Positions 1 to 64,000 of a stretch of DNA of 64,000 nt are shown here, piece after piece. Source of the stretch: Leptonema illini DSM 21528. Lineage in GTDB: Bacteria > Spirochaetota > Leptospiria > Leptospirales > Leptonemataceae. The DNA is taken from contig NZ_JH597773.1 of assembly GCF_000243335.1 (NCBI RefSeq), positions 2,039,550 to 2,103,549 of the forward strand, written 5' to 3'. Position 1 is the stretch's first letter; every line of letters starts with the position of its first letter. The notes beneath the pieces are model-generated. The model worked only from the letters and a program-made list of their open reading frames with translations. It searched no databases and had not been told where the DNA came from. A program made the translations under genes and the position numbers.

Positions 1-148
1 GAACGGGCGACTCGTCCAGCTCGCCGGCATGAAAAAGCTCGCTGTAAAGATGCGCAAGCACGACGGAATCCAGCCCGCCTGAACATCCGACGATATACAC
101 AAGCGTGCGATCGGGTAAAAGATCGGTCGCTGTCAGCCCCGGAAGCAT
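1..148 (-). CDS. tilS: tRNA(Ile)-lysidine synthase, N-terminal part (cut by window edge)
   Basis: This is the first 49 codons of a gene that runs off the left edge. The translation contains GCSGGLDSVVLAHL, the SGGxDS PP-loop of the N-type ATP pyrophosphatases, at about residues 23-36. In TilS this loop activates the wobble C34 of tRNA-Ile(CAU) with ATP before lysine is attached. The ATG at 148 is preceded in frame by a stop two codons upstream, which fixes the start. Other PP-loop enzymes such as TtcA carry a similar loop, so the TilS name rests on the short distance from the N-terminus to the loop and is only moderately sure. Confidence 0.72.
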   Translation of the reverse strand, partial: MLPGLTATDLLPDRTLVYIVGCSGGLDSVVLAHLYSELFHAGELDESPV

Positions 149-258
149 GAACGTTCAAGCTCTGTAAGTCTTCAGGCGAAGCAAGCCTTTCTCAATCATG
201 CGCTCCCCTCTGCATTTTCGACGGGCAATTTCTTCTGGCATTTTCCTATTGAAATCTA

Positions 259-507
259 TTGCCCTTTGATTTCCCTGGATCTGTGGGACTCATCGAGCGC
301 ATCCGAAATCTCATACAGGGCGATCTGACCTCTCTCTTTACAGATCCGTCGGCCGGACTGTGGAAGGCCTTTCTCTATTTAAGCTTTCTTGCTTTTGTCG
401 TCTTGCTCTTTACCGCGCAGCTGCTGCCGGATTGGTCTTTTCCCTTTCGCAGATTCGCCCCCGAAAGCCCCGCCCCGACCGTGCCGGGCCCCGTCCATAA
501 CATCTGA
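259..507 (+). CDS. Small single-span membrane protein of unknown function
   Basis: I do not recognise this 82-residue protein. It starts at a TTG and ends 2 bases before the manA ATG, which suggests the two are cotranscribed. The N-terminal 40 residues are soluble. A hydrophobic stretch at about residues 39-56 (FLYLSFLAFVVLLFTAQL) would span the membrane once, and the tail is proline-rich. The codon composition resembles the neighbouring genes. The weak start codon and the absence of a recognised family make it a tentative but plausible gene. Confidence 0.5.
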   Translation: MPFDFPGSVGLIERIRNLIQGDLTSLFTDPSAGLWKAFLYLSFLAFVVLLFTAQLLPDWSFPFRRFAPESPAPTVPGPVHNI

Positions 508-509
508 TC

Positions 510-1793
510 ATGAATCCGCAAGATAAGCGTCCCGTTTTTTATCGATTGCTGCCCGCCGTTCAGGGCTACGAATGGGGAAACTCCGACGGCCTCATACATC
601 GACTGATCGAGAAGCGCACCGGCGAGAAGGTCGAGCCGCGTCCGATTGCCGAGATGTGGAAGGGAGCGCATCCCTCCGCCCCGTCGCGTATCGTCGGCCA
701 TCACTTCAGCATCAAGCCCGGGCAGCTGTACGCCGAAGAGATGGCGCTGAACGACGCGATAAAACAGGACCCCGGCCACTTCCTCGGTCGATTGCATGAA
801 AAGGGTTATACGACCCTGCCCTTTCTCTTTAAAGTGCTCGATGCGGCCAAACCGCTCTCGATTCAGGCGCACCCCGATAAACAGAGGGCCGAGCAGCTGC
901 ATCGCGATGATCCCGCGCATTATCCTGACGACAATCACAAGCCCGAGCTTGCCATATCGCTCGGCCATTTCGAGGCAATGGCCGGCTTTCGCCCGATCGC
1001 AGAACTGCACCATGAGGCCGACCGGCTGCCGCCGCTTGCCGCCGTATGCGGACTTACGCGCAACACGCCCGATGCATCTGAAGATATCAGCCGCCTGCCC
1101 GCCAGCGAGCAGCTGCGAAGCATCTACGGCCGTATCATGCAGGCCGATGCGGCGACGATACGCCGGCATGCCACCGATCTGCTTCATATGCTGGGACAGC
1201 TTCGCGCATCGGAACGCGATAACTGGTTCGTACGTCTTGTCGAATTCTACGGCCCTGAAGATCCGGGCATCTTCGCCATCTATCTGCTTAACTATTTGAA
1301 GCTTGAAGCGGGCGAGGCGATCTATCTCGGTCCAAACGAGCCGCATGCCTATTTAAAAGGTCAGATCCTCGAATGCATGGCCTCGTCGGATAACGTCGTC
1401 CGCGGCGGCCTCACGCCGAAATTCAAGGATCTGCCTACGCTTCTTTCGATGCTCACCTACGACGACAGTCCGGGTCGCATTCTGCTTCCCGCTCCGGAAG
1501 GTCCGCTGCCCTACCCCGCCACGTATCCCGTGCCTGTGAAGGATTTTCGCGTCAGCCTGCTTCACCGCCCCGAACAGCCCGTCGCTTATGTTCCCCTCCG
1601 TCCGTTATCCATCGTTCTGCTTCTTGAAGGCAGGGCCGTTCTGCGTGCGCGCCAGGGAGATCAGGAACGCACGGAACAGATCGCCGAAGCGGAGGCGCTC
1701 TTTATTCCCGGCGACCTCGAAAGCCGCGGCGTTCAGCTCTTTTTAGAGCCCGAAGCCGATTCGCGCATCTACGAAGCAAGTACGGCACTCTAA
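510..1793 (+). CDS. manA: Mannose-6-phosphate isomerase, class I
   Basis: Interconverts fructose-6-phosphate and mannose-6-phosphate in the cytoplasm, feeding GDP-mannose and surface polysaccharide synthesis. The 427-residue protein shows the type I zinc-site signatures: QAHPDK (Gln and His ligands, about residue 115), HKPEL (Glu ligand) and NEPHAYL (His ligand), followed by the conserved SDNVVRGGLTPKFKD segment. It is slightly longer than the roughly 390-residue enterobacterial enzyme. The ATG lies 2 bases after the preceding small ORF. Its partner genes for GDP-mannose synthesis are not in this window. Confidence 0.93.
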   Translation: MNPQDKRPVFYRLLPAVQGYEWGNSDGLIHRLIEKRTGEKVEPRPIAEMWKGAHPSAPSRIVGHHFSIKPGQLYAEEMALNDAIKQDPGHFLGRLHEKGYTTLPFLFKVLDAAKPLSIQAHPDKQRAEQLHRDDPAHYPDDNHKPELAISLGHFEAMAGFRPIAELHHEADRLPPLAAVCGLTRNTPDASEDISRLPASEQLRSIYGRIMQADAATIRRHATDLLHMLGQLRASERDNWFVRLVEFYGPEDPGIFAIYLLNYLKLEAGEAIYLGPNEPHAYLKGQILECMASSDNVVRGGLTPKFKDLPTLLSMLTYDDSPGRILLPAPEGPLPYPATYPVPVKDFRVSLLHRPEQPVAYVPLRPLSIVLLLEGRAVLRARQGDQERTEQIAEAEALFIPGDLESRGVQLFLEPEADSRIYEASTAL

Positions 1794-1995
1794 GCTCCGG
1801 TTGCACCTCACGCCTCACACCGCAGGTGCTGCTTTGTTGAATGGTTGAGCACCAGGCCTGGTTCGAGCCGGTGCGGGTGGAGCGGAACTCGTGATATGGC
1901 ACTCCTGGCATCGATTGGTGCAGCCGGTTGGGGTTAGACGGGAGGAATGACGGCAATGCGGGTGTTCCAGGAGCCCGCCCATCCCAGCGTTCCGC

Positions 1996-2646
1996 TCAAA
2001 CATCGGCATGAAAACGTATAACGACAGTGCCGGCCAGGAAATCATGAAGGGCCTGCCCCTTCTTATTAAACAGAATCGGCAGACAGTCTGCCACAAGCCA
2101 GGATGTGTGCATAAGAATCGTCCACGATACGGCCACCTCCAGATCTCCATCCAGCCCCCAGGTCAGCGCCACAATCAGGGCAAGCAGAACCGGTACGATC
2201 CCGCGAATGAAGGATTGTTTCCACGTGACGGGCTCGTCCTCTTCAGTTGAGACGACCTTCACATGCAAGAAGAATTTGCCGATCGTCTGGCCATAGACGG
2301 CGATCAGGACAATGGCATAGAGTGCAGGCGAAAAAGTGAGCAGCATCTGAATTCTCATGGGCTCCATTTCTATCAAGGAGCTCAGCCAGAGGCCTGCTAT
2401 CCAGTTAAGGCCGAACACGACAAGCATATCAACGACGGCGGCAGCAAATCGCCTCAGTGCTGTTTGATACCTTTGAGGCTCTGCAGACGCCCGTTCGTTC
2501 CCCTTCAGTACTTTCAGGGCCTCGTATCTTTCTATTACAAGCAGGTACCGCTCGGATTGACTGTCTCTGTCTATCGTGCGAAGTATTTGAGTCAGCTCTG
2601 ATAACGATAGGGTCTCGAGATAGGTTCGATACTTTTCTTCAGACAT
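1996..2646 (-). CDS. RDD family membrane protein
   Basis: A 216-residue protein with a soluble N-terminal region of about 65 residues followed by an RDD domain. The family marks are an Arg-rich entry to the first span (RRFAAAVVDMLVVFGLNW), GQTIGKFFLHVKVV after the second, and a closing KKGQALHDFLAGTVV. Roughly four membrane spans can be counted. RDD proteins are poorly understood; some are ion antiporters. I chose the ATG at 2646, which has GGAAGCGGAAA upstream; an in-frame start at 2712 would add 22 residues. The gene converges on manA across a 200-base gap in which I see no clear terminator. Confidence 0.8.
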   Translation of the reverse strand: MSEEKYRTYLETLSLSELTQILRTIDRDSQSERYLLVIERYEALKVLKGNERASAEPQRYQTALRRFAAAVVDMLVVFGLNWIAGLWLSSLIEMEPMRIQMLLTFSPALYAIVLIAVYGQTIGKFFLHVKVVSTEEDEPVTWKQSFIRGIVPVLLALIVALTWGLDGDLEVAVSWTILMHTSWLVADCLPILFNKKGQALHDFLAGTVVIRFHADV

Positions 2647-2740
2647 TTTCCGCTTCCGGAAGTATGCAGGCATCGAGTATACAATTGCGTCAAGCGATAC
2701 GCAATGGCGCACAGATTTAATGCGAACATAACAAGATTAT

Positions 2741-2949
2741 GTCGCGCCCGGATACATTGGCCTCAACGCCTTCCCCTGTCGTGCCCGGATACATTGGCCT
2801 CAACGCTTTCCCCTGTCGCGCCCGTTCACATCGCCTCACCGCTTTCGCCTGTCGCACCCGGCCATCGGCCTCAACGCTTTCTCCTCCCACGCCCTGTCCC
2901 CTTCAACGCCTTCTCCCGTCGCACCCGTCCGCCTCACCGGTATTCCAGG
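2741..2949 (+). repeat. Degenerate 37-bp tandem repeat array
   Basis: About six head-to-tail units occur. The first two (2741-2777 and 2778-2814) are 37 bp and nearly identical, opening with GTCGYGCCCGGATACATTGG. Units three and four (2815-2850 and 2851-2885) are 36 and 35 bp and drift, and the last two are about 32 bp and poor matches. The gap between the RDD gene and the next promoter holds nothing else I recognise. Translations through the array are low-complexity and change sense with frame, so I treat it as a non-coding minisatellite. Confidence 0.8.
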
Positions 2950-2986
2950 GTTCTCCGTCCAACCTGCCGCCCCCTCTTTTTCCCGC

Positions 2987-3016
2987 TTGACAGGAAATAC
3001 GACATAATACGATTAT
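2987..3016 (+). promoter_or_regulatory. Sigma-70-like promoter for the DegT-fold gene
   Basis: A perfect TTGACA (2987-2992) is followed after 18 bases by GATTAT (3011-3016), a four-of-six match to the -10 consensus. The A+T-rich stretch stands out from the G+C-rich repeat tract just upstream. It would give a leader of about 90 bases before the start at 3111. Confidence 0.5.
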
Positions 3017-3110
3017 TTGCGCACAGGCAGAATGCCTGTCGACTTTCTGGCGGGAAAATGCTTCCCGAATTCAGGCGGTCGGTCTTACTATTATATAAAG
3101 AGGGATGCCG

Positions 3111-4235
3111 ATGAGCAGCTCCATTTCGGGAATATACAAATCCGGTTCACGGGCACGGGCTATCGAACCGGCACGGTCCAAATCGATTGAGGCCAGCCGC
3201 CCTGCTCTGTCAAGAGAAGAGCTGGAGGCCGTTTTACAGTGCCTGATCGAAGATCAGATCGGATCAGGCTCCGTCACAGAGCGCCTTGAGAAGGCGCTTG
3301 CCGAGGCCGTCGGTCATAAAAAGGCCCTTGCGGTGAACTCGCCTGCGGCCGCCTATCATCTCGCTTTTCTCGCACTGGAAGCCGGTCCGACAACGACGGT
3401 CTGGATGAACGCCCTGACCTCTGTGGCCGCCCTTGATGCGGCTCGCTATACGGGCGCCTCCGTGCGATTGCTCGATGCGGGTCGGGATAGCTTTCATCCG
3501 GCGCCAGAGGCCATTCAGGCGATGCTGGAAGAGCTTAACCAGGGCGATGTCTTTATTCTCGATCATGTCTATGGAAGCCCCTGCGAGTTCGGCCTTGATG
3601 ATCTGCGCGCAAAGGGAGTGCGTATCATCGAAGATATTACCGGAGTGCTGGGCTCGACGATGGCGACGGGCGAATCCTTCGGTCAGGCAGGCGATATCAT
3701 GCTCTGCGGCCTTGCCGAAGACGATATGATCACGACCGGCAACGGAGCCTTCCTCTGTGCCGCGCAGAATGCGATTTTCAAGAAGATGGCCGCCCTGCGT
3801 TACGGCGAGAGCCGCGATCCGCATGGCATCGCCTACGATTATCGCCTTGAGGATTTTCAGGCGGCGATGGGCCTTCACCAGCTTTCGAGGCTCGGACAGA
3901 TGGTCAGTCGTCGCAAGAAGATCGGCGTGAAATACCTCGAAACGCTGCGTCTCACGAAGCATCAGTCCTGCTTCAAGAATCCGGGCCCTGATTCCTATCA
4001 TCGGATGCCTGTGGTCGTAGCCCGGCCTCAGGAAGAGGTGATGCGCTACTTCAAGGCGCTTCAAATCGGCGTGCAGCGCATCCCCACTCCGCTGCATCAT
4101 TTTCTGTCCATGCCGCCCATGGAGTTCCCGAATGCCGAGCGCCTGTTCCGTCGGGCGATCTGTATTCCGGTGTATCCGGCGCTGACGGCAAACAACGTGG
4201 AGCGCATCGCCGGATCGGTGAGAAATCTGATCTGA
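3111..4235 (+). CDS. DegT/DnrJ/EryC1/StrS-fold protein lacking the catalytic lysine
   Basis: The 374-residue protein has the fold of the PLP-dependent sugar aminotransferases. GSGSVTERLEKALAEAVG opens it and IIEDITGVLGS matches the cofactor-binding EDxAxxxG region. The block normally written SFxxxKxxTTGEGG reads CGLAEDDMITTGNGA, so the Schiff-base lysine aligns with Asp205 (3723-3725). The Gln or His that stacks on the cofactor is also absent. It therefore cannot be an ordinary aminotransferase. ColD-type dehydratases replace the lysine with His, but Asp would not serve that chemistry. The ATG at 3111 sits 6 bases after AAGAGGG; the ATG at 3105 is too close to that site. A monocistronic gene with its own promoter. 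Confidence 0.85.
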   Translation: MSSSISGIYKSGSRARAIEPARSKSIEASRPALSREELEAVLQCLIEDQIGSGSVTERLEKALAEAVGHKKALAVNSPAAAYHLAFLALEAGPTTTVWMNALTSVAALDAARYTGASVRLLDAGRDSFHPAPEAIQAMLEELNQGDVFILDHVYGSPCEFGLDDLRAKGVRIIEDITGVLGSTMATGESFGQAGDIMLCGLAEDDMITTGNGAFLCAAQNAIFKKMAALRYGESRDPHGIAYDYRLEDFQAAMGLHQLSRLGQMVSRRKKIGVKYLETLRLTKHQSCFKNPGPDSYHRMPVVVARPQEEVMRYFKALQIGVQRIPTPLHHFLSMPPMEFPNAERLFRRAICIPVYPALTANNVERIAGSVRNLI

Positions 4236-4357
4236 AATTCTGGTTGACGTTTCGATCAATTGTCCTCATCTACGAGGAAAGACGAACCGGTGTTGAATCC
4301 GGCCGTCAAACAGAGGCTCAGATGCTTTCTGTGAACAAGAAGATACGGAGGAGTTTC

Positions 4358-4789
4358 ATGATGAAACTGACAATGAAAAAGATCACCGTTATTGGTGCGA
4401 TGCTGTTCGCCTCTTCGCTCTTTGCGCAGACTCCTGTGGGAGTATGGAAGACCATCGACGACGAAACGGGCCAGGCTAAATCCTATGTGAAGATCTACGA
4501 GATGAATGGAGTTCTTTACGGTCAGATTGAAAAGCTGCTCAGCCCTGAAGATCAGGGAAAGAAATGCGATAAGTGTCCCGGTCAGGCAAAAGACAAGCCG
4601 CTTGAAGGCCTTACCATCATCTGGGGCATGAAGAAAGACGGAGACGAATGGACCGGCGGCTCCATCATGGATCCGAAAAACGGAAAGATCTATTCTTGCA
4701 AGATCAAAGTCGAAGGCAGCAAGCTGATTGTACGCGGCTTCCTCGGCGTTTCTCTGCTCGGTCGGTCGCAGACCTGGCATAAACTATAA
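4358..4789 (+). CDS. Exported DUF2147 family protein
   Basis: A 143-residue secreted protein. Residues 1-22 form a signal peptide ending in SSLFAQT. The mature part begins with PVGVWKTIDDETGQAKSYVKIYE and includes a CDKCPG pair of cysteines and a GGSIMDPKNGKIYSC segment, the usual DUF2147 pattern of a small beta-rich domain. The family's role is unknown. GGAGG at 4347-4351 sits 6 bases before the ATG at 4358; the next codon is also ATG (4361). A strong terminator follows at once, so the gene is probably transcribed alone. Confidence 0.85.
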   Translation: MMKLTMKKITVIGAMLFASSLFAQTPVGVWKTIDDETGQAKSYVKIYEMNGVLYGQIEKLLSPEDQGKKCDKCPGQAKDKPLEGLTIIWGMKKDGDEWTGGSIMDPKNGKIYSCKIKVEGSKLIVRGFLGVSLLGRSQTWHKL

Positions 4790-4797
4790 CACGTCCG

Positions 4798-4830
4798 GGC
4801 GAAAGGCTTCTGCCTTTCGCCTTGAACTTT
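4798..4830 (+). terminator. Rho-independent terminator after the DUF2147 gene
   Basis: A perfect 10-bp stem, GGCGAAAGGC (4798-4807) with GCCTTTCGCC (4812-4821), encloses a TTCT loop and is followed by TTGAACTTT. It starts 9 bases after the stop codon. Confidence 0.75.
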
Positions 4831-4850
4831 CAAGGCAGGTTATTCTTCGA

Positions 4851-5501
4851 ATGAGGCGATTGAGTTTTCTCGCAATCCGGCATGGCAGAACAATTACCAG
4901 AGTAATATCGCCTGTACTGTTAGCGTTCCTGTTCACTGCAATTATTCCTTCCTTCTCGCCTCTAACCGCTCGCGAAGAGCCGCGAAACGAACGGCCCGAT
5001 AAGACCGAGAACGATTCTGACGATAAAAACGCTCCTCGACTGAGTCGTCGCGACCTTCAGGCCGACGTAGCGTTATGCGATGGACGTACGCTGAAAGGCC
5101 GCATCCAGCTTGAGATGCCCGACTCCATGCTCTTCACACATACCGTCGACGGATTGGAGTTTGTAAAAAAAGTTCGCCTTGCCGATATCAAGAGCATTGA
5201 GTACGAGCGCTGGACTCCGGCTGAACAGGGAAAGGGAAAGGACGGTCGCGTCTTTCGCTTCGACGTCAGCCGTTTTCGCGTCGAGCTCGCCGACTCTACT
5301 CTGATCGTTCAGAAGCCGATTCCCTCTTATATGAATAAGGTGAAGTTCTCGAATCGCAACGGCGATGTTCTGCTGTATTCGTTCTGGATGGACCTTCTTA
5401 AAGCCGATAACTCCTGGTATACGGGCATCCAGGGCCCTCCTTCTGGAGAGCGGGCCTTCTGCCATAAAGATGTGATTAAGAAGATCATCTTCGTGAAATA
5501 A
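4851..5501 (+). CDS. Secreted or anchored protein with a DGR..G module, function unknown
   Basis: I cannot name a family. The 216-residue protein has a basic start, a hydrophobic segment at about residues 18-40 (signal peptide or anchor), a charged linker rich in Asp, Glu and Arg, and then a beta-rich region. The segment beginning ALCDGRTLKGRI and ending DIKSIEYERW resembles the C-terminal tails of the two FecR-domain proteins at 31.1 and 32.3 kb, which suggests one small shared fold. The ATG at 4851 follows the terminator of the previous gene; no strong ribosome site is visible. Confidence 0.7.
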   Translation: MRRLSFLAIRHGRTITRVISPVLLAFLFTAIIPSFSPLTAREEPRNERPDKTENDSDDKNAPRLSRRDLQADVALCDGRTLKGRIQLEMPDSMLFTHTVDGLEFVKKVRLADIKSIEYERWTPAEQGKGKDGRVFRFDVSRFRVELADSTLIVQKPIPSYMNKVKFSNRNGDVLLYSFWMDLLKADNSWYTGIQGPPSGERAFCHKDVIKKIIFVK

Positions 5502-5542
5502 TCCTTCCTTCGTGCAGATTCTTTATTATATTGCCGGGAACT

Positions 5543-7402
5543 ATGGCCTATCGCTCCACCTTCGACGCCGTTCAGGATCTTGAGAAAAACGGACATCTCG
5601 TCCGCATTCAGGATGAGGTCGATCCCGATCTTGAGATGGCGGCCATCCATCGACGCGTATTCGAGCGCGGTGGACCGGCGCTGCTGTTCGAAAACGTTAA
5701 AGGCTCTTCTTTTCCCGCTGCGTCCAATCTATTTGGCACGCTCGATCGCGCACGCTTCCTTTTTCGTCGAAGCCTTGAAGACGTGAAGTCGCTCATCGCC
5801 GTACGCGCTCATCCGCCGACGCTTTTCAAGCAGCCCTCTCTTTTATTCAGGCTGCCCTTTGCAGCGATGAAAGCCCTTCCTCAACGAAGCATTTTTGGTA
5901 ACTCTTTTGCGCCCGTAATGGCGAATCAAACGACGATCGATCGTCTTCCGGCGCCGCGCTCCTGGCCTCTGGACGGGGGGCCGTTCATCACGCTGCCTCA
6001 GGTTTATACAGAGGATCCCGATCGTCCCGGCGTTCTCTCGTCGAACATGGGTATGTATCGGGTACAGCTTTCGGGCAACCAATACGAAGCGAACAACCAG
6101 ATCGGACTTCACTATCAGATTCATCGCGGCATCGGCGTTCATCATCAGAAGGCGATCGCCGCGGGAAAGCCGCTTCGTGTGAGCATCTTCGTCGGCGGAC
6201 CGCCGGCGCATTCCGTGGCCGCCGTCATGCCTCTTCCCGAAGGGTTACCCGAAACGGCCTTCGCCGGCGCTCTTGCCGGCCGGCGATTTCGTCATACGTC
6301 GTATCAGGGTTACCGTATCGCCTCGGATGCCGATTTCTGCATCGTCGGTACGGTTGAAGACTTCACGCTGCCTGAAGGCCCGTTCGGAGACCATCTTGGC
6401 TATTACAGCCTGCAGCATGAGTTTCCCGCTCTCAGGGTAGAGGCCGTCTTTCACAGAAAAAACGCCATCTGGCCTTTTACCGTCGTCAGCCGCCCTCCGG
6501 CCGAAGACACGATTTTCGGCGCCTTGATTCACGAGTTAACAGGGCCGATGGTGCCGGTCAGTCTGCCCGGTCTGCGTGCGATGCATGCGGTCGACGCTGC
6601 AGGCGTGCATCCGCTTTTGCTTGCCCTGGGCAGCGAGCGTTATACGCCCTTTGATAAAGACGAGAAGCCGCGAGAGATACTCACGATTGCCAATGCCGTG
6701 CTCGGTTTCGGGCAGGCCTCGCTTGCAAAATACCTGATGATCGCCGCCGGCGATGCGCCCGATCCTCATCATGCCGAGCAGTTCTTTGATTACTGCCTTG
6801 AACGACTCGATTTCAGCCGCGATCTGCATTTCCAGACGGGCACAACGATCGATACGCTCGACTATTCGGGTACGGGGCTGAACGAAGGATCAAAGCTCGT
6901 GCTGGCCTGTTATGGCAGGCCTCTGCGTACGCTTGCTACGGAGCTGCCGACGCAGCTGCGCGAGAATGTGGCAGGCACCGGATGGCGATGGGCCTTTGTG
7001 CGTCCCGGCGTCGTTGCCCTGGCCACCGAACCGTCGCTTCGCGCGCGCGAAGAGGATGATCCGACGTTGATACCGCTTACTGGCAGGCTTGAGGCTCTTG
7101 AAAGAGAGCACCCTGCCGCCTTTGCCGGCGTGGCGATGATCGTGCTCTGCGATGATCCGACGTTTACGGCCGCTTCGTTTAACAATTTCGTCTGGGTAAC
7201 GTTTACGCGGTCGAATCCGGCGCAGGATGTGCACGGACTTCATGCCTTCTCAAAGGCCCGTCACTGGGGCTGCCGCGGACCTCTGCTGATCGATGCGCGC
7301 ATAAAAAGACACATGGCTCCGCCTCTTGAAGAGGATGCAAGGACCATCGAACGTGCGGAGCGACACTTCAGGAAAGGCGCAGCTCTCGAACGCTGGGGCT
7401 GA
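5543..7402 (+). CDS. UbiD family prenylated-FMN-dependent decarboxylase
   Basis: The 619-residue protein has the UbiD hallmark PEGPFGDHLGYYS near residue 276, which carries residues of the prenylated-FMN active site, followed by FHRKNAIWP and RPPAEDTIFG. UbiD enzymes decarboxylate aromatic or unsaturated acids, in many bacteria an intermediate of quinone synthesis, and need a UbiX flavin prenyltransferase, which is not in this window. At about 620 residues it is longer than E. coli UbiD (about 500). The ATG at 5543 is preferred to an in-frame TTG at 5531. The substrate cannot be read from the sequence. Confidence 0.85.
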   Translation: MAYRSTFDAVQDLEKNGHLVRIQDEVDPDLEMAAIHRRVFERGGPALLFENVKGSSFPAASNLFGTLDRARFLFRRSLEDVKSLIAVRAHPPTLFKQPSLLFRLPFAAMKALPQRSIFGNSFAPVMANQTTIDRLPAPRSWPLDGGPFITLPQVYTEDPDRPGVLSSNMGMYRVQLSGNQYEANNQIGLHYQIHRGIGVHHQKAIAAGKPLRVSIFVGGPPAHSVAAVMPLPEGLPETAFAGALAGRRFRHTSYQGYRIASDADFCIVGTVEDFTLPEGPFGDHLGYYSLQHEFPALRVEAVFHRKNAIWPFTVVSRPPAEDTIFGALIHELTGPMVPVSLPGLRAMHAVDAAGVHPLLLALGSERYTPFDKDEKPREILTIANAVLGFGQASLAKYLMIAAGDAPDPHHAEQFFDYCLERLDFSRDLHFQTGTTIDTLDYSGTGLNEGSKLVLACYGRPLRTLATELPTQLRENVAGTGWRWAFVRPGVVALATEPSLRAREEDDPTLIPLTGRLEALEREHPAAFAGVAMIVLCDDPTFTAASFNNFVWVTFTRSNPAQDVHGLHAFSKARHWGCRGPLLIDARIKRHMAPPLEEDARTIERAERHFRKGAALERWG

Positions 7403-7438
7403 GAAGGCGGAGTGTTTCTTTTAACGGAGAACGATGCA

Positions 7439-10400
7439 TCAGCCCTCCTGCATCGTCTCCAGTCGTTTGCGGAACTTCTCTTCGCGCACCTTGTTGTTCA
7501 GGCGTGCATAGACCTCCATGAGCTCCTTTGTGACGCGACGATCATCAGGATGACGAAGGTGATAGATCTCGCCGTATTCGGCGGCTCGGGCAAGCAGGTT
7601 GCGCTTCTTCATAAGCAAGAAGAGCCGGTATAGCATCTCGTCGTCTTCGGGCCTGAAGCGCAGATACTTCTCCATGTGGATGATGGCTCGACCGTACTGC
7701 CCGGTTTTCAGATAGAGCGAGGCCAGCTGCTTGTGCAGCTGTAGATTCTCGGGATACTCCGACAGGCCTTTTAACAGCAGCTGAATACCTTCATGCGGCT
7801 CAATCGAACCGCTACGCACGGCTTCAATATTCTCTTTCAGCTGACGCGAAACGGCGCGACGACGACGGTGCTCATCGGAATCGGGCTGATATCGAATCGA
7901 TAGAAGAGAGAGGTCATCCATCAACTCATACTGCTCAGAGAGAATCTGAGCCATCTGAGAAGGGTTGCCCTGCGTCCTGGCAGCGATGCTCAAGAAGAGG
8001 CTTTCATCTTCGTTGATGATGCGCACTCCGTCTTTCTCGCCCATGACAAGGTCGTCTTTGCCATCCGATCCGAATATCAGCGTATCTCCTATCTGCAGCG
8101 AGATCGTCTGTATAGAAATGAATCCGCTCATGCCCGTCATTCCCAGCTTGCGAAGCGGTTCGGCCTGCTCTATAAACGAGGCCTGTCCGTCGCGCACAAG
8201 CACAGGAAGAGGATGTTCGGCGTTGATGAAATAGACGAATCCCGTCTCTTCATCGACGAGACTCATGATGAGCGAGACCAGCATCGATCCGTCAAAGCTC
8301 TCGAAGACGCGATGCAATTCCACAAAGGCCAGCTTTAACCACTTCTCAGGCAGAAGCTCGCGGTCCAGCTCGGAGTACTTTGTCCGTTCGACAAGGGATT
8401 CGATGACGGCTCCAAGAACAAGGGCCCCGCCTGCTCCCTGAATGGATTTTCCCATGGCATCGGCGTTGACGGCGAAGATGTAAGGGCGACCGCGCAGAAC
8501 GATTCGGTGCGCCGTACACAGGTCGCCGCCGATCTCTTCTTTCCAGCGCCGAAACGTAAACTGCTTCTTCTGCTTCACGACAAAGTCGACGATGCATGGG
8601 CTATCTTCGGGCACATGGTTCGCAGAAAGCGGACGCAGAAGAAGCGAGGTAAGAAAATAGTCGCCGTCCTGAACCTCTTTCAGGCTGCGAACCTCGACAA
8701 GCGTGTTCTGTAGCTCCTCTGTGCGCTCGATCACGCGCTGTTCAAGCTGATCGGCATACTCACGCAATTCCTCTCTTGCCGTTCGGATGCTGTCGACCAT
8801 GCTATTAAAGTTTCGCGTCAGGAATCCGATCTCATCTTCGATTTTAACGGGCACCTGAACGTTCAGATCGCCCCGGTTGACGGTCTCCACGCCGCCAAGA
8901 AGCGAACGCAGCGGTTGCAGCAGAGCTCCAAGAAAAAAGATCGGATACCCCAGCATGATAAGAACGGTCACCCCTAATTGTAGATTGTTCATCACGAAAG
9001 ATCCTTCGTTCAAGAAGGTTCGATAAGCCTCATAACGAAAATCCACCTGATAAAGCTGCTGGCCCGAGGAAAGGAAGTACGTGATGTATTTTCCGTCGAG
9101 AGGATCCTCATGTGCGGCGGCCTGTCGATCAAGACCGTAGCCTCGATCACCGGGCGATAAAGGCTCCGGGAAAAGAGCAAGCAATGAGCTGCGATCTTTG
9201 AAGAAATCATCAGGCCCCGTCAGGGCTGCCTCCAGGCGAGCAGCAAGAAACGGATCGGATTTCAGAGTCTCGGCCGCCTTCTGAAACTCAGCGCGCAGAT
9301 CAGCGCCAGGCAAGCGTTCGATGATTCCACGAACACGACGAATACGATTTCGTCCTTTTTTCAGATCTTTAAGGATCTGCTGACGATGAGCGGATTCATC
9401 CATTCCGGCCTCTGAATGCCTCTGCTTCTCGCTCTGCAGCCAGTTCAGAGTGCCCGACAGTGCCGGAAGCAGCGCTTCGGCGGTCGTTGCCTTTATCGCG
9501 GCCACGGAATCGCCGTTCAGGTACCTCTGTAAAACTCTCTGTGCTGCTTGCTGCACGGACGACTGTCTGCACAGCCCCGGAAGCGCTTCGGCCTCGCCTT
9601 CATAAACGACGGAGGAAGTGCCGTCGGCATTCACCCTCGCTATGCAGCTGAGGTCTTCTGATCTATACGTCTGATCAACGATGGCGCGATACCCCTTTTG
9701 AACTTGAAGAGAGTCGTACATGCCTTCGCGATCCCGCAGAAGATGAAAGTTCACGGCTTGTAGAATCAAGAGCACGGTTACAAGCGATATGGCATAGAGC
9801 TTCATCAGAAGCGTCGTACGCTCCGTCATGTGATTCACATATATTACGAGAAAGACAAAGGCCCCGGCCACGCCCGAGATATTCCAGATCGTTTGAAAGA
9901 CCTCTCTATCGAGAAGGTTCAACCGGTTCAGCAGATTGAAGATGCCCGGTACAAAGACGATGAAGAGGAAGGCTAAGAGCATCACAACAAGCGGAAATCG
10001 CTTCTTCGCACGCACGATACGAATGACGCCTGTTATGACAAAGAACAGAACATAAAGCAGGATGACAGCGCCGACAATACGCCCGAGAACGGGCAGATCG
10101 ACATCATAGTAATGTCCATCAAACTCATAGACCTTGGGGGCCGATAGCGATTGATATACAAAGGCCAGCGTTACGATACTCGATATTACAAACGTGCTCC
10201 AGAAGTAGATCTTGCGAAAGCGCGGCCAGATGGGCTCGGGATAATTCAAAAGGAAAAGCGAGACATGCGAAGTTCCGTAAAGAGAAACGGCGACACTGAT
10301 CCATCGATGATAGGCGAATATGGGCCTCGGTATCAGATAGGCCAGGAAGTAAGCAAGCGCCATCGACGAGATGATTGTGAACAGAAAGATCAGATCACGA

Positions 10401-10513
10401 GTAGCCGCCGTGCGATCGCGCAGCGTCAGCAGGTACCCGGCGAAGAACAGAGTAAAGATTACATAGTTCAAACCGGATACGGTGAAGAAATTATGAAAGA
10501 AGAGATGATCCAT
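7439..10513 (-). CDS. Membrane SpoIIE-type (PP2C) phosphatase with 7TM sensor, HAMP and TPR
   Basis: A 1024-residue signalling protein. Seven or eight hydrophobic segments fill residues 1-270, followed by a roughly 240-residue extracytoplasmic region, another span near 515-540, a HAMP domain (RGDLNVQVPVKIEDEIG) and a coiled coil (YADQLEQRVIERTEELQ). The PP2C/SpoIIE domain shows EEIGGDLC, NADAMGKSIQGAGGA, GSDGKDDLV and DDLSLL, which supply the metal-binding aspartates. The last 150 residues hold TPR-like helices. Such proteins usually dephosphorylate an anti-sigma-factor antagonist (STAS) protein. A STAS gene lies at 12576, which makes it a candidate partner (inference). It lies on the strand opposite the che operon. 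Confidence 0.88.
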   Translation of the reverse strand: MDHLFFHNFFTVSGLNYVIFTLFFAGYLLTLRDRTAATRDLIFLFTIISSMALAYFLAYLIPRPIFAYHRWISVAVSLYGTSHVSLFLLNYPEPIWPRFRKIYFWSTFVISSIVTLAFVYQSLSAPKVYEFDGHYYDVDLPVLGRIVGAVILLYVLFFVITGVIRIVRAKKRFPLVVMLLAFLFIVFVPGIFNLLNRLNLLDREVFQTIWNISGVAGAFVFLVIYVNHMTERTTLLMKLYAISLVTVLLILQAVNFHLLRDREGMYDSLQVQKGYRAIVDQTYRSEDLSCIARVNADGTSSVVYEGEAEALPGLCRQSSVQQAAQRVLQRYLNGDSVAAIKATTAEALLPALSGTLNWLQSEKQRHSEAGMDESAHRQQILKDLKKGRNRIRRVRGIIERLPGADLRAEFQKAAETLKSDPFLAARLEAALTGPDDFFKDRSSLLALFPEPLSPGDRGYGLDRQAAAHEDPLDGKYITYFLSSGQQLYQVDFRYEAYRTFLNEGSFVMNNLQLGVTVLIMLGYPIFFLGALLQPLRSLLGGVETVNRGDLNVQVPVKIEDEIGFLTRNFNSMVDSIRTAREELREYADQLEQRVIERTEELQNTLVEVRSLKEVQDGDYFLTSLLLRPLSANHVPEDSPCIVDFVVKQKKQFTFRRWKEEIGGDLCTAHRIVLRGRPYIFAVNADAMGKSIQGAGGALVLGAVIESLVERTKYSELDRELLPEKWLKLAFVELHRVFESFDGSMLVSLIMSLVDEETGFVYFINAEHPLPVLVRDGQASFIEQAEPLRKLGMTGMSGFISIQTISLQIGDTLIFGSDGKDDLVMGEKDGVRIINEDESLFLSIAARTQGNPSQMAQILSEQYELMDDLSLLSIRYQPDSDEHRRRRAVSRQLKENIEAVRSGSIEPHEGIQLLLKGLSEYPENLQLHKQLASLYLKTGQYGRAIIHMEKYLRFRPEDDEMLYRLFLLMKKRNLLARAAEYGEIYHLRHPDDRRVTKELMEVYARLNNKVREEKFRKRLETMQEG

Positions 10514-10705
10514 AAGCCCGCCAGTGCCCGTATTTTTATCCTTTCATAGCATGGCGACCCGGAGACCTCCCTGCTTCGACAAGGAGAGCCGCTAAGAAAC
10601 ATGCTGTGAGGCACATGTCTTCATTTCTATACCGGTCGCTCTTTGCGGCAACTGCTTTTTTTTGAGAAGTCGTTTTAAAACCGGCAATACAGCCTCTGCC
10701 TTAAT

Positions 10706-10746
10706 AGCGTTCGTATCTAAAGAACGGGTCTTGAGATACGAACGCT
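10706..10746. repeat. 13-bp inverted repeat in the gap between the receptor and phosphatase genes
   Basis: AGCGTTCGTATCT (10706-10718) is a perfect inverted copy of AGATACGAACGCT (10734-10746), with a 15-base loop. It lies 40 bases past the end of the chemoreceptor gene and could act as its terminator, although no long T-run follows on the minus strand. The rest of the 273-base gap shows nothing I recognise. Confidence 0.55.
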
Positions 10747-10786
10747 TACGGACTGGGCGGTCTTCTTTGAAAAGCCTGTTGCGGTC

Positions 10787-12385
10787 TCAAATGCGAAAAC
10801 GACTGACGATCTGTCCGAGTCTCGACGAAAGTGTATCGAGTTGCGTGGCAAGTCCCGAAAGGCTCTGCGCGTTCTTAGCGCCGTCCTGCGTTGCCGTCGA
10901 AATGCCCGTGATGTTCTGTACAACGTCACTCGAGGCCTGCGCCGACTGGTTCACGTTACCGGCGATTTCCTTTGCCGTAATCGATTGCTCTTCAACGGAC
11001 GATGCAATGGAGGTACTGAATTCGTTGATCTTTGAGATCACTGACGTAATCATCGAGATAGACTCAACGGCCATCTCGGTGGAATTCTGAATCGCCTCAA
11101 TGCGGGTTTTAATCTCGTCAGAGGCCTCGGCCGCCTGCCGGGCAAGTTCTTTAACCTCAGAAGCGACGACAGCAAAGCCCTTCCCTGCATCCCCCGCTCC
11201 GGCCGCTTCAATGGCGGCGTTCAGGGCAAGCAGATTGGTCTGGCTGGCGATGCCCTGAATGGCCTCGACGACCTTGCCGATCTCCTGAGCATCGACACCC
11301 AGCTGCTTGATCTTTTGGTTCGTCTCGTTCGCCGTCTTATCCGCCTCACGCGCGATCTTAGAAGCATCCGAAGCGTTACGAGCGACTTCACCGACAGATG
11401 TCGACAGTTCTTCGACCGAAGACGATATGACCTGAAAATTCTGATTCATCTGTGTGGCTGCAGCCGAGATATTGCGCGACTGCACCGACATCTCTTCCAT
11501 GCCCGCCGAGAGGTTCTGGCTGGCGCCTGTAAGCGACCCGGCCGAGGCCTTTACGTCGTTTGTATTCGAGGACATCTCTTTTACGATATCATGGATGTTG
11601 CCAATGAACTGGTTGATCCACTTTGCCATATCGCCTACCTCGTCGGTGCTGTTCACCTCAAGACGTTTGGTCAGATCACCCTCGCCTTCTGCAAGGTCTC
11701 GTACACGGTCGACGGCATTCTGAAGGGGCGTCGAGATATAGCGACGCATCAACGTAAGGATCGTCAGAGCGGCCACCACTGACAGAGCGATAATGACGGT
11801 AAAGACGACAATCGTTATTCTGAAACGCGTTACTTCCTCGTCATACAGCTGCTGTGCTACCTCAGACTGAATATCAACGAGGCGATTTATGTGATCTCGC
11901 ATCTGTCGGTAGTTGTCGCGCCATTGCACCGATAATCGGCTGGCCTCTTCCTCCTGACCTCGTAGAATGGCGTCTCTAAAACGCCCACGTATCTCTGCCC
12001 CGGCCTTTTCGGTCGACCGATAATCTGCGTAACGGCGGGCCTCTTCTTCTGTGAGAACGGTTTTCTCAAAAGCGGCCAGCTGCTCTTCCATCTCCTTCTT
12101 GAGACGATCGGTGTCGTCAATGCGCCTGCGGATCTCGGCCTTATCGCCTTCCTGCAGGGCAATCATTTCCGTGAGCATATTTACACGAATCTGCATCAGA
12201 TCTCGCGAAACGATATTCATCTGTTTTAACGGTATGATCCGGTTCTCATAGATGTCCTGGAGAGCATTTATAGAAGCATTCAGTTGATAGAAGCCGTAAC
12301 CTGCGACAAGCAGCAGAAAGGCCATAGAAATCAGGTTGCTGACGAGGATCTTGGCGTTGATCTTCAGGTTCTTAAACGATGTCAT
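10787..12385 (-). CDS. Methyl-accepting chemotaxis protein
   Basis: A 532-residue chemoreceptor of ordinary topology: a first span at about residues 14-32, a periplasmic four-helix-bundle type sensor to about 188, a second span (VVFTVIIALSVVAALTIL), HAMP (RRYISTPLQNAVDRVRDLAE) and a long coiled coil. The hairpin tip NLLALNAAIEAAGAGDAGK and following GFAVVASEVKELARQAAEA are the conserved CheA/CheW contact site. No C-terminal CheR-tethering pentapeptide is seen; the protein ends in VSRFRI. It is divergent from the che operon and appears to have a flagellar-type promoter. Confidence 0.95.
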   Translation of the reverse strand: MTSFKNLKINAKILVSNLISMAFLLLVAGYGFYQLNASINALQDIYENRIIPLKQMNIVSRDLMQIRVNMLTEMIALQEGDKAEIRRRIDDTDRLKKEMEEQLAAFEKTVLTEEEARRYADYRSTEKAGAEIRGRFRDAILRGQEEEASRLSVQWRDNYRQMRDHINRLVDIQSEVAQQLYDEEVTRFRITIVVFTVIIALSVVAALTILTLMRRYISTPLQNAVDRVRDLAEGEGDLTKRLEVNSTDEVGDMAKWINQFIGNIHDIVKEMSSNTNDVKASAGSLTGASQNLSAGMEEMSVQSRNISAAATQMNQNFQVISSSVEELSTSVGEVARNASDASKIAREADKTANETNQKIKQLGVDAQEIGKVVEAIQGIASQTNLLALNAAIEAAGAGDAGKGFAVVASEVKELARQAAEASDEIKTRIEAIQNSTEMAVESISMITSVISKINEFSTSIASSVEEQSITAKEIAGNVNQSAQASSDVVQNITGISTATQDGAKNAQSLSGLATQLDTLSSRLGQIVSRFRI

Positions 12386-12447
12386 ATGATGTAGATACTC
12401 CCGAGTAAAAGACGTGCAATAGGTGAAAAAAACCTGACCTTTAGGTA

Positions 12448-12475
12448 TTATCGGTCCCGGCGTCTTGATTTTTTA
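12448..12475 (-). promoter_or_regulatory. Sigma-28 (FliA)-type promoter for the chemoreceptor
   Basis: On the minus strand TAAAAAAT (12475-12468) is separated by 12 bases from ACCGATAA (12455-12448). This is close to the flagellar sigma-28 consensus TAAAGTTT-N11-GCCGATAA, matching seven of eight bases in the -10. It lies about 60 bases upstream of the receptor ATG. Chemoreceptors are typical members of the sigma-28 regulon. Confidence 0.6.
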
Positions 12476-12575
12476 CCTGAAAGCGTCTAATAGAGAATGC
12501 AAAAAGAGAACGACGGCAGAGGCGGCCTTGCAACTCTTTTTTCAACCCGGTTCTTCCGATACTGTACAGGACGTT

Positions 12576-12887
12576 ATGGCAAACTTTTTTAAACGCGGCA
12601 AAAAGATCATCATCTCGATTGAAAAAGACGAGCTTCGCGAATCGGGCAGTTCTCTGCGTACAGTGCTCGGCGAATCGCTGCCTCTTGAAGCGGGAAATGA
12701 AATTCTGTTGAATATCGGAGCCTGTGACGAGCTCAGCATTGAATCGGCGGCCGTTCTTGCAACCTTTGCGAAAGAATGCCGCAAGGTCGGTTGCGCCCTG
12801 AAGATTACGGCCTCCTCAGCCATCAAAGATCAGTTCAGCATCATCGGCCTGGACCGCCATTTTCAGATCCCTGGCGTCGCCTCTTAA
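12576..12887 (+). CDS. STAS-domain protein heading the chemotaxis operon
   Basis: A 103-residue single-domain protein. The fold reads as STAS (anti-sigma-factor antagonist-like): beta-rich start, then LLNIGACDELSIESAAVLATFAKECRKVGCALKI, followed by IIGLDRHFQI. In SpoIIAA-type proteins the phosphorylated Ser sits in a DSSG motif; here the equivalent reads DELSIES, so Ser phosphorylation is possible but not certain. The ATG at 12576 has AGGA at 12567-12570; an upstream in-frame ATG at 12465 is less likely. It is the first gene before cheA, 31 bases away, so it probably belongs to signalling rather than to transcription directly. Confidence 0.75.
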   Translation: MANFFKRGKKIIISIEKDELRESGSSLRTVLGESLPLEAGNEILLNIGACDELSIESAAVLATFAKECRKVGCALKITASSAIKDQFSIIGLDRHFQIPGVAS

Positions 12888-12918
12888 TCGTCTTATTTCT
12901 AATGTAAAGGTTGCAAGC

Positions 12919-15528
12919 ATGGATGAACAGAGCTCAAAATTCCTGAAAAGCTTCATCGTAGAATCGACCGACCTGCTCGATAAAGCCGAGGAGGCCATCC
13001 TCAGCCTGGAGCAGGGCTTTGACCAGGAAAAGGTCGATCAACTCTTTCGCGCCATTCATACGATTAAGGGGAATTCCGGGCTCTTTGATCTGAATCGCAT
13101 CAAAGAACTCTCGCATATCTTTGAAAACGTGCTGAGCGCCGTACGTTCTCGCGAGATAGAGCCCGACGTCGATATGGTCGACATCTTTCTGCTCAGCGTC
13201 GACCGACTGCGTCAGATGATCGATCGCATTGAGGATTCAGAGAAGACGGTCGTTGAGGATCTCGTCAGTCGCCTGTCGTCGCTTCGCGGATCGGCGAAAT
13301 CAGAGGAACGGAAGACACCAGCGGATGTTCAGCCCGATGTTCGCAGCGTCTTTGAGAATTTCTGTAAGAAGCTGCGGACAAAGATTCCGCCGGCAGCCAT
13401 GCAAACAGAGGATTATCTTGCCTGCGCCGTGATGGACCTTGCCGCTCAGAATACCGGGAAGCTATCTGAGATCTCGGCTCGTCTTCAAACGTTTCGAAAA
13501 GGCAAGACGATCATTCTGCACGGTATCAGTCCCTCTCTCGTTTCGGAATTTAACGATAAAGCCGGCAAAACACTGCCCTACTTCATCGTATTCCAGAGCA
13601 AAGAAGAGCCGAACCAGGCGCTCACAGCCGCCGGTCTGCAAACCATCGCTCTCGACCTTATCCATGCTCCTGTTAAAACAGGCGAGGCAGAAGTGAACCC
13701 CCTGGAGCCCGACAAGCCCGCCGCCGTCGAGACGCCGGCACTAAAAGCGAAGGCCATACAGCCGGCTCAGGTCGAAAAGCGCGAAGAGGATGCGACCGGC
13801 GTCGAAAAAGAGTCACATCTGAAAGTGCCTCTTCCATTGATCGAGAATCTGATCAATCTGGCAAGCGAAACGGTCATCGCCCGCAACGAACTGATGCAGA
13901 AGGTCGAAACATCAAGCGACCCTACGCTGGCCGTCAGCGCTAAAAAAATAAGTTACCTCGTCTCGCGCATTCAAGAAGGCATCATGCGCACGCGGCTTCA
14001 GGAACTCGAAACGCTCTTTCAACGAGTGCCGCGCCTGGTGCGCGACGTCTGCTCACAGACGGGCAAACAGGTACAGCTCGTTACCGACGGCGGCAATGTC
14101 GAACTCGATAAAACGCTCATCGATTCGATACGCGATCCGCTCACTCATATCGTACGCAATGCCATCGATCACGGAATCGAAGCTCCCGACGAGCGCATCC
14201 GCCTGGGCAAACCGCGTGAGGGCAAGCTGCGCGTCGACGCCTTCTTTCGCGGCGGCAACGTCATCATCACCGTGCAGGACGACGGGCGCGGGCTTAACTA
14301 CGATCGTATTCGCGAAAAAGCGCAACAGCGCGGCCTGCTTTCCGCCGAGGCGGCGAAGGCGGCCACCGATGCCGAGCTCGCCGATCTGATCTTTCTGCCA
14401 GGATTCAGCACAAGCGAAACCGTCACGACGACGTCGGGTCGAGGCGTCGGCATGGACGTCGTTCGCACCAGTTTAAAGAAGGCCGGCGGTTCCGCTGAGA
14501 TCAATTCAGTGACCGGCGTAGGAACGACGATTCAGTTAACGATTCCGCAAACGCTTTCTATCGTCACATGTATCCTGATTAAAAGCGGCGGTACGCGACT
14601 TGCCATTCCGCAGGCGAACGTCAAAGAACTGTTGCAGCTCGATCCGACGAAGCTCGATCAGATTCAGGACAGTCTTGCTTACGAGATTCGCGGACACCTG
14701 CTGCCTCTCATCCATCTACAATCGCTTCTGCGAACCGTGAAAGGCGAAGACGTTCGCGAAACGCGCGATTCGCTGACGACGGGCTTTATCATCGTCGTCG
14801 AAACCGAACAGCATAGATTCGGACTTCTTGTCGACGAGATCCTCAACCCCGAAGAGATCGTCGTAAAATCGCTCGGTCAGGAATTTGCCGAGGTGAAGAT
14901 CTTCTCGGGAGCGGCCATCATGGGCGACGGAGAGGCGGTGCTCATTCTTGATACGGCCGGTATCGCCCGACATCGAAATATGCAGGGCAACCTCAGCGAG
15001 GACGAAGAAGAAGAGCAGCGAGGCTCGACCGTGCTTGAGGGGATGGAAGAATCGGGTTATCTCGTCTTCGAATCGTCGTCTTACTATTTCGGAGTTCCCG
15101 TATCATCGGTTCCAAGAATCGAACAGATCGAGTATAACCGAATCGAGACGCTGCTTGACTTCGAGATTCTCAATCATCAGAATCATATCGTTCCTCTGCT
15201 GCGGCTCGAGAAGGTCTTCGCTCTTGACAAGAAAGTGGAAATGTTTAACCAGAAAGAAACCTACGTTATTCTTTTCACGATCAACGGCTTCCGAATCGGC
15301 CTTATTGCCGACGAGGTACACAATGTCGTGACTGATTTTGAAGGAGTTGACAGGAATACCTTCACATCTGAGTCTGTTACCGCCTACGCCCTGACCGGAG
15401 GCAAGACCACCATGTTGCTCGACATCGAAGATCTGGCAGAGCGCTTCAAGAACGGACGTTACAGAGCTCTTAAAGAACATCTGAGCGAAAGCCTTGAAGG
15501 GAAGACCACGTCGGGAGTGCGCAAATGA
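12919..15528 (+). CDS. cheA: Chemotaxis histidine kinase CheA with two CheW-like domains
   Basis: An 869-residue CheA. The P1 HPt domain carries the phosphorylated His47 in RAIHTIKGNSGLFDL. A linker region follows, then the P3 dimerisation helices near residue 300-350, and the ATPase with N-box PLTHIVRNAIDHGIE, G1 VQDDGRGLNYD and G2 SGRGVGMDVV. The first CheW-like P5 domain spans about 545-680. A second CheW-like domain (about 710-855, starting GYLVFESSSYYFGVPVSS) follows, which is more than the standard P1-P5 plan and could let one kinase contact two array partners. CheY and CheB are the expected phosphoryl acceptors. The 3' end overlaps cheW by 4 bases. Confidence 0.96.
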   Translation: MDEQSSKFLKSFIVESTDLLDKAEEAILSLEQGFDQEKVDQLFRAIHTIKGNSGLFDLNRIKELSHIFENVLSAVRSREIEPDVDMVDIFLLSVDRLRQMIDRIEDSEKTVVEDLVSRLSSLRGSAKSEERKTPADVQPDVRSVFENFCKKLRTKIPPAAMQTEDYLACAVMDLAAQNTGKLSEISARLQTFRKGKTIILHGISPSLVSEFNDKAGKTLPYFIVFQSKEEPNQALTAAGLQTIALDLIHAPVKTGEAEVNPLEPDKPAAVETPALKAKAIQPAQVEKREEDATGVEKESHLKVPLPLIENLINLASETVIARNELMQKVETSSDPTLAVSAKKISYLVSRIQEGIMRTRLQELETLFQRVPRLVRDVCSQTGKQVQLVTDGGNVELDKTLIDSIRDPLTHIVRNAIDHGIEAPDERIRLGKPREGKLRVDAFFRGGNVIITVQDDGRGLNYDRIREKAQQRGLLSAEAAKAATDAELADLIFLPGFSTSETVTTTSGRGVGMDVVRTSLKKAGGSAEINSVTGVGTTIQLTIPQTLSIVTCILIKSGGTRLAIPQANVKELLQLDPTKLDQIQDSLAYEIRGHLLPLIHLQSLLRTVKGEDVRETRDSLTTGFIIVVETEQHRFGLLVDEILNPEEIVVKSLGQEFAEVKIFSGAAIMGDGEAVLILDTAGIARHRNMQGNLSEDEEEEQRGSTVLEGMEESGYLVFESSSYYFGVPVSSVPRIEQIEYNRIETLLDFEILNHQNHIVPLLRLEKVFALDKKVEMFNQKETYVILFTINGFRIGLIADEVHNVVTDFEGVDRNTFTSESVTAYALTGGKTTMLLDIEDLAERFKNGRYRALKEHLSESLEGKTTSGVRK

Positions 15529-15950
15529 ATCGCGAATTCCTGACATGGTATGTAGGCGAGCAGATCTACGGGCTTGAGCTTCATCGCTGCAAAGAGGTGG
15601 AGAAAAATCTGCGTCTGACCCCCGTTCCGAACGCCAAGACCTATATTGCCGGTATCGTCAACCTGCGAGGCGACGTCGTCACCGTCATCGATCTGCGTCA
15701 GCTTCTGCGCAAACAAACGATAGAAAGGCCCGAACGCTTGCAGATTATACGCCTGAAATCTACGGGAACTCAGGTAGCCGTTATTGCCGAAAAGATCGAC
15801 GACATCCTGAGCATAGCCGACGAAAGCCTGGAACCGGCCGGCGCTCACATGGAAGAACAGGAAGGCTACTATATTCAGTATGTGGCCATTACAAAGAAGG
15901 GCCCGATTCTCATTCTGAACAGCGAACGATTGCTGGCCGGACGTAATTGA
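15525..15950 (+). CDS. cheW: Chemotaxis coupling protein CheW
   Basis: A 141-residue CheW, the cytoplasmic adaptor that links receptors to CheA. It is a single SH3-like CheW domain with the usual landmarks: an EQIYGLELHRCKEVEK start, PNAKTYIAGIVNLRGDVVTV in the middle and a hydrophobic end. The ATG overlaps the cheA stop (ATGA) and the gene is followed directly by cheB, so translation is probably coupled across cheA-cheW-cheB. Confidence 0.95.
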   Translation: MNREFLTWYVGEQIYGLELHRCKEVEKNLRLTPVPNAKTYIAGIVNLRGDVVTVIDLRQLLRKQTIERPERLQIIRLKSTGTQVAVIAEKIDDILSIADESLEPAGAHMEEQEGYYIQYVAITKKGPILILNSERLLAGRN

Positions 15951-15964
15951 TTTCTGACCTTTCT

Positions 15965-17026
15965 ATGAATCAAACGAAAAAGATCACCGTTCTTATCGTC
16001 GATGATTCGTCGACATACAGGCAGTTTTTGCGAGACGCCCTGTCCACCGACGAACGCGTCGAGGTCGTATCTATCGCCTCGAATGGTCGCCTTGCTCTGC
16101 CGCGAGTGCGTCACTACCGGCCCGATTTCGTTATACTCGATCATGAAATGCCCGAGATGACGGGCATTGAAGCGCTGCGCGAAATCCGTCACCTTCATCC
16201 TGCCGGTAAGGTCATCATGTTCAGCTCCCATACGACGGAGGGAGCGCGTATAACGATTGAAGCCCTGAAAGAAGGCGCCGTCGACTTCGTAACCAAGCCC
16301 GATACGGGCGGCAGAGAAACGCCGGTCGAGTATATTCGGCGAAAGCTGCTATCACGTATTATCGAACTTGCGGAGGCCGTTGAGACGGTTGCACCTGCGC
16401 GGCCGGCAGCGGTCAAGCCGCATGAGCTGGCCCGAACCGATGCACTGCCGGCCTCGTTTGATGTTGCCGCCATCGGCATCTCCACAGGCGGGCCCGTCGC
16501 ACTGCGCAAGCTCTTTCAGAACTTCGTACGCCCTCCGCGTGGAGCCCTGCTTATCGTACAGCATATGCCTCCGGTCTTTACGCGACAGCTCGCAGAAAGC
16601 CTGCAAGCCGAATCGAACATCCCCACGGTCGAGGCCGTCGATGGTATGAAAATCGAACCTGGAACGGCCTATATCGCGCCCGGCGGCTTTCACCTTGCCC
16701 TGGAACGAAAGGCCGACGGCGTCTACGCACGAATCCTGGATACGGAACCGGAAAACAGCTGCAAGCCCTCGGTGGACGTCCTTTTCAGGCATGTGGCCGA
16801 AGTCTATCGGGGTCGGGCCGTCGGCATCATCATGACGGGCATGGGCCACGACGGCCACAAAGGCATGATCGAAATGAAGAAAGTCGGATGTTACCTTATT
16901 GCGCAATCGCGGGAAACCTGTCTTGTCTATGGCATGCCTTCTCGTCCGACCGAAGAAAAGCTCGTTCAGGAAAGTCTGTCCATCGAAGATATCGCCGCGC
17001 GCATCCGCTTTCTGCTCGGTGATTAA
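15965..17026 (+). CDS. cheB: Chemotaxis protein-glutamate methylesterase/deamidase CheB
   Basis: Removes methyl groups from receptor glutamates when phosphorylated by CheA. The receiver domain (VLIVDDSSTYRQFL, phosphorylatable Asp in VILDHEMPEMTG) occupies the first 125 residues. The catalytic domain follows with GISTGGPVALR (Ser), IVQHMPPVFT (His) and IMTGMGHDGHKGM (Asp). I take the ATG at 15965; a TTG at 15947 would overlap the cheW stop by 4 bases and add six residues, and since TTG starts occur in this genome it cannot be excluded. Confidence 0.95.
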   Translation: MNQTKKITVLIVDDSSTYRQFLRDALSTDERVEVVSIASNGRLALPRVRHYRPDFVILDHEMPEMTGIEALREIRHLHPAGKVIMFSSHTTEGARITIEALKEGAVDFVTKPDTGGRETPVEYIRRKLLSRIIELAEAVETVAPARPAAVKPHELARTDALPASFDVAAIGISTGGPVALRKLFQNFVRPPRGALLIVQHMPPVFTRQLAESLQAESNIPTVEAVDGMKIEPGTAYIAPGGFHLALERKADGVYARILDTEPENSCKPSVDVLFRHVAEVYRGRAVGIIMTGMGHDGHKGMIEMKKVGCYLIAQSRETCLVYGMPSRPTEEKLVQESLSIEDIAARIRFLLGD

Positions 17027-17052
17027 AACCGTATCGCACATAGAGAATACCA

Positions 17053-17889
17053 ATGGATCATAAACAGCTTGTAAGCATCATACAGAACATGACGGGAGTA
17101 TATCTCACCGACGATAAGATATACCTGCTCGACAGCCGCCTTCGCGATTTGATGAAGGAACACTCGTTACAGAACTACGACGAGGTCGCCGCCCGTCTGA
17201 TCGGCGGGACCGACGAGAACTTCACGCATCGTCTCATCGATCAGATCACGACGCATGAAACGAAATTCTTTCGAGACGAAAGTATCTTCAACGCCCTCGT
17301 CGACCAGATGATTCCAGAATGGATGGATCGTCGGGGGATTTCGGCTTCGTCTCCGCGAAGCGAAACGCTGAGTATCTGGTCGGCCGCCTGCTCGACCGGC
17401 CAGGAGCCCTACTCTATTGCGATGATCATTCGCGATCGTTTTCCGTTGATTTATCCGAATCTGCGGATCACCGCAACCGACATAAGCCGGGATTCCGTTG
17501 AACGGGCGAAGGCCGGCTATTATACGAATTTCGAAATCCAGAGAGGCATGCCGCCTCATATGCTGACGAAATATTTCACGCAGGAAAAGGACGGCTACAG
17601 GATCACCAATGAGCTGAAAACGGGCATCGACTTTAAAACGCATAATCTTGTTTCTGATCCCTTTCCAGGACGATTCGATTTCATCTTCTGTCGCAACGTG
17701 CTCATCTATTTCGATGAAGCGACGCGAAAGACGATTCTCGTAAAGTTGAGGGATTCTCTCAAAGACGACGGCGCCCTCGTTCTCGGTTCATCCGAAAACC
17801 TGATCGGCTCCCTGCCCAACTATATCGTCCGCGAGGCCGGATTGGCCCGCTACTACGAATTCTCGACGCAGGTTACTTTTTTTAAGTAG
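17053..17889 (+). CDS. cheR: Chemotaxis protein methyltransferase CheR
   Basis: Uses S-adenosylmethionine to methylate receptor glutamates. The 278-residue protein has the small N-terminal helical domain and then the Rossmann methyltransferase with IWSAACSTGQEPYSIAM (SAM binding), ITATDISRDSVERAKAG and FIFCRNVLIYFDEATR. Length and domain order are standard. It lies 26 bases after cheB in the che operon and opposes CheB to give adaptation. Confidence 0.96.
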   Translation: MDHKQLVSIIQNMTGVYLTDDKIYLLDSRLRDLMKEHSLQNYDEVAARLIGGTDENFTHRLIDQITTHETKFFRDESIFNALVDQMIPEWMDRRGISASSPRSETLSIWSAACSTGQEPYSIAMIIRDRFPLIYPNLRITATDISRDSVERAKAGYYTNFEIQRGMPPHMLTKYFTQEKDGYRITNELKTGIDFKTHNLVSDPFPGRFDFIFCRNVLIYFDEATRKTILVKLRDSLKDDGALVLGSSENLIGSLPNYIVREAGLARYYEFSTQVTFFK

Positions 17890-17985
17890 AGGGCGTCCAA
17901 TAAGGAAATATAGGCGACTGTATTCTGATTGCTCGGAGCAGATCGGCTTTTTTATTATCCAGTTCACAGGTACGGAGGAAATTGC

Positions 17986-18351
17986 ATGGCAGCTCATATT
18001 CTGGCAGTCGATGATTCGGCGACAATGCGCGACATGGTGCGCGATACCCTGGAAACAGGCGGCTACGAGGTTACGCTGGCCGAACATGGTCAGGAAGGCG
18101 TCGATAAGTTCGCAGCGGGTAAATTCGATCTCATCATCGCCGATATCAACATGCCCGTTATGGACGGCATCACGATGATTCGCGAGATTCGCAAGTTAAA
18201 CAGCGACGTTCCCATCATCACGTTGACGACCGAAGCCGAAGAGAGCATGAAGCAGAAAGGCCGCGAAGCCGGCGCCGATGGCTGGATCGTAAAGCCGTTC
18301 CGTCCCGCTCAGTTTCTCGACATCATCAAGCAGATCCTGGAAGATATGTAA
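17986..18351 (+). CDS. cheY: Chemotaxis response regulator CheY
   Basis: A 121-residue single receiver domain. Asp9/Asp10 (AVDDSATMR), phosphorylatable Asp53 (IADINMPVMDG), Thr in ITLTTEAEES and Lys in WIVKPFRPAQF are all present. Phospho-CheY would bind the flagellar switch. GGAGG lies 7 bases before the ATG at 17986; an in-frame ATG at 17929 has no such site. The 96-base gap after cheR could hold an extra promoter, but none is convincing. Confidence 0.95.
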   Translation: MAAHILAVDDSATMRDMVRDTLETGGYEVTLAEHGQEGVDKFAAGKFDLIIADINMPVMDGITMIREIRKLNSDVPIITLTTEAEESMKQKGREAGADGWIVKPFRPAQFLDIIKQILEDM

Positions 18352-18354
18352 TTC

Positions 18355-19602
18355 ATGTCGGCATCGAGCAAAAAGATCCTTCTGATTCACCCCGACATTC
18401 AGTGGCTGAAGCAGACCCGCGATTTTCTGCGAACAGAAGGTTTTATGACCTTCGCCACGCGCAGCCTCGGTATCGCTCTCGAGCTTCAGGCCCACCACCG
18501 GCCCGAGGTCATTCTTTTTGCTCTGAACCTCGGTCGTACAAACGGACAGGAGGTCATCAGCGCCCTGCATCATCAGGATGCTCATGCCGTTCTTGTCGTC
18601 CTTGTCGATGAAAAAGAAAAATCACGCCTTTCAGAACTTGCGCCCGGATCCTTCTTCGACGGCATCGTAACCCCCTGTGAGGGAAAGATTCTGCTCTCGC
18701 ATCTGCGCGAGGCTCAGGTCTTCTATAAAGAGAAGAACTCCCTCTTTCAATACATGCAGGAATATCAGGATCGGGTGCAGGATCAGCTCGAATGGCTGAT
18801 CTGGAAAGAGCAGAACAAACACGCCTATAAGGTTAAATACTCGAGGGCTCTGATCTCAAACATCCGCAATACGATCTTGCAGGGCATGGGCCTCGGCTCG
18901 CTCATCACGCGCATGGAATTGCTCGAGATGAAGATGAAAAAAGAAGACGGCTTTTACATCGTTCCACGCAAGGATTTCGACGGCATTCTCACCTCGGTGC
19001 ATAACGTGCATCGCTGGCTTGAGAACATGGAAAAGATCAACAAGGCTCTTGATCTGAACTACTCCGTCGAAACGATCGAGCCCTCCGCCTTTCCCGATAT
19101 CGTCGTTAAGGCCGTTCATGCCGTCGAAAAATTCAGGGCTATCAAGAACCACAAAATTGAGATGGGTGATTTAACGATCGAGCGCGCGATCAGCGGCAAT
19201 GCCGACGCCCTGGGCCTGTGTATACGCGAGCTTTTGATCAACGCCTTCAAGTTTTCGCCCGAGGGCTCGACGATCGACATCGTACGATTCGAATCGCCGC
19301 GCGTCGTGCTTGTCGGTCTATTGAACGACATCCTCTCTATGGGTGGGGGCGTGACGGGCATTCCTGAAGGCTATGAGAATCAGATCTACGAGCCGTTTTA
19401 CAAGCTCAACAACGTCTATGACGAACGCTTCTTTGACGAAGATTTCAGCATGGGAACGGGCCTGACGATCGTGCAGGGCGCCATGCAGCAGATGGGCGGT
19501 CGGGTTTTCTTGCATGAGATATCGGACCATTCCGGAGAAGAAGGGCGGCGACGGCGCATCATGGCCGAGCTTGTGATCAAGAAAAGCGCTCCCGAAGAAT
19601 AG
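18355..19602 (+). CDS. Degenerate receiver plus histidine-kinase-like ATPase protein
   Basis: A 415-residue protein starting 3 bases after cheY. Residues 1-120 look like a receiver, but the phosphorylated Asp position reads VILFALNLG (Ala56) and the acidic pair is LIHPD. The middle is helical; the place of the H-box reads [11 protein letters not shown], with no His. The C-terminal ATPase is well kept: N-box [15 protein letters not shown]-box [10 protein letters not shown] and G2 [17 protein letters not shown]. It may bind ATP without classical phosphotransfer, or act as an allosteric che component. The gene order ties it to chemotaxis. Confidence 0.8.
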
Positions 19603-19604
19603 CG

Positions 19605-20690
19605 ATGCAGGAAATCTTCACCTTTGAAAGCGCCGATCTCTTTCACAACCTCTGCGGTATCCAGGACCGACGCGTCACCGAACTTGAAGAGATGCTTGAT
19701 GTGGAGTTGATTCCACGAGGACAGTCTTTTCTTGTACGTAGCCCTGCACGATTGCGCATCGATCGAGCGGTGCGGTTCTTCGAGCGACTGGTGGAATTTC
19801 ACGACCGGCGCTCTCTCGACAGCTTCGATACGCGCTATCTGCACCGGCTATACCAGAGCTCCGACGCCGATCAAACGCTGATGTTCGAAGCTCAGGATCA
19901 GAGCGCAGACCCTTCCGATGAAGCGCAGGCAGATCGAACCGGCGACGAATCCGACGCCATGCAGCAGCTGATGAGCCGGGCGAAGGTATTCACGACCTAC
20001 AGAGGCAAGCCGCTTCACGCGAAGACGATCAATCAGGCGAACTATATCGATTCCCTGATGCGCAATCCGGTCACGATCGGGTTAGGCCCTGCGGGAACGG
20101 GCAAGACGTTCCTCTCGGTCGTCGTCGCCTGTCAGCTTCTGACGTCGGGCGAGATCGAGAAGATCATCCTCACCCGCCCCGCCGTCGAAGCGGGCGAATC
20201 GCTGGGCTTTCTACCGGGCGATATGATTCAAAAGGTCGATCCGTATCTGCGGCCGATCTATGACGCTCTCTATGAATGTCTCGGTATGGAAAAGGTAACA
20301 TCGTTTATCCAGGCCGGCCGCATCGAGATCGCCCCGCTTGCCTTCATGCGCGGTCGCACTCTGAACGACGCCTTCATTGTGCTCGACGAGGCTCAGAACT
20401 GTACGCTGCCACAGTTGAAGATGTTCCTGACTCGCATCGGACGCAACGCCCGCATGGCCGTCGGAGGCGACGTAACGCAGATCGACCTGAAGCCCGGAAT
20501 CTCGGGCCTGGTCAGACTCGTGCATATTTTAAAGCATACGCAGGGGGTTCAGATCATACGCTTCGGGAACGAAGATATAATCAGGAACCCCATCGTCGAA
20601 CGCATCCTGCGCGCCTTCGAATCATATGAATCCAGTAAACCCAATTCCCCCAATTCCAATGAAGCCTCTGACGCATCGCATCCTGCTTGA
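19605..20690 (+). CDS. PhoH family ATPase
   Basis: A 361-residue PhoH-like protein. An N-terminal region of about 120 residues precedes the P-loop [15 protein letters not shown], then [17 protein letters not shown] and the Walker B segment [11 protein letters not shown], all characteristic of this family of RNA-related ATPases, some of which are linked to RNA or ribosome quality control. It starts 2 bases after the preceding stop and overlaps ybeY by 65 bases; phoH-ybeY pairing is widespread, which supports both calls. Confidence 0.92.
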
Positions 20691-21147
20691 CGACTCCGGC
20701 CTGCTGCATACCGAGCAGCTCGATCGACTGAAGTCCAACCTGATGCTCTGCCTCGACTTCATTGCCGAATCGGAAGAAGCGGGCGATCTGTTTGAGCTTT
20801 CAGTCTCTTTTGTGACCGACGAAGAGATCCGCCAGATCAACCGGGAGTTTCGCGAAAAAGATAAGGCGACGGACGTGCTCAGCTTCTCGCAGTTTGAAGG
20901 AGAGCCCATGCCGACGCCCGATGGCGTGCAGCCCCTTGGCGATCTGATCGTTTCTGTCGAGACGGCACGAAAGCAGAGCGCAGAGATCGGCCATTCCGAA
21001 GAATATGAACTGAACCGACTGCTCGTTCATGGCCTGTTTCATCTGCTGGGTTACGACCACGAAGTATCGGCCGAAGAAGAACGCATCATGCAGGGGCGCG
21101 AAGATGCTCTATTGAAGCTGCTTGAAGAGCGAGGACAGATACCATGA
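20626..21147 (+). CDS. ybeY: Endoribonuclease YbeY, 16S rRNA maturation
   Basis: A zinc endoribonuclease acting in 16S rRNA 3'-end maturation and ribosome quality control. The zinc motif [11 protein letters not shown], with the three histidines of the HGxLHLxGYDH pattern, lies near the end, and [13 protein letters not shown] is the other conserved block. The start is ambiguous: the ATG at 20626 overlaps phoH, while the in-frame ATG at 20659 removes a proline-rich 11-residue leader. Neither has a clear ribosome site. Confidence 0.93.
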
Positions 21148-22013
21148 GAATCCACCCGTTTCGACCTTTCGCCTTCGCTCTCTTGTCGGTTATCATATCG
21201 GTTTCGCTGGCCTCTTCGCTCTCTGCCCGTCAGGGACTTGTGGAGCGTCGCAATCAGGAAAAGATCCGCACGGCGGGCTTTGCCGACGTGGAGCTGGATC
21301 GCCTGCATGCAGAAATCGGACAGACTCTCTTTGATTTACAGGCCCTTGCCGTGCCCGAAGAAGGCCCGATCAAAGATCCGACGGCACGGCCGACCGACCC
21401 GCGTGAAGGCCAGGTGGACGCCGACACGCTGAAACAGGATACGATCGAGCTTGTACCTTCGCGGCGCCGTGCCTTTGTGCGAGGCACCGATAGCAAAGGA
21501 CGCACGTATTTTCGCCTGCGCATTACTGAAGGCCTGAACTATACGACCGAGCCCACTCCCGACCGATTTCTGTTCAAGGCGCATGCCTATCTCTATCTCG
21601 ATGAACAGGGAAAGCTCGGCGAGGTTCTGTTACAGTTTTACCGCATGCGCTTCAGCGGCATGGAATATACGCGCGAGATCCGGCGCATCCGACATCCGGG
21701 CCCGTTCGGCGCCGGAGCGGCGCAATCGCCGATACAGATCGAGTTCCGCAGCTATCCGACAAGCCTGCCGCATAACGAACTTGCCATAGATGACGTGCCG
21801 CTGCCCGTTCTCTCAGGGGAACCGCAGCTTCTGACCGTGCTGCATTCGGCCGATGATCCGATGCCGTTTGACAAACAGGCCCGCATCGTCGAGACCTATC
21901 GTTCGCTGCTGCGTAAGCTGAACCGGCAGCTCAGCCGCCAGAGGCAGATACTCGAGCTCGACCGCAATTCTTCTATTGAAAGAGCGCTCGATTTCACCGG
22001 TACATCGTTTTGA
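21144..22013 (+). CDS. Exported protein of unknown function between ybeY and rpsF
   Basis: I do not recognise a domain. The 289-residue protein begins with a signal peptide (FAFALLSVIISVSLASSLSA, about residues 10-29) and then an Arg- and Glu-rich mature part; a central segment resembles a beta-structured lipid or carbohydrate sensor (FLFKAHAYLYLDEQGKLGEV). Its ATG overlaps the ybeY stop (ATGA), so it is translated with the phoH-ybeY pair. The C-terminus is helical and rich in Arg and Gln. It lies 62 bases before rpsF and could be cotranscribed with the ribosomal genes. Confidence 0.8.
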   Translation: MRIHPFRPFAFALLSVIISVSLASSLSARQGLVERRNQEKIRTAGFADVELDRLHAEIGQTLFDLQALAVPEEGPIKDPTARPTDPREGQVDADTLKQDTIELVPSRRRAFVRGTDSKGRTYFRLRITEGLNYTTEPTPDRFLFKAHAYLYLDEQGKLGEVLLQFYRMRFSGMEYTREIRRIRHPGPFGAGAAQSPIQIEFRSYPTSLPHNELAIDDVPLPVLSGEPQLLTVLHSADDPMPFDKQARIVETYRSLLRKLNRQLSRQRQILELDRNSSIERALDFTGTSF

Positions 22014-22075
22014 CATTGACAGTAGTCGACCTGCCCGGTTTCTGGTAATCTCATTCTTTTTTTCCGGAGACGGCT

Positions 22076-22366
22076 ATGTCCGCAGGCGTTAGAAACTACG
22101 AGATCACCGTGATCACCCGCCCCGATCTGCAACAGGAAGAGGCGAACGGCGAGATCAAGAAGATCCTCGAAGAGCATCAGGCAAAGATCACGGGCGAAAC
22201 AGCCATGGGTCGTCGTCATCTGAACTATGAGCGCAACCATCATCAGGCCGGCCTGTATTTCTATTACAAGTTCCAGATGGAGCCCAATCAGACGCATGCT
22301 CTGCAGAAAGAGCTCAATCTGAAAACCAACATCTTGCAGTATATGATTAAGAACCCGGCTCGCTGA
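22076..22366 (+). CDS. rpsF: 30S ribosomal protein S6
   Basis: A 96-residue S6, which binds the central domain of 16S rRNA with S18. The start RNYEITVITRPDLQQEE and the RRHLNYERNHHQAGLYFYYKF segment are typical. A CCGGAG ribosome site lies upstream of the ATG. It is followed by ssb after 14 bases. The usual order is rpsF-ssb-rpsR-rplI, but no rpsR is present in this cluster. Confidence 0.96.
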   Translation: MSAGVRNYEITVITRPDLQQEEANGEIKKILEEHQAKITGETAMGRRHLNYERNHHQAGLYFYYKFQMEPNQTHALQKELNLKTNILQYMIKNPAR

Positions 22367-22380
22367 GCCGGCCACTTACA

Positions 22381-22848
22381 ATGAACGATATCAATCGAGT
22401 ATATCTGATCGGTCGCCTGACGGCAGACCCGGAATTGAAAACGATTTCGGGCGGGTCGCAGGTATGTTCGTTCTCTATAGCGAACAATCGATCGTATACT
22501 CGGCAGAACGGCGAATCGGTTGAAGAGGTTTCTTACTTCAACTGTACCGTCTGGGGCAAACTGGGTGAAATCCTGCATCGTTATGCCGGAAAGGGCAAGC
22601 AGATCGCCGTCGAAGGACGCCTTCGCCAGCGACGCTGGCAGGGACCGGACGGTAAGAATCAGAGCGCAGTCGACATCGTCGTCGAGAACTTTCAGTTCCT
22701 CGGCAGCCGAACAGAGGGTGGGGCTCCGGAATCCCGCCCGCAGCAGCAACCCGCTCGTTCTTCTTCGTATCAGCCCGACCCGGCAGAGGCCCAGTATGGC
22801 GGTTACGATGCAGGGTACGATGGAACAGAAGAGGATATTCCCTTCTGA
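22381..22848 (+). CDS. ssb: Single-stranded DNA-binding protein
   Basis: A 155-residue SSB. The OB fold occupies residues 1-110 (MNDINRVYLIGRLTADPELK, FNCTVWGKLGEILHRYAGKG, VEGRLRQRRWQGPDG). A Gln-, Pro- and Tyr-rich linker follows, and the C-terminus ends in EEDIPF, the acidic tip that recruits replication and repair partners. It lies between rpsF and rplI. Confidence 0.96.
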   Translation: MNDINRVYLIGRLTADPELKTISGGSQVCSFSIANNRSYTRQNGESVEEVSYFNCTVWGKLGEILHRYAGKGKQIAVEGRLRQRRWQGPDGKNQSAVDIVVENFQFLGSRTEGGAPESRPQQQPARSSSYQPDPAEAQYGGYDAGYDGTEEDIPF

Positions 22849-22913
22849 GGCTACAGACTGTTTCTTTAGCCTGTATTGAAAGCACTGGATATTCAGAGTA
22901 AAAGGATAGAACG

Positions 22914-23450
22914 ATGAAAGTTATTCTTCAAAAAGACATTCCGAATCTCGGCGACGCCGGCGAGATCAAAGAGGTAGCCGACGGCTATGCGCGTAACTTC
23001 CTCATCCCTCGCAAGCTCGTGCTGCCGGCAACGGCGGGAACGGCTAAAGCGGCCCAGCATCAGAAGCGACTGATCAATCTCAAGACTGAGAAGCGTCGCA
23101 AAGAGATGGCCATCCTCTCTGAAAAGCTGAAGTCCATCGCTGAAATCGAGATGCAGATCCGTGTTGGCGCTAAAAACCGCGTATTCGGCTCGATCACGCC
23201 TGCGATGATTGCAAAGGCCATCGAAGAGAAAAGCGCCGGCGCCATCGTCGTTGATCGTCGCAAGATCGAGCCCGGCGATCCGATCAAGGCCCTGGGCGAG
23301 CACAAGCTGCGTATCAACCTTGCTTCCGACATCCGTGTTCCCATTCTGGTGAAGGTGGTTGCACATCCCGATAGCGAGCCACAGGCAAAAGCCGAAGCGG
23401 CTCCTGTTGCCGAAGTTACAGAAGCTCCGGAAGAGGCCACGGCCGAATAA
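22914..23450 (+). CDS. rplI: 50S ribosomal protein L9
   Basis: A 178-residue L9. The N-terminal domain MKVILQKDIPNLGDAGEIKE is followed by VADGYARNFLIPRKLVLPAT, then the long helix and the C-terminal domain. A 25-residue tail rich in Ala and Glu extends beyond the usual 150 residues. A terminator follows 33 bases downstream, closing the phoH-to-rplI run. Confidence 0.96.
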   Translation: MKVILQKDIPNLGDAGEIKEVADGYARNFLIPRKLVLPATAGTAKAAQHQKRLINLKTEKRRKEMAILSEKLKSIAEIEMQIRVGAKNRVFGSITPAMIAKAIEEKSAGAIVVDRRKIEPGDPIKALGEHKLRINLASDIRVPILVKVVAHPDSEPQAKAEAAPVAEVTEAPEEATAE

Positions 23451-23482
23451 GGGTGCACCTCATAGCTACAAGCTGTAAAAAG

Positions 23483-23507
23483 AGCCCGGCCCATGCCGGG
23501 CTTTTTT
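23483..23507 (+). terminator. Rho-independent terminator after rplI
   Basis: AGCCCGGC (23483-23490), a CCAT loop and GCCGGGCT (23495-23502) form an 8-bp stem directly followed by a run of T. It closes the ribosomal-protein transcription unit. Confidence 0.9.
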
Positions 23508-23540
23508 CGTCTGCGCCGAAAAAACCATAAAGCCGTTAAA

Positions 23541-23859
23541 CCACGGAGGCACGGAGGAGAAGATTTTTTGTCCACGAAAAACGCTAAAAGCGCGAAATAA
23601 AACCATAACATAGGGCAGGAAAGCGCCGAAACTTCACGGTCCAGTTCATTCGATGTCATGAATGATGCGGTCCTTTCAATCAGACGTCTCTGAGGACTTC
23701 TCCGTGCCCTTCATGGTTCCCCTTCCTCCCTGGATTTCCTCCGTGTCTCCGTGGTTCCCCTTCCTCCCTGGATTTCCTCCGTGTCTCCGTGGTTCCCCTC
23801 TTCGGCCTTTTGATGACGCAGCGGATCTGCTCAGTGCCTCCGTGTCTCCCCTTCTTCGG
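23541..23859. repeat. Repeat-rich non-coding gap with inverted CCACGGAG motifs
   Basis: The 500-base gap between rplI and dnaB holds no credible gene. It holds CCACGGAGGCACGGAGGA at 23541-23558 and its inverted near-copies TCCTCCGTGTCTCCGTGG at 23737-23754 and 23775-23792, plus a partial copy near 23834-23859. The first and later copies point towards each other and could pair over about 200 bases. Comparable motifs recur in many bacterial intergenic regions. The long frames across it are low in complexity and lack ribosome sites. Confidence 0.7.
23714..23800 (+). repeat. 38-bp direct tandem repeat, two full copies and a part
   Basis: TGGTTCCCCTTCCTCCCTGG begins at 23714 and recurs at 23752, giving a 38-bp period; the two units are identical over their length. 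A third unit starts at 23790 and diverges after about ten bases. The tract lies inside the larger repeat-rich gap. Confidence 0.85.
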
Positions 23860-23950
23860 CTGTTCGCTCTCTGCTCTGAGCCTGCTTTTTTTTATCTCTC
23901 GATGATCCTTCTACTTTACGAGTCGAAGCCATTGAAATTGATGAAACCGG

Positions 23951-25315
23951 ATGAACGCTCAGCTTCCAGCCGATGTCGACGCCGAACAGCAGATCCTGGG
24001 CTCTCTCATGGTGCGGCCCGATCTCATCGTGCCCATCTCGAATATCATCCATAAAGAAGATTTCTTTCTTCAGCATCATCGCATCCTTTTCGAAACGATA
24101 GAGATGCTTTCGCGAACCGAGTCGACTGAGATCGAGCCGCTTCGTCTTGTTCAGTATTTCTCAGACCGCAAGCAGCTCGAATCGGCCGGCGGCGCCGCCT
24201 ACATCATGCGGCTGGTCGACCAGGCCATCGCCCCTTCGAACGCCACCTACCATGCGCAGCGCGTGCATAACCTTGCCATCCGACGCAGCCTCATCGAGAA
24301 GCTGAACGAGCTCGGCAAAGAGGCGCAGGAGCCGCAGGAGAACGAAGGCACCTTTCTCAAGCATGTAGAAGAAGAGCTGCTTCGTATCACGAACCGAGCG
24401 TCGACACACGGCATCCAGTCCATCGATCATTACAAGCAGGATTTCGTAGATTATATTGCAAAGCTCGTCGACGCCAAAGGCGGAATGACGGGCACGCCTA
24501 CCCGCTTCGAACAGTTCGATACGTTAACGTCGGGTCTTCGCGGCGGCGAACTTCTGATTCTCGCCGCACGTCCGGGTATGGGAAAGTCAACCTTTGCGAT
24601 GAATATGGCGACGAACATCGCCGTGCATCAGAACCGCCCCGTAATGATCTATTCGCTTGAGATGAGCAAGCTCGAACTCATCCTGCGTATCCTTTCGGCA
24701 GAAGCGCAGATCAATCACTCCGATCTGAAGCGCGGGCATATACCGGCGAATAAACAGGGGCCGATCAAAGAAGCCATCGCACGCATCTTTGCCGCTCCGA
24801 TCTATATCGACGACTCCGGAACGCTCGACATCTGGGATTGCATCTCGCGCACACGCAAACTCGACATCGAACTGAAGAAAAAAGGTTATCCGCCAGGCCT
24901 CGTCGTCATCGACTACCTGCAGCTGATGAGCGACACCGAAAGCCGCAAGTTCGGACGTCAGAACGAGGTCGCGGCCGTCTCGCGAAGCCTGAAGCAGCTT
25001 GCGATGAAAACCGAGCTGCCCATCCTCGCCCTCTCGCAGATGAACCGGTCGGTCGAGCAGCGTCGCGGCGACTCCGCCAGGCCGCAGCTTTCGGATCTTC
25101 GCGAATCGGGCGCCATCGAACAGGATGCCGACATGGTTCTCTTCATACACAGGGAACAGTTCGCCGATCCCGACAGCCCCGAGGCGCTTGAGAACCGCGG
25201 ACGCGCCGAGATTATCGTCGCCAAACACCGTAACGGTCCGCAGGGCAGTTTCAAGGTCGCCTATCGCCCTGAGATCTTTCGGTTTGACAACCTCGAAGTC
25301 GGCGATGGATACTGA
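23951..25315 (+). CDS. dnaB: Replicative DNA helicase DnaB
   Basis: The hexameric helicase of the replication fork. The 454-residue protein has the N-terminal helical domain (PADVDAEQQILGSLMVRPDL), then the RecA-like domain with Walker A AARPGMGKSTFAMNMA, MIYSLEMSKLELILRI, Walker B LVVIDYLQLM and the arginine finger region KHRNGPQGSFKVAY. Length is normal and there is no intein. It starts just after the repeat-rich gap; a promoter was not identified with confidence. Confidence 0.97.
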   Translation: MNAQLPADVDAEQQILGSLMVRPDLIVPISNIIHKEDFFLQHHRILFETIEMLSRTESTEIEPLRLVQYFSDRKQLESAGGAAYIMRLVDQAIAPSNATYHAQRVHNLAIRRSLIEKLNELGKEAQEPQENEGTFLKHVEEELLRITNRASTHGIQSIDHYKQDFVDYIAKLVDAKGGMTGTPTRFEQFDTLTSGLRGGELLILAARPGMGKSTFAMNMATNIAVHQNRPVMIYSLEMSKLELILRILSAEAQINHSDLKRGHIPANKQGPIKEAIARIFAAPIYIDDSGTLDIWDCISRTRKLDIELKKKGYPPGLVVIDYLQLMSDTESRKFGRQNEVAAVSRSLKQLAMKTELPILALSQMNRSVEQRRGDSARPQLSDLRESGAIEQDADMVLFIHREQFADPDSPEALENRGRAEIIVAKHRNGPQGSFKVAYRPEIFRFDNLEVGDGY

Positions 25316-25382
25316 TACGTGTTCATTGGTGGATACTGAAGACGTGAACGTATTCTTATACCAGAAAGGGAGCATGGCGTAG

Positions 25383-26729
25383 ATGGCGAAGAAGTCCCGC
25401 ACCGTTTACGAATGCTCGGCCTGTAACGAGCGATTCTCGCGCTGGGCGGGTAAGTGTCCGGCCTGCGGCGAGTGGAATACGATCGTCGAAAAAGAAGAGA
25501 CGACCGTGACGGCCACACGCAGTCGCATGAGCGCCGACATGCAACCTCTGCCCACGCTCAGCCAGGTTAACGAAGAAGACAGCAGACGCATTCGCAGCGG
25601 CATCGACGACTTTGATCTTGTTCTCGGCGGCGGCCTTGTGCCCGGTTCGTTTCTTTTAATCGGCGGGGAACCCGGCGTCGGTAAATCGACGCTGCTTCTT
25701 GAAATCGCCCGCACTTTCGCCGGGCGCATCCTGTATTTCTCGGGAGAGGAATCTCCCGGACAGATCAAGATTCGCGCCAATCGCATGCAGATCGACGGCA
25801 CGCGCATCCTTGTGTCGCGCGAATCGGTACTTGATGCCGTTTGCGGGCGCATCATGAAAGAGCGCCCCGACCTTGCCGTCATCGATTCGATTCAAACGCT
25901 TCAGGCCGGCGAGCCCGGCGGCCTGCCCGGCTCGGTTTCACAGCTGCGTGCGGCGGCCTTCGGGCTGATGGAAACGGCGAAGGTGTCGCACATCCCCATT
26001 CTTGTTACGGGCCATATCACGAAAGAAGGTTCGATCGCCGGACCGATGCTTCTTGAACATATGGTCGACGCCGTTCTTTATTTCGAAAGTGACCGTCTCA
26101 ATCATTACCGTATCCTCAGAGCCGTTAAGAATCGTTTCGGCAACATCGGTGAAGTGGCGCTTTTCGAGATGACGGGCACGGGTCTGCGCGCCCTATCCTC
26201 CCTGCCGCGCGAAACAACAGGCCGCGGAGCGCCGGGCTGCGTCTTCTCGGCCATCATCGAAGGATCGCGTTCCATCGGAGTCGAGGTACAGGCCCTTGTC
26301 TCCCGCACCGCCTACGGTCCGGCTCGGCGTATGGCCGAGGGTCTTGATAACCGTCGCCTGATGCTGCTCTCCGCCGTGCTTGAAAAATACATGAAGCTGA
26401 ACCTTGCCGATCAGGATATCTTCGCCAACCTTGCCGGAGGGTTAACGGCCCATGAGCCCGCCCTTGATCTTGCGATCGGCGCCGCCATTCTCTCTTCTTA
26501 TACCGAAAAGCCTGCTCCCGACGGCATGGCCTTCGTCGGCGAGATCGGCCTTTCCGGCGAGATCAGACCGGCGCCCGGTATCCTTGCCCGCATCCGTGAA
26601 CTGAAAAACCTCGGATTCCGCCGCTTCTGCCTCTGCGAAACGCAGCAGGAAGAGGCGAAAATCGAAGAGGCCGATATCCTTCCCGTTCGCCATATTAAAG
26701 ACATTGCCGAGGTTATACGTGAACATTAG
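25383..26729 (+). CDS. radA: DNA repair protein RadA
   Basis: A 448-residue RadA, which promotes branch migration of recombination intermediates. The N-terminal zinc finger reads CSACNERFSRWAGKCPAC. Walker A is GGEPGVGKSTLLLEIA, the family-specific KNRFG motif is present, and the C-terminal Lon-like domain includes DLAIGAAILSSY. It lies 67 bases after dnaB. Its last 11 bases overlap the next gene, so the two are probably translated in a coupled way. Confidence 0.96.
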   Translation: MAKKSRTVYECSACNERFSRWAGKCPACGEWNTIVEKEETTVTATRSRMSADMQPLPTLSQVNEEDSRRIRSGIDDFDLVLGGGLVPGSFLLIGGEPGVGKSTLLLEIARTFAGRILYFSGEESPGQIKIRANRMQIDGTRILVSRESVLDAVCGRIMKERPDLAVIDSIQTLQAGEPGGLPGSVSQLRAAAFGLMETAKVSHIPILVTGHITKEGSIAGPMLLEHMVDAVLYFESDRLNHYRILRAVKNRFGNIGEVALFEMTGTGLRALSSLPRETTGRGAPGCVFSAIIEGSRSIGVEVQALVSRTAYGPARRMAEGLDNRRLMLLSAVLEKYMKLNLADQDIFANLAGGLTAHEPALDLAIGAAILSSYTEKPAPDGMAFVGEIGLSGEIRPAPGILARIRELKNLGFRRFCLCETQQEEAKIEEADILPVRHIKDIAEVIREH

Positions 26730-27009
26730 ACTTCTTCTCATCAGCCTGCTGAGCCTGCTCAGTATTCTTCTCATCGGATGTAAGGCCCGCCCCGAAGAAT
26801 CCGACCTGGTCAGAGTAAAGGAACACTTTTTACAGATGCGCTTTCAGGCCGCCTTCAGGCCCGAGTTACAGTCGAAAAGCGATTTGGAGCTGTTCCTTCT
26901 CAGCTGCGAACAGAATCGCGTCAGATGTGATCCATTGCTTGAGATGCTCAAAGAGAAAGACCGTCCCTTCTATGATGCTCTGAAAGGCGTCCCCGCCGCG
27001 AAGAAATGA
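26719..27009 (+). CDS. Small lipoprotein between radA and tsaD
   Basis: I do not recognise the family. The 96-residue protein starts at a GTG inside the end of radA. Residues 1-20 form a hydrophobic signal ending SILLIGC, a plausible lipobox with Cys21. The mature part is short, charged and helical. The stop overlaps the tsaD ATG (ATGA). The TTG at 26704 is an alternative start. The tight overlap on both sides supports it as a real gene. Confidence 0.75.
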   Translation: MNIRLLLISLLSLLSILLIGCKARPEESDLVRVKEHFLQMRFQAAFRPELQSKSDLELFLLSCEQNRVRCDPLLEMLKEKDRPFYDALKGVPAAKK

Positions 27010-28034
27010 TCGGCATCGGCATCGAAAGCTCCTGCGATGAAACGTCCGTTGCCATCGTAGAAGACGGCACCATCCTCTCGAATCAGATCTACTCGCAGAT
27101 CAAAGAACATACGCCCTATCTCGGCGTAGTGCCCGAGATCGCCAGTCGTTCGCATCTCTTGAAGATCAACGAACTCTACGATCGAGCCATCGCCGAATCG
27201 GGCCGCGACATCGCCTCTTTTGATTATGTGGCGGTAACGACTCGGCCCGGCCTTGTCGGCTCACTCATGATCGGCGCGCAACTTGCTCGCTGCCTGCATC
27301 TCGTGCACGGATTGCCCATCGTCACCGTCGATCATGTGGAGGCCCATTTTTACGCCGGCTTTCTCGAACGACGTGAAAGGCCTTCGTATCCGTTTCTTGG
27401 CCTGCTGCTCTCGGGTGGCAACTCAGCGGTCTTTCGAGTCGAAGGACCGGGTCGGTTGATCAAGCTTGCCGACACGCGCGACGACGCACTTGGCGAGGCC
27501 TTTGATAAAGCCTCAAATGTACTCGGTCTGGGTTATCCAGGAGGGCCGCATATCGAGCGCGCTGCGTCGCAGTACGCTCCGGCCGGCAAAGAGCGTTTCT
27601 TTCCCGCAATACTGAAAGACCTGCCGCCTGACGAGATCTCGTTCTCCTTTTCGGGCATTAAGACGGCCGTACTGCTTGCCGCAAAGAGAGGGGAGCAAAA
27701 AGAAAAGATCGCCTATCACTTTCAGGAAACGGCATTCGACCTTGTCGAACGCATGCTTTTACGAGCGCTGCGACGCGAGAACGTACAGCACATCGAGGCC
27801 TCGGGTGGCGTGCTGGCCAATCAGACGCTGCGTCACCGCCTGGATCGTTTTGCCGAGAAGCATGCGATCAGCCTGAAATATCCCGTATCGAAAGCTCTGT
27901 GTACCGACAATGCAGCCATGGTAGCCTCGCTGGGTCAGTATCTTTTCGAGGCCGGAATACGGGATCCTGCCGACTTTCCCGTCAGCTCCGTCCGCATGGC
28001 TTATGCCGAACATGCGAATGCCACGAAACCGTAA
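27006..28034 (+). CDS. tsaD: tRNA N6-adenosine threonylcarbamoyltransferase TsaD
   Basis: Transfers the threonylcarbamoyl group to A37 of ANN-decoding tRNAs. The 342-residue protein shows GIGIESSCDETSVAIV at the start, the metal-site HVEAHFYAGFL, LLLSGGNS, DDALGEAFDK, GLGYPGGPHIE and FSFSGIKTAV, the normal ASKHA-fold landmarks. It overlaps the lipoprotein gene by 4 bases. TsaB, TsaC and TsaE are not in this window. Confidence 0.96.
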   Translation: MIGIGIESSCDETSVAIVEDGTILSNQIYSQIKEHTPYLGVVPEIASRSHLLKINELYDRAIAESGRDIASFDYVAVTTRPGLVGSLMIGAQLARCLHLVHGLPIVTVDHVEAHFYAGFLERRERPSYPFLGLLLSGGNSAVFRVEGPGRLIKLADTRDDALGEAFDKASNVLGLGYPGGPHIERAASQYAPAGKERFFPAILKDLPPDEISFSFSGIKTAVLLAAKRGEQKEKIAYHFQETAFDLVERMLLRALRRENVQHIEASGGVLANQTLRHRLDRFAEKHAISLKYPVSKALCTDNAAMVASLGQYLFEAGIRDPADFPVSSVRMAYAEHANATKP

Positions 28035-28175
28035 TCCCCTGCACGGGCAAAATAGGGATGAAGGATGCGTCGCCCCGGAAAAATTTGACACGAATTCTCA
28101 AAAAATAAAAAACACGGTGACCTGTGGCTCGCCAGGATGGCCGTCGCAGCGTATCAGGTATTCTACAGGTAGATC

Positions 28176-28943
28176 ATGGGTATAAATATCAAAAAACGTC
28201 TTGCATGGGTTCCGAATCTCTTCACACTCGGCAACCTCTGGCTTGGATTCTTTTCCTGCATCATCTCTCTTCAGGTGCCTGGTGATCCGCGTTATCTTGC
28301 CATATCGGGGACGATGATCATGCTCGCCGCGCTGCTGGACGGCCTCGACGGCTTCATGGCCCGGCTGCTTGACGCCCAGTCCGAAGTCGGGGCGCAGCTC
28401 GACAGCCTCGCCGATCTGACGACGTTTGGAATCGCCCCGGGCATCCTCGTCTATTCGCTGCTTCTTGCCGACTTCAACGTGGCGCTGAACGATTCAATCA
28501 CGCTTCCTCTGGGTATGTTGATTGCCGGCCTGTATCCGGCTGCCGTTGCCTTCCGTCTGGCGCGATTCAACGTATCCCATGAGCCGGGTGTCTTTCAGGG
28601 CGTTCCCTCTCCCGTCGGAGGCATGATCGTCGCCCTGATGCCGCTTGCCTTTCAGGATGCCATCGTTCTGCCCGATGCCGTTCTTCTTGTGATCTATATC
28701 GTCACCGCCTATCTGATGGTCAGCACGATCCGTTATTCAAAAGTGCAGGTGGCGCTCTTTCGCAAGTTTTCGCTGTTTCGCGGCTCGCTGCTTCTTGCCT
28801 TTGCGATCGGTCTGGTTGCATTTCTTTTGTTTCGCTTCGGAACGCAGTATGCCGCCGCCGCCGTCTTTGCGATGATCATCATGTACATCGTTTCAGGATT
28901 GATCTCGTTCCTGATTCATCTGATACAGGAATATCGCATATAA
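28176..28943 (+). CDS. pssA: CDP-diacylglycerol-serine O-phosphatidyltransferase
   Basis: Makes phosphatidylserine from CDP-diacylglycerol and serine at the inner membrane. The CDP-alcohol phosphotransferase motif is complete in two parts, DGLDGFMARL followed by GAQLDSLAD, at about residues 49-74. The 255-residue protein has six to seven hydrophobic spans. The product is the substrate of the decarboxylase domain encoded at 58.4 kb. A TTGACA lies about 90 bases upstream, but its -10 partner is poor. Confidence 0.93.
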   Translation: MGINIKKRLAWVPNLFTLGNLWLGFFSCIISLQVPGDPRYLAISGTMIMLAALLDGLDGFMARLLDAQSEVGAQLDSLADLTTFGIAPGILVYSLLLADFNVALNDSITLPLGMLIAGLYPAAVAFRLARFNVSHEPGVFQGVPSPVGGMIVALMPLAFQDAIVLPDAVLLVIYIVTAYLMVSTIRYSKVQVALFRKFSLFRGSLLLAFAIGLVAFLLFRFGTQYAAAAVFAMIIMYIVSGLISFLIHLIQEYRI

Positions 28944-28971
28944 AGAATACCTGCCGGTATCGGCCACTGCC

Positions 28972-30336
28972 TCAGAATCGCTTCTGATATTCGAGTCTCA
29001 GGTAGCCCCACTCTTTTATGGAGCCTTTTTCGGTGCGCCGGCCTGTGAAAAGCAGAACGGTGCGTACGCTATCAGACTTGAGTCGCAAACCGAATGCATA
29101 ACGCGCTCGCTCGATAAAGCGAGACTGCCTCTCTGCCTCGCTGACGCCAGAGAGATATTCGAAGGTGTCAACGCGTTCGCTGCTGCTTAAAATAAGTACG
29201 GGTTGCATCGTCACCGCTTCAGAACGAAAGCTTCCACGTAGCTCCAATCCGATAGAAGGGGAGTCACCGGCTCTGACGATGCTCTCGAAAAGCGACAGAC
29301 GACTTCTTCGCGCAAGACCGATGCCGAGGCGACGCTCGACGTACATGAGATCCTCTCTGTAGAGCTGCATCTGCAACGTCGACGCTTCCACGAGTCCATA
29401 CCATCCCGGCTCAGCTGGAACGTTACGCCCGAGCGTGACGATTCGAAAGGCGACGTCGCCGCGATCCATTCCACCGGCCAGCATGAATAGAGGACCGACG
29501 GCACCACTTGCTACTGACGAAAAGGATCTGTATCGGCGATCGTTTACGATACTGCGATCAGAGACATCAAGGCTACGATCGGTTTCATCACGTTCGAGTG
29601 AACTGTTCTCGGGTTCATCATAACGCTCTTCCCGGTACCGAAAGCGATCCCAGTACGGTCGACGCTCCGCTTCGAGCTTGAAGAATGTCCTCCCATCGTC
29701 GCTCACATCTTCCCGTTCAGATCGCTGCGTCATGCCCTCTGCCGTCCAGCGAAACGACGCGTATCCCTGGAATTCTTTCTTCTCTCCTTCGAAATCAAAA
29801 ATGCAGGCTGTACGCTGAGATGTCGAACGAACGGTGATGCCCCAGACTTTCACGGATGGATGATAGGCGAAGAAAAACGCATTCTGAAAACTGACATAGA
29901 ATCCAGGTCCGGATAAATGTTTAGCCGAGAAGAGGCCGGGTAGCAGCCAATGCGGCAACGGCCTGACAAAAAGCAGATCGTCACGTCTGCGCGGCGGTAA
30001 AAATCCGGGCGGATGTTCACTGTCTGCATAAAACGATGTTTTTCCCGGCAACTCACGTCGCCCGCCATACACCTCGAAGACATCGTTTTTAAAGACTCCG
30101 GAGAGGTGAACGTTTCGCTCCTGCCACTCCAGAATCGCACCACTTCTTTCGGATTGCTCGTCCTTTCCTATCTGGATCCAGAGCGGCCCCGAAAAGCCGC
30201 CTTCTGCCCAGCCGCTTCCCTGAACGCCAACGCGTCTATCGACTGGATCGCCATGCAACGGACAGAAGACCGCTATAGAAAAAAAAGCAATAAAGAAAAG
30301 TCCACACTGAAAAGGATGGATTTTCTGGCTGGACAT
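28972..30336 (-). CDS. Outer-membrane-like protein of unknown function
   Basis: A 454-residue exported protein with a signal peptide (GLFFIAFFSIAVFCPLHGD, about residues 12-30). The sequence is rich in Arg, Ser, Tyr and Phe with alternating hydrophobic residues, and ends WGYLRLEYQKRF; the terminal Phe and alternating pattern resemble an outer-membrane beta-barrel signature. I cannot name a family. It is convergent with pssA (28 bases between) and divergent from the sigma-factor gene, with about 200 bases between the two starts. Confidence 0.65.
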   Translation of the reverse strand: MSSQKIHPFQCGLFFIAFFSIAVFCPLHGDPVDRRVGVQGSGWAEGGFSGPLWIQIGKDEQSERSGAILEWQERNVHLSGVFKNDVFEVYGGRRELPGKTSFYADSEHPPGFLPPRRRDDLLFVRPLPHWLLPGLFSAKHLSGPGFYVSFQNAFFFAYHPSVKVWGITVRSTSQRTACIFDFEGEKKEFQGYASFRWTAEGMTQRSEREDVSDDGRTFFKLEAERRPYWDRFRYREERYDEPENSSLERDETDRSLDVSDRSIVNDRRYRSFSSVASGAVGPLFMLAGGMDRGDVAFRIVTLGRNVPAEPGWYGLVEASTLQMQLYREDLMYVERRLGIGLARRSRLSLFESIVRAGDSPSIGLELRGSFRSEAVTMQPVLILSSSERVDTFEYLSGVSEAERQSRFIERARYAFGLRLKSDSVRTVLLFTGRRTEKGSIKEWGYLRLEYQKRF

Positions 30337-30539
30337 ACAATTCTATGTCCGTCACCGATCGAATTGATAGCGCGGCCTGGAGTTTTTTTGCTCAATTCAT
30401 AGGTTACCCTAACAGATATGCATATTTCGCATGCTGAAAGGAAAGATCTGCATGGAGGGTGTCCCATTTTGAAACAACTCCCGCAGCAACCGATTTACGC
30501 CAGAATGGAAGCTGTCGCGCGATCTCTGTAGAAACCCGA

Positions 30540-31076
30540 ATGAACGCTGATAAAAGAGAATCCTTCCAGCGAATCTACGACGAAAACGCTCGCGATCTGC
30601 TTGCTTATCTGATGCGGTCCTTGCGTCAGGAATCGGTGGCGCGTGATCTGCTTCAAGACGCCTTTCTCAACTTCATTCGCATCTTTCGGGAAAAAGAGCT
30701 GCCCGAAACGACTGCCTGTCGCATGTATCTTTTTCGCACGGCCCGCAATCTGCTCATCAATTACACTCGGTCGAGTCGCGTGAGGCTTGAGGTAAGCTCA
30801 CCGGATGCCGGCGAATTTGTTCCTTCTTCTCCCCTTTCAACGGAAGAAAGCGTCTTGCATCAGCTGGATGCCGAGCTGCGCGAAGAGGTCTTACAGGAGG
30901 TGCTCGCCGAGCTCGACGAGCAGGATCGCTCCATTCTACAGATGCGTCATGCTCACGGCATGAAGCTCGAAGAGATTGCCGGTGCGATGGATATGTCTAT
31001 CTCAACGGTAAGCAGACGTCTGGATCGCAGCGCCTCTAAACTCATGTCTCTCCTCAAAAAAAGGGAGGGGCGATGA
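30540..31076 (+). CDS. ECF-type RNA polymerase sigma factor
   Basis: A 178-residue sigma-70 family protein with only regions 2 and 4. Region 2 reads YDENARDLLAYLMRSLRQ then DLLQDAFLNFIRIF; region 4 reads LDEQDRSILQMRH, followed by the helix-turn-helix LEEIAGAMDMSISTVSRRL. The ATG at 30540 gives the usual N-terminus directly before region 2; the upstream in-frame ATG at 30459 would add 27 poor residues. The next gene, 61 bases downstream, encodes a membrane FecR protein that probably controls it. Confidence 0.9.
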   Translation: MNADKRESFQRIYDENARDLLAYLMRSLRQESVARDLLQDAFLNFIRIFREKELPETTACRMYLFRTARNLLINYTRSSRVRLEVSSPDAGEFVPSSPLSTEESVLHQLDAELREEVLQEVLAELDEQDRSILQMRHAHGMKLEEIAGAMDMSISTVSRRLDRSASKLMSLLKKREGR

Positions 31077-31137
31077 AAAACTCTGCAAAGAAATGCCGTC
31101 TGCTTGTGGTCCAATTGAACAGTCGGAGCCATCATAC

Positions 31138-32181
31138 ATGAGCCGTGATTCGACAGAACATTTGGACGAACGGACGCTTCGGGCGATGAAACGCCTGCCG
31201 CTTGATCCGGGTCCGTTTCAGGACGAGTGGCTTACGGCCGAACCGACTCGTGTTGTGCCTGTACTTCCCGGGCAGCGTCTGTTACCGACTCTTTCACTGT
31301 TCGCTTTTTCGAAGAAGTCTCTTTCTGTTTCCATTCTGTCCACCGCCGCCCTTCTGCTTGTTGCTCTGTCGGCCTTCTTCTTGATTCCCAGGGAAGATCC
31401 GGCCGGACCCGACAGCCCTGCCATCGTTCTCTTTAAGAAGGGTGATGTTGCCCTGAACCGGCAGGATCAAGCCCTGCAGCTGACGCCGGGGTTTCAGCTA
31501 CTGCGAAACGATCGAATCACTGTTATGACCGGGGCTCGACTCGATCTACGCATGCCCGACGGTAGCCTCATGCAGATCCAGGGCGAGGCCGAGATCCGCC
31601 TGCTCTCCCTGAACAGAAGAATCGCACTCGAACAGAAAAAAGGATCAACCTACCACAGTGTTGTTCCGTCAACTAACAGGCAGGAATACAGCATTCAGAC
31701 GCCGACGGCCATTGCAAGCGTGCGTGGAACTCGATTTGCCGTAGAGAATGGGGAAACGGGCACCGTCGTCCGGGTGACCGAAGGAAGCGTTGAAGCGACC
31801 GATATCAGGACCGATGAGCCCCTGAGCGTCATTCTGAGCACCGGTGAGGAAACCGAAATCACAGCCGACATAAAAAATATTGAAAAAAAACGCGCAAACA
31901 CTACGGTTGACCTTGTCATCTATAATGAGCTGGATCGCCAGCGAGATCTATGGAACCCCGAGGTCCTGAAGCAGGTCGAGGGGATGCATGCAACGGCCGA
32001 TGAAGGGCAGATCGAAAAGATCTACAGTCGGCCACTTGAGATACTTTATATGACTGACGGTCGCGTCCTGAAAGGCGTAGTGGCCGCACAGGTAGATCGA
32101 ACCCTGATCCTGCATACGACGGAAGGTGTGATCGCCGTTCCGATCGAAGAGCTTCAGGAAGTTCGATTCCAGCGAGAATAG
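31138..32181 (+). CDS. Membrane FecR-domain protein, probable partner of the ECF sigma factor
   Basis: A 347-residue protein with a 60-residue cytoplasmic part, one span (SLSVSILSTAALLLVALSAF) and a periplasmic FecR domain (LFKKGDVAL, then SIQTPTAIASVRGTRFAVE). FecR proteins transmit surface or periplasmic signals to an ECF sigma factor and often act as its anti-sigma or activator. The tail contains MTDGRVLKG and ends VPIEELQEVRF, a module also found in its neighbour and at 4.85 kb. The ATG at 31138 has GGAG at a fair distance; an in-frame ATG at 31093 is possible. No TonB receptor gene follows, so this is not a classical fecIRA set. Confidence 0.85.
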   Translation: MSRDSTEHLDERTLRAMKRLPLDPGPFQDEWLTAEPTRVVPVLPGQRLLPTLSLFAFSKKSLSVSILSTAALLLVALSAFFLIPREDPAGPDSPAIVLFKKGDVALNRQDQALQLTPGFQLLRNDRITVMTGARLDLRMPDGSLMQIQGEAEIRLLSLNRRIALEQKKGSTYHSVVPSTNRQEYSIQTPTAIASVRGTRFAVENGETGTVVRVTEGSVEATDIRTDEPLSVILSTGEETEITADIKNIEKKRANTTVDLVIYNELDRQRDLWNPEVLKQVEGMHATADEGQIEKIYSRPLEILYMTDGRVLKGVVAAQVDRTLILHTTEGVIAVPIEELQEVRFQRE

Positions 32182-32260
32182 AGACTGGACCTGTTTTCGA
32201 GATGATTCGATGGTACTTATAGCCGGCGCTGCCGGAAGATATGTAAGAAAGGAGATGAAT

Positions 32261-33412
32261 ATGAGAAGGAACGAGAACAAAAAAGCTTTTCTCGCATATG
32301 CCGGCTCAATCGCGGCTCTGACGCTCATTCTCGCCATGACGGCGTGCAAGGAGAAGTCGAATGCAGAACAGCCTCTTTCCATGGTGATCACCTTCACCAG
32401 TGGAGATGTGAAAATCGTCCGTGACGGCAAGGAAGTAGCGGCCGCCATCGGAATGATCGTATATGAAAAGGATCTGATCCGTACCGAAAATGGCACGGTC
32501 GACCTGCAAACCCGCACCGGTAGCGCCGTACGCGTTCGTGAGATGACATCACTGACCGTTTCGAAAATCGCCGGCAAAGACGGCGGCGAAACGCGCATCG
32601 ATATGGAGCATGGCGGCATGCTTGCCAACGTGAAGAAGGCTTCGGCGAACGAAGGCTTCAACGTAGCCACTCCGACGGCGATCGCCGGTGTGCGCGGAAC
32701 GTCCTTCTCCGTTGAGGTGGATCCGTTCGAGCGCACATCAAGCGTGAAGGTCATCGACGGTAAAGTGGCTATGGCTCCTCGCATCGAGGTTCTTGAATCG
32801 GCGACTCCCGAGCAGATTGAGAAAGATCCGGCTCTGAAGAAGATGGCAGAACTGCAGAGCAGAGAGGTCATCATCGAAGAGAAAAGCGAAGGTCGCCTGA
32901 ATCCTGACGTCGAGAAAAAGGTTCTGGCCGTCAACGAGCTGACATCGAAAGCTCCCGAGGGTCAGATCGAGCCCGTTCGCAAAGAGGTTGAAAAAGTCGT
33001 AGCTGAAATCCAGGCTGCCCCCGCCGAGAAAACGGTCATCACCTCTGAGGCTCGCATCACTGACCAGGATATCGTCGAGAAGGAAACCCTTGTCGTCGTC
33101 GACTCCGACGTCCTTGAGAAACTGGAAGGCGATAAAGGCAACGAGTCTGTTGTTCGTGAGCTGAAAGAAACCCGTCAGCAGAAGCAGGATGAGATTCTGA
33201 AGAAGATCGAAGAATCTGCATCGAAGGCCGATCTGAAAGACGAGAAAGAAATCCAGCGCCACTACAACAAGCTTGAAGTGATCACACTGCTTGATGGAAG
33301 CCAGATCACCGGAGCCGTCATCGCACAAACCGGCGACGTTCTTGTGATCCACAGCCCGCAGGGTGTTCGTCGAGTGAACAAGTCCGACGTGATGAGCCAG
33401 GAATTCCGTTGA
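32261..33412 (+). CDS. FecR-domain lipoprotein
   Basis: A 383-residue outer-surface or periplasmic lipoprotein. The signal ends in TLILAMTACK with Cys29 as the lipid site. The FecR domain covers about 50-150 (ITFTSGDVKIVRDGK, GVRGTSFSVE). A long charged, Glu- and Lys-rich region follows, and the C-terminal module begins ITLLDGSQITGAVI. The layout recalls the leptospiral lipoprotein LipL45, from memory only. AAAGGAG at 32248-32254 lies 6 bases before the ATG at 32261; the closer ATG at 32255 is too near the site. A terminator follows. Confidence 0.85.
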   Translation: MRRNENKKAFLAYAGSIAALTLILAMTACKEKSNAEQPLSMVITFTSGDVKIVRDGKEVAAAIGMIVYEKDLIRTENGTVDLQTRTGSAVRVREMTSLTVSKIAGKDGGETRIDMEHGGMLANVKKASANEGFNVATPTAIAGVRGTSFSVEVDPFERTSSVKVIDGKVAMAPRIEVLESATPEQIEKDPALKKMAELQSREVIIEEKSEGRLNPDVEKKVLAVNELTSKAPEGQIEPVRKEVEKVVAEIQAAPAEKTVITSEARITDQDIVEKETLVVVDSDVLEKLEGDKGNESVVRELKETRQQKQDEILKKIEESASKADLKDEKEIQRHYNKLEVITLLDGSQITGAVIAQTGDVLVIHSPQGVRRVNKSDVMSQEFR

Positions 33413-33435
33413 TTCGCTGAGCTCCAGAAAAAGAG

Positions 33436-33470
33436 AAAGGCGCGTGTCTGCAAAGGCATGCGCCTTTTTA
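33436..33470 (+). terminator. Rho-independent terminator after the FecR lipoprotein
   Basis: AAAGGCGCGTG (33436-33446) pairs with CATGCGCCTTT (33457-33467) across a 10-base loop, with one G-T pair, and continues into T-rich sequence. It closes the sigma/FecR unit. Confidence 0.8.
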
Positions 33471-33537
33471 TTGTACAAGGCGCTTCCAGCGGCGAAGGCA
33501 AAGAGCCAGGCATAGCTGCATTGAACCGGAACATGAG

Positions 33538-33759
33538 ATGAATGAAATCGATCCGAAAGTCTTTCAATGGATGAGACCGCCGATGGTCTGTCTGTGCCGG
33601 CATGTTTCGGCCGAGCGGCTCCGATCTGAAATCCGGCACGGAGCGACGACCTTCGAGCAGCTTCAGGAGAAAACATCCTGCTCCACCGTCTGTGGCACCT
33701 GTGAAGGCAGGGTTCGCGAGATTCTCAGAACGGAGATCGAGGCGATGCGCCGATCGTAA
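33538..33759 (+). CDS. Bfd-like [2Fe-2S] protein
   Basis: A 73-residue small protein with the bacterioferritin-associated ferredoxin cysteine pattern: Cys18-x-Cys20 (MVCLCRHVS) and Cys52-x-x-Cys55 (VCGTCEGRV). These ligate a 2Fe-2S cluster; Cys48 is an extra cysteine. Bfd releases iron from bacterioferritin, but no bacterioferritin gene lies nearby, so the partner is unknown. It sits between the FecR gene set and exbB, which hints at iron-related expression (inference). Confidence 0.85.
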   Translation: MNEIDPKVFQWMRPPMVCLCRHVSAERLRSEIRHGATTFEQLQEKTSCSTVCGTCEGRVREILRTEIEAMRRS

Positions 33760-33883
33760 CCGTCGAGGCAGATATAAACGATTCTGGTTCAACCGAGCCG
33801 ATCCATTCCCCTGTTACACTTTTTAAATATACGCGACAGCGATTGTACTTGATCTCCATCTCGACGGATTTGATCGTTGATCC

Positions 33884-34531
33884 ATGAATGCCTTCTCGCC
33901 CGCCATGTTCCTTCAAGCGGGAGGTCCTCTTGTCATCTTTCTTCTGCTCTGCTTCGTCGTCGCCCTCGCCATGATCGCCGAACGACTGCGCTTCTTTCAA
34001 TCGTTGAAATCCGACTCAGAACAGGTATGGGCCGAGATACAGAGCGATCTGCTGGCGAAGAAATACGACTGGATTCTACAGAAGTATGCACAGCCGACAA
34101 GCCCCGCGCGGTTTGTCGTGCAGCAGATTCTCCTTTTTCATACGGACTGGCAGAAAAGCGGAAGCGGGAACGACTTCGGCGCCTGGAAGGAGTTTTTCGA
34201 TGAAACGGGGGCTCGCTCGATACAGCAGCAGCTTCCGCAACTGGAACGTTTCTTGAATTATCTGGCAACGATGGGAGCGGTCGCCCCATTCTTAGGCCTT
34301 CTTGGAACGGTCTTTGGCATCATCCGCTCATTTTTGAATCTCGGCGAGGCGAGCATGTCTGATCTGAACGCCGGCATCGCCGAGGCGCTTGTAGCCACCG
34401 CCGCCGGCCTGATCGTCGCCATCCCATCAAGCGCCGCCTACAACTACTTTCGCAAGCGCATCGACTCCACACAATCCGAGCTTGAGATTCTTGCCGTCCG
34501 CCTGAAAGAACAGCTGTGGAAGCAGAGGTAA
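33884..34531 (+). CDS. exbB: ExbB/TolQ/MotA-type proton channel subunit
   Basis: A 215-residue inner-membrane protein with three spans: an N-terminal one (PLVIFLLLCFVVALAMIAER), and two near residues 125-150 (MGAVAPFLGLLGTVFGIIRS) and 165-185 (EALVATAAGLIVAIPSSAAY). These are the conserved helices that form a proton channel with ExbD. The energised partner (TonB or TolA) is not encoded here. It lies 1 base before exbD. Confidence 0.88.
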   Translation: MNAFSPAMFLQAGGPLVIFLLLCFVVALAMIAERLRFFQSLKSDSEQVWAEIQSDLLAKKYDWILQKYAQPTSPARFVVQQILLFHTDWQKSGSGNDFGAWKEFFDETGARSIQQQLPQLERFLNYLATMGAVAPFLGLLGTVFGIIRSFLNLGEASMSDLNAGIAEALVATAAGLIVAIPSSAAYNYFRKRIDSTQSELEILAVRLKEQLWKQR

Positions 34532-34532
34532 T

Positions 34533-34955
34533 ATGATCATCGGATCACAGAAAGGATCACGACGCTCCGAGCTTCAGGGGAATATTAACATTACTCCGTT
34601 CACCGACGTCATCCTCGTTTTGCTCATCGTCTTTATGATCTCGGCGCCGGGCATGATCCTTTCGTCTTTCAAGATTCAGCTGCCTGGAGCGCCGGGACAG
34701 ACGGGCCGCGGCCAGTTCGATATGACGGTCGGTCTCGATCAGGACGGCGTGATCTACGTAAACGGCAAAGAAACCGAGCGCGCTGATCTTCAGAAGCAGC
34801 TCTCGGCTCTACCCGAGCCGGCGCGAAAGCGTATTCTTTTGAATGCCGATAGCAGGGCGCCCTACGGCAGCGTTGTCGAAATCATCGATCTCATGAAGAA
34901 AGCGGGCGCCGAAGCCGTGTATGCCGGAACGGTGCCGGCCGGCAAACGGCCGTGA
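34533..34955 (+). CDS. exbD: ExbD/TolR family proton channel subunit
   Basis: A 140-residue single-span protein. NINITPFTDVILVLLIVFMI carries the membrane Asp (in TDV) needed for proton movement; the periplasmic part follows. Paired with exbB with a 1-base gap, so the two form one complex that uses the proton gradient to energise outer-membrane transport or envelope upkeep. Confidence 0.9.
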   Translation: MIIGSQKGSRRSELQGNINITPFTDVILVLLIVFMISAPGMILSSFKIQLPGAPGQTGRGQFDMTVGLDQDGVIYVNGKETERADLQKQLSALPEPARKRILLNADSRAPYGSVVEIIDLMKKAGAEAVYAGTVPAGKRP

Positions 34956-34959
34956 TCCT

Positions 34960-35535
34960 ATGCGCATAGAAGACCGGCTTCAGCTGACGACGACCGTATC
35001 TTTACTTGTTCCGCTGAGCTATATGGGCGTGCGGTGGTGGCTGGGTCAGATGCCCTTTTCCTTTCCGCTCGCCGCCTGGTTTCTGGTCGATGCCACAGTC
35101 CAGTACGCCCTGATTCTTCTTCTGCGAGGCGAGCAGCTCAGCCGCTCAAGGTTTTCTCAGCTCTCGTATGCTACGGCCCTTGCCGTCGGACTGCCTGCTA
35201 CCGTTCTATCGGTGTTCAGCGGGCTGGCCGCCGAATTCCGGCTGATCCCCCTGCTATTTCATCTGACGCTGAGCCGACATCGCGGCCGGGCCGTCTATGC
35301 GCTCTTACTCTTTGTGGCGGGCATTCTACTCCTTTATCCTTTCTTTTCAGGGCAGATGGAATTCCTGATAGGAGAGCTCTTTCGGCCCACAGCACTGGCC
35401 TTGATTCTGTTGCTGTGGCTTCCCCGGCAACGATCAGAGAGGCGTCGCTTGCGAGAGCGAGCCCGCAAACGACGACAGCAGACGGCGACCGGCAGAAGTG
35501 GGAATGACATCCCCGGAAAAAGAAGCGAAAAGTGA
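34960..35535 (+). CDS. Polytopic membrane protein after exbBD, unknown function
   Basis: I do not recognise a family. The 191-residue protein has about five or six hydrophobic segments (for example VSLLVPLSYMGVRWWLGQMP and ALLLFVAGILLLYPFF) and a very basic tail rich in Arg (RRRLRERARKRRQQ). The ATG at 34960 lies 4 bases after the exbD stop, so it is probably cotranscribed with exbBD. It does not resemble TonB, which usually occupies this spot. Confidence 0.7.
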   Translation: MRIEDRLQLTTTVSLLVPLSYMGVRWWLGQMPFSFPLAAWFLVDATVQYALILLLRGEQLSRSRFSQLSYATALAVGLPATVLSVFSGLAAEFRLIPLLFHLTLSRHRGRAVYALLLFVAGILLLYPFFSGQMEFLIGELFRPTALALILLLWLPRQRSERRRLRERARKRRQQTATGRSGNDIPGKRSEK

Positions 35536-35668
35536 TTGCTTTTAATTCATATATTTTTGATATGGATACAGGTATTTGATCGGACTGAACGATTCCCGTC
35601 GATTGCATTCGACGGCTTCACACTGAATAGAACGATGATTTGACAGATAGAGATGAGGAAGGACAGCT

Positions 35669-36958
35669 ATGAGTGAAAAAAACTACCGCTTTGAGACTCT
35701 TGCATTGCATGCCGGACAGGCACTGGATGCCACACTTTCGCGAGGAGTTCCCGTATACAGAACAAGCTCCTATGTATTCAAAAACACAGAACATGCGGCG
35801 AACCTGTTCGCCCTGAAAGAACTCGGTAACATCTACACCCGTCTGATGAACCCGACGACGGACGTGCTTGAGCAGCGCGTATCACAGCTTGAAGGCGGAG
35901 CGGCCTCGGTAGCCGTGGCTTCGGGCACGTCGGCGATCTTCTATGCCATCATTACTCTGGCCGAAGCGGGAGATGAGATCGTATCGGCAAACAACCTTTA
36001 CGGAGGCACCTATACGCAGTTTGAGGCCATCCTCCCGAAGCTTGGTATCAATACGAAGTTCGTCGATGCGAAAGATCCGAAAAATTTCGAGAAGGCCATC
36101 ACTGAAAAGACACGGGCTTTTTTCGTGGAAACGATCGGTAACCCCGCCCTTGATTATGTAGACATCAAGGCCATCGCCGAGATCGCCCATAAAAACGGCA
36201 TCCCGCTGATCGTCGACGGTACGTTCACCACGCCCTATCTTTTGCGCACGATCGATCTTGGCGCCGACATCGTCGTAAACTCGCTGACGAAATGGCTTGG
36301 CGGTCACGGCAACGCCATCGGCGGCATCATCACCGACTCCGGCCGCTTTAACTGGAAAGGCGGACGCCATCCGCTTTTCACCGAGCCCGACGAGAACTAT
36401 CACGGACTGCGCTGGGCGATTGACCTGCCTGCGCCTCTTGCACCGATTGCCTTTGCCCTTCGCGTGCGCACCGTGCCGCTTCGTAACCTCGGCGCCGCCA
36501 TCTCGCCCGACAACTCCTGGCTCTTTCTTCAGGGCATCGAAACGCTTCCGCTGCGTATCGTTCGTCACAGCGAGAATGCGCTGAAGGTGGCGCAGTATCT
36601 GAAGAACCATGCGAAGGTTTCCTGGGTGCGTTACCCCGGATTAAAAGACGATCCTTCGTATGCCCTGGCCTCGCGTGATCTGAAGAACGGTTTCGGCGGC
36701 ATGGTCGTATTCGGCATCAAAGGCGGATACGATGCAGCGGTTAAGGTCATCGACAACATCAAGCTGTTCTCTCACCTGGCGAACGTCGGCGATGCGAAAA
36801 GCCTGATCCTGCATCCGGCCTCCACTTCGCATTCGCAGCTCACCGAAGCGCAGCAGCGCGAAGGCGGTCTGACGCCCGATCTGATCCGCCTTTCTATCGG
36901 TCTTGAGCATATCGACGACCTGATCGAGGCGCTTGATGATGCCCTGGCTCTTGCCTGA
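35669..36958 (+). CDS. metY: O-acetylhomoserine sulfhydrylase
   Basis: A 429-residue PLP enzyme of the Cys/Met metabolism family that makes homocysteine from O-acetylhomoserine and sulfide. The cofactor lysine lies in NSLTKWLGGHGNAIGG; other marks are TRLMNPTTDVLEQRV, SGTSAIFYAI and HPASTSHSQL. The length matches MetY rather than the shorter MetB or MetC. GGAAGGAC lies before the ATG. The 133-base upstream gap contains a 7-bp hairpin (CCGTCGA/TCGACGG) but no riboswitch I recognise. metX follows after a terminator. Confidence 0.94.
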   Translation: MSEKNYRFETLALHAGQALDATLSRGVPVYRTSSYVFKNTEHAANLFALKELGNIYTRLMNPTTDVLEQRVSQLEGGAASVAVASGTSAIFYAIITLAEAGDEIVSANNLYGGTYTQFEAILPKLGINTKFVDAKDPKNFEKAITEKTRAFFVETIGNPALDYVDIKAIAEIAHKNGIPLIVDGTFTTPYLLRTIDLGADIVVNSLTKWLGGHGNAIGGIITDSGRFNWKGGRHPLFTEPDENYHGLRWAIDLPAPLAPIAFALRVRTVPLRNLGAAISPDNSWLFLQGIETLPLRIVRHSENALKVAQYLKNHAKVSWVRYPGLKDDPSYALASRDLKNGFGGMVVFGIKGGYDAAVKVIDNIKLFSHLANVGDAKSLILHPASTSHSQLTEAQQREGGLTPDLIRLSIGLEHIDDLIEALDDALALA

Positions 36959-37002
36959 TTATCGCTGATGAGACAGAGACTGCCTTGAAAAGGCAGTGAA
37001 AA

Positions 37003-37027
37003 GGCCGCCTTCGGGCGGTCTTTTTTT
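37003..37027 (+). terminator. Rho-independent terminator after metY
   Basis: GGCCGCC (37003-37009), a TTCG tetraloop and GGCGGTC (37014-37020), followed by seven T. It separates metY from metX, so metX must have its own promoter or depend on read-through. Confidence 0.9.
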
Positions 37028-37138
37028 GGCCTCGATTTGCAAATCAACGTCTTCCTTTTAGCTGACATGCAGGGAAGCTCCGGAAATAATACCAAAAAGG
37101 GCTTCGGCCGAGGCCCTGTCGGCCGACGATCGAAAAAG

Positions 37139-38335
37139 ATGAGCGAACCGCAAGAATCGATGGCGACGGATCTCCAGGATGGAGCCGCTGAAGGCTACAG
37201 GTCAGATGTGGGCGAGATACGCACGCAGACGGCGCGTCTGCCCGGTATGACGACTCGCTCGGGCTACAACTTTCCTTATATCGATATCAACTATATGACG
37301 CTGGGCGAGCTTTCGCCGGCGAAAGATAACGCCATCCTCATCACACATGCGCTGTCGGGAAACGCCCATGTGGCCGGTATCAATGAAACGGGCAAACCGG
37401 GCTGGTGGGATCATTACGTCGGACCTGGCAAGCCCATCGATACCGATCGTTTCTTCGTGATCTGTTCGAACGTTCTCGGCGGATGCAACGGCTCGACAGG
37501 CCCGACGTCGATAAACCCCGACACAGGTAAGCCCTACAATATGCAGTTCCCGCCTGTTACCATACAGGATATGGTGAAGGCTCAGTCCCTGCTCATCGAT
37601 TCGCTTGGCATCGAACGCCTTTTTGCCGTCGTCGGCGGTTCCATGGGAGGAATGCAGGCGTTATCCTGGGCCATTGATTTTCCCGAACGACTGCACCTCT
37701 GTGTTCCGATCGCCGCAGCGATGACGCATTCAGCCATTCAGATCGCCTTCAACGAGGTCGGACGTCAGGCCATTCTCACCGACCCGAACTGGAAGCGCGG
37801 AGAATACGACGCCGATAACAGGCCCGAGCACGGCCTGGCCGTAGCGCGCATGATCGGGCATGTCACGTATTTAAGCGAAGCGGTCATGGAGAACAAATTC
37901 GGCCGGCGACATCAACGTCCGCCTCGCCCCGAAGACGTCTTTCCCGTTTTCTTCGCCATCGAGAGCTATCTTCAATATCAGGGCTTGAGCTTCGTTAACC
38001 GATTTGATCCGAACACGTATCTGTATATTACGAAGGCGCTCGACATGTACGATCTGCTCGACGGACGTAACGCCGACGAAGCGCTTGCCGGCGTAAAATG
38101 CCGCTTCCTTATAGTAAGCTTTGAATCCGACTGGCTGTACCCTCCGAAACAGTCACGCGAGATGGCGCGCATTCTGCGAAGAGCCGGAAAGGCGGTCACC
38201 TATCTGAACCTCGATACCGAATACGGGCATGATTCTTTTCTGATTCAGAATCCGCCGCTGCAGAAGGTGCTCGATAGCTTCCTTGATCTCGAATATAAGA
38301 ACCTGCAGACCAGGGCAAGCGGAGCCGGTCGATGA
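37139..38335 (+). CDS. metX: Homoserine O-acetyltransferase
   Basis: Acetylates homoserine from acetyl-CoA, the first step of this methionine route. The alpha/beta-hydrolase fold shows VVGGSMGGMQALSW (nucleophile Ser), SFESDWLYPP (Asp) and EYGHDSFL (His), plus the conserved NVLGGCNGSTGPTSINP. I choose the ATG at 37139; starts at 37160 or further upstream (37037, 37067) are possible because there is no clear ribosome site. It overlaps metW by 4 bases. Confidence 0.93.
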   Translation: MSEPQESMATDLQDGAAEGYRSDVGEIRTQTARLPGMTTRSGYNFPYIDINYMTLGELSPAKDNAILITHALSGNAHVAGINETGKPGWWDHYVGPGKPIDTDRFFVICSNVLGGCNGSTGPTSINPDTGKPYNMQFPPVTIQDMVKAQSLLIDSLGIERLFAVVGGSMGGMQALSWAIDFPERLHLCVPIAAAMTHSAIQIAFNEVGRQAILTDPNWKRGEYDADNRPEHGLAVARMIGHVTYLSEAVMENKFGRRHQRPPRPEDVFPVFFAIESYLQYQGLSFVNRFDPNTYLYITKALDMYDLLDGRNADEALAGVKCRFLIVSFESDWLYPPKQSREMARILRRAGKAVTYLNLDTEYGHDSFLIQNPPLQKVLDSFLDLEYKNLQTRASGAGR

Positions 38336-38919
38336 TTCTAACTGGCGTCTATTCGACCGTTATCGATTGGATTCAGGAAGGATCGAGAGTACTCGACCTC
38401 GGCACAGGCGACGGAACCTTTCTTGCCAGACTGATCGAAGAGAAGAACGTTCAGGGCGAAGGAGTCGAGATCGATATGGATCTCGTCGCCAGCTGCATCG
38501 AAAAAGGGTTAACCGTTCACCAGGGAGATATTCTCGACGGCCTCGACCAGTACAGCTCGGGTTCGTTCGATTACATTATTCTGCTCGGAACGTTTCAGGA
38601 GCTCGTTGATCCGAACTATGTACTCGAAGAGGTCTTTCGAGTCGGCAAGCGGCTCATCATCGGCTACAGCAACTTCGCCTACTGGAAAAGCCGGCTGCAG
38701 ATCGTATTCAAGGGTAAGACGCCGATCACCGATTCGATGCCGCATCCCTGGTATAAAAGCCCGAACATTCAGTATTTCTCGATCAGGGATTTTCACGACT
38801 TCTGCGCCTATCAGAAGTTCTTCATCGTCGAAGAGGCCTGCTTCAGCAAAGAACGCTCGGTAAGCATGTGGCCTAACCTTTTCGCCGATCAGGCCGTGGC
38901 CATGCTTGAAAGAGCTTGA
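38332..38919 (+). CDS. metW: Methionine biosynthesis protein MetW
   Basis: A 195-residue SAM-methyltransferase fold protein: VLDLGTGDGTFLARLIEE is the cofactor loop and SFDYIILLGTFQEL the following strand. MetW acts with MetX in methionine synthesis; the linked order metX-metW, with an ATGA overlap, supports the call. It ends 3 bases before the convergent modC stop. Confidence 0.93.
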   Translation: MILTGVYSTVIDWIQEGSRVLDLGTGDGTFLARLIEEKNVQGEGVEIDMDLVASCIEKGLTVHQGDILDGLDQYSSGSFDYIILLGTFQELVDPNYVLEEVFRVGKRLIIGYSNFAYWKSRLQIVFKGKTPITDSMPHPWYKSPNIQYFSIRDFHDFCAYQKFFIVEEACFSKERSVSMWPNLFADQAVAMLERA

Positions 38920-38922
38920 GCT

Positions 38923-40146
38923 TCAGGCCTGTATAGCGACGGCTTTGATCTGCGCCCAGAGCGACATGCCCGGAACGATATTAAGACGTCGAAGGGATCG
39001 CTCCGTTACTCGTGCGAATAAAGTGGTGCTTTCGTCGGCCAGCAGGACACATACGATCACATGAGCGGGCACGGAAGACCGGCGGATTTCGCTGACCCGG
39101 CAGCGCATAACATTCAGAATACTCGTATCTTCGCTTCGCGATAGGGCGAGACTGACATCGCCGGCTGAAATCCGGCAGCGCAGGCTTTTACCCGGCCGCT
39201 TCACAGAAGAATAAACGTAGAAATCAGCGCCGGCAACACACAGCCGAGCCAGGCCGTCCGGCTCGACCTGTACGAGAGCAGCGTCAAACTCAGAATACAC
39301 ATCGTCGTACACCGGCGCTATATGCCGGAGTATATCGGCCGGATCGCCTTGCGTGACGATGCGACCGTCTTCAAGCATAAGGATTCTATCGCCGAGACGA
39401 ATTGCCTCTTCAGCGGAATGCGTCACATAGAGAATCGGAATGGATAACGCCCGGTGAAGTCCTTCGATGAAAGGAAGTATCTCCTGCTTGCGGCGCAAAT
39501 CAAGCGAAGCAAGAGGTTCATCCAACAAAAGCATCTCTGGCCTGCGCAGAATAGCGCGAGCGATTGCAACTCTCTGTTTTTCGCCGCCTGAAAGCGCATC
39601 GCCACGCCGATTCAGCAGATGCTCGATTCCAAGCAAAGCTGCAACATTTCTCAGTTCTTCAGACTCGGTCTCGCCGCCTTGCAAACAACCTCTCAATCCA
39701 GAGGCCGCTGATGCCAGCACCCTTGAAATAAGAGGCGCTGCCGCCAGGCTTCCGTAGCTCAGATTCTGCCGCACCGTCAGATGATCGAATAGAGAGGGCT
39801 CTTGAAAAACCATGCCTATGGAGCGCCGATAGGTCGGTTTAACAAAATTTGAAGCGGTATCATGCCACAATTCATCCCTGACCTTGAGATATGCGGAGGC
39901 CGGCCTTTCCAGGCCTGCAAGGCAGCGCAAGAAGGTGCTCTTCCCCGATCCCGATGGTCCGAAGAGTACGGTTATACCTGAACCGGTGATCTCGAACGAA
40001 ACCTTCAGGGTGAAGCGACCAAGACGGTGATGAAACATCCCCTCGATCCCCTGCTCAGTCTGTTCGCGCGGAGCGACCGATGGGTCGTCACTCTTTCGTG
40101 ACTCTGGGGCTAACCCGGCAGGGTGGAAGGTATCGTGTTTGTTCAT
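38923..40146 (-). CDS. modC: Molybdate ABC transporter ATPase
   Basis: A 407-residue nucleotide-binding protein. Walker A is LFGPSGSGKSTFLRCLAG, the ABC signature is LSGGEKQRVAIARAIL and Walker B is MLLLDEPLASLDL. The C-terminal 130 residues contain a Mop-type molybdate-binding domain (MRCRVSEIRRSSVPAHVIV). The start at 40146 overlaps modB by 4 bases and leaves a 36-residue N-terminal extension; a start at 40038 would remove it. Completes modABC. Confidence 0.92.
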   Translation of the reverse strand: MNKHDTFHPAGLAPESRKSDDPSVAPREQTEQGIEGMFHHRLGRFTLKVSFEITGSGITVLFGPSGSGKSTFLRCLAGLERPASAYLKVRDELWHDTASNFVKPTYRRSIGMVFQEPSLFDHLTVRQNLSYGSLAAAPLISRVLASAASGLRGCLQGGETESEELRNVAALLGIEHLLNRRGDALSGGEKQRVAIARAILRRPEMLLLDEPLASLDLRRKQEILPFIEGLHRALSIPILYVTHSAEEAIRLGDRILMLEDGRIVTQGDPADILRHIAPVYDDVYSEFDAALVQVEPDGLARLCVAGADFYVYSSVKRPGKSLRCRISAGDVSLALSRSEDTSILNVMRCRVSEIRRSSVPAHVIVCVLLADESTTLFARVTERSLRRLNIVPGMSLWAQIKAVAIQA

Positions 40147-40847
40147 TCCACCTCCGTACGCTCAGGCATTTGCTCGCCTCGCTTCTCAACTCTTGCATTA
40201 ATGAAGAGCAGTACGGCGAAGCTGAAAAGGATCATGCCTGCTGAGAGCCAGTGAGCGGCTCCGTACTGCATCGCCTCAACATGATTATAGATCTGAACGG
40301 AGGCGACTTTCGTCTGGCCGGTTATTCCTCCTCCGAGCATAAGGATAACTCCGAATTCGCCGACAGTATGGGCGAAGGTGAGTATGCCCGCCGTAGCGAT
40401 GCCCTTTCTTGCCAGCGGCATCGCTACCGTAAAGAATGCAAAAAGCGGCCGTGCACCAAGCGTGGCCGCCACTTCCATCGGACGACGCCCCATCGACTGA
40501 AAAGCGTGGTATACTGGCTGAACGGCAAATGGCAGAGAGTAAAAAAGTGATCCAATCACAATGCCTTTGAAACTGAAAGGCAGAAGCCCGATACCGAGAG
40601 ATTCTGTTAACCATCCCACCGGGCCGGACGGGCCCATGAGAATGAGAAGGTAAAAGCCAAGCACTGTCGGCGGTAGCACCAGAGGAAGGGCCACCAGCGT
40701 CTGAATCAGGCGACGAAAGGCGGTGGCCTTACGGGAAAGCCACCACGCAAGAGGAATGGTGATGATAAGAAGGATGAGCGTGACGGTCGATGCAAGGCGT
40801 ACCGTCACCCAGATAGCGGAATAGTCTTCAGAAGTAAGAGGAATCAT
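40143..40847 (-). CDS. modB: Molybdate ABC transporter permease
   Basis: A 234-residue inner-membrane permease with five or six spans and the EAA loop region (EVAATLGARPLFAFFTVAMP) that docks on ModC. The residues ALPLVLPPTVLGFYLL are typical of ModB. It lies 23 bases after modA and overlaps modC by 4 bases, so modABC forms one transcription unit on the minus strand. Confidence 0.93.
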   Translation of the reverse strand: MIPLTSEDYSAIWVTVRLASTVTLILLIITIPLAWWLSRKATAFRRLIQTLVALPLVLPPTVLGFYLLILMGPSGPVGWLTESLGIGLLPFSFKGIVIGSLFYSLPFAVQPVYHAFQSMGRRPMEVAATLGARPLFAFFTVAMPLARKGIATAGILTFAHTVGEFGVILMLGGGITGQTKVASVQIYNHVEAMQYGAAHWLSAGMILFSFAVLLFINARVEKRGEQMPERTEVE

Positions 40848-40870
40848 TTTACCCCATAGTCCGTAAATGG

Positions 40871-41647
40871 TCAGGGAAGACCGGAAGGCACGGTATCATA
40901 GCCATGTCGTCGTATAACCTCGCGCGCTTCGCCGGTCTTCATGAATTCAAGCAGAGCTGAGGCAGCCCTATTCCGCTCCCCCTTCGTCAGAAGAACGGCT
41001 TCCTGCCTGAGAGGCGGCATCATATCTGCTGGAACAATCCAGCATGATCCTGACTTCAACCGTCCATCGGAGCCGATTATCTGCGACAGGGCGACAAAAC
41101 CGAGCTCTGCGTTACCCGCCGCTACAAACTGGTAGGTCTGCGTGATGCTTTCTCCCCGTACGATCTTTGACTGCAATGTTTCGAGCAATCCTTTTCCGGT
41201 CAGAACGGTTTCTGCTGCTCTGCCGTAAGGGGCAACGCCAGCGTTGGCGATTGCCAGGAAGCGAAAATTACCCTCGCTCAACACTCTGCCCTCAGAATCG
41301 ACAAAGCCTTCTCGGGCACTCCAGAGAACGAGGCGCCCGATGGCATAGGTAAAGCGACTGCCTGGAGTGGCCAGACCTTCGTCGATGAGCTTCTCGGGAA
41401 TGACATCATCAGCGGCAAGCAATATCTCAAACGGAGCACCGTTCTTAATCTGAGCGTAAAACGCCCCCGTTGCTCCAGACGACATCTGAATTCGATAGCC
41501 GGTCTTTTTCTGGAAGAGAGGAGCCAGCTCTTTCATCGTCGAAGTAAAATTGGCCGAGACGGCCACCATCACCGACTCTGCTTCAAGCGAAGCGAACGAC
41601 AGCAGCATACTTACCACAGAAACAGCCCGGACACCTTTAAGAATCAT
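40871..41647 (-). CDS. modA: Molybdate-binding periplasmic protein
   Basis: A 258-residue binding protein with a signal peptide (AVSVVSMLLSFASLEAES, about residues 8-25). The mature part has VAVSANFTSTMKELAPLFQK, GATGAFYAQIKNGAPFEI and LLAADDVIPEKL, as in ModA. It captures molybdate or tungstate for ModBC. First gene of the modABC operon. Confidence 0.93.
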   Translation of the reverse strand: MILKGVRAVSVVSMLLSFASLEAESVMVAVSANFTSTMKELAPLFQKKTGYRIQMSSGATGAFYAQIKNGAPFEILLAADDVIPEKLIDEGLATPGSRFTYAIGRLVLWSAREGFVDSEGRVLSEGNFRFLAIANAGVAPYGRAAETVLTGKGLLETLQSKIVRGESITQTYQFVAAGNAELGFVALSQIIGSDGRLKSGSCWIVPADMMPPLRQEAVLLTKGERNRAASALLEFMKTGEAREVIRRHGYDTVPSGLP

Positions 41648-41679
41648 ACTTTCCTCTTTGATCCCTGAGCTTTACGCAT

Positions 41680-42837
41680 CTACCCACCGGTTAAATACAG
41701 AAACTGCTTCTCTGCATACCGATCGGTCATGCCCGATATATAATCCGATACGACGCGTTCGAGTCCATCACGATCAATGCGTCGCTGAACATGCCGCGGC
41801 ATCATATCGGGTCGCGACGTGAATTCACGAAAAAGCAGCTCGATCATACGTTCTCCACGCCTGGACATACGGATGACATCGGGGTGACGGTAGAGTTTTT
41901 TATGCAGATACTCATAGATGCTTCGAATCGATGACGCCATGGCCGGCGAGTTTCCGATCGGATTCTGCTCGGGATTGAGCGAGCGCACCGCCTCAACAGA
42001 TAGAAGCTGTAGTTCCTGCAAACTCTGCGTCGAAGTCACGATAAGATCTGTAATGCATACGTTCAGCAGATGCCGGATGATCGTTCTGATCTGTAAAGGT
42101 CTGCGCAGCGCACGGAATCCCTCGCCGTATTGATCGTTACAGGATCGCATCGCCTCGCTCCAGTAGGGATGCGCTTTTAAATCCTCAAACTCCAGATACC
42201 CCGAATCAAGCCCGTCTTCGAGGTCATGGTGCACATAGGCGATGCGATCACAGCAATCGACAAGTAGCATCTCCATTGCGGGGAATCCTGACAGACGCTC
42301 TTTGCAAAGATCAAGCAGATGCGTGTCGCAGGAATAGACCTCTCCGTGCTTCATCATGCCTTTCAGAGTCGCTCTTGTCAGATTCAGTCCTTCCCAGAAT
42401 GGATACCTTTCTTCAAGGACAGAGACGATGCGCATGGACTGTCGGTTATGCTCGAATCCACCGGCGTCCTGCATCAGAGCATGCAGACGATCCTGGCCGG
42501 CATGGCCGAACGGCGTATGACCGAGGTCGTGCGCAAGGGCGAGCGTTTCGGCAAGATCGCCATTCAGGCGAAGCGTGGATGCGACTGACCTGGCGATCTG
42601 ACTCACTTCAAGAGAATGCGTTAGACGAGTACGATAGTTATCTCCTTCTGAATTCACAAAGACCTGAGTTTTGTAGCCCAGGCGACGAAAGGCCTTAGAG
42701 TGAATAATGCGATCACGATCGCGCTGAAAAGGGGTGCGAAAGATCTGATCGGGTTCGTCGTGCAGACGGCCGCCAGAATCGGATGTCGCATAGGCGGCAA
42801 GATTGTCATTCAGTTCAGGCTTTCGTAGTTGTTCCAT
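41680..42837 (-). CDS. dGTPase-like deoxynucleoside triphosphate triphosphohydrolase
   Basis: A 385-residue HD-domain enzyme that splits dNTPs to nucleoside and triphosphate. Markers are RTRLTHSLEVSQIARSVA, the HD pair in LAHDLGHTPFGHAGQ, and DCCDRIAYVHHDLEDGLDSG. It belongs to the Dgt-like family, whose members are often called dNTP triphosphohydrolases rather than strict dGTPases. Its stop lies 32 bases before the modA start, so transcription through into modABC is possible. Confidence 0.92.
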   Translation of the reverse strand: MEQLRKPELNDNLAAYATSDSGGRLHDEPDQIFRTPFQRDRDRIIHSKAFRRLGYKTQVFVNSEGDNYRTRLTHSLEVSQIARSVASTLRLNGDLAETLALAHDLGHTPFGHAGQDRLHALMQDAGGFEHNRQSMRIVSVLEERYPFWEGLNLTRATLKGMMKHGEVYSCDTHLLDLCKERLSGFPAMEMLLVDCCDRIAYVHHDLEDGLDSGYLEFEDLKAHPYWSEAMRSCNDQYGEGFRALRRPLQIRTIIRHLLNVCITDLIVTSTQSLQELQLLSVEAVRSLNPEQNPIGNSPAMASSIRSIYEYLHKKLYRHPDVIRMSRRGERMIELLFREFTSRPDMMPRHVQRRIDRDGLERVVSDYISGMTDRYAEKQFLYLTGG

Positions 42838-42910
42838 ATATTCGCTGCAATGAGAGTCAGATACTGTTTATTTCGGTGGACAGTGATACTGTGACATGGC
42901 TCCGGGACAT

Positions 42911-43339
42911 ATGTATATTCGATTTTTTTCCATTTCAAGGATTCTGCCCCTTTTCGCAGGCATTGCCATTTTCTCAGCTCTGTTGCAGTGCGGCATGATT
43001 CGTCCGTCAGAGGGGCGATCGGGCGTCGTGCAGTTTACGAAAGAGATCCCCGCCGAATGCAATACGACGACCGGTTTGAAACAGAAGGTCGTGCGAGCCG
43101 TCTACTCGGAGCGAGAACTGGTTCAGCATTACGGTTTGTCCTTTCAGGTGCACTTCAACGATAAGAAAAGCCCCGATCTGTATGGCGCCCTCTACTATCA
43201 GAACCGCGATACGAATCTCTACTGCATGGCCCTGCCCGACGGACGCTTTGCCGTATTCCAGGATTCGCAGATCGACGAGCATAAACGCAACGTCATTCAC
43301 GAGGTTTGCTATCCTCTGAAAGATTGCTCACAGCCATAA
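42911..43339 (+). CDS. Lipoprotein of unknown function
   Basis: A 142-residue protein with a hydrophobic signal (ILPLFAGIAIFSALLQCG); the candidate lipid Cys is residue 27, preceded by Gln. The mature part has four cysteines in pairs (ECNTTT, LYCMAL, EVCYPLKDC) that could form disulfides. I know no family. The ATG at 42911 is preferred to 42896. It is divergent from the dNTPase gene and is followed by a strong terminator. Confidence 0.75.
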   Translation: MYIRFFSISRILPLFAGIAIFSALLQCGMIRPSEGRSGVVQFTKEIPAECNTTTGLKQKVVRAVYSERELVQHYGLSFQVHFNDKKSPDLYGALYYQNRDTNLYCMALPDGRFAVFQDSQIDEHKRNVIHEVCYPLKDCSQP

Positions 43340-43344
43340 TAATA

Positions 43345-43372
43345 AAAAAGGCTGCGAATACGCAGCCTTTTT
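43345..43372. terminator. Bidirectional-type terminator hairpin
   Basis: AAAAAGGCTGCG (43345-43356), an AATA loop and CGCAGCCTTTTT (43361-43372) form a perfect 12-bp stem with A- and T-rich flanks, so it can work on both strands. It closes the lipoprotein gene and may limit read-through from the opposite direction. Confidence 0.88.
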
Positions 43373-43400
43373 GCAGTGTTTTCTACTGATTCTCGATTAG

Positions 43401-43551
43401 CAGGCTGCTGAAAAAGCAGCCTGCTAAGGCAAAATAGGATGTTTTGCCAAAATGGCCTTTTTCCCAAAAGGCCATTTTGCAAGGATTTTTGGGCTTAGCT
43501 CAAAAATCCGTCAGCTGAAAAAGTCCACGGATGGACTTTTTCAGCAACCTG
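43401..43551. mobile_element. 151-bp MITE-like element with five hairpins
   Basis: The left end reads CAGGCTGCTGAAAAAG and the right end, inverted, reads CAGGTTGCTGAAAAAG. Both are flanked by TTAG (43397-43400 and 43552-43555), which looks like a target duplication. The interior folds as a chain: a 12-bp stem (43398-43426), GGCAAAA/TTTTGCC, AAAATGGCCTTTT/AAAAGGCCATTTT, GGATTTTTG/CAAAAATCC and GCTGAAAAAGTCCA/TGGACTTTTTCAGC. No gene fits inside. It begins 29 bases beyond the previous terminator and lies 36 bases from the LipL41 homologue's stop. I recall similar ends on IS1182-type elements. Confidence 0.7.
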
Positions 43552-43587
43552 TTAGGGAGGATCTCATTTCAGCAGGTCACCTTTTAC

Positions 43588-44694
43588 TCACTGCTCTTCT
43601 TCGATACGCTGCTTCTCTTTCTTAAAGAGAGCATACGTAGTTCGCTTTGAGCCATCCATGAATTTAGGACCGCCAGCCTGAAAGGCACGCTGAAAAAGCT
43701 GGTCGGCTTCCTGAACTTCTCCAGCGGCAAATTTTGCGATGGCAAGATTCCAGAATGCAGCGCTTGAAGAACCGCCAGATTCATCTACGGCCATCTCCCA
43801 GGATTTAACGGCCTGCTCCATATCGCCGGCTTCAACCCAGCTGATGCCGTCGGCCAGATACTGCTGCACAAGCTTCTTATCGCCGCCTTTTACGTCGTCA
43901 ACGCCATCTTCGATGGGCAGTTTGAACGTCATCACCTTCGGGGACAGCTTATCGGCGATCTTCTTTGCAGCCTGCTTCAAGGCTCCATCGAAGGCCTGAA
44001 GCTCAGAAGGGCACTCCGGATTGCCTGCCTGGTTCTGAAGCTTGAAGGGCTCTGTCGTTGATGTCGAAACCGAACGCCCGGTTTCAACGTTAACGAGTTT
44101 GCCTTCAACAAATACGGTAAGATAGAGAACTCCCGTCGGGCGCGTAGTCGATTGATTGCTCATCTTCACGTCTCTTCCGTTTGCCGCCATAGCCAGCTGC
44201 AATGCAGCCGAAGCGGCGGCGACGGAATCGGTGACCATCTCAGTCTTACATTCCACACGAGGAAGGGCGGTCATATTGACGAAGAACAGATGATCGACCT
44301 GGAGCTCCTGCCCGATGGAAAGCTGATAGTTCGTAAGGCCGGTCTGCGATCGAGCAAGCTCATTGTATCGAGCATTGCGGCTGTCGACGTCAAGGATGGT
44401 GTAATAGCCGTAGTCTTCAAGGGCGGATTTCATCGATGCGCGAATGGTGTCGGACCATTCTTCGGCAAGGCCGGCTCGCATACTCCGTTGAATCGCTGGA
44501 GGAATCTCCTTGGCGACGACGGCCACACGCTTCTTGCCATCAAGGGTTTGCTTGAGGCGTGTTCCGGCCGTTCCATCGGGGAACTGCGGGAATTTGATCG
44601 GAATTCCCGGCCCGCAGGCCGCCGTCAGAAATAATGCGGAAACTGCGAGGGTGGTGGCCAGTCGGCCAGAACTCTTGATCAAATACGCTGACAT
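43588..44694 (-). CDS. LipL41-like lipoprotein
   Basis: A 368-residue lipoprotein matching leptospiral LipL41 by recognition from memory: VECKTEM, STTRPTGVLYL, VNVETGRSV, NPECPS and LSPKV occur in the same order. The lipobox LTAAC gives Cys27. The last 100 residues look like TPR helices. LipL41 is an abundant surface-associated lipoprotein that forms large complexes. GGAGGAATCA precedes the ATG at 44694. In Leptospira, lep (a small partner needed for LipL41 expression) follows; here only the MITE-like element lies next to it. Confidence 0.85.
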   Translation of the reverse strand: MSAYLIKSSGRLATTLAVSALFLTAACGPGIPIKFPQFPDGTAGTRLKQTLDGKKRVAVVAKEIPPAIQRSMRAGLAEEWSDTIRASMKSALEDYGYYTILDVDSRNARYNELARSQTGLTNYQLSIGQELQVDHLFFVNMTALPRVECKTEMVTDSVAAASAALQLAMAANGRDVKMSNQSTTRPTGVLYLTVFVEGKLVNVETGRSVSTSTTEPFKLQNQAGNPECPSELQAFDGALKQAAKKIADKLSPKVMTFKLPIEDGVDDVKGGDKKLVQQYLADGISWVEAGDMEQAVKSWEMAVDESGGSSSAAFWNLAIAKFAAGEVQEADQLFQRAFQAGGPKFMDGSKRTTYALFKKEKQRIEEEQ

Positions 44695-44767
44695 TGATTC
44701 CTCCATTCATACTGCTCGAAAGCACACGGCTCAAAAGCTAAAAAAACGCTATACTACGCAAGAAAAA

Positions 44768-44810
44768 GTGAACTCTCATTAAGAGACGACGTTCTCGGTC
44801 TTCAGTTCAC
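44768..44810. repeat. Nested inverted repeat between the LipL41 and regulator genes
   Basis: GTGAACT (44768-44774) pairs with AGTTCAC (44804-44810), and inside it GAGA pairs with TCTC around a small loop. It lies downstream of the response-regulator gene and upstream of the LipL41 homologue, so it could be a terminator of the former or an operator of the latter. Confidence 0.4.
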
Positions 44811-44831
44811 GATAAATGTTTGTATTGCCGA

Positions 44832-45251
44832 TCAGTGCGCCTTTTCAATAAATTTTTGTGCGGCGCTGTCAAAAAGTTTCATTCCCAGAAAGAGCGGGTC
44901 TTTTTTCAATACAGAGGTTTTTGGAATCAGGTAGTCGATGCCGATTCCCGAAAGCATAATGCGACTCAAAGTCGTCGCACCGGGAAAGTCAAAGCCGGTG
45001 CTGGCAACGACAACGGTGCCCCGGTAGCCATCTTTATGGATCTTTTTCAGCATGTGGATGCCGGCCATCTGCGATTCCATCGTAATGTCGGTAACGATGA
45101 CGGCGTAGTGCCCTTTGCCGCGCTCCTGAAACAGTCTGTAGCCCTCCGCTCCGTCGCGGGCGCGTTCACTTGTATAGCCCAGCCCTTGAAAATACTCATC
45201 AAGAATCGCCGCATAGCGATCATTATCATCTACAAGAAGAAGCGGTTTCAT
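44832..45251 (-). CDS. Stand-alone response regulator
   Basis: A 139-residue single receiver domain. Asp8/Asp9 (LLVDDNDRY), Asp55 (IVTDITMES), a Ser/Thr in VVVASTGF and the Lys of LIPKTSV are in place, so phosphorylation is expected. There is no output domain. The partner kinase is not adjacent, and the neighbours are a lipoprotein and an ABC exporter. Confidence 0.88.
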   Translation of the reverse strand: MKPLLLVDDNDRYAAILDEYFQGLGYTSERARDGAEGYRLFQERGKGHYAVIVTDITMESQMAGIHMLKKIHKDGYRGTVVVASTGFDFPGATTLSRIMLSGIGIDYLIPKTSVLKKDPLFLGMKLFDSAAQKFIEKAH

Positions 45252-45331
45252 ACCCTCAGTCCTATCAATTTTCGGCTTATTTTTTCGGTGTGGCAGATCT
45301 GTCTGCCCGGTTTTTATCCCGTGCTCGGGTT

Positions 45332-47362
45332 TCAGCGATCCTGCATGGCCTCACGGCTGATCTGCTGTAGCCTTGCATACAGGCCCTCACGCTGCATCAG
45401 ATCGGCATGCGTTCCGCGATCGACGATCGAACCGCCCGAAACGACGAGTATAAGATCGGCTTTTTCAATAGTGGAGAGCCGGTGAGCGATCACAAACGTG
45501 GTTCGATTCCTGAAAAGGCGGTCAAGCGCCTTCTGCACAAGCTGCTCGCTTTCCGTATCAAGGGCCGATGTGGCCTCATCGAGAATGAGGATCTCGGGAT
45601 TATAAAGCAGAGCCCGCGCAATAGAGATGCGCTGACGTTGTCCGCCCGAAAGCATCACGCCGCGCTCGCCGACCACGGTTTCATAGCCTTCGGGAAACCG
45701 CTCAATGAAGTCGTGAGCGCTGGCAAGGCGTGCGGCACGCTCCGCATCCTTTACCGTATAGCCGGGTCGACCGTAGGTGATATTCTCACGGATGGTCCCA
45801 TGAAAGAGAAAGACCTCCTGCTGCACGATGCCGATGCGACTGCGGTGATCGTGTATGCGAGACTCACGAATATCAACTCCGTCGATCAGGATCTGCCCGG
45901 CCGTCGGATCAAAGAAGCGCGCCATCAGGTCCATCATCGTTGACTTACCCGAGCCGCTTTCGCCGACAAGAGCAACCGTCTGCCCGGCCTTTACCGAAAA
46001 CGAAACTCCGTTTAACACCTTTTTATCGGTACCGGGATAGGCAAATTCGACGTCGCGAAACTCGATTCCCTGCGTCATCTTTTGAAGGGGCCGGGGCGCA
46101 GGCGGATCGACGACGTCGGGCTTCGAATCGAGCAGCTCGAAGATGCGCTCTCCGGCCGCCTCGGCCTGCGCAATCTTACCGAACATGCCCGAAAGCTGGA
46201 TGATCGGACGTATAATAAAAAGCAAGGTTAACAGGAAGGCGAAAAATTCGCCGCCCGTAAAGTTTACGCCGTCGATAAAGTAGGCTCCGAGGGCGATGAT
46301 GCCGATCGTCACAAGCGACGACATCAACTCCACGAGATTCGGTCCCATGCGAATATAGAAGAGCTCTTTAAACGATCTCCACGTATAACGCTCGTTCTTA
46401 GCGCGAAACTTCGACGTCATCCAGTCTTCGACGGCGAACGAACGAACCGTACGCACTCCAGAGATGTCTTCCTGTAACACGCCAGAAAGCTCGGCCAGCA
46501 GATCCTGACTGCGTCTTGTCGACTTATTGATTTTACGCGAGAAGAGCGAAACAGGCGAAAGGATGATCGGTACCGTGAGCATCGAGATGAAAAGCAGCTT
46601 ATAGTTCAGATAGACGAGAAGAAGCACATGCGTGAGAATAAAAAAGATATTCGTAATCGCATCGCGCATATTGCTCGATATGACGGCGGCGACAAGCTCC
46701 ACATCGTGGATAATGCGGCTCATCAGGTATCCGGTTTTTTCTTTGTAGAAATTGTTCAGCGGTAGCTCATGCAACCGACTGTAAAGATCGCGACGCAGGT
46801 CACGTATGGCCATGTACCCCGTTCCGGCAATCAGGCGAACGCTCACCAGATGAAAGACAAGACGCAGCAGATAGATAGGAAAGACGACAGTCAGAGCGGT
46901 AAAGATCACCATACGCGGGCTGTAGCCCGATTCGTTGATCTTCAGCTTCCACTTAACGATGGTGATCAGATGAAAACGATCGATGGCCGAAAAACGAGAG
47001 GCCGGCGGATCTTTAAGAGCGTCAAGCACGGCCTTCGACTGCTCTTCGCGGATCTTCTCGGGAACTTCGGGAATGAGATACAGCTTCCAGTCTCGGTCTG
47101 AGAGCTGTTGCCCCGTAAGTTGTTCGGGTAACTCGACCTTATAGAAATGGATGAGAACGGCCTTCTGCAAGAGCTTTCGCTCATGTTTTGAAAGCTGAAT
47201 ATAAAAACGCTCCCCCTGATCGCCAAGGGCGTCAAACAGAGGATAAAAGGCGGTTAGAGAAACGCCGTTTAAGAGAGCGACAAGGAATGCAATACCGAGC
47301 CCCGTAAAGAAACGGGACCGGTACTGCATCGAATAAGAAAGTAGCCGAAAAAAGTGTTTCAA
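45332..47362 (-). CDS. MsbA-type ABC exporter with a large first periplasmic loop
   Basis: A 676-residue half transporter. The membrane domain has six spans. Between the first two lies a hydrophilic insert of about 100 residues (about 45-145: GDQGERFYIQ onward), much longer than in MsbA. The ATPase has Walker A VGESGSGKSTMMDLMA, signature LSGGQRQRISIARALL and Walker B LILDEATSAL. Substrate unknown; lipid A or another envelope lipid is likely by family. It starts with TTG, preceded by GAGG, 7 bases after the ccr stop, so the two may be cotranscribed. Confidence 0.88.
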   Translation of the reverse strand: MKHFFRLLSYSMQYRSRFFTGLGIAFLVALLNGVSLTAFYPLFDALGDQGERFYIQLSKHERKLLQKAVLIHFYKVELPEQLTGQQLSDRDWKLYLIPEVPEKIREEQSKAVLDALKDPPASRFSAIDRFHLITIVKWKLKINESGYSPRMVIFTALTVVFPIYLLRLVFHLVSVRLIAGTGYMAIRDLRRDLYSRLHELPLNNFYKEKTGYLMSRIIHDVELVAAVISSNMRDAITNIFFILTHVLLLVYLNYKLLFISMLTVPIILSPVSLFSRKINKSTRRSQDLLAELSGVLQEDISGVRTVRSFAVEDWMTSKFRAKNERYTWRSFKELFYIRMGPNLVELMSSLVTIGIIALGAYFIDGVNFTGGEFFAFLLTLLFIIRPIIQLSGMFGKIAQAEAAGERIFELLDSKPDVVDPPAPRPLQKMTQGIEFRDVEFAYPGTDKKVLNGVSFSVKAGQTVALVGESGSGKSTMMDLMARFFDPTAGQILIDGVDIRESRIHDHRSRIGIVQQEVFLFHGTIRENITYGRPGYTVKDAERAARLASAHDFIERFPEGYETVVGERGVMLSGGQRQRISIARALLYNPEILILDEATSALDTESEQLVQKALDRLFRNRTTFVIAHRLSTIEKADLILVVSGGSIVDRGTHADLMQREGLYARLQQISREAMQDR

Positions 47363-47369
47363 TGTGACC

Positions 47370-48617
47370 TCAGCTGATGCCGAGTCCTTCTTTCGGAGCG
47401 CCGACGAGAATGGCCATATTGCCGGGCGGATGCTGGTTCTTCATCATCACCTGATGGCATGTTCCCGTCTCTTCGAACTTGTAGGTTCTTGACAGGCAGG
47501 GATCGACCTTCTTTGCAATCACAAGGTCGTTCAGGCCTTTTGAGTTCTCATCATTGGCAAAATGCGAACCCTGCAAACGCTTCTGGCGCATCCACAGATA
47601 ACGCAGGTCGACCGTGGCGTTGAAGCCCGTCGTTCCGGCGCAGATGACGACCATACCGCCCGTCTCGCAGACAAAGGTGGACGTCGGCAGCGTGCTCTCA
47701 CCCGGATGCTCGAAAACGATCGTCGGGTTACGTTTGCCTGTGATCTCCCAGATGGCCGAGCCGAATTTACGAGCTCGCTTCGTCCAATCCACGAATACTT
47801 CGGGTTTGTTGATCTCGCTTGTGAGCGGACCCCAGTGATCGAAGTCCTTTCGATTCAGGACGCCGTCAGCGCCGAGTTTTTTGCAGAATTCCGCCTTGTC
47901 TTTTTCAGAAACGACGGCAACGACGGTCGCGCCGGCGGCTTTTGCGATCTGAATGGCCATGCTTCCAAGGCCGCCCGATCCGCCCCATACAAGGACGACG
48001 TCATCGGATTTCACGTCGTTCGGTTTCCAGTGATGAAGCATTCGATACGCCGTCGCTCCCACGAGCATGTAAGAGGCCGCGGACTCCCAGCTCAGATGCT
48101 TCGGCTTGGGCAGACACTGATGGTCCTGCACCTTTGTAAACTGGGCGAACGATCCCCAGTTGCTTTCGTAGCCCCAGATGATCTGCGAAGGGGCGAACAT
48201 GGGGTCTTTTCCGGCTTTTACATGCGGATCTTCGGCATCCCACATTCCGCAGTGAACGACGACCTCGTCGCCGATCTTTACATTCTTAACATCGGCGCCG
48301 ACGGCATAGACGATACCGGACGCATCGGATCCCCCGATGTGAAAGTCCTCGGGTTCCCCCTTCTTGTTGCGAGCAGCGATGACGTTGACGGGATAGCCAA
48401 GAGCAGCCCATACGTTGTTGTAGTTTACTCCTGCAGCCATAACGCCGACAAGCACGTCTCTGGGCCCGAGCTCCGGAACGGGAATCTGTTCAATCTGGAA
48501 CGCCTTCTCAGGTTCGCCGAATCGTTCCGCACGAATCACCTGTGCATACATCTTCTGAGGCACAACGCCTACCGGTGGTAGTGTGCCAACAGGCACAATT
48601 TCTGGTCTGTCTGACAT
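47370..48617 (-). CDS. ccr: Crotonyl-CoA carboxylase/reductase
   Basis: A 415-residue medium-chain dehydrogenase of the ethylmalonyl-CoA pathway type, which reduces crotonyl-CoA with NADPH and fixes CO2. It keeps [16 protein letters not shown] (Asn of the CO2 pocket), [14 protein letters not shown] (the Glu), the nucleotide loop [18 protein letters not shown] and the GSHFAN histidine. An alternative, acryloyl-CoA reductase-type enzymes, share the fold but not this full set. I take the ATG at 48617; a GTG at 48653 would add 12 residues. No other pathway genes are nearby, and it is transcribed towards the ABC exporter. Confidence 0.9.
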
Positions 48618-48795
48618 GAGGGTCACGTTTGTTTTTTTTTCCCTGATTTCCACCCTTTTTCCGTCCCAATAGGGCAGAGATGAGGAGGGTACCCGTCAAT
48701 TCCCGCAGTCATCTCAAAAAAGAAACGATTGACCGGCCCTTTTCGCAAAGCAGTCTCGCAGTAAGCGCCGGCAGCGTGCAATCCAGAACTGAACT

Positions 48796-50247
48796 ATGAG
48801 CGATAAAAAGTACATCCCGTTTGATTTCACTCCTGAGATCATGCAGCAGATCGTCGAGAGCCGCGAGATTCCGGTTCACTTCTACAACAGAGAAGGTCAG
48901 ATTCTCATCTACAAAAAGGTAGACGCCACCGAACAGGAAATCGACCGCCTGTTACGCTTCGTTCAGCTCGGCATCTATTACGACCAGGATGACGGCGAAA
49001 AGCTCGGCATTAAAGAACCGGCCCGCGACGTTCCCGAAGGGCTGACAGATACGAAGCTGCTCACTCAAGAAGTAGCCCGTGATCTTGCCAACGAAACGAA
49101 GGATCTGTTCTCGACTCTGAAACGCACGGCGATCACCTCCGTACAGGCAAGGCGCACAAGCGAACGCCTTTCAAAGGTGTTCCAGGACTTTGAAACGCAG
49201 CCCGATTCCATGACCGGCCTGGTTAACATCATCGAACTCATGAAAGAAGGCGATAACGCCTATGAAGTCGAACTGGCAACGAAGCGCACTGTCGTTGCAA
49301 TGGCCATGAAGACAAGAGGAATGCTGGCGCAGAACTTTCGCGAACAGGCCCGTCATACCGACTCCGTAAACGTGCTCATGATGAGCGCTCTTATGTGCGA
49401 TATCGGTTATGCTAAGATGAAGATGCCTCTTGAATCGAACATTGCGACGAAAGAGATGAACTACATCAAGAATCATCCGATCATGTCGTATCTGCTTCTT
49501 GCACATGAAGGCGCCATCGATCCGCGCATCAAGCGAAACATTCTCGTTCATCACCGCCCCATGCGTGACGGAAACGGAAAAACGAACAACTACCCCGATC
49601 TGCAGTTTATACGGACGAAGCTCACCGAAATCCTCGAACAGTATTCTCGCTTTCCCGAGAAAAAGTCCGTCTGCGACGACATCCGTATGCAGCTCAAGCT
49701 TTTACAGCAGGACATTCCGTACGACGAGGACGCCGCCATCCTCTGCCTGGCGAGCGAATTCGCATCGTTAACCAGTCAGGTTCCCTGGAGAAAGCCTTTC
49801 TCGCCGAGACGCGCGGTGCAGATGATCATCAACAACTCCTTCTTCACGTATCCCGATCGGATCGTGCGGGAGTTCCTTGATTACGTAGCCATCAGCCTCT
49901 GCGATAACCAGAAGATTCTGCGCGAAGGCGATTTCATCGTCATGGCGTCGAGATCGCAAACCGGCCGAACGTTCTTCGAGGTCGGTCAGATCACACACAG
50001 CACGCGTTATCAGAGTCGCCCGGGCATCGACCGCATCGCCACCGTCGATCCCGTCATCGAGACGAGCCCGAAGATTCGCTTCGCTCGCTTCGACCTGAAA
50101 ACGCTCAAGCCCGACCCGCGTTTCGCTCACTTCGAACTTTCGCAGGACGACAGCCGGCATATCGTGTATGCCATTGATCCGAACTACGATGAAGAGCTTT
50201 TTAACGAGCTGATGAAGCTTGTAAAGAACCGCTACAGGGTCCGTTGA
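48796..50247 (+). CDS. Degenerate HD-GYP-like protein
   Basis: A 483-residue protein. The first 110 residues form an N-terminal domain unknown to me, with PFDFTPEIMQQIVES and RLLRFVQLGIYYDQDD; the middle resembles the HD-GYP c-di-GMP phosphodiesterase domain: LMCDIGYAKMKMP, KNHPIMSYLLLAHEG and ILVHHRPMRDGNG. The HD pair reads CD instead of HD, and the usual GYP is GNG. A last domain of about 120 residues follows. It probably binds a nucleotide or is a non-catalytic relative (inference). Its ATG lies 178 bases from the divergent ccr gene. Confidence 0.75.
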   Translation: MSDKKYIPFDFTPEIMQQIVESREIPVHFYNREGQILIYKKVDATEQEIDRLLRFVQLGIYYDQDDGEKLGIKEPARDVPEGLTDTKLLTQEVARDLANETKDLFSTLKRTAITSVQARRTSERLSKVFQDFETQPDSMTGLVNIIELMKEGDNAYEVELATKRTVVAMAMKTRGMLAQNFREQARHTDSVNVLMMSALMCDIGYAKMKMPLESNIATKEMNYIKNHPIMSYLLLAHEGAIDPRIKRNILVHHRPMRDGNGKTNNYPDLQFIRTKLTEILEQYSRFPEKKSVCDDIRMQLKLLQQDIPYDEDAAILCLASEFASLTSQVPWRKPFSPRRAVQMIINNSFFTYPDRIVREFLDYVAISLCDNQKILREGDFIVMASRSQTGRTFFEVGQITHSTRYQSRPGIDRIATVDPVIETSPKIRFARFDLKTLKPDPRFAHFELSQDDSRHIVYAIDPNYDEELFNELMKLVKNRYRVR

Positions 50248-50271
50248 GCCGATTCCAGCTCCGCTTCCTGC

Positions 50272-50300
50272 TTGATTTCAGGGTAGTGCTGAGGCATACT
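50272..50300 (+). promoter_or_regulatory. Possible promoter giving a near-leaderless transcript
   Basis: TTGATT (50272-50277), 17 bases, then CATACT (50295-50300), four of six for both boxes. The ATG at 50311 would lie only about four bases after the expected start of transcription. No ribosome site is visible, which fits a leaderless message. Confidence 0.35.
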
Positions 50301-50310
50301 GTCTCGGTCG

Positions 50311-52584
50311 ATGGATTCTATTCTTCAGAGCCTTCTTGACGATCGCCGGGCCGGACTGCATACGGACGCAGACGGGCGGCGTTTCTTTCGCCAGAGGCGA
50401 GTCCGCTTTGAGACGATCGAGTTTTCGGCCTCAGACCTCTTGCGCTCCGGCTGGGACCGTTTTCCTGACCCGCTCCAGCCTCCTCCACGTTCAGGCAAAG
50501 AGCCCGACCCGGCCGAGCTGCGACGCTACGCCGAGGCGGCCTCAAAACGGTTTCTTGCACTCTGGTATCGCTGTATCGACGTTCTTGTTGCGCGAAGTCT
50601 GTTCGGCAGAGACCGCCGCATCTTTCGCATTCCTTTCTTTCGCGGAAGTATGTTTATGGACACGGGCATCGCCGAAGACGTCGAGTTATCCGCCGTCGAT
50701 ACGGAACTGCATAAACGAATAGTGGCGGATTACCGAGAAGGCAACGTCCCGGCCGTTTACCGGATCTTCACGCTCAGCTCTTATCTTGAAGGACTGACCG
50801 ACGATCTGCGCGAGGCGCTCTCTCCGCTGCACGGATTCTGGCAGAAAGAAGAAGAAAGGGAAGAGCTTCTATCTCAAATCGATCGACTCGCTTCTGTAAT
50901 AGAAGAAAAGCTGCAGAGCGAACCGATGTTACGCCTCAGAGAATCTCTCGACGACCGATGCAGAACGTTACTCGCAGAAATGAAAACTCGCATTCGGCAG
51001 GTCGAATCGCCGACGATCCGGCAGGCCATTCATCAGCTACAAACGGGAATTCAGTTAAACATGAGCCTGCGACGGGAGATCCTCTCCCTTACGATGAATA
51101 CAACTCCAACCGCCGACATAGATCTACTGGATCTTCTCGATTTAATAGAGCTGCCCTCTCGTATGGAGCGCATCGTGCGCAGAGTCTGCTTCTATGAAAG
51201 CCGCCGATTACACGAAGCCCTTCGTCTTCTGCGCTTGAAAAGCCGTTCGACAGAGCGACTGAAGGCGGCGATCGAGCGATACAACGCGGCGAGAAGAGAA
51301 CTTGACGGTTACGTCCGATCGATAGAAGAACGACGTCTCCTGCCCCGACTTGACGCCTTCAGCAGAGAAAGCGGTGATGCCAGTGCCGATGAAGAATCAT
51401 CAAGGATTCTACGCCGCCTCTATGCCATTCCCGAAAGGCTGGTAGCTCTGAATGATGAATTGATCGATCTTTACAGACACTGGTCGGGCGACGTCAGTCC
51501 TCTGCCCTTCGAAGCCGACGAGCGTTATCCGCCATCTGAGCTGCCGCCGCAATGGAATCCTATTCGCGATGAAGCTACCGTACTTACGGCGGCAAGAGAT
51601 ATTCTCGTCGATCGATTACGCCCTGTGCGCCAGACGGCAAACGACTATTCGCTTCGGCCCGAACACCGTCACGGCATTCTCACCTTGAATCCCGTTCTGC
51701 GTCTCTGGAAAGAACGTAGCTCCTTTTTTATCGAGCGATCCTCTGACAGTCCCTCCGATCGGACGCCCACTCTGCCGTCGCTCTGCTTGCGCCAGATCAA
51801 CACGGCCGACGTCGTAGAGTTGCTCATCGACCTCGCCTCCCTTGTAGACGTTGAGATAGCATCACGCGAGCTTACCGGAGGTCGCATTCTTAAAGAGAAA
51901 TATGGCAGACGTGACCTCACAAGTTTACGCTTCTTTCTCATTCCGGGCTCCTGCTTTCCCATTCGCGAGATCGCCCGCGAAGATTTCCCGGAATATCGCA
52001 ATCGTGTGATCGGCGATCGGCGACGTCCTGACGAGCTGGGCGTACAGACCGACGAAGAAAACGGAGTGCTTACCGGCGCCTGGTACCGCAAACAGACGCA
52101 TTCCCTCTACTATCCTGTTGGTGCGGATAACGCCGCCCTCTTGCGTCTGATCTATACGGCAGGACGAACCGATACGGTACCGGCCTTCTTCTTCGCTCTC
52201 GGTCAGTTCGTTCACGATTGTATGCCCGACTCCCTGATCTACTATCGAACCGGCGAGCGAACGTTCCGGGAGGTCGTCGAAGATTTCTACGTTTTTGAAG
52301 ACCGCATTCGTAAAAACAGAGATGAAAAAACCGGGCGCCGACGCAAAGACAACTCGAGGCCTGCCGTACGATTCCTGTTTGCCGTTCAATATGCGAGATA
52401 CATAACCGAAGCCCTGACCGCTTCAAGCCAGGGTGCCTCTCGCCACCAACCGACAGAGGATTGGTTCGCAAAGCATACGCGCATTCCTCTGCTTAACCGA
52501 TCGGATCGTTCCGACATCCGCTCCCTGCGCGAAAAGGCCCGCCGGCTCATCGAAGAGCGATCGGCGGGCCATACGCGTAGATAA
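50311..52584 (+). CDS. Large cytoplasmic protein of unknown function
   Basis: I do not recognise this 757-residue protein. There is no signal peptide and no membrane span. It is highly charged, with Arg near one residue in eight. Residues about 170-350 are long amphipathic helices that look like coiled coil (EEREELLSQIDRLASVIEE). The rest is mixed alpha/beta with FFLIPGSCFPIREIAREDFP and RFLFAVQYARYITEAL as hydrophobic cores. No P-loop, HD or nuclease motif could be found. It stands alone, with a possible promoter directly ahead, and converges on the CoA-transferase gene. Confidence 0.8.
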   Translation: MDSILQSLLDDRRAGLHTDADGRRFFRQRRVRFETIEFSASDLLRSGWDRFPDPLQPPPRSGKEPDPAELRRYAEAASKRFLALWYRCIDVLVARSLFGRDRRIFRIPFFRGSMFMDTGIAEDVELSAVDTELHKRIVADYREGNVPAVYRIFTLSSYLEGLTDDLREALSPLHGFWQKEEEREELLSQIDRLASVIEEKLQSEPMLRLRESLDDRCRTLLAEMKTRIRQVESPTIRQAIHQLQTGIQLNMSLRREILSLTMNTTPTADIDLLDLLDLIELPSRMERIVRRVCFYESRRLHEALRLLRLKSRSTERLKAAIERYNAARRELDGYVRSIEERRLLPRLDAFSRESGDASADEESSRILRRLYAIPERLVALNDELIDLYRHWSGDVSPLPFEADERYPPSELPPQWNPIRDEATVLTAARDILVDRLRPVRQTANDYSLRPEHRHGILTLNPVLRLWKERSSFFIERSSDSPSDRTPTLPSLCLRQINTADVVELLIDLASLVDVEIASRELTGGRILKEKYGRRDLTSLRFFLIPGSCFPIREIAREDFPEYRNRVIGDRRRPDELGVQTDEENGVLTGAWYRKQTHSLYYPVGADNAALLRLIYTAGRTDTVPAFFFALGQFVHDCMPDSLIYYRTGERTFREVVEDFYVFEDRIRKNRDEKTGRRRKDNSRPAVRFLFAVQYARYITEALTASSQGASRHQPTEDWFAKHTRIPLLNRSDRSDIRSLREKARRLIEERSAGHTRR

Positions 52585-52645
52585 CCCGCTCGTCGGATCG
52601 GGAGATCATTAACAGTCCCCGAAACCGCGGATTAGCTTAACAGAA

Positions 52646-53935
52646 CTACAGATCTTTCGTAGCCCACTTAGATTCTTTGCGCAGCTCCGCCCTGAAATCC
52701 GGATGCGAGATACCGATCAGGAGATCGGCTCGCTGCCGTAAATTTTTGCCGAAGAGATTCACGGCGCCGAATTCGCTGACGACCCAGTGAACGTCTCCGC
52801 GGCTTGTTACGACTCCCGCTCCTTTCGTAAGAGTCGGCACGATACGCGAAAGCTTACCCGACTTTGCCGTCGACGGCAATGCGACGATAGGAACGCCTGT
52901 CGGGCAGCGCGAAGCCCCGCGAATAAAGTCCACCTGGCCGCCGATACCGCTGAAGATGTACTCTCCCATTGAATCGGCGCAGACCTGTCCCGTCAGGTCG
53001 ATCTCGATAGCCGAGTTAATCGCCGTCATACGATAGTTCTGCGCGATAATGGCCGGATCATTCGTATAATGATTCGGATGAAAATCATAGAACGGATTGT
53101 TGTCGATGGCCTGATAGAGTTCTTTCGAGCCCATACAGAATCCCGATACGACTTTGCCTCTATGCAGGCCCTTCTTCTGATTGTTAATAACGCCCGCCTC
53201 AACAAGCGGAAGAATGCCGTCGACAAACATCTCAGTGTGAATGCCGAGGTTATGCCTGTTACCAAGACAGGCCAGAACGGCGTTTGGAATACCGCCGATG
53301 CCGAGCTGAAGTGTAGCATCGTCCTGAACGAGCTTTGCTACGTTCTCGCCGATCTGTTTTTCCTGCTCGGAGCATTCTTTCGCCGGAATCTCGATGATAT
53401 CTTCTTCGTGTTCGACGATGTAGTCGACATCAGATACGTGAATGAAGCAGTCGCCGAGCGCCCGCGGCATACGCGGATTCACCTGCGCGATCACAAGCTT
53501 CGCCATTTCGGTGCATGGCTTCGTAATCGACGTTTCGACGCCGTAGCTCATATAACCATAGCGATCGGGCGGCGACACATGGATCAGCGCCACATCGATA
53601 GGCCATTCGCCCGAGCGTACAAGCGTGGCGATTTCTGAAAGAAAGATGGGAATATAGTCCGAACGATTTTCGTTCACCGCCTGCCTTATGGACGGGCCGA
53701 GAAACCATGCATTATCACGGATGCCGGGAATCTCGCGAAAGTGGTCTTCGCCGAAGGTGAGCAGGTGATTGAGTTCCACGCTATCGAGCTCATGCCCGCA
53801 TTTCGCAAGGGAACGAATCAGTTCCATAGGCATCGCCGCGTTGCCGTCAAGAAAGACGCGGTGGCCGCTTTTCACAAAAGCGATCGCCTCGTCGGCAGAA
53901 AGCCTCTTCGAGTTATACTGATCAATGATATTCAT
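52646..53935 (-). CDS. Acetyl-CoA hydrolase / CoA-transferase family enzyme
   Basis: A 429-residue family I CoA-transferase relative: NSAIEIDLTGQVCADSMGEY with the catalytic Glu, FIRGASRCPTGVP and GVVTSRGDVHWVVSEFG. Members include 4-hydroxybutyrate CoA-transferase and succinyl-CoA:acetate CoA-transferase; the substrate cannot be told apart by reading alone. The start at 53935 has no strong ribosome site. It stands alone on the minus strand. Confidence 0.85.
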   Translation of the reverse strand: MNIIDQYNSKRLSADEAIAFVKSGHRVFLDGNAAMPMELIRSLAKCGHELDSVELNHLLTFGEDHFREIPGIRDNAWFLGPSIRQAVNENRSDYIPIFLSEIATLVRSGEWPIDVALIHVSPPDRYGYMSYGVETSITKPCTEMAKLVIAQVNPRMPRALGDCFIHVSDVDYIVEHEEDIIEIPAKECSEQEKQIGENVAKLVQDDATLQLGIGGIPNAVLACLGNRHNLGIHTEMFVDGILPLVEAGVINNQKKGLHRGKVVSGFCMGSKELYQAIDNNPFYDFHPNHYTNDPAIIAQNYRMTAINSAIEIDLTGQVCADSMGEYIFSGIGGQVDFIRGASRCPTGVPIVALPSTAKSGKLSRIVPTLTKGAGVVTSRGDVHWVVSEFGAVNLFGKNLRQRADLLIGISHPDFRAELRKESKWATKDL

Positions 53936-54007
53936 TGAGGCTTATTTTGCCGAACGAAACAGGCTGGCAATAACGATCCGGCCTCTGACGGGCAGGCACG
54001 CAAAAAA

Positions 54008-54067
54008 AAGAAGGCCTCTCAAGAGTGTCGTCTCGAAAACCGAAACGTGCACCCGAAAGGCCTTCTT
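54008..54067. repeat. Inverted repeat upstream of the CoA-transferase gene
   Basis: AAGAAGGCCT (54008-54017) pairs with AGGCCTTCTT (54058-54067) over a 40-base loop. The flanking A- and T-runs are consistent with a transcription signal, but the loop is long for a terminator. Confidence 0.4.
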
Positions 54068-54079
54068 GATCGGAATTGA

Positions 54080-54108
54080 CCGGAACTCAAGATTTTCGTG
54101 AGTTCCGG
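54080..54108 (-). terminator. Hairpin after the papain-family protease gene
   Basis: CCGGAACTCA (54080-54089) and TGAGTTCCGG (54099-54108) form a perfect 10-bp stem with a 9-base loop, 10 bases beyond the protease stop on the minus strand. The following sequence is not a clean T-run. Confidence 0.6.
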
Positions 54109-54118
54109 AATTCAAAGA

Positions 54119-56584
54119 TCAGCGCGTAAAAGAGACCGTCTGCCCGGCAAGAATCGGCAGGCCATCCGATCTGCGCAGGATCAAGACGTCAAGATTCTCA
54201 CGATAGTCAAGCGTCACACCTTTCAGCTGTACGCTGTCGGCCATCGACGGATAAACACCCTTTACCGTAGCCTTTGCTCCGCGGTCATCTGAGATATGCA
54301 GAGTGATCTGATTCCCGTCGCCTTCAATCTTCAACTTGAAGATGCGCGGCGCGGATTTACCGTCCCAGTAGCGGCCGTTCCATTCGCCCGTCATGCGTTC
54401 GAGGCCCTGGCCGGGCATGAAACGATGCGAGACAACCTCGATCTCTGCGTTTACGAATACGGCGGCCGGTCGGCCATCAGGCGATTCCGATCCCATCATG
54501 GGCTTGCTGCGTACCGTATAGAGATACAGTTCGCCCGGCTTGCCGGGAAACTTTTCAGTGAAACGAAGCGTTTTCGCGTCGGTGTTGCCGGCAAACGTAT
54601 AGTCGGCGGCATCCTTCTTTTTACGCAGCACATAGTACTCGTCGGCGCCTTTTACGCCCTTCCAGGTAATCGTTACCTGTCCCGAAGGTGCAAGCGTGGC
54701 GACGATATCGGTCGGAGCCTCGACCTTCTCGCCGTCGCGCTGCACGTTCGGATTCGCACGACCGACGGCCGGATCGGCATAGCTGCTCGCACCCGATCCG
54801 TTCACGGCGGCGACGGTGTAGGCATAGAAGCTGCCGTCCTTAACGCGGGCTGAGTTATCCACATAGCTGGCAGAGGCGCTTTCGTCGATGGGCCCTTCCC
54901 ACTTCTTTGTCGCATAGCTGTAGCGGAAGATCGCATACTTCTCGGCGCCAGGAGCGGCATTCCATCGCAAAGCGATGCGATCTTTATAGATACCGTTCGA
55001 AACGACAAGGCCGGTCGGCGCATTTGGAGGCGTCGCCTCACCGGGCACAGAGACGGCGGCTACATCGCTCCACGGACCGAAGCCCGAGGCATTGCCGGCC
55101 CGGACCGAATACCGGTTCTCGGCGTTTTTCACGGGGCCCGCATCGGTGAACTGCGTCGTTGTGATCTTCTGATTCCATACCTGCCAGCGATTACCGCCTG
55201 CATTCCAGCGACGGATCTGATAATGAGAGGCGCCGGGAGCCGCAGTCCAGCTAACGTTTACCCTGTAAGAGCCGTTCCCGCCCTGCAGTTCGATCTCGAT
55301 TCCCGGAACGGTAGCGGGGCTCTGCTCTGTCGTCGAAGCCGATGCATAACCCGACGCTACGGGTGAGCTTCCTGCATCAGAGGTCTTCTCTTCGCCGATG
55401 GCGATGATACGATAACGGTAGTTTGTTCCGACCTGGATCTTTGTATCGGCATGCATCGTTTTGCTTGCATAGCCGACGAAACGAAAGGAATCCTGGCCGG
55501 GCTCGGCACGGGTAACTCCATACGCAAGAGCGCCTGTAACGGGAGTCCAGCTGATTTCAATACGATCGGAATAGGTTCCCTGTGAGGCCTCGACCTTTGC
55601 CGGCGGCTGGATGTCGCCCTGAACGACTTCAGTTACCTCTTCCTGGGCATCGGGCGTCGTAGTCGTACCCGCAGCCGGATACAGCACATACGCATACGGG
55701 CGCATGGCGATCCACTGCTTGTAAGAGATCCAGCCGTAGCCTTTATCGCCCCACTGCGTTCCCCAGGAATTGATCAGCTTGAAGGCGCCGCGGTCACCCT
55801 TCGGAGAGGTCTTCGAATCGTCGTAGCCGACAAGCGTCATCGCATGCCCGCCATACGTGCGGCCTCCGGTTTGATCATAGACCTGAGTGCCGAGCTTGTA
55901 GAAGGCGTCGTCGATCGTGATGCCGAAGATGATCGGACGCCCGCCGGCGAGCTCGGCCTTCACCGCCTCGACGTTATCAAACGGAAGTCGTTTGTAAGAG
56001 GCGGCCTTGTACTGCATGGCCGCATTCTTTATGGCCTGTGAAGGCTGCGTACGATAATCGTTTGCGTTATACGGCATCACCTTCCAGGGAGCGGCCCCTT
56101 TCTGTGTAACAAGATCGAGCGCATGATGAAAATACGACCCGCTGTCCTGTCCGCCGTTGATCTGATTATAGATGAAGGCCGGCGAAAAAACTCGCTCACC
56201 GGCTCCCCCATATGGAGGGGAATCATAGCTCCAACCGCGAGCCTTCTTTTCAAGATAGGATCGCGTATAATAGCCGACCGAGAAGGCGACGCAGCTATTC
56301 TGCTGCCCCTGATTGACGACAGGCGGCATATCGGCGCTGAGATCGACGCGCGACGGAAGGCCGCGATGTGAGATCATCGCCGAATCGGCAAGAGGAACGG
56401 ACTCATCAAGCTCGGCGCTCGGCGGCGCAAATCCGCACTGGAACTGTCCTGCCTGGCATTCCCGCGACTGCACGGACTTCGGATCAAAAGGCTGCTCTGT
56501 AAAGGCCGGAGAGGCCACGATCAGAAGCAGAAGAGGCAGGTGCCAGAGCCGATTTCGGAATCGCTCTCGTTTAATTTGTTTCAT
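54119..56584 (-). CDS. Exported papain-family (C1) protease with four FN3 domains
   Basis: An 821-residue secreted protein. The signal peptide covers about residues 14-29. The C1 peptidase domain spans about 75-310 with the oxyanion Gln92 and catalytic Cys98 (VVNQGQQNSCVAFSV), His247 (YGGHAMTLVGYDD) and Asn272 (LINSWGTQWGDKGYGW). Four FN3-like domains follow (about 330 to 720, each with WTPVTGA- or WKGVKGA-like strands), then a last beta domain. No cleaved inhibitory prosegment is obvious between signal and catalytic part. AGGAGGAAT lies 3 bases before the ATG at 56584. Function is probably extracellular protein breakdown or host/biofilm interaction (inference). Confidence 0.9.
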   Translation of the reverse strand: MKQIKRERFRNRLWHLPLLLLIVASPAFTEQPFDPKSVQSRECQAGQFQCGFAPPSAELDESVPLADSAMISHRGLPSRVDLSADMPPVVNQGQQNSCVAFSVGYYTRSYLEKKARGWSYDSPPYGGAGERVFSPAFIYNQINGGQDSGSYFHHALDLVTQKGAAPWKVMPYNANDYRTQPSQAIKNAAMQYKAASYKRLPFDNVEAVKAELAGGRPIIFGITIDDAFYKLGTQVYDQTGGRTYGGHAMTLVGYDDSKTSPKGDRGAFKLINSWGTQWGDKGYGWISYKQWIAMRPYAYVLYPAAGTTTTPDAQEEVTEVVQGDIQPPAKVEASQGTYSDRIEISWTPVTGALAYGVTRAEPGQDSFRFVGYASKTMHADTKIQVGTNYRYRIIAIGEEKTSDAGSSPVASGYASASTTEQSPATVPGIEIELQGGNGSYRVNVSWTAAPGASHYQIRRWNAGGNRWQVWNQKITTTQFTDAGPVKNAENRYSVRAGNASGFGPWSDVAAVSVPGEATPPNAPTGLVVSNGIYKDRIALRWNAAPGAEKYAIFRYSYATKKWEGPIDESASASYVDNSARVKDGSFYAYTVAAVNGSGASSYADPAVGRANPNVQRDGEKVEAPTDIVATLAPSGQVTITWKGVKGADEYYVLRKKKDAADYTFAGNTDAKTLRFTEKFPGKPGELYLYTVRSKPMMGSESPDGRPAAVFVNAEIEVVSHRFMPGQGLERMTGEWNGRYWDGKSAPRIFKLKIEGDGNQITLHISDDRGAKATVKGVYPSMADSVQLKGVTLDYRENLDVLILRRSDGLPILAGQTVSFTR

Positions 56585-56616
56585 GATATTCCTCCTGTTC
56601 ACCCGTACGCCGCTTT

Positions 56617-57087
56617 TCATATATTATTCAGAGACCGGCGAAGCTCTGCCTCTCCCTCCGCGCTCCACAGATCGAAGGCAAAGGGGTTCGGTTCATAAAG
56701 ACGAAAAAGGATGAGATTTCCTCCGTCCTTCTTCTCGGTTTTTTCAGTATTCAGAAAGACAAAATAGCGCCCCGGTTCAGGCGGCGTGCGCATACGCGAT
56801 TCAAAAGAGCCTGGATACAGCACAAACTGCAGGGCAAGGCGTTCGGGGATGTCGACATCCGTCGGCTTCTTTAAAACGCTGACAACGTTCAAAACGACGA
56901 CGGCTGAATCGATGGTTTGATTGAGATTTCGGCTACTGCTGGCAACGACGTCGGCGACAAGCACGACCTGTGAAACCGCTGCGCGCTCCTGAACAGGAAT
57001 CCAGGGCGGTAACGCATATGGCGCCCCGGGCGTCGTGCACTGAAAGGCAAAAAAGGCGGAAAGCAGTAACAGAAATCGCATCGGCAT
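56617..57087 (-). CDS. Small lipoprotein, unknown function
   Basis: A 156-residue exported protein. The signal MRFLLLLSAFFAFQC is followed by TTPGAPY, giving a candidate lipid Cys preceded by Gln. The mature domain is beta-rich (VVLVADVVASSSRNLN, YFVFLNTEKTEKK) and ends with helical charge. Its ATG overlaps the stop of the next upstream gene (TGATG), so these two are translated in a coupled way. The starts at 57087 and 57081 are both possible. Confidence 0.7.
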   Translation of the reverse strand: MPMRFLLLLSAFFAFQCTTPGAPYALPPWIPVQERAAVSQVVLVADVVASSSRNLNQTIDSAVVVLNVVSVLKKPTDVDIPERLALQFVLYPGSFESRMRTPPEPGRYFVFLNTEKTEKKDGGNLILFRLYEPNPFAFDLWSAEGEAELRRSLNNI

Positions 57088-57362
57088 CAGGAGCCTGAAA
57101 TGGATCGCAGAAAGACGTTCAGATCGCTGAGCAACCGCTCGCTCCCTGGAATAAGCAACTCGATCTCGTCCTTCTCGATATCGTAGACGACCGGTGTGCG
57201 CAGGGCATTCCGGAATTGTTCTTCGTCGAGCGTAGCGGACTTTTCTCTTAAATAGCTGTACCATGTGGCAAGGACCAGTTTTAACTGGTGAAGATCGCGC
57301 ACCTTAACGGAGAGGATCTTCTCCTCCGGAGCATTAGAGAGTTGGGTGTCGCTTGAGTTCAT
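57087..57362 (-). CDS. Small conserved-looking protein upstream of the lipoprotein
   Basis: I do not recognise this 91-residue soluble protein. GGGAGGAAAG precedes the ATG at 57362, a good ribosome site. It is helical and acidic at the start, with LHQLKLVLATWYSYLREK and IEKDEIELLIPGSERLLSDL. Its stop overlaps the lipoprotein start. The two are probably one small unit. Confidence 0.7.
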   Translation of the reverse strand: MNSSDTQLSNAPEEKILSVKVRDLHQLKLVLATWYSYLREKSATLDEEQFRNALRTPVVYDIEKDEIELLIPGSERLLSDLNVFLRSISGS

Positions 57363-57485
57363 CTTTCCTCCCGGGCGATTCTGACGCCACCTTGCAAAAA
57401 AGCCACAAAATTCTTTTCCCTGCGGGGATTTCCGCAGAGCGGCGCAGGGCTTCAGGCGGCGAAACCTCGATACGGATCATCTGCT

Positions 57486-58340
57486 TTAAAAGCGCACACC
57501 AACGGAGGCAAAAAGCCCGGTCGTTCCCCAGGTCATTTCGGTCTCGCCTCTGACAAGTCCCTCGAAGCGAAGTGACGGATCAAGATACTGGTTCTGCGCC
57601 GCCTGCTGTAGCTCCACAAGGTCAAGCAGATCGGGTGTCAGCGCATGCGTTCCATCGGTGAGCGTAAACGGCCGGACTTCAGAGCCTCCGGCAAGGCCTG
57701 TGAAATCGCCGGCCAGCCTGTAGTCGATGCGAGCTCCGAAGCGGAAAACGGCCGCCCTCCACTTTTTTACAAGTACAAGCTCCATGCGATACTGAAAGCC
57801 CGAATTGCTTTCCAGCAAGGCCTCATAGCTGCGATTGAAACTGCCGAGATCGGTCTGATAGCCCTTAATGTGCCAGCGCGTCAGAGGAAGCAGACCGAGC
57901 CCGCCGCCGACCTCAAGACTGATATTGCGAAAGTAGCTGCGTATCGGGATGGCATAATGATATGTGAATAGAAGATAACGGAAATCAAAGGTATGTTTCA
58001 CGTTTGTAAAATAGCTTGTACGAATCTCGGTCGTGCTTGCTCCGCCGGCCTCTTCCTGCCCGTAGGCGATTCCAAAGCTATGATTGTCGCCGATGGGCCC
58101 GCTGAATCGAAAAAAGACCTCTCCCGTGCCATAGACCGGGAACGGATCATAGACGATGCCGCGCTGGAAGGCGTTGTACAGGCCCGGACGAAAGCGATAG
58201 ACCCCGCCGCTGAAAGAGTCTTCGTTATGAGATAGCAATCCGTATGTAAAACCGAACTCAAACTCATCGGCATGTAGCCTTCCCGTAACAGGAGCGGCAA
58301 GAATAAGAAGCAGCTTTAAGACCAAATAAGTTCTTTTCAT
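57486..58340 (-). CDS. Probable outer-membrane beta-barrel protein
   Basis: A 284-residue exported protein with a signal peptide (LVLKLLLILAAPVTG, about residues 6-20, ending near HADE). The mature part has many Gly- and aromatic-rich strands (FEFGFTYGLLSHNEDSF, ISLEVGGGLGLLPLTRW) and ends LFASVGVRF with terminal Phe, the usual signature of barrels inserted by BamA. I name no family. Start at 58340 (MKRTY). Divergent from the psd fusion gene. Confidence 0.65.
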   Translation of the reverse strand: MKRTYLVLKLLLILAAPVTGRLHADEFEFGFTYGLLSHNEDSFSGGVYRFRPGLYNAFQRGIVYDPFPVYGTGEVFFRFSGPIGDNHSFGIAYGQEEAGGASTTEIRTSYFTNVKHTFDFRYLLFTYHYAIPIRSYFRNISLEVGGGLGLLPLTRWHIKGYQTDLGSFNRSYEALLESNSGFQYRMELVLVKKWRAAVFRFGARIDYRLAGDFTGLAGGSEVRPFTLTDGTHALTPDLLDLVELQQAAQNQYLDPSLRFEGLVRGETEMTWGTTGLFASVGVRF

Positions 58341-58384
58341 CGCAGGTTGCGTGCAATATTGTGTTCCCTCATCTGACGGCAACT

Positions 58385-60616
58385 ATGAAAACCGATATCG
58401 TTCTTTCAAGCTCCTCTTACCCCATCTTCCTCATCCTGCTGCTTGGCGGATTATTCCTTACGGTTCGCACCGGATGGATTCAGCTGCGCTATCCCTTCCT
58501 CAGTTTGAAAATCCTGGCCGGCGCCCTCGACTGGAAAGGCTCACGAGGCAAGATCACTCCAGGACAGGCCTACTTCGCCGGTTCTCTGGGCAGCCTCATT
58601 CCCGGAACCTTTGCCGGTACGGCCTTTGCCCTTCTTTTCTCGGGCCCTGCGATCTTTCCGCTGCTCTGGCTCATCCATTTTTTTCAGGCGGCCACCGAGT
58701 ATATTCTCTCGACGGCGACGCTTCGCACGCGCAACCGCGGGCGGAAAGGCTTTATGGAATCATCGCTTCTGCTCGCCGCCACCAAGCTGACACGCGTCCG
58801 CTGGGCCGGTTTGTTGCATGCGATCTTCTTTATCGGCGCCGCTCTTCTGGCCGGTTCGATTCTTAACGTCTATCTGCTGCATACGGTGACGCGCGGTGTG
58901 CGCTCGGCGCTGCCGTCTCCGGGTGCTATGGGCCTTGCCGTCGCCTTTCTCTTCGCCGTGATCCTCATCATCGCCGGCGGCATTCGCCGTATCGGTCTCT
59001 TCGGGAAGTTTACGGCCTATGCCGGTATTCTGCTCATCGTCGCCGCCCTTTTTTCGATTTCGTTCAGCCCGCTCACGCATACGGCTCGATTTATCGAAGC
59101 CCTGCTGGCCGATCCGCTTCTGCCTTACAGGCCCGAGCAGCTTCCGATGACGATGCTCAGCGTCGCCGTCTACTTTGCGTTAGCCGAATTCGCAGGCGGC
59201 CGACTGGCCGTCATCTCAGGCCTTGTACGCACCGATCATCCGGCGAAACAGGGCCTTGTGGCGCAGCTTTTCCCGGCGGCGCAGATTCTTCTGTCGTTTG
59301 TCGTCGGCGCCCTACTTTTCGAGCGGTTCTCGGTGCAATCGATCGTGAAGCCCGATGGAGCGCGTGCCGTCGTCGACGGAGCGGCCGGCGCTCTTGACCA
59401 GGTCTTCTCCACCGTGCTTTTGATTCATAGCGACGACATTCTCGCTCCGTTCACCTATCTGCTCGTCGCCGTCTTTGCTCTCTTCGTTATCCTTTCTACT
59501 GTTACATGGCTTTATACGGGCAGCATGACCTTCAGGCATCTGACGGGAAGCCGCATCCCGAACGTATTTCCCGCTCTTGGCGTGCTTCTTGCTCTCTATA
59601 CGGGTTATGCGACTGAGTCAGGATCGTTCCAGGCCTCGGTCTTTTTCACATCATATGTGGGATTCGCCCTTTTCAGCGCCGTCTTCGGTATCTTGCTCGC
59701 CTTCCTGTTCGCGAAACATTCGCGGCAGGAGCTTGTGCGTTATCAGAACTCTCGAGAGGGTAAGCAGGACGTTTCAAGAGATCTCTATTTAATGCTACTC
59801 TCTCTTCTGCCCGCCAATCTCATCTCGCGTTTTTTCGGAGCGCTCTCGCTGTTACGCCTTCCGCGACCGATCCAGACGATGGCGCTCAAGGCCTTCGCCC
59901 GCGCCTACGACATTAATCTTGAAGAAGCCGAGAAGCCGATCGAACAGTACCCGAGTCTGAACGCCTTTTTCACGCGAGCGTTGAAGCCCGGCGTGCGTCC
60001 GATCGATAAAGGCAAGAAAACCATCGTATCACCCGTCGACGCAAAGCTCTCCCGAATGGGAGTGATCCAGGAAGGGCTCCTGATTCAGGCTAAAGGCATC
60101 TATTATACTCTCAAAGACCTGCTCGGAGATCCGCAGTTCGTTTCGTATTTCGAAGACGGCCACTACTGCGTTCTGTATCTCTCGCCACAGGATTACCACC
60201 GCATGCATACGCCCTTTGAATGCGATGTTGTCGGCTACACGTATTCGCCTGGCCGTCTCTTTCCAGTTAATAAGATCGCCGTCGAAGGACTGACAGGCCT
60301 GTTCCCGAAAAACGAACGCCTGACGAGCATTCTGCGTACAAAACACGGGCATATCGCCATGATCAAGGTCGGTGCGACGAACGTCGGCCGTATTCGCGTC
60401 ACCTACGACAGCATCAAAACGAATACGTGGTTTCGCAAACGTCGAGCTCATCTGTATGAGAATCCGCCGAAGATGCAACGAGCCGAAGAGATCGGCCGTT
60501 TTGAGATGGGCTCGACCGTCATCCTTCTTTTCGAGAAGGGAACGATGGAATTCGATGCCGATCGTAGCGAAGGCGATAAGGTACGGCTCGGTCAGCCGAT
60601 CGGTCACTTTCGTTAA
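58385..60616 (+). CDS. psd: Transporter-like membrane domain fused to phosphatidylserine decarboxylase
   Basis: A 743-residue fusion. Residues 1-450 carry about ten membrane spans and resemble the alanine/glycine:cation symporter family: ITPGQAYFAGSLGSLIPGTF then ATEYILSTATLRTRNRGRK; key Gly-Asn residues differ. Residues 465-743 are a phosphatidylserine decarboxylase with SPVDAKLSRMG, SPQDYHRMHTP and the self-cleavage site EMGSTVILLF (Gly709-Ser710), which generates the pyruvoyl group. The enzyme turns phosphatidylserine, made by PssA, into phosphatidylethanolamine. The fusion is unusual; Psd is normally alone. The ATG at 58385 has no clear ribosome site. Confidence 0.88.
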   Translation: MKTDIVLSSSSYPIFLILLLGGLFLTVRTGWIQLRYPFLSLKILAGALDWKGSRGKITPGQAYFAGSLGSLIPGTFAGTAFALLFSGPAIFPLLWLIHFFQAATEYILSTATLRTRNRGRKGFMESSLLLAATKLTRVRWAGLLHAIFFIGAALLAGSILNVYLLHTVTRGVRSALPSPGAMGLAVAFLFAVILIIAGGIRRIGLFGKFTAYAGILLIVAALFSISFSPLTHTARFIEALLADPLLPYRPEQLPMTMLSVAVYFALAEFAGGRLAVISGLVRTDHPAKQGLVAQLFPAAQILLSFVVGALLFERFSVQSIVKPDGARAVVDGAAGALDQVFSTVLLIHSDDILAPFTYLLVAVFALFVILSTVTWLYTGSMTFRHLTGSRIPNVFPALGVLLALYTGYATESGSFQASVFFTSYVGFALFSAVFGILLAFLFAKHSRQELVRYQNSREGKQDVSRDLYLMLLSLLPANLISRFFGALSLLRLPRPIQTMALKAFARAYDINLEEAEKPIEQYPSLNAFFTRALKPGVRPIDKGKKTIVSPVDAKLSRMGVIQEGLLIQAKGIYYTLKDLLGDPQFVSYFEDGHYCVLYLSPQDYHRMHTPFECDVVGYTYSPGRLFPVNKIAVEGLTGLFPKNERLTSILRTKHGHIAMIKVGATNVGRIRVTYDSIKTNTWFRKRRAHLYENPPKMQRAEEIGRFEMGSTVILLFEKGTMEFDADRSEGDKVRLGQPIGHFR

Positions 60617-60677
60617 CCAAACGCCGACCGCCTGTACATTCGGAACGTGTCCCGGAACCGGCTCCGAATGACGGACC

Positions 60678-61823
60678 TCAGCCGTTTCCGTGTTCTTTTT
60701 TATAAAGCCAGAAGTACAATCCGGCCAGTAGTACGACGCCGAGAGCGGCCATCGCGGCCGCATATTGCAGATGCGGCAGATATGTCGGCACAAGATGAGC
60801 CGTAGCCCTGACCCATGTCGCCATATAGATCAGAAAGAAGGCTGCGGCGGCGACCTTTGATTTCACCTCGGTATCAAGAGGAAGTCGCTCATGCGCCAGG
60901 CTGACGCGGCCCATCACAAGCAGCGTGCCCATCATGAAGCCGCCCGTAAACACGAGATGATACAGATGCACGCGCTGCTCGGGAAAGAAGGGAAAAACGA
61001 AATGAGCGAGAAGCGTCGTCCAGAGGCCCGCCTTCAAGAAGAATGTAAACACGCCTTTACGCGGGCTTTTGATAAAAAGAAGCCATCCTTCTTTCGCCAT
61101 GAAAAAGAGGGCTAAGGCTCGCACCCACATCGCCGTCTTTACAAAGCCCGCTCCTTCGATGATAAATGAACCAAGAAGTATAACGGCAATCGCCGTCCAC
61201 AGCGCATGCGACGAAGAAACGAACTTTTCATAAGGCGTCAGATCGCGAAGCCCGCGCGTTGTCAGCGTGATCATGGGAAAGAACTTCACGCCTACTCCGA
61301 AAAAGAGAATCCAGAACATGCCATGAAAGTAAAGCGAGCGGCTCCATTCATAGAAGATGCTCTGCGAACTGAAAAGCGAGATCAGGGCGGCGATGCTACC
61401 GAGCAGGCCGGCCAGCGGGCCGAGAAATACAAACGAAGAGAATACAGGATTCCCCGATCTGCGTTTGATAAAACGGATGGCCAGAAAGTTAAGCAGAAGA
61501 AGCAGCAGTGTGATCTTTGCGATATGAAAAGGAAGGCGCAGATCCAGAAGACTGAAAACGAACATGCTCAGGAAAAGAGCAAAGCCGCCTACAAGCTCCA
61601 CGGCATGTGGCAGAAAAGAAGCGAAGAACTTTGGACCTGCCGTAAAAAGAAAGCCGACGGCCACAGGCAGCAAGAACAGGCCGATCATCGCCTCTCTATG
61701 CCAGTAAACGCCTTCTCCCGAAAAAGGCAGAATCATACGGGTCAGAGCATATAATAACCCCACAATACCGATGGGAAAAAACATGCGATACGGACTTACG
61801 CTTAAATCGCTCAGCAGATGCAT
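60678..61823 (-). CDS. NnrS family membrane protein
   Basis: A 381-residue integral membrane protein with about twelve spans and the NnrS pattern of histidines: HREAMIGLFLLPVAVGFLF, HGMFWILFFGVGVKFFPM and HLYHLVFTGGFMMGTLLVMG. NnrS proteins bind haem and copper and protect against nitric oxide or nitrosative stress in several bacteria. No denitrification genes are near. It is transcribed away from the YheT gene and towards the psd fusion gene. Confidence 0.85.
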   Translation of the reverse strand: MHLLSDLSVSPYRMFFPIGIVGLLYALTRMILPFSGEGVYWHREAMIGLFLLPVAVGFLFTAGPKFFASFLPHAVELVGGFALFLSMFVFSLLDLRLPFHIAKITLLLLLLNFLAIRFIKRRSGNPVFSSFVFLGPLAGLLGSIAALISLFSSQSIFYEWSRSLYFHGMFWILFFGVGVKFFPMITLTTRGLRDLTPYEKFVSSSHALWTAIAVILLGSFIIEGAGFVKTAMWVRALALFFMAKEGWLLFIKSPRKGVFTFFLKAGLWTTLLAHFVFPFFPEQRVHLYHLVFTGGFMMGTLLVMGRVSLAHERLPLDTEVKSKVAAAAFFLIYMATWVRATAHLVPTYLPHLQYAAAMAALGVVLLAGLYFWLYKKEHGNG

Positions 61824-61920
61824 ACAGACTCCATTAAATACTTAAAAGTAATAAATCTGCACCGGGCCGCAGCGGCAAGAAATTTTGATAAGAACAGGTA
61901 GATGCTCCCGATTGACACAG

Positions 61921-63003
61921 ATGTCAGTTCAAAAAAACAGAGATATGATCGAGCGGCGAACCCTGAACGCCCCTTTTTACCTGCGTCATCCCTTTTTACA
62001 GACGGCCTTTGCCTCTTTGAAGTTTCGCGTCAGCGGAGCCTATCTGAGAGAGAAATCCACTTTCAAGCTTATCACCACCTCATCCGGCACGCGTCTTCTT
62101 GGTTCTTATGCCGAACAGGCCGGGGCGAAAGGACTGGTGCTACTCTTGCACGGCTGGGAAGGCGGCATCGAATCGACCTACATTCTGAGGTCGGGCGAGC
62201 ATCTTTTCAGACAGGGCTACAACATCTTCAGACTGAATCTTCGCGACCACGGAGATACGCATCATCTGAACGAAGAGGCTTTCAATGGAACGATGATCGA
62301 CGAGGTCTACGAGGCGATGTGTCAGATCTCAGAGCTTGCCGACAACATGCCTCTCTTCCTGATGGGATTTTCGCTCGGCGGCAATTTCGTCCTGCGCGCC
62401 GCTATCGCACATTCGACGCGAAAGGCGAAGCTGAAAAACGTGCGTCATATACTTGCCGTATCGCCTGCCGTCGATCCCGAGATGGCCACCATCCGCATCG
62501 ATGAGGATCGTATTCTCGGCCCTTACTTCCTGAACAAATGGTCGCAGTCTCTGATGAAGAAGCAGCAGCTCTTTCCCTATCTGCATGACTTCCGCTACGC
62601 TACGTCTTCGCGAAGCGTCATGGAGCTGACATCGATAGGAATTCCGCTGTTCACACCCTACAGGCATGTGAAGGACTATTTCGCGCGTTATACAACGACG
62701 GGCCCTTTTTTCAAGAATCTTCAGGTACCGACGACGATTTATACGTCGGCCGACGATCCGATCATCACCGAAGAGGATTTTCTGAAAATTGATCCGCATC
62801 CTCTATTACGGATCATCATTTCGGATCGCGGCGGGCATAACGGCTTTCTGACGCGGGGATTCCATCCGGCCTACCTCGATCTATTTCATGAAATAGCGGC
62901 AGGAGCGGCGACGAATGTCGACGTCGCAGAGCAGAACGGCCGGGCCGGTTCACGAAAAAGCTCGAAACGAGCGAAGACGGCGAGTCGATCTCGAAAATCC
63001 TGA
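61921..63003 (+). CDS. YheT-type alpha/beta hydrolase
   Basis: A 360-residue hydrolase. Markers are LLLHGWEGGIESTY (oxyanion), GFSLGGNFVLRAAIA (nucleophile Ser), SADDPIITEEDF (Asp) and RGGHNGFLTRG (His). The tail is basic and Ser-rich. Such enzymes act on unknown carboxylesters or lipids; some are linked to lipid metabolism. The ATG at 61921 is preferred to the ATG at 61885. It lies 48 bases before the M16 peptidase gene. Confidence 0.88.
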   Translation: MSVQKNRDMIERRTLNAPFYLRHPFLQTAFASLKFRVSGAYLREKSTFKLITTSSGTRLLGSYAEQAGAKGLVLLLHGWEGGIESTYILRSGEHLFRQGYNIFRLNLRDHGDTHHLNEEAFNGTMIDEVYEAMCQISELADNMPLFLMGFSLGGNFVLRAAIAHSTRKAKLKNVRHILAVSPAVDPEMATIRIDEDRILGPYFLNKWSQSLMKKQQLFPYLHDFRYATSSRSVMELTSIGIPLFTPYRHVKDYFARYTTTGPFFKNLQVPTTIYTSADDPIITEEDFLKIDPHPLLRIIISDRGGHNGFLTRGFHPAYLDLFHEIAAGAATNVDVAEQNGRAGSRKSSKRAKTASRSRKS

Positions 63004-63051
63004 CCAGGAAAAGGATCGCCCGATTTCACAGGGCCGGTTTTCTTGCCAGCA

Positions 63052-64000
63052 ATGTCTGACGTTTCCTCGCTTCTGCGTCATCGCCTGCAGATCTTTGATC
63101 TCGGTTTCGTTCGACTCGCCTATCTGAAAAATGACAGCTACCTGACGACGGCACAGATCTTCACACGTGTGGGCTCGTCGGTGGAAAAGACGGGCGAATA
63201 CGGCATCGCACATATTCTCGAACACATGTTCTTCAAGGGGTCGAGCAAGCGCCCCGGCGGAACAAGCATTCCCCGCGCTGCCAACGACATCGGCGCGAAT
63301 ATGAACGCCTACACGACCTACGATCATACGGCCTATTATATTACGGTTCTGAACGACTCGTTTGAAGAAGGCTTCGACATTCTCAGTGATATGTTTCGCA
63401 ATCCTCTCTTTCCCGAGGAGGAGTTTCGCAAAGAGCTCAATCCCATTCTCAGCGAGTTTCGCGAGCGCGACGACGATCCCGACGATTTCATCAACGAACG
63501 GGCGATGGAACGCTATTACGGAGCGGGCTATCACCCCATCATCGGAACAGAGCAGTCCATTCTCGCCGCGACTACGGTCGATATGCATGCGTTCAAGAAA
63601 CGCTATTATGGAGCCGGCAATGTGCTGATCGTGATCGTCGGCGGCGTCGAAGAAGACCGCATGATGAAGGCCGTCCAGCAGCATTTCTCTGACCTGCCGA
63701 AGGCGCTGGCCCCCGAGTTTCAGCGGCTTCAGGCGACGTCCGCCGATATGGAGCTGACGCGAAGCGGCATTCAGGAAGCATACTTCAATCTTTATTATCC
63801 GGCGCTTCCGCAAGAGCATCCGAAGCGACATCATGAAGATCTCATGAACTTCATTCTCGGCGGCAGCGATTCGTCCCTTCTTTTCGAACGGATTCGCGAA
63901 GAGCTGGGGCTGTCGTGCTACGGCATCTACTCGATGATCTCGCGCAACGAGCCTTTCAATAATCTGAATATCAGCTGCGGTATCGATCCGCTTGAGATCG
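63052..64000 (+). CDS. M16 family zinc peptidase, N-terminal part
   Basis: The first 316 residues of a gene that runs off the right edge. HILEHMFFKGS is the inverted zinc motif HxxEH, followed by ANMNAYTTYDHTAYYITV and the third ligand Glu region (FPEEEFRKEL with downstream glutamates). M16 enzymes (pitrilysin, processing peptidase or PqqL-like) cleave peptides in a closed chamber. The ATG at 63052 lies 48 bases after the YheT stop. Full length and class cannot be judged. Confidence 0.9.
   Translation, partial: MSDVSSLLRHRLQIFDLGFVRLAYLKNDSYLTTAQIFTRVGSSVEKTGEYGIAHILEHMFFKGSSKRPGGTSIPRAANDIGANMNAYTTYDHTAYYITVLNDSFEEGFDILSDMFRNPLFPEEEFRKELNPILSEFRERDDDPDDFINERAMERYYGAGYHPIIGTEQSILAATTVDMHAFKKRYYGAGNVLIVIVGGVEEDRMMKAVQQHFSDLPKALAPEFQRLQATSADMELTRSGIQEAYFNLYYPALPQEHPKRHHEDLMNFILGGSDSSLLFERIREELGLSCYGIYSMISRNEPFNNLNISCGIDPLEI

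Follow-up and report, generated by a model that had tools for sequence, protein, structure and literature searches.

The window analysed here is a stretch of 64,000 nucleotides from Leptonema illini DSM 21528. At 58385-60616 on the plus strand, a single frame of 743 codons can be read from an ATG (58385) to a TAA (60614-60616) without an internal stop; an in-frame GTG lies upstream at 58361. The frame, Pfam and NCBIfam profiles, an AlphaFold model and Foldseek searches identified this gene as a fusion of a degenerate AGCS (Na_Ala_symp) domain with phosphatidylserine decarboxylase (Psd), giving a protein of 743 amino acids. The membrane domain (residues 1-452; 58385-59740, plus strand) was delimited by the model, Foldseek and loop charges. 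It is followed on the same strand by a junction or linker (residues 453-475; 59741-59809), which was placed by the model and an alignment of 36 fused proteins from four families and contains the first membrane-surface helix of Psd. The Psd domain (residues 476-743; 59810-60613, plus strand) was assigned by Pfam/NCBIfam, alignment and the model; its N-terminal helices correspond to residues 457-507. The original prediction of one frame joining the two halves without a stop was confirmed by these 743 uninterrupted codons, and the same open fusion was found in 39 other genomes. A sequencing artefact as the source of the fusion was ruled out by these other genomes.

The Psd half is complete, as had been proposed. 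The PS_Dcarbxylase profile (Pfam PF02666) matches residues 525-741 with 203.7 bits (cut-off 22, E 3e-60), the score for TIGR00163 is 217.7 bits (above the cut-off of 111.75), and the EMGST self-cleavage motif is found at residues 707-711. The catalytic residues D552 and H608 and the pyruvoyl serine S710 correspond to D90, H147 and S254 of Escherichia coli Psd (Asp and His from the alignment, Ser from the motif position), and D552, H608 and G709-S710-T711 are invariant across the 36 fused sequences. In the Leptonema genome (4,522,760 bp; its contigs include those of 4,325,094 and 184,087 bp), the fused gene encodes the sole Psd. The fused protein probably has Psd activity. Because a probable phosphatidylserine (PS) synthase gene, pssA, is encoded in the same window (28176-28940, plus strand; pssA is its best match, with 96 bits where the cut-off is 107), the route from PS to phosphatidylethanolamine (PE) seems to be present.

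The membrane half gave a different result in the two profile collections. Pfam PF01235 (Na_Ala_symp) matches residues 53-460 with 32.8 bits (cut-off 24, E 6e-8), whereas the NCBIfam AGCS profile TIGR00835 gives only 60.6 bits against a cut-off of 272.65. Since the membrane half passes the Pfam cut-off but fails both the NCBIfam cut-off and the site residues described below, its sequence marks it as AGCS in ancestry but not in expected function. Elsewhere, the Leptonema genome has two full-length AGCS genes that stand alone. AGCS genes can carry a glycine riboswitch. Neither a glycine riboswitch nor any other riboswitch was found before the fused gene in the window, and none was found at the gathering threshold in the loci of nine relatives.

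The AlphaFold model, computed with 36 fused homologues (pLDDT 84.6, pTM 0.69), places TM0 and ten LeuT-fold helices first; a linker in the cytosol, three short helices and the beta fold of Psd follow. The structure model suggested as a check on the prediction therefore gave membrane helices over the N-terminal half and a Psd fold after them. As for the "about ten" membrane spans, the membrane domain itself was found but the count is 11 helices. In Foldseek searches, the Leptonema model matched AgcS (PDB 6cse; TM 0.83, 18% identity) and E. coli PSD (7cnx; TM 0.84, 32%), so that the LeuT fold and the extra N-terminal helix of AGCS are retained. The N-terminus is predicted outside and the C-terminus in the cytosol. 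Predicted inside loops of the membrane domain hold 19 lysine and arginine residues and outside loops hold six, which places the Psd half in the cytosol.

The transport site did not survive in the same way. In the TM1 segment (residues 72-78; 58598-58618, plus strand), alignment showed that GTGNIAG of AgcS is IPGTFAG in Leptonema: the Asn of the family motif is gone, as the predicted alteration of the Gly-Asn motif requires. In all, six polar family residues are replaced (N79 to T, N162 to S, Q165 to N, N274 to A, T361 to S and N419 to G; L003 numbering), while E268, W375 and the TM1 glycines are retained. Among 59 residues that are invariant in stand-alone AGCS, which we used as the yardstick of decay, Leptonema keeps 16. 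The suspicion that transport has been lost thus appears sound. Loss of the canonical substrate site in Leptonema is well supported by these replacements, and it is probable that the protein does not transport alanine or glycine.

We then consider the distribution of the fusion. The counts cover 48 genomes of the class, none of them a named Leptospira genome. A Psd was found in 45 of the 48, and the fusion is present in one frame in 40 (621-826 amino acids, some cut by contig ends), including Turneriella and others named Leptospiraceae bacteria; it is normally the sole Psd of its genome. In one further genome (G148) the fused gene is divided between two contigs. Three class genomes have a stand-alone Psd: G110 and G120, which form family f5, and G125. 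In the remaining Spirochaetota, Psd is stand-alone, mostly in frames of approximately 280-340 amino acids. Of the 80 best Psd loci in the genome collection, those with an AGCS domain are all from Spirochaetota, and the AGCS profile detected none within approximately 6 kb of a non-Spirochaetota Psd. Plasmids gave partial matches to the Psd half only. The proposed search with both halves therefore showed a class-wide fusion with a nearly gap-free boundary, and PE synthesis via a fused Psd is, as far as gene content tells, a class-wide character of almost all members. In G179 (L040, 5718-7938), the fused gene is broken by a one-base frame change into frames of 310 and 381 amino acids. A genuine split gene was considered there and rejected: the two frames are offset by a single base and the genome is a draft, and we took the difference as an indel.

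How many times did the fusion arise? In the phylogeny that had been proposed as a check, the fused proteins group by their Psd halves into one clade among stand-alone Psd proteins (SH-aLRT 96; 100 after removal of long rows). In a tree of AGCS from this phylum alone, the fused AGCS domains separate from 24 stand-alone members (support 100), and across the 36 fused proteins only four of the 70 junction columns contain a gap. One ancient fusion with a single origin is thus well supported by the sequences. The rpoB tree divides the families into order A (f1 and f2) and order B (f3-f6), with f5 inside order B. The psd-proC-thiL order is common to f3, f4 and f5 (L041, L042, L048, L049, L050 and L051), also where psd is unfused. 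The Psd tree suggested that f5 might be a living pre-fusion state. However, rpoB places f5 in order B and the AU test does not reject its Psd there (p 0.41); because of these two results, loss of the membrane domain from f5 would be the simpler reading. An alternative is that an intact symporter domain was re-acquired in order B, or that the fusion arose more than once. Intact domains are indeed confined to order B, where the stand-alone psd gene of f5 lies in that same psd-proC-thiL order. The single-origin trees for both halves and the shared, nearly gap-free junction argue against it, and the AU result is what would be expected if f5 had lost the domain; we regard this alternative as most improbable.

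The degree of decay differs according to family. By the same yardstick, L043-L048 of order B keep 52-57 of the 59 residues and L049 keeps 41, f2 keeps 28-32, other f1 members and Turneriella keep 19-26, and the extremes keep 8-15. Scores for PF01235 across the fused proteins range from 437 bits to undetected. Pfam gave no AGCS match in six f1 members; profile comparison tied most of them to AGCS at 93-97%, and the tie is weak (75%) for L026/L036 of f1. At the other end, the intact relative L048 matches AgcS 6cse with E 2e-108, and Foldseek of its model gave 43-45% identity and TM 0.88-0.90. Because a motif, once lost, would not be expected to return, the tree suggests that the ancestor was intact and that decay occurred at least twice, in order A and in Turneriella within f3. 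Most order-B genomes with an intact fusion have no other AGCS, and neither do f2 and Turneriella. The strongest truncation was seen in L038 and L039 (genus g7), where the membrane half is shortened to approximately 380-391 amino acids with G46 and D49 kept. Separately, in the sister genomes G145 and G190, stand-alone AGCS matches (L174 and L176, respectively) each contain one TGA inside the aligned stretch.

These observations bear on the idea that uptake of serine, or of alanine or glycine, is coupled to PE synthesis in all fused proteins. Serine is the substrate of PssA, which is present in Leptonema, and the intact AGCS motifs of order B belong to the sole AGCS of most genomes there. However, the polar site residues are gone in Leptonema, which has two stand-alone AGCS, and f2 and Turneriella have no other AGCS as a replacement. 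Moreover, free serine is used by PssA and not by Psd, and PssA is a separate gene 30 kb away. Coupled uptake in all fused proteins is thus very unlikely, and the predicted feeding of serine by the symporter is unlikely in Leptonema, where the binding site is lost; in the relatives with an intact symporter it may still occur.

If the site decayed, is the rest of the domain drifting? Between close relatives, dN/dS is 0.02-0.20 for the membrane half and 0.02-0.08 for Psd where computable, although synonymous sites are near saturation in most pairs. When f1 and f2 fused proteins were compared with stand-alone AGCS, conservation of the cytosolic loops was unchanged (0.515 versus 0.508), whereas that of the mid-membrane core was approximately halved (0.377 versus 0.707); the rank test gave p 1e-6 on alignment columns that are not independent. 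G46, D49, R116, R202, R282 and K288 are conserved on the cytosolic side. G46 and D49, which belong to the cytosolic TM0-TM1 motif K42-x3-G46-x2-D49 (58508-58531, plus strand; alignment of f1/f2 fused proteins), are invariant in 25 of 25 sampled f1 and f2 fused proteins, and neither D49 nor R282 is a family residue of stand-alone AGCS. Newly fixed residues sit in cytosolic loops, and the core has gained no new conserved polar residue. Conserved loops around a decayed core are the pattern that a scaffold with a cytosolic docking face predicts; on this alignment, they do not match the prediction for a route of lipids or amino acids through the core.

This pattern can be set against two further explanations. 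The membrane half might be a neutral relic that anchors Psd and drifts freely while it stays hydrophobic. Its branches are very long (identity 14-34%, against 38-66% for the Psd half), shortened forms exist, and f5 and G125 lack the domain and keep Psd. Free drift does not fit the low dN/dS or the conserved cytosolic residues; furthermore, the full LeuT fold is still predicted and Psd has membrane helices of its own. We consider a neutral relic improbable. Alternatively, the membrane half might still be a transporter that works together with Psd on a changed substrate (a lipid, a lysolipid or a PE-linked amino acid or amine). The purifying selection, the retained fold and the kept E268, W375 and TM1 glycines are consistent with this explanation, and there is a precedent in LplT, a lysophospholipid flippase that some bacteria have fused to the acyltransferase Aas (PMC11416262). 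However, LplT is an MFS protein and not a LeuT-fold protein. The core, which any new site would need, is the region where conservation fell most and shows no newly conserved polar residue, and the domain is further reduced in several f1 members. A changed substrate, including the originally suggested movement of lipid, is therefore unlikely.

We propose that Psd was fused once, long ago, to a working symporter and that in Leptonema the symporter was later retired, becoming a scaffold within the membrane that keeps Psd at the inner leaflet; this is probably the correct explanation. In the ancestor of the class (Leptonema, Turneriella and Leptospiraceae), the cytosolic C-terminus of a working AGCS sodium:alanine/glycine symporter would have been joined to the N-terminal membrane helices of the only Psd in the cell. 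The Psd would cleave itself at G709-S710 and convert PS to PE at the inner leaflet. In order B, where the symporter half is intact in most fused proteins, the protein probably has both functions. The substrate and sodium site was lost stepwise in the order of Leptonema and, independently, in Turneriella, while the fold, topology and cytosolic loops stayed under selection. The Leptonema domain would then be a membrane scaffold, whose cytosolic face may position or stabilise Psd, perhaps a Psd dimer, on the bilayer. Among the three functions originally suggested, a membrane anchor only comes nearest to this; a plain anchor, however, would be redundant because Psd keeps its own three membrane-binding helices, and the conserved cytosolic face fits a scaffold or docking role better. 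In addition, the domain in Leptonema's order may have acquired a new job via G46, D49 and R282, handing PS to Psd or PE from it, or sensing the state of the membrane and gating Psd. This is rather unlikely; if true, a former amino-acid symporter would have become a lipid-handling or regulatory module.

Each of the two domains belongs to a known family. The E. coli PSD forms a dimer of heterodimers, and its three N-terminal helices bind the membrane and also matter for self-cleavage (PMC7952604). The Leptonema Psd half shares with E. coli Psd (PDB 6l06 and 7cnx) the same fold, the catalytic Asp and His, the GST motif and the three N-terminal amphipathic helices. The E. coli enzyme is monotopic and begins at these helices, whereas in Leptonema an 11-helix transporter domain precedes them. 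AgcS from Methanococcus maripaludis (TC 2.A.25) has the fold and predicted topology in common with the membrane half (TM 0.83 for Leptonema and 0.90 for the intact relative), but the Leptonema copy lacks GTGN and other polar site residues and has a C-terminal Psd. LplT-Aas likewise combines a secondary-transporter fold and a phospholipid enzyme in one polypeptide. This is an analogy only: LplT-Aas has an MFS fold, a different enzyme and reaction and an active flippase, whereas the Leptonema domains are AGCS and Psd with the ancestral site lost. No description of the fusion was found in the open-access literature searched. The fused proteins form a graded evolutionary series: after fusion to a central lipid enzyme, a working transporter has lost the site for transport in two or more lineages but has kept the fold. 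With such a series one can test what value a transporter fold retains once transport is gone, and whether a membrane enzyme gains from a polytopic scaffold. Because PE synthesis in most of the class appears to depend on this unusual protein of two domains, care is needed when transporters are counted and lipid pathways annotated there.

Several other features were observed. A divergent neighbour of the fused gene (57486-58337, minus strand) has a weak profile match to the LIC_11366 family; the pair recurs in the same divergent arrangement at the fused gene of f2 (L052), where the LIC_11366 match is stronger. At 54119-56620 on the minus strand, the window encodes a secreted-looking protein of 833 amino acids with a papain-like cysteine protease signature (by eye) followed by apparent fibronectin-type repeats. 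At the rpoB loci (L231-L260), TIGR02013 matches in all these spirochaetes leave out profile positions 892-986, and those of class members show a further break near position 728.
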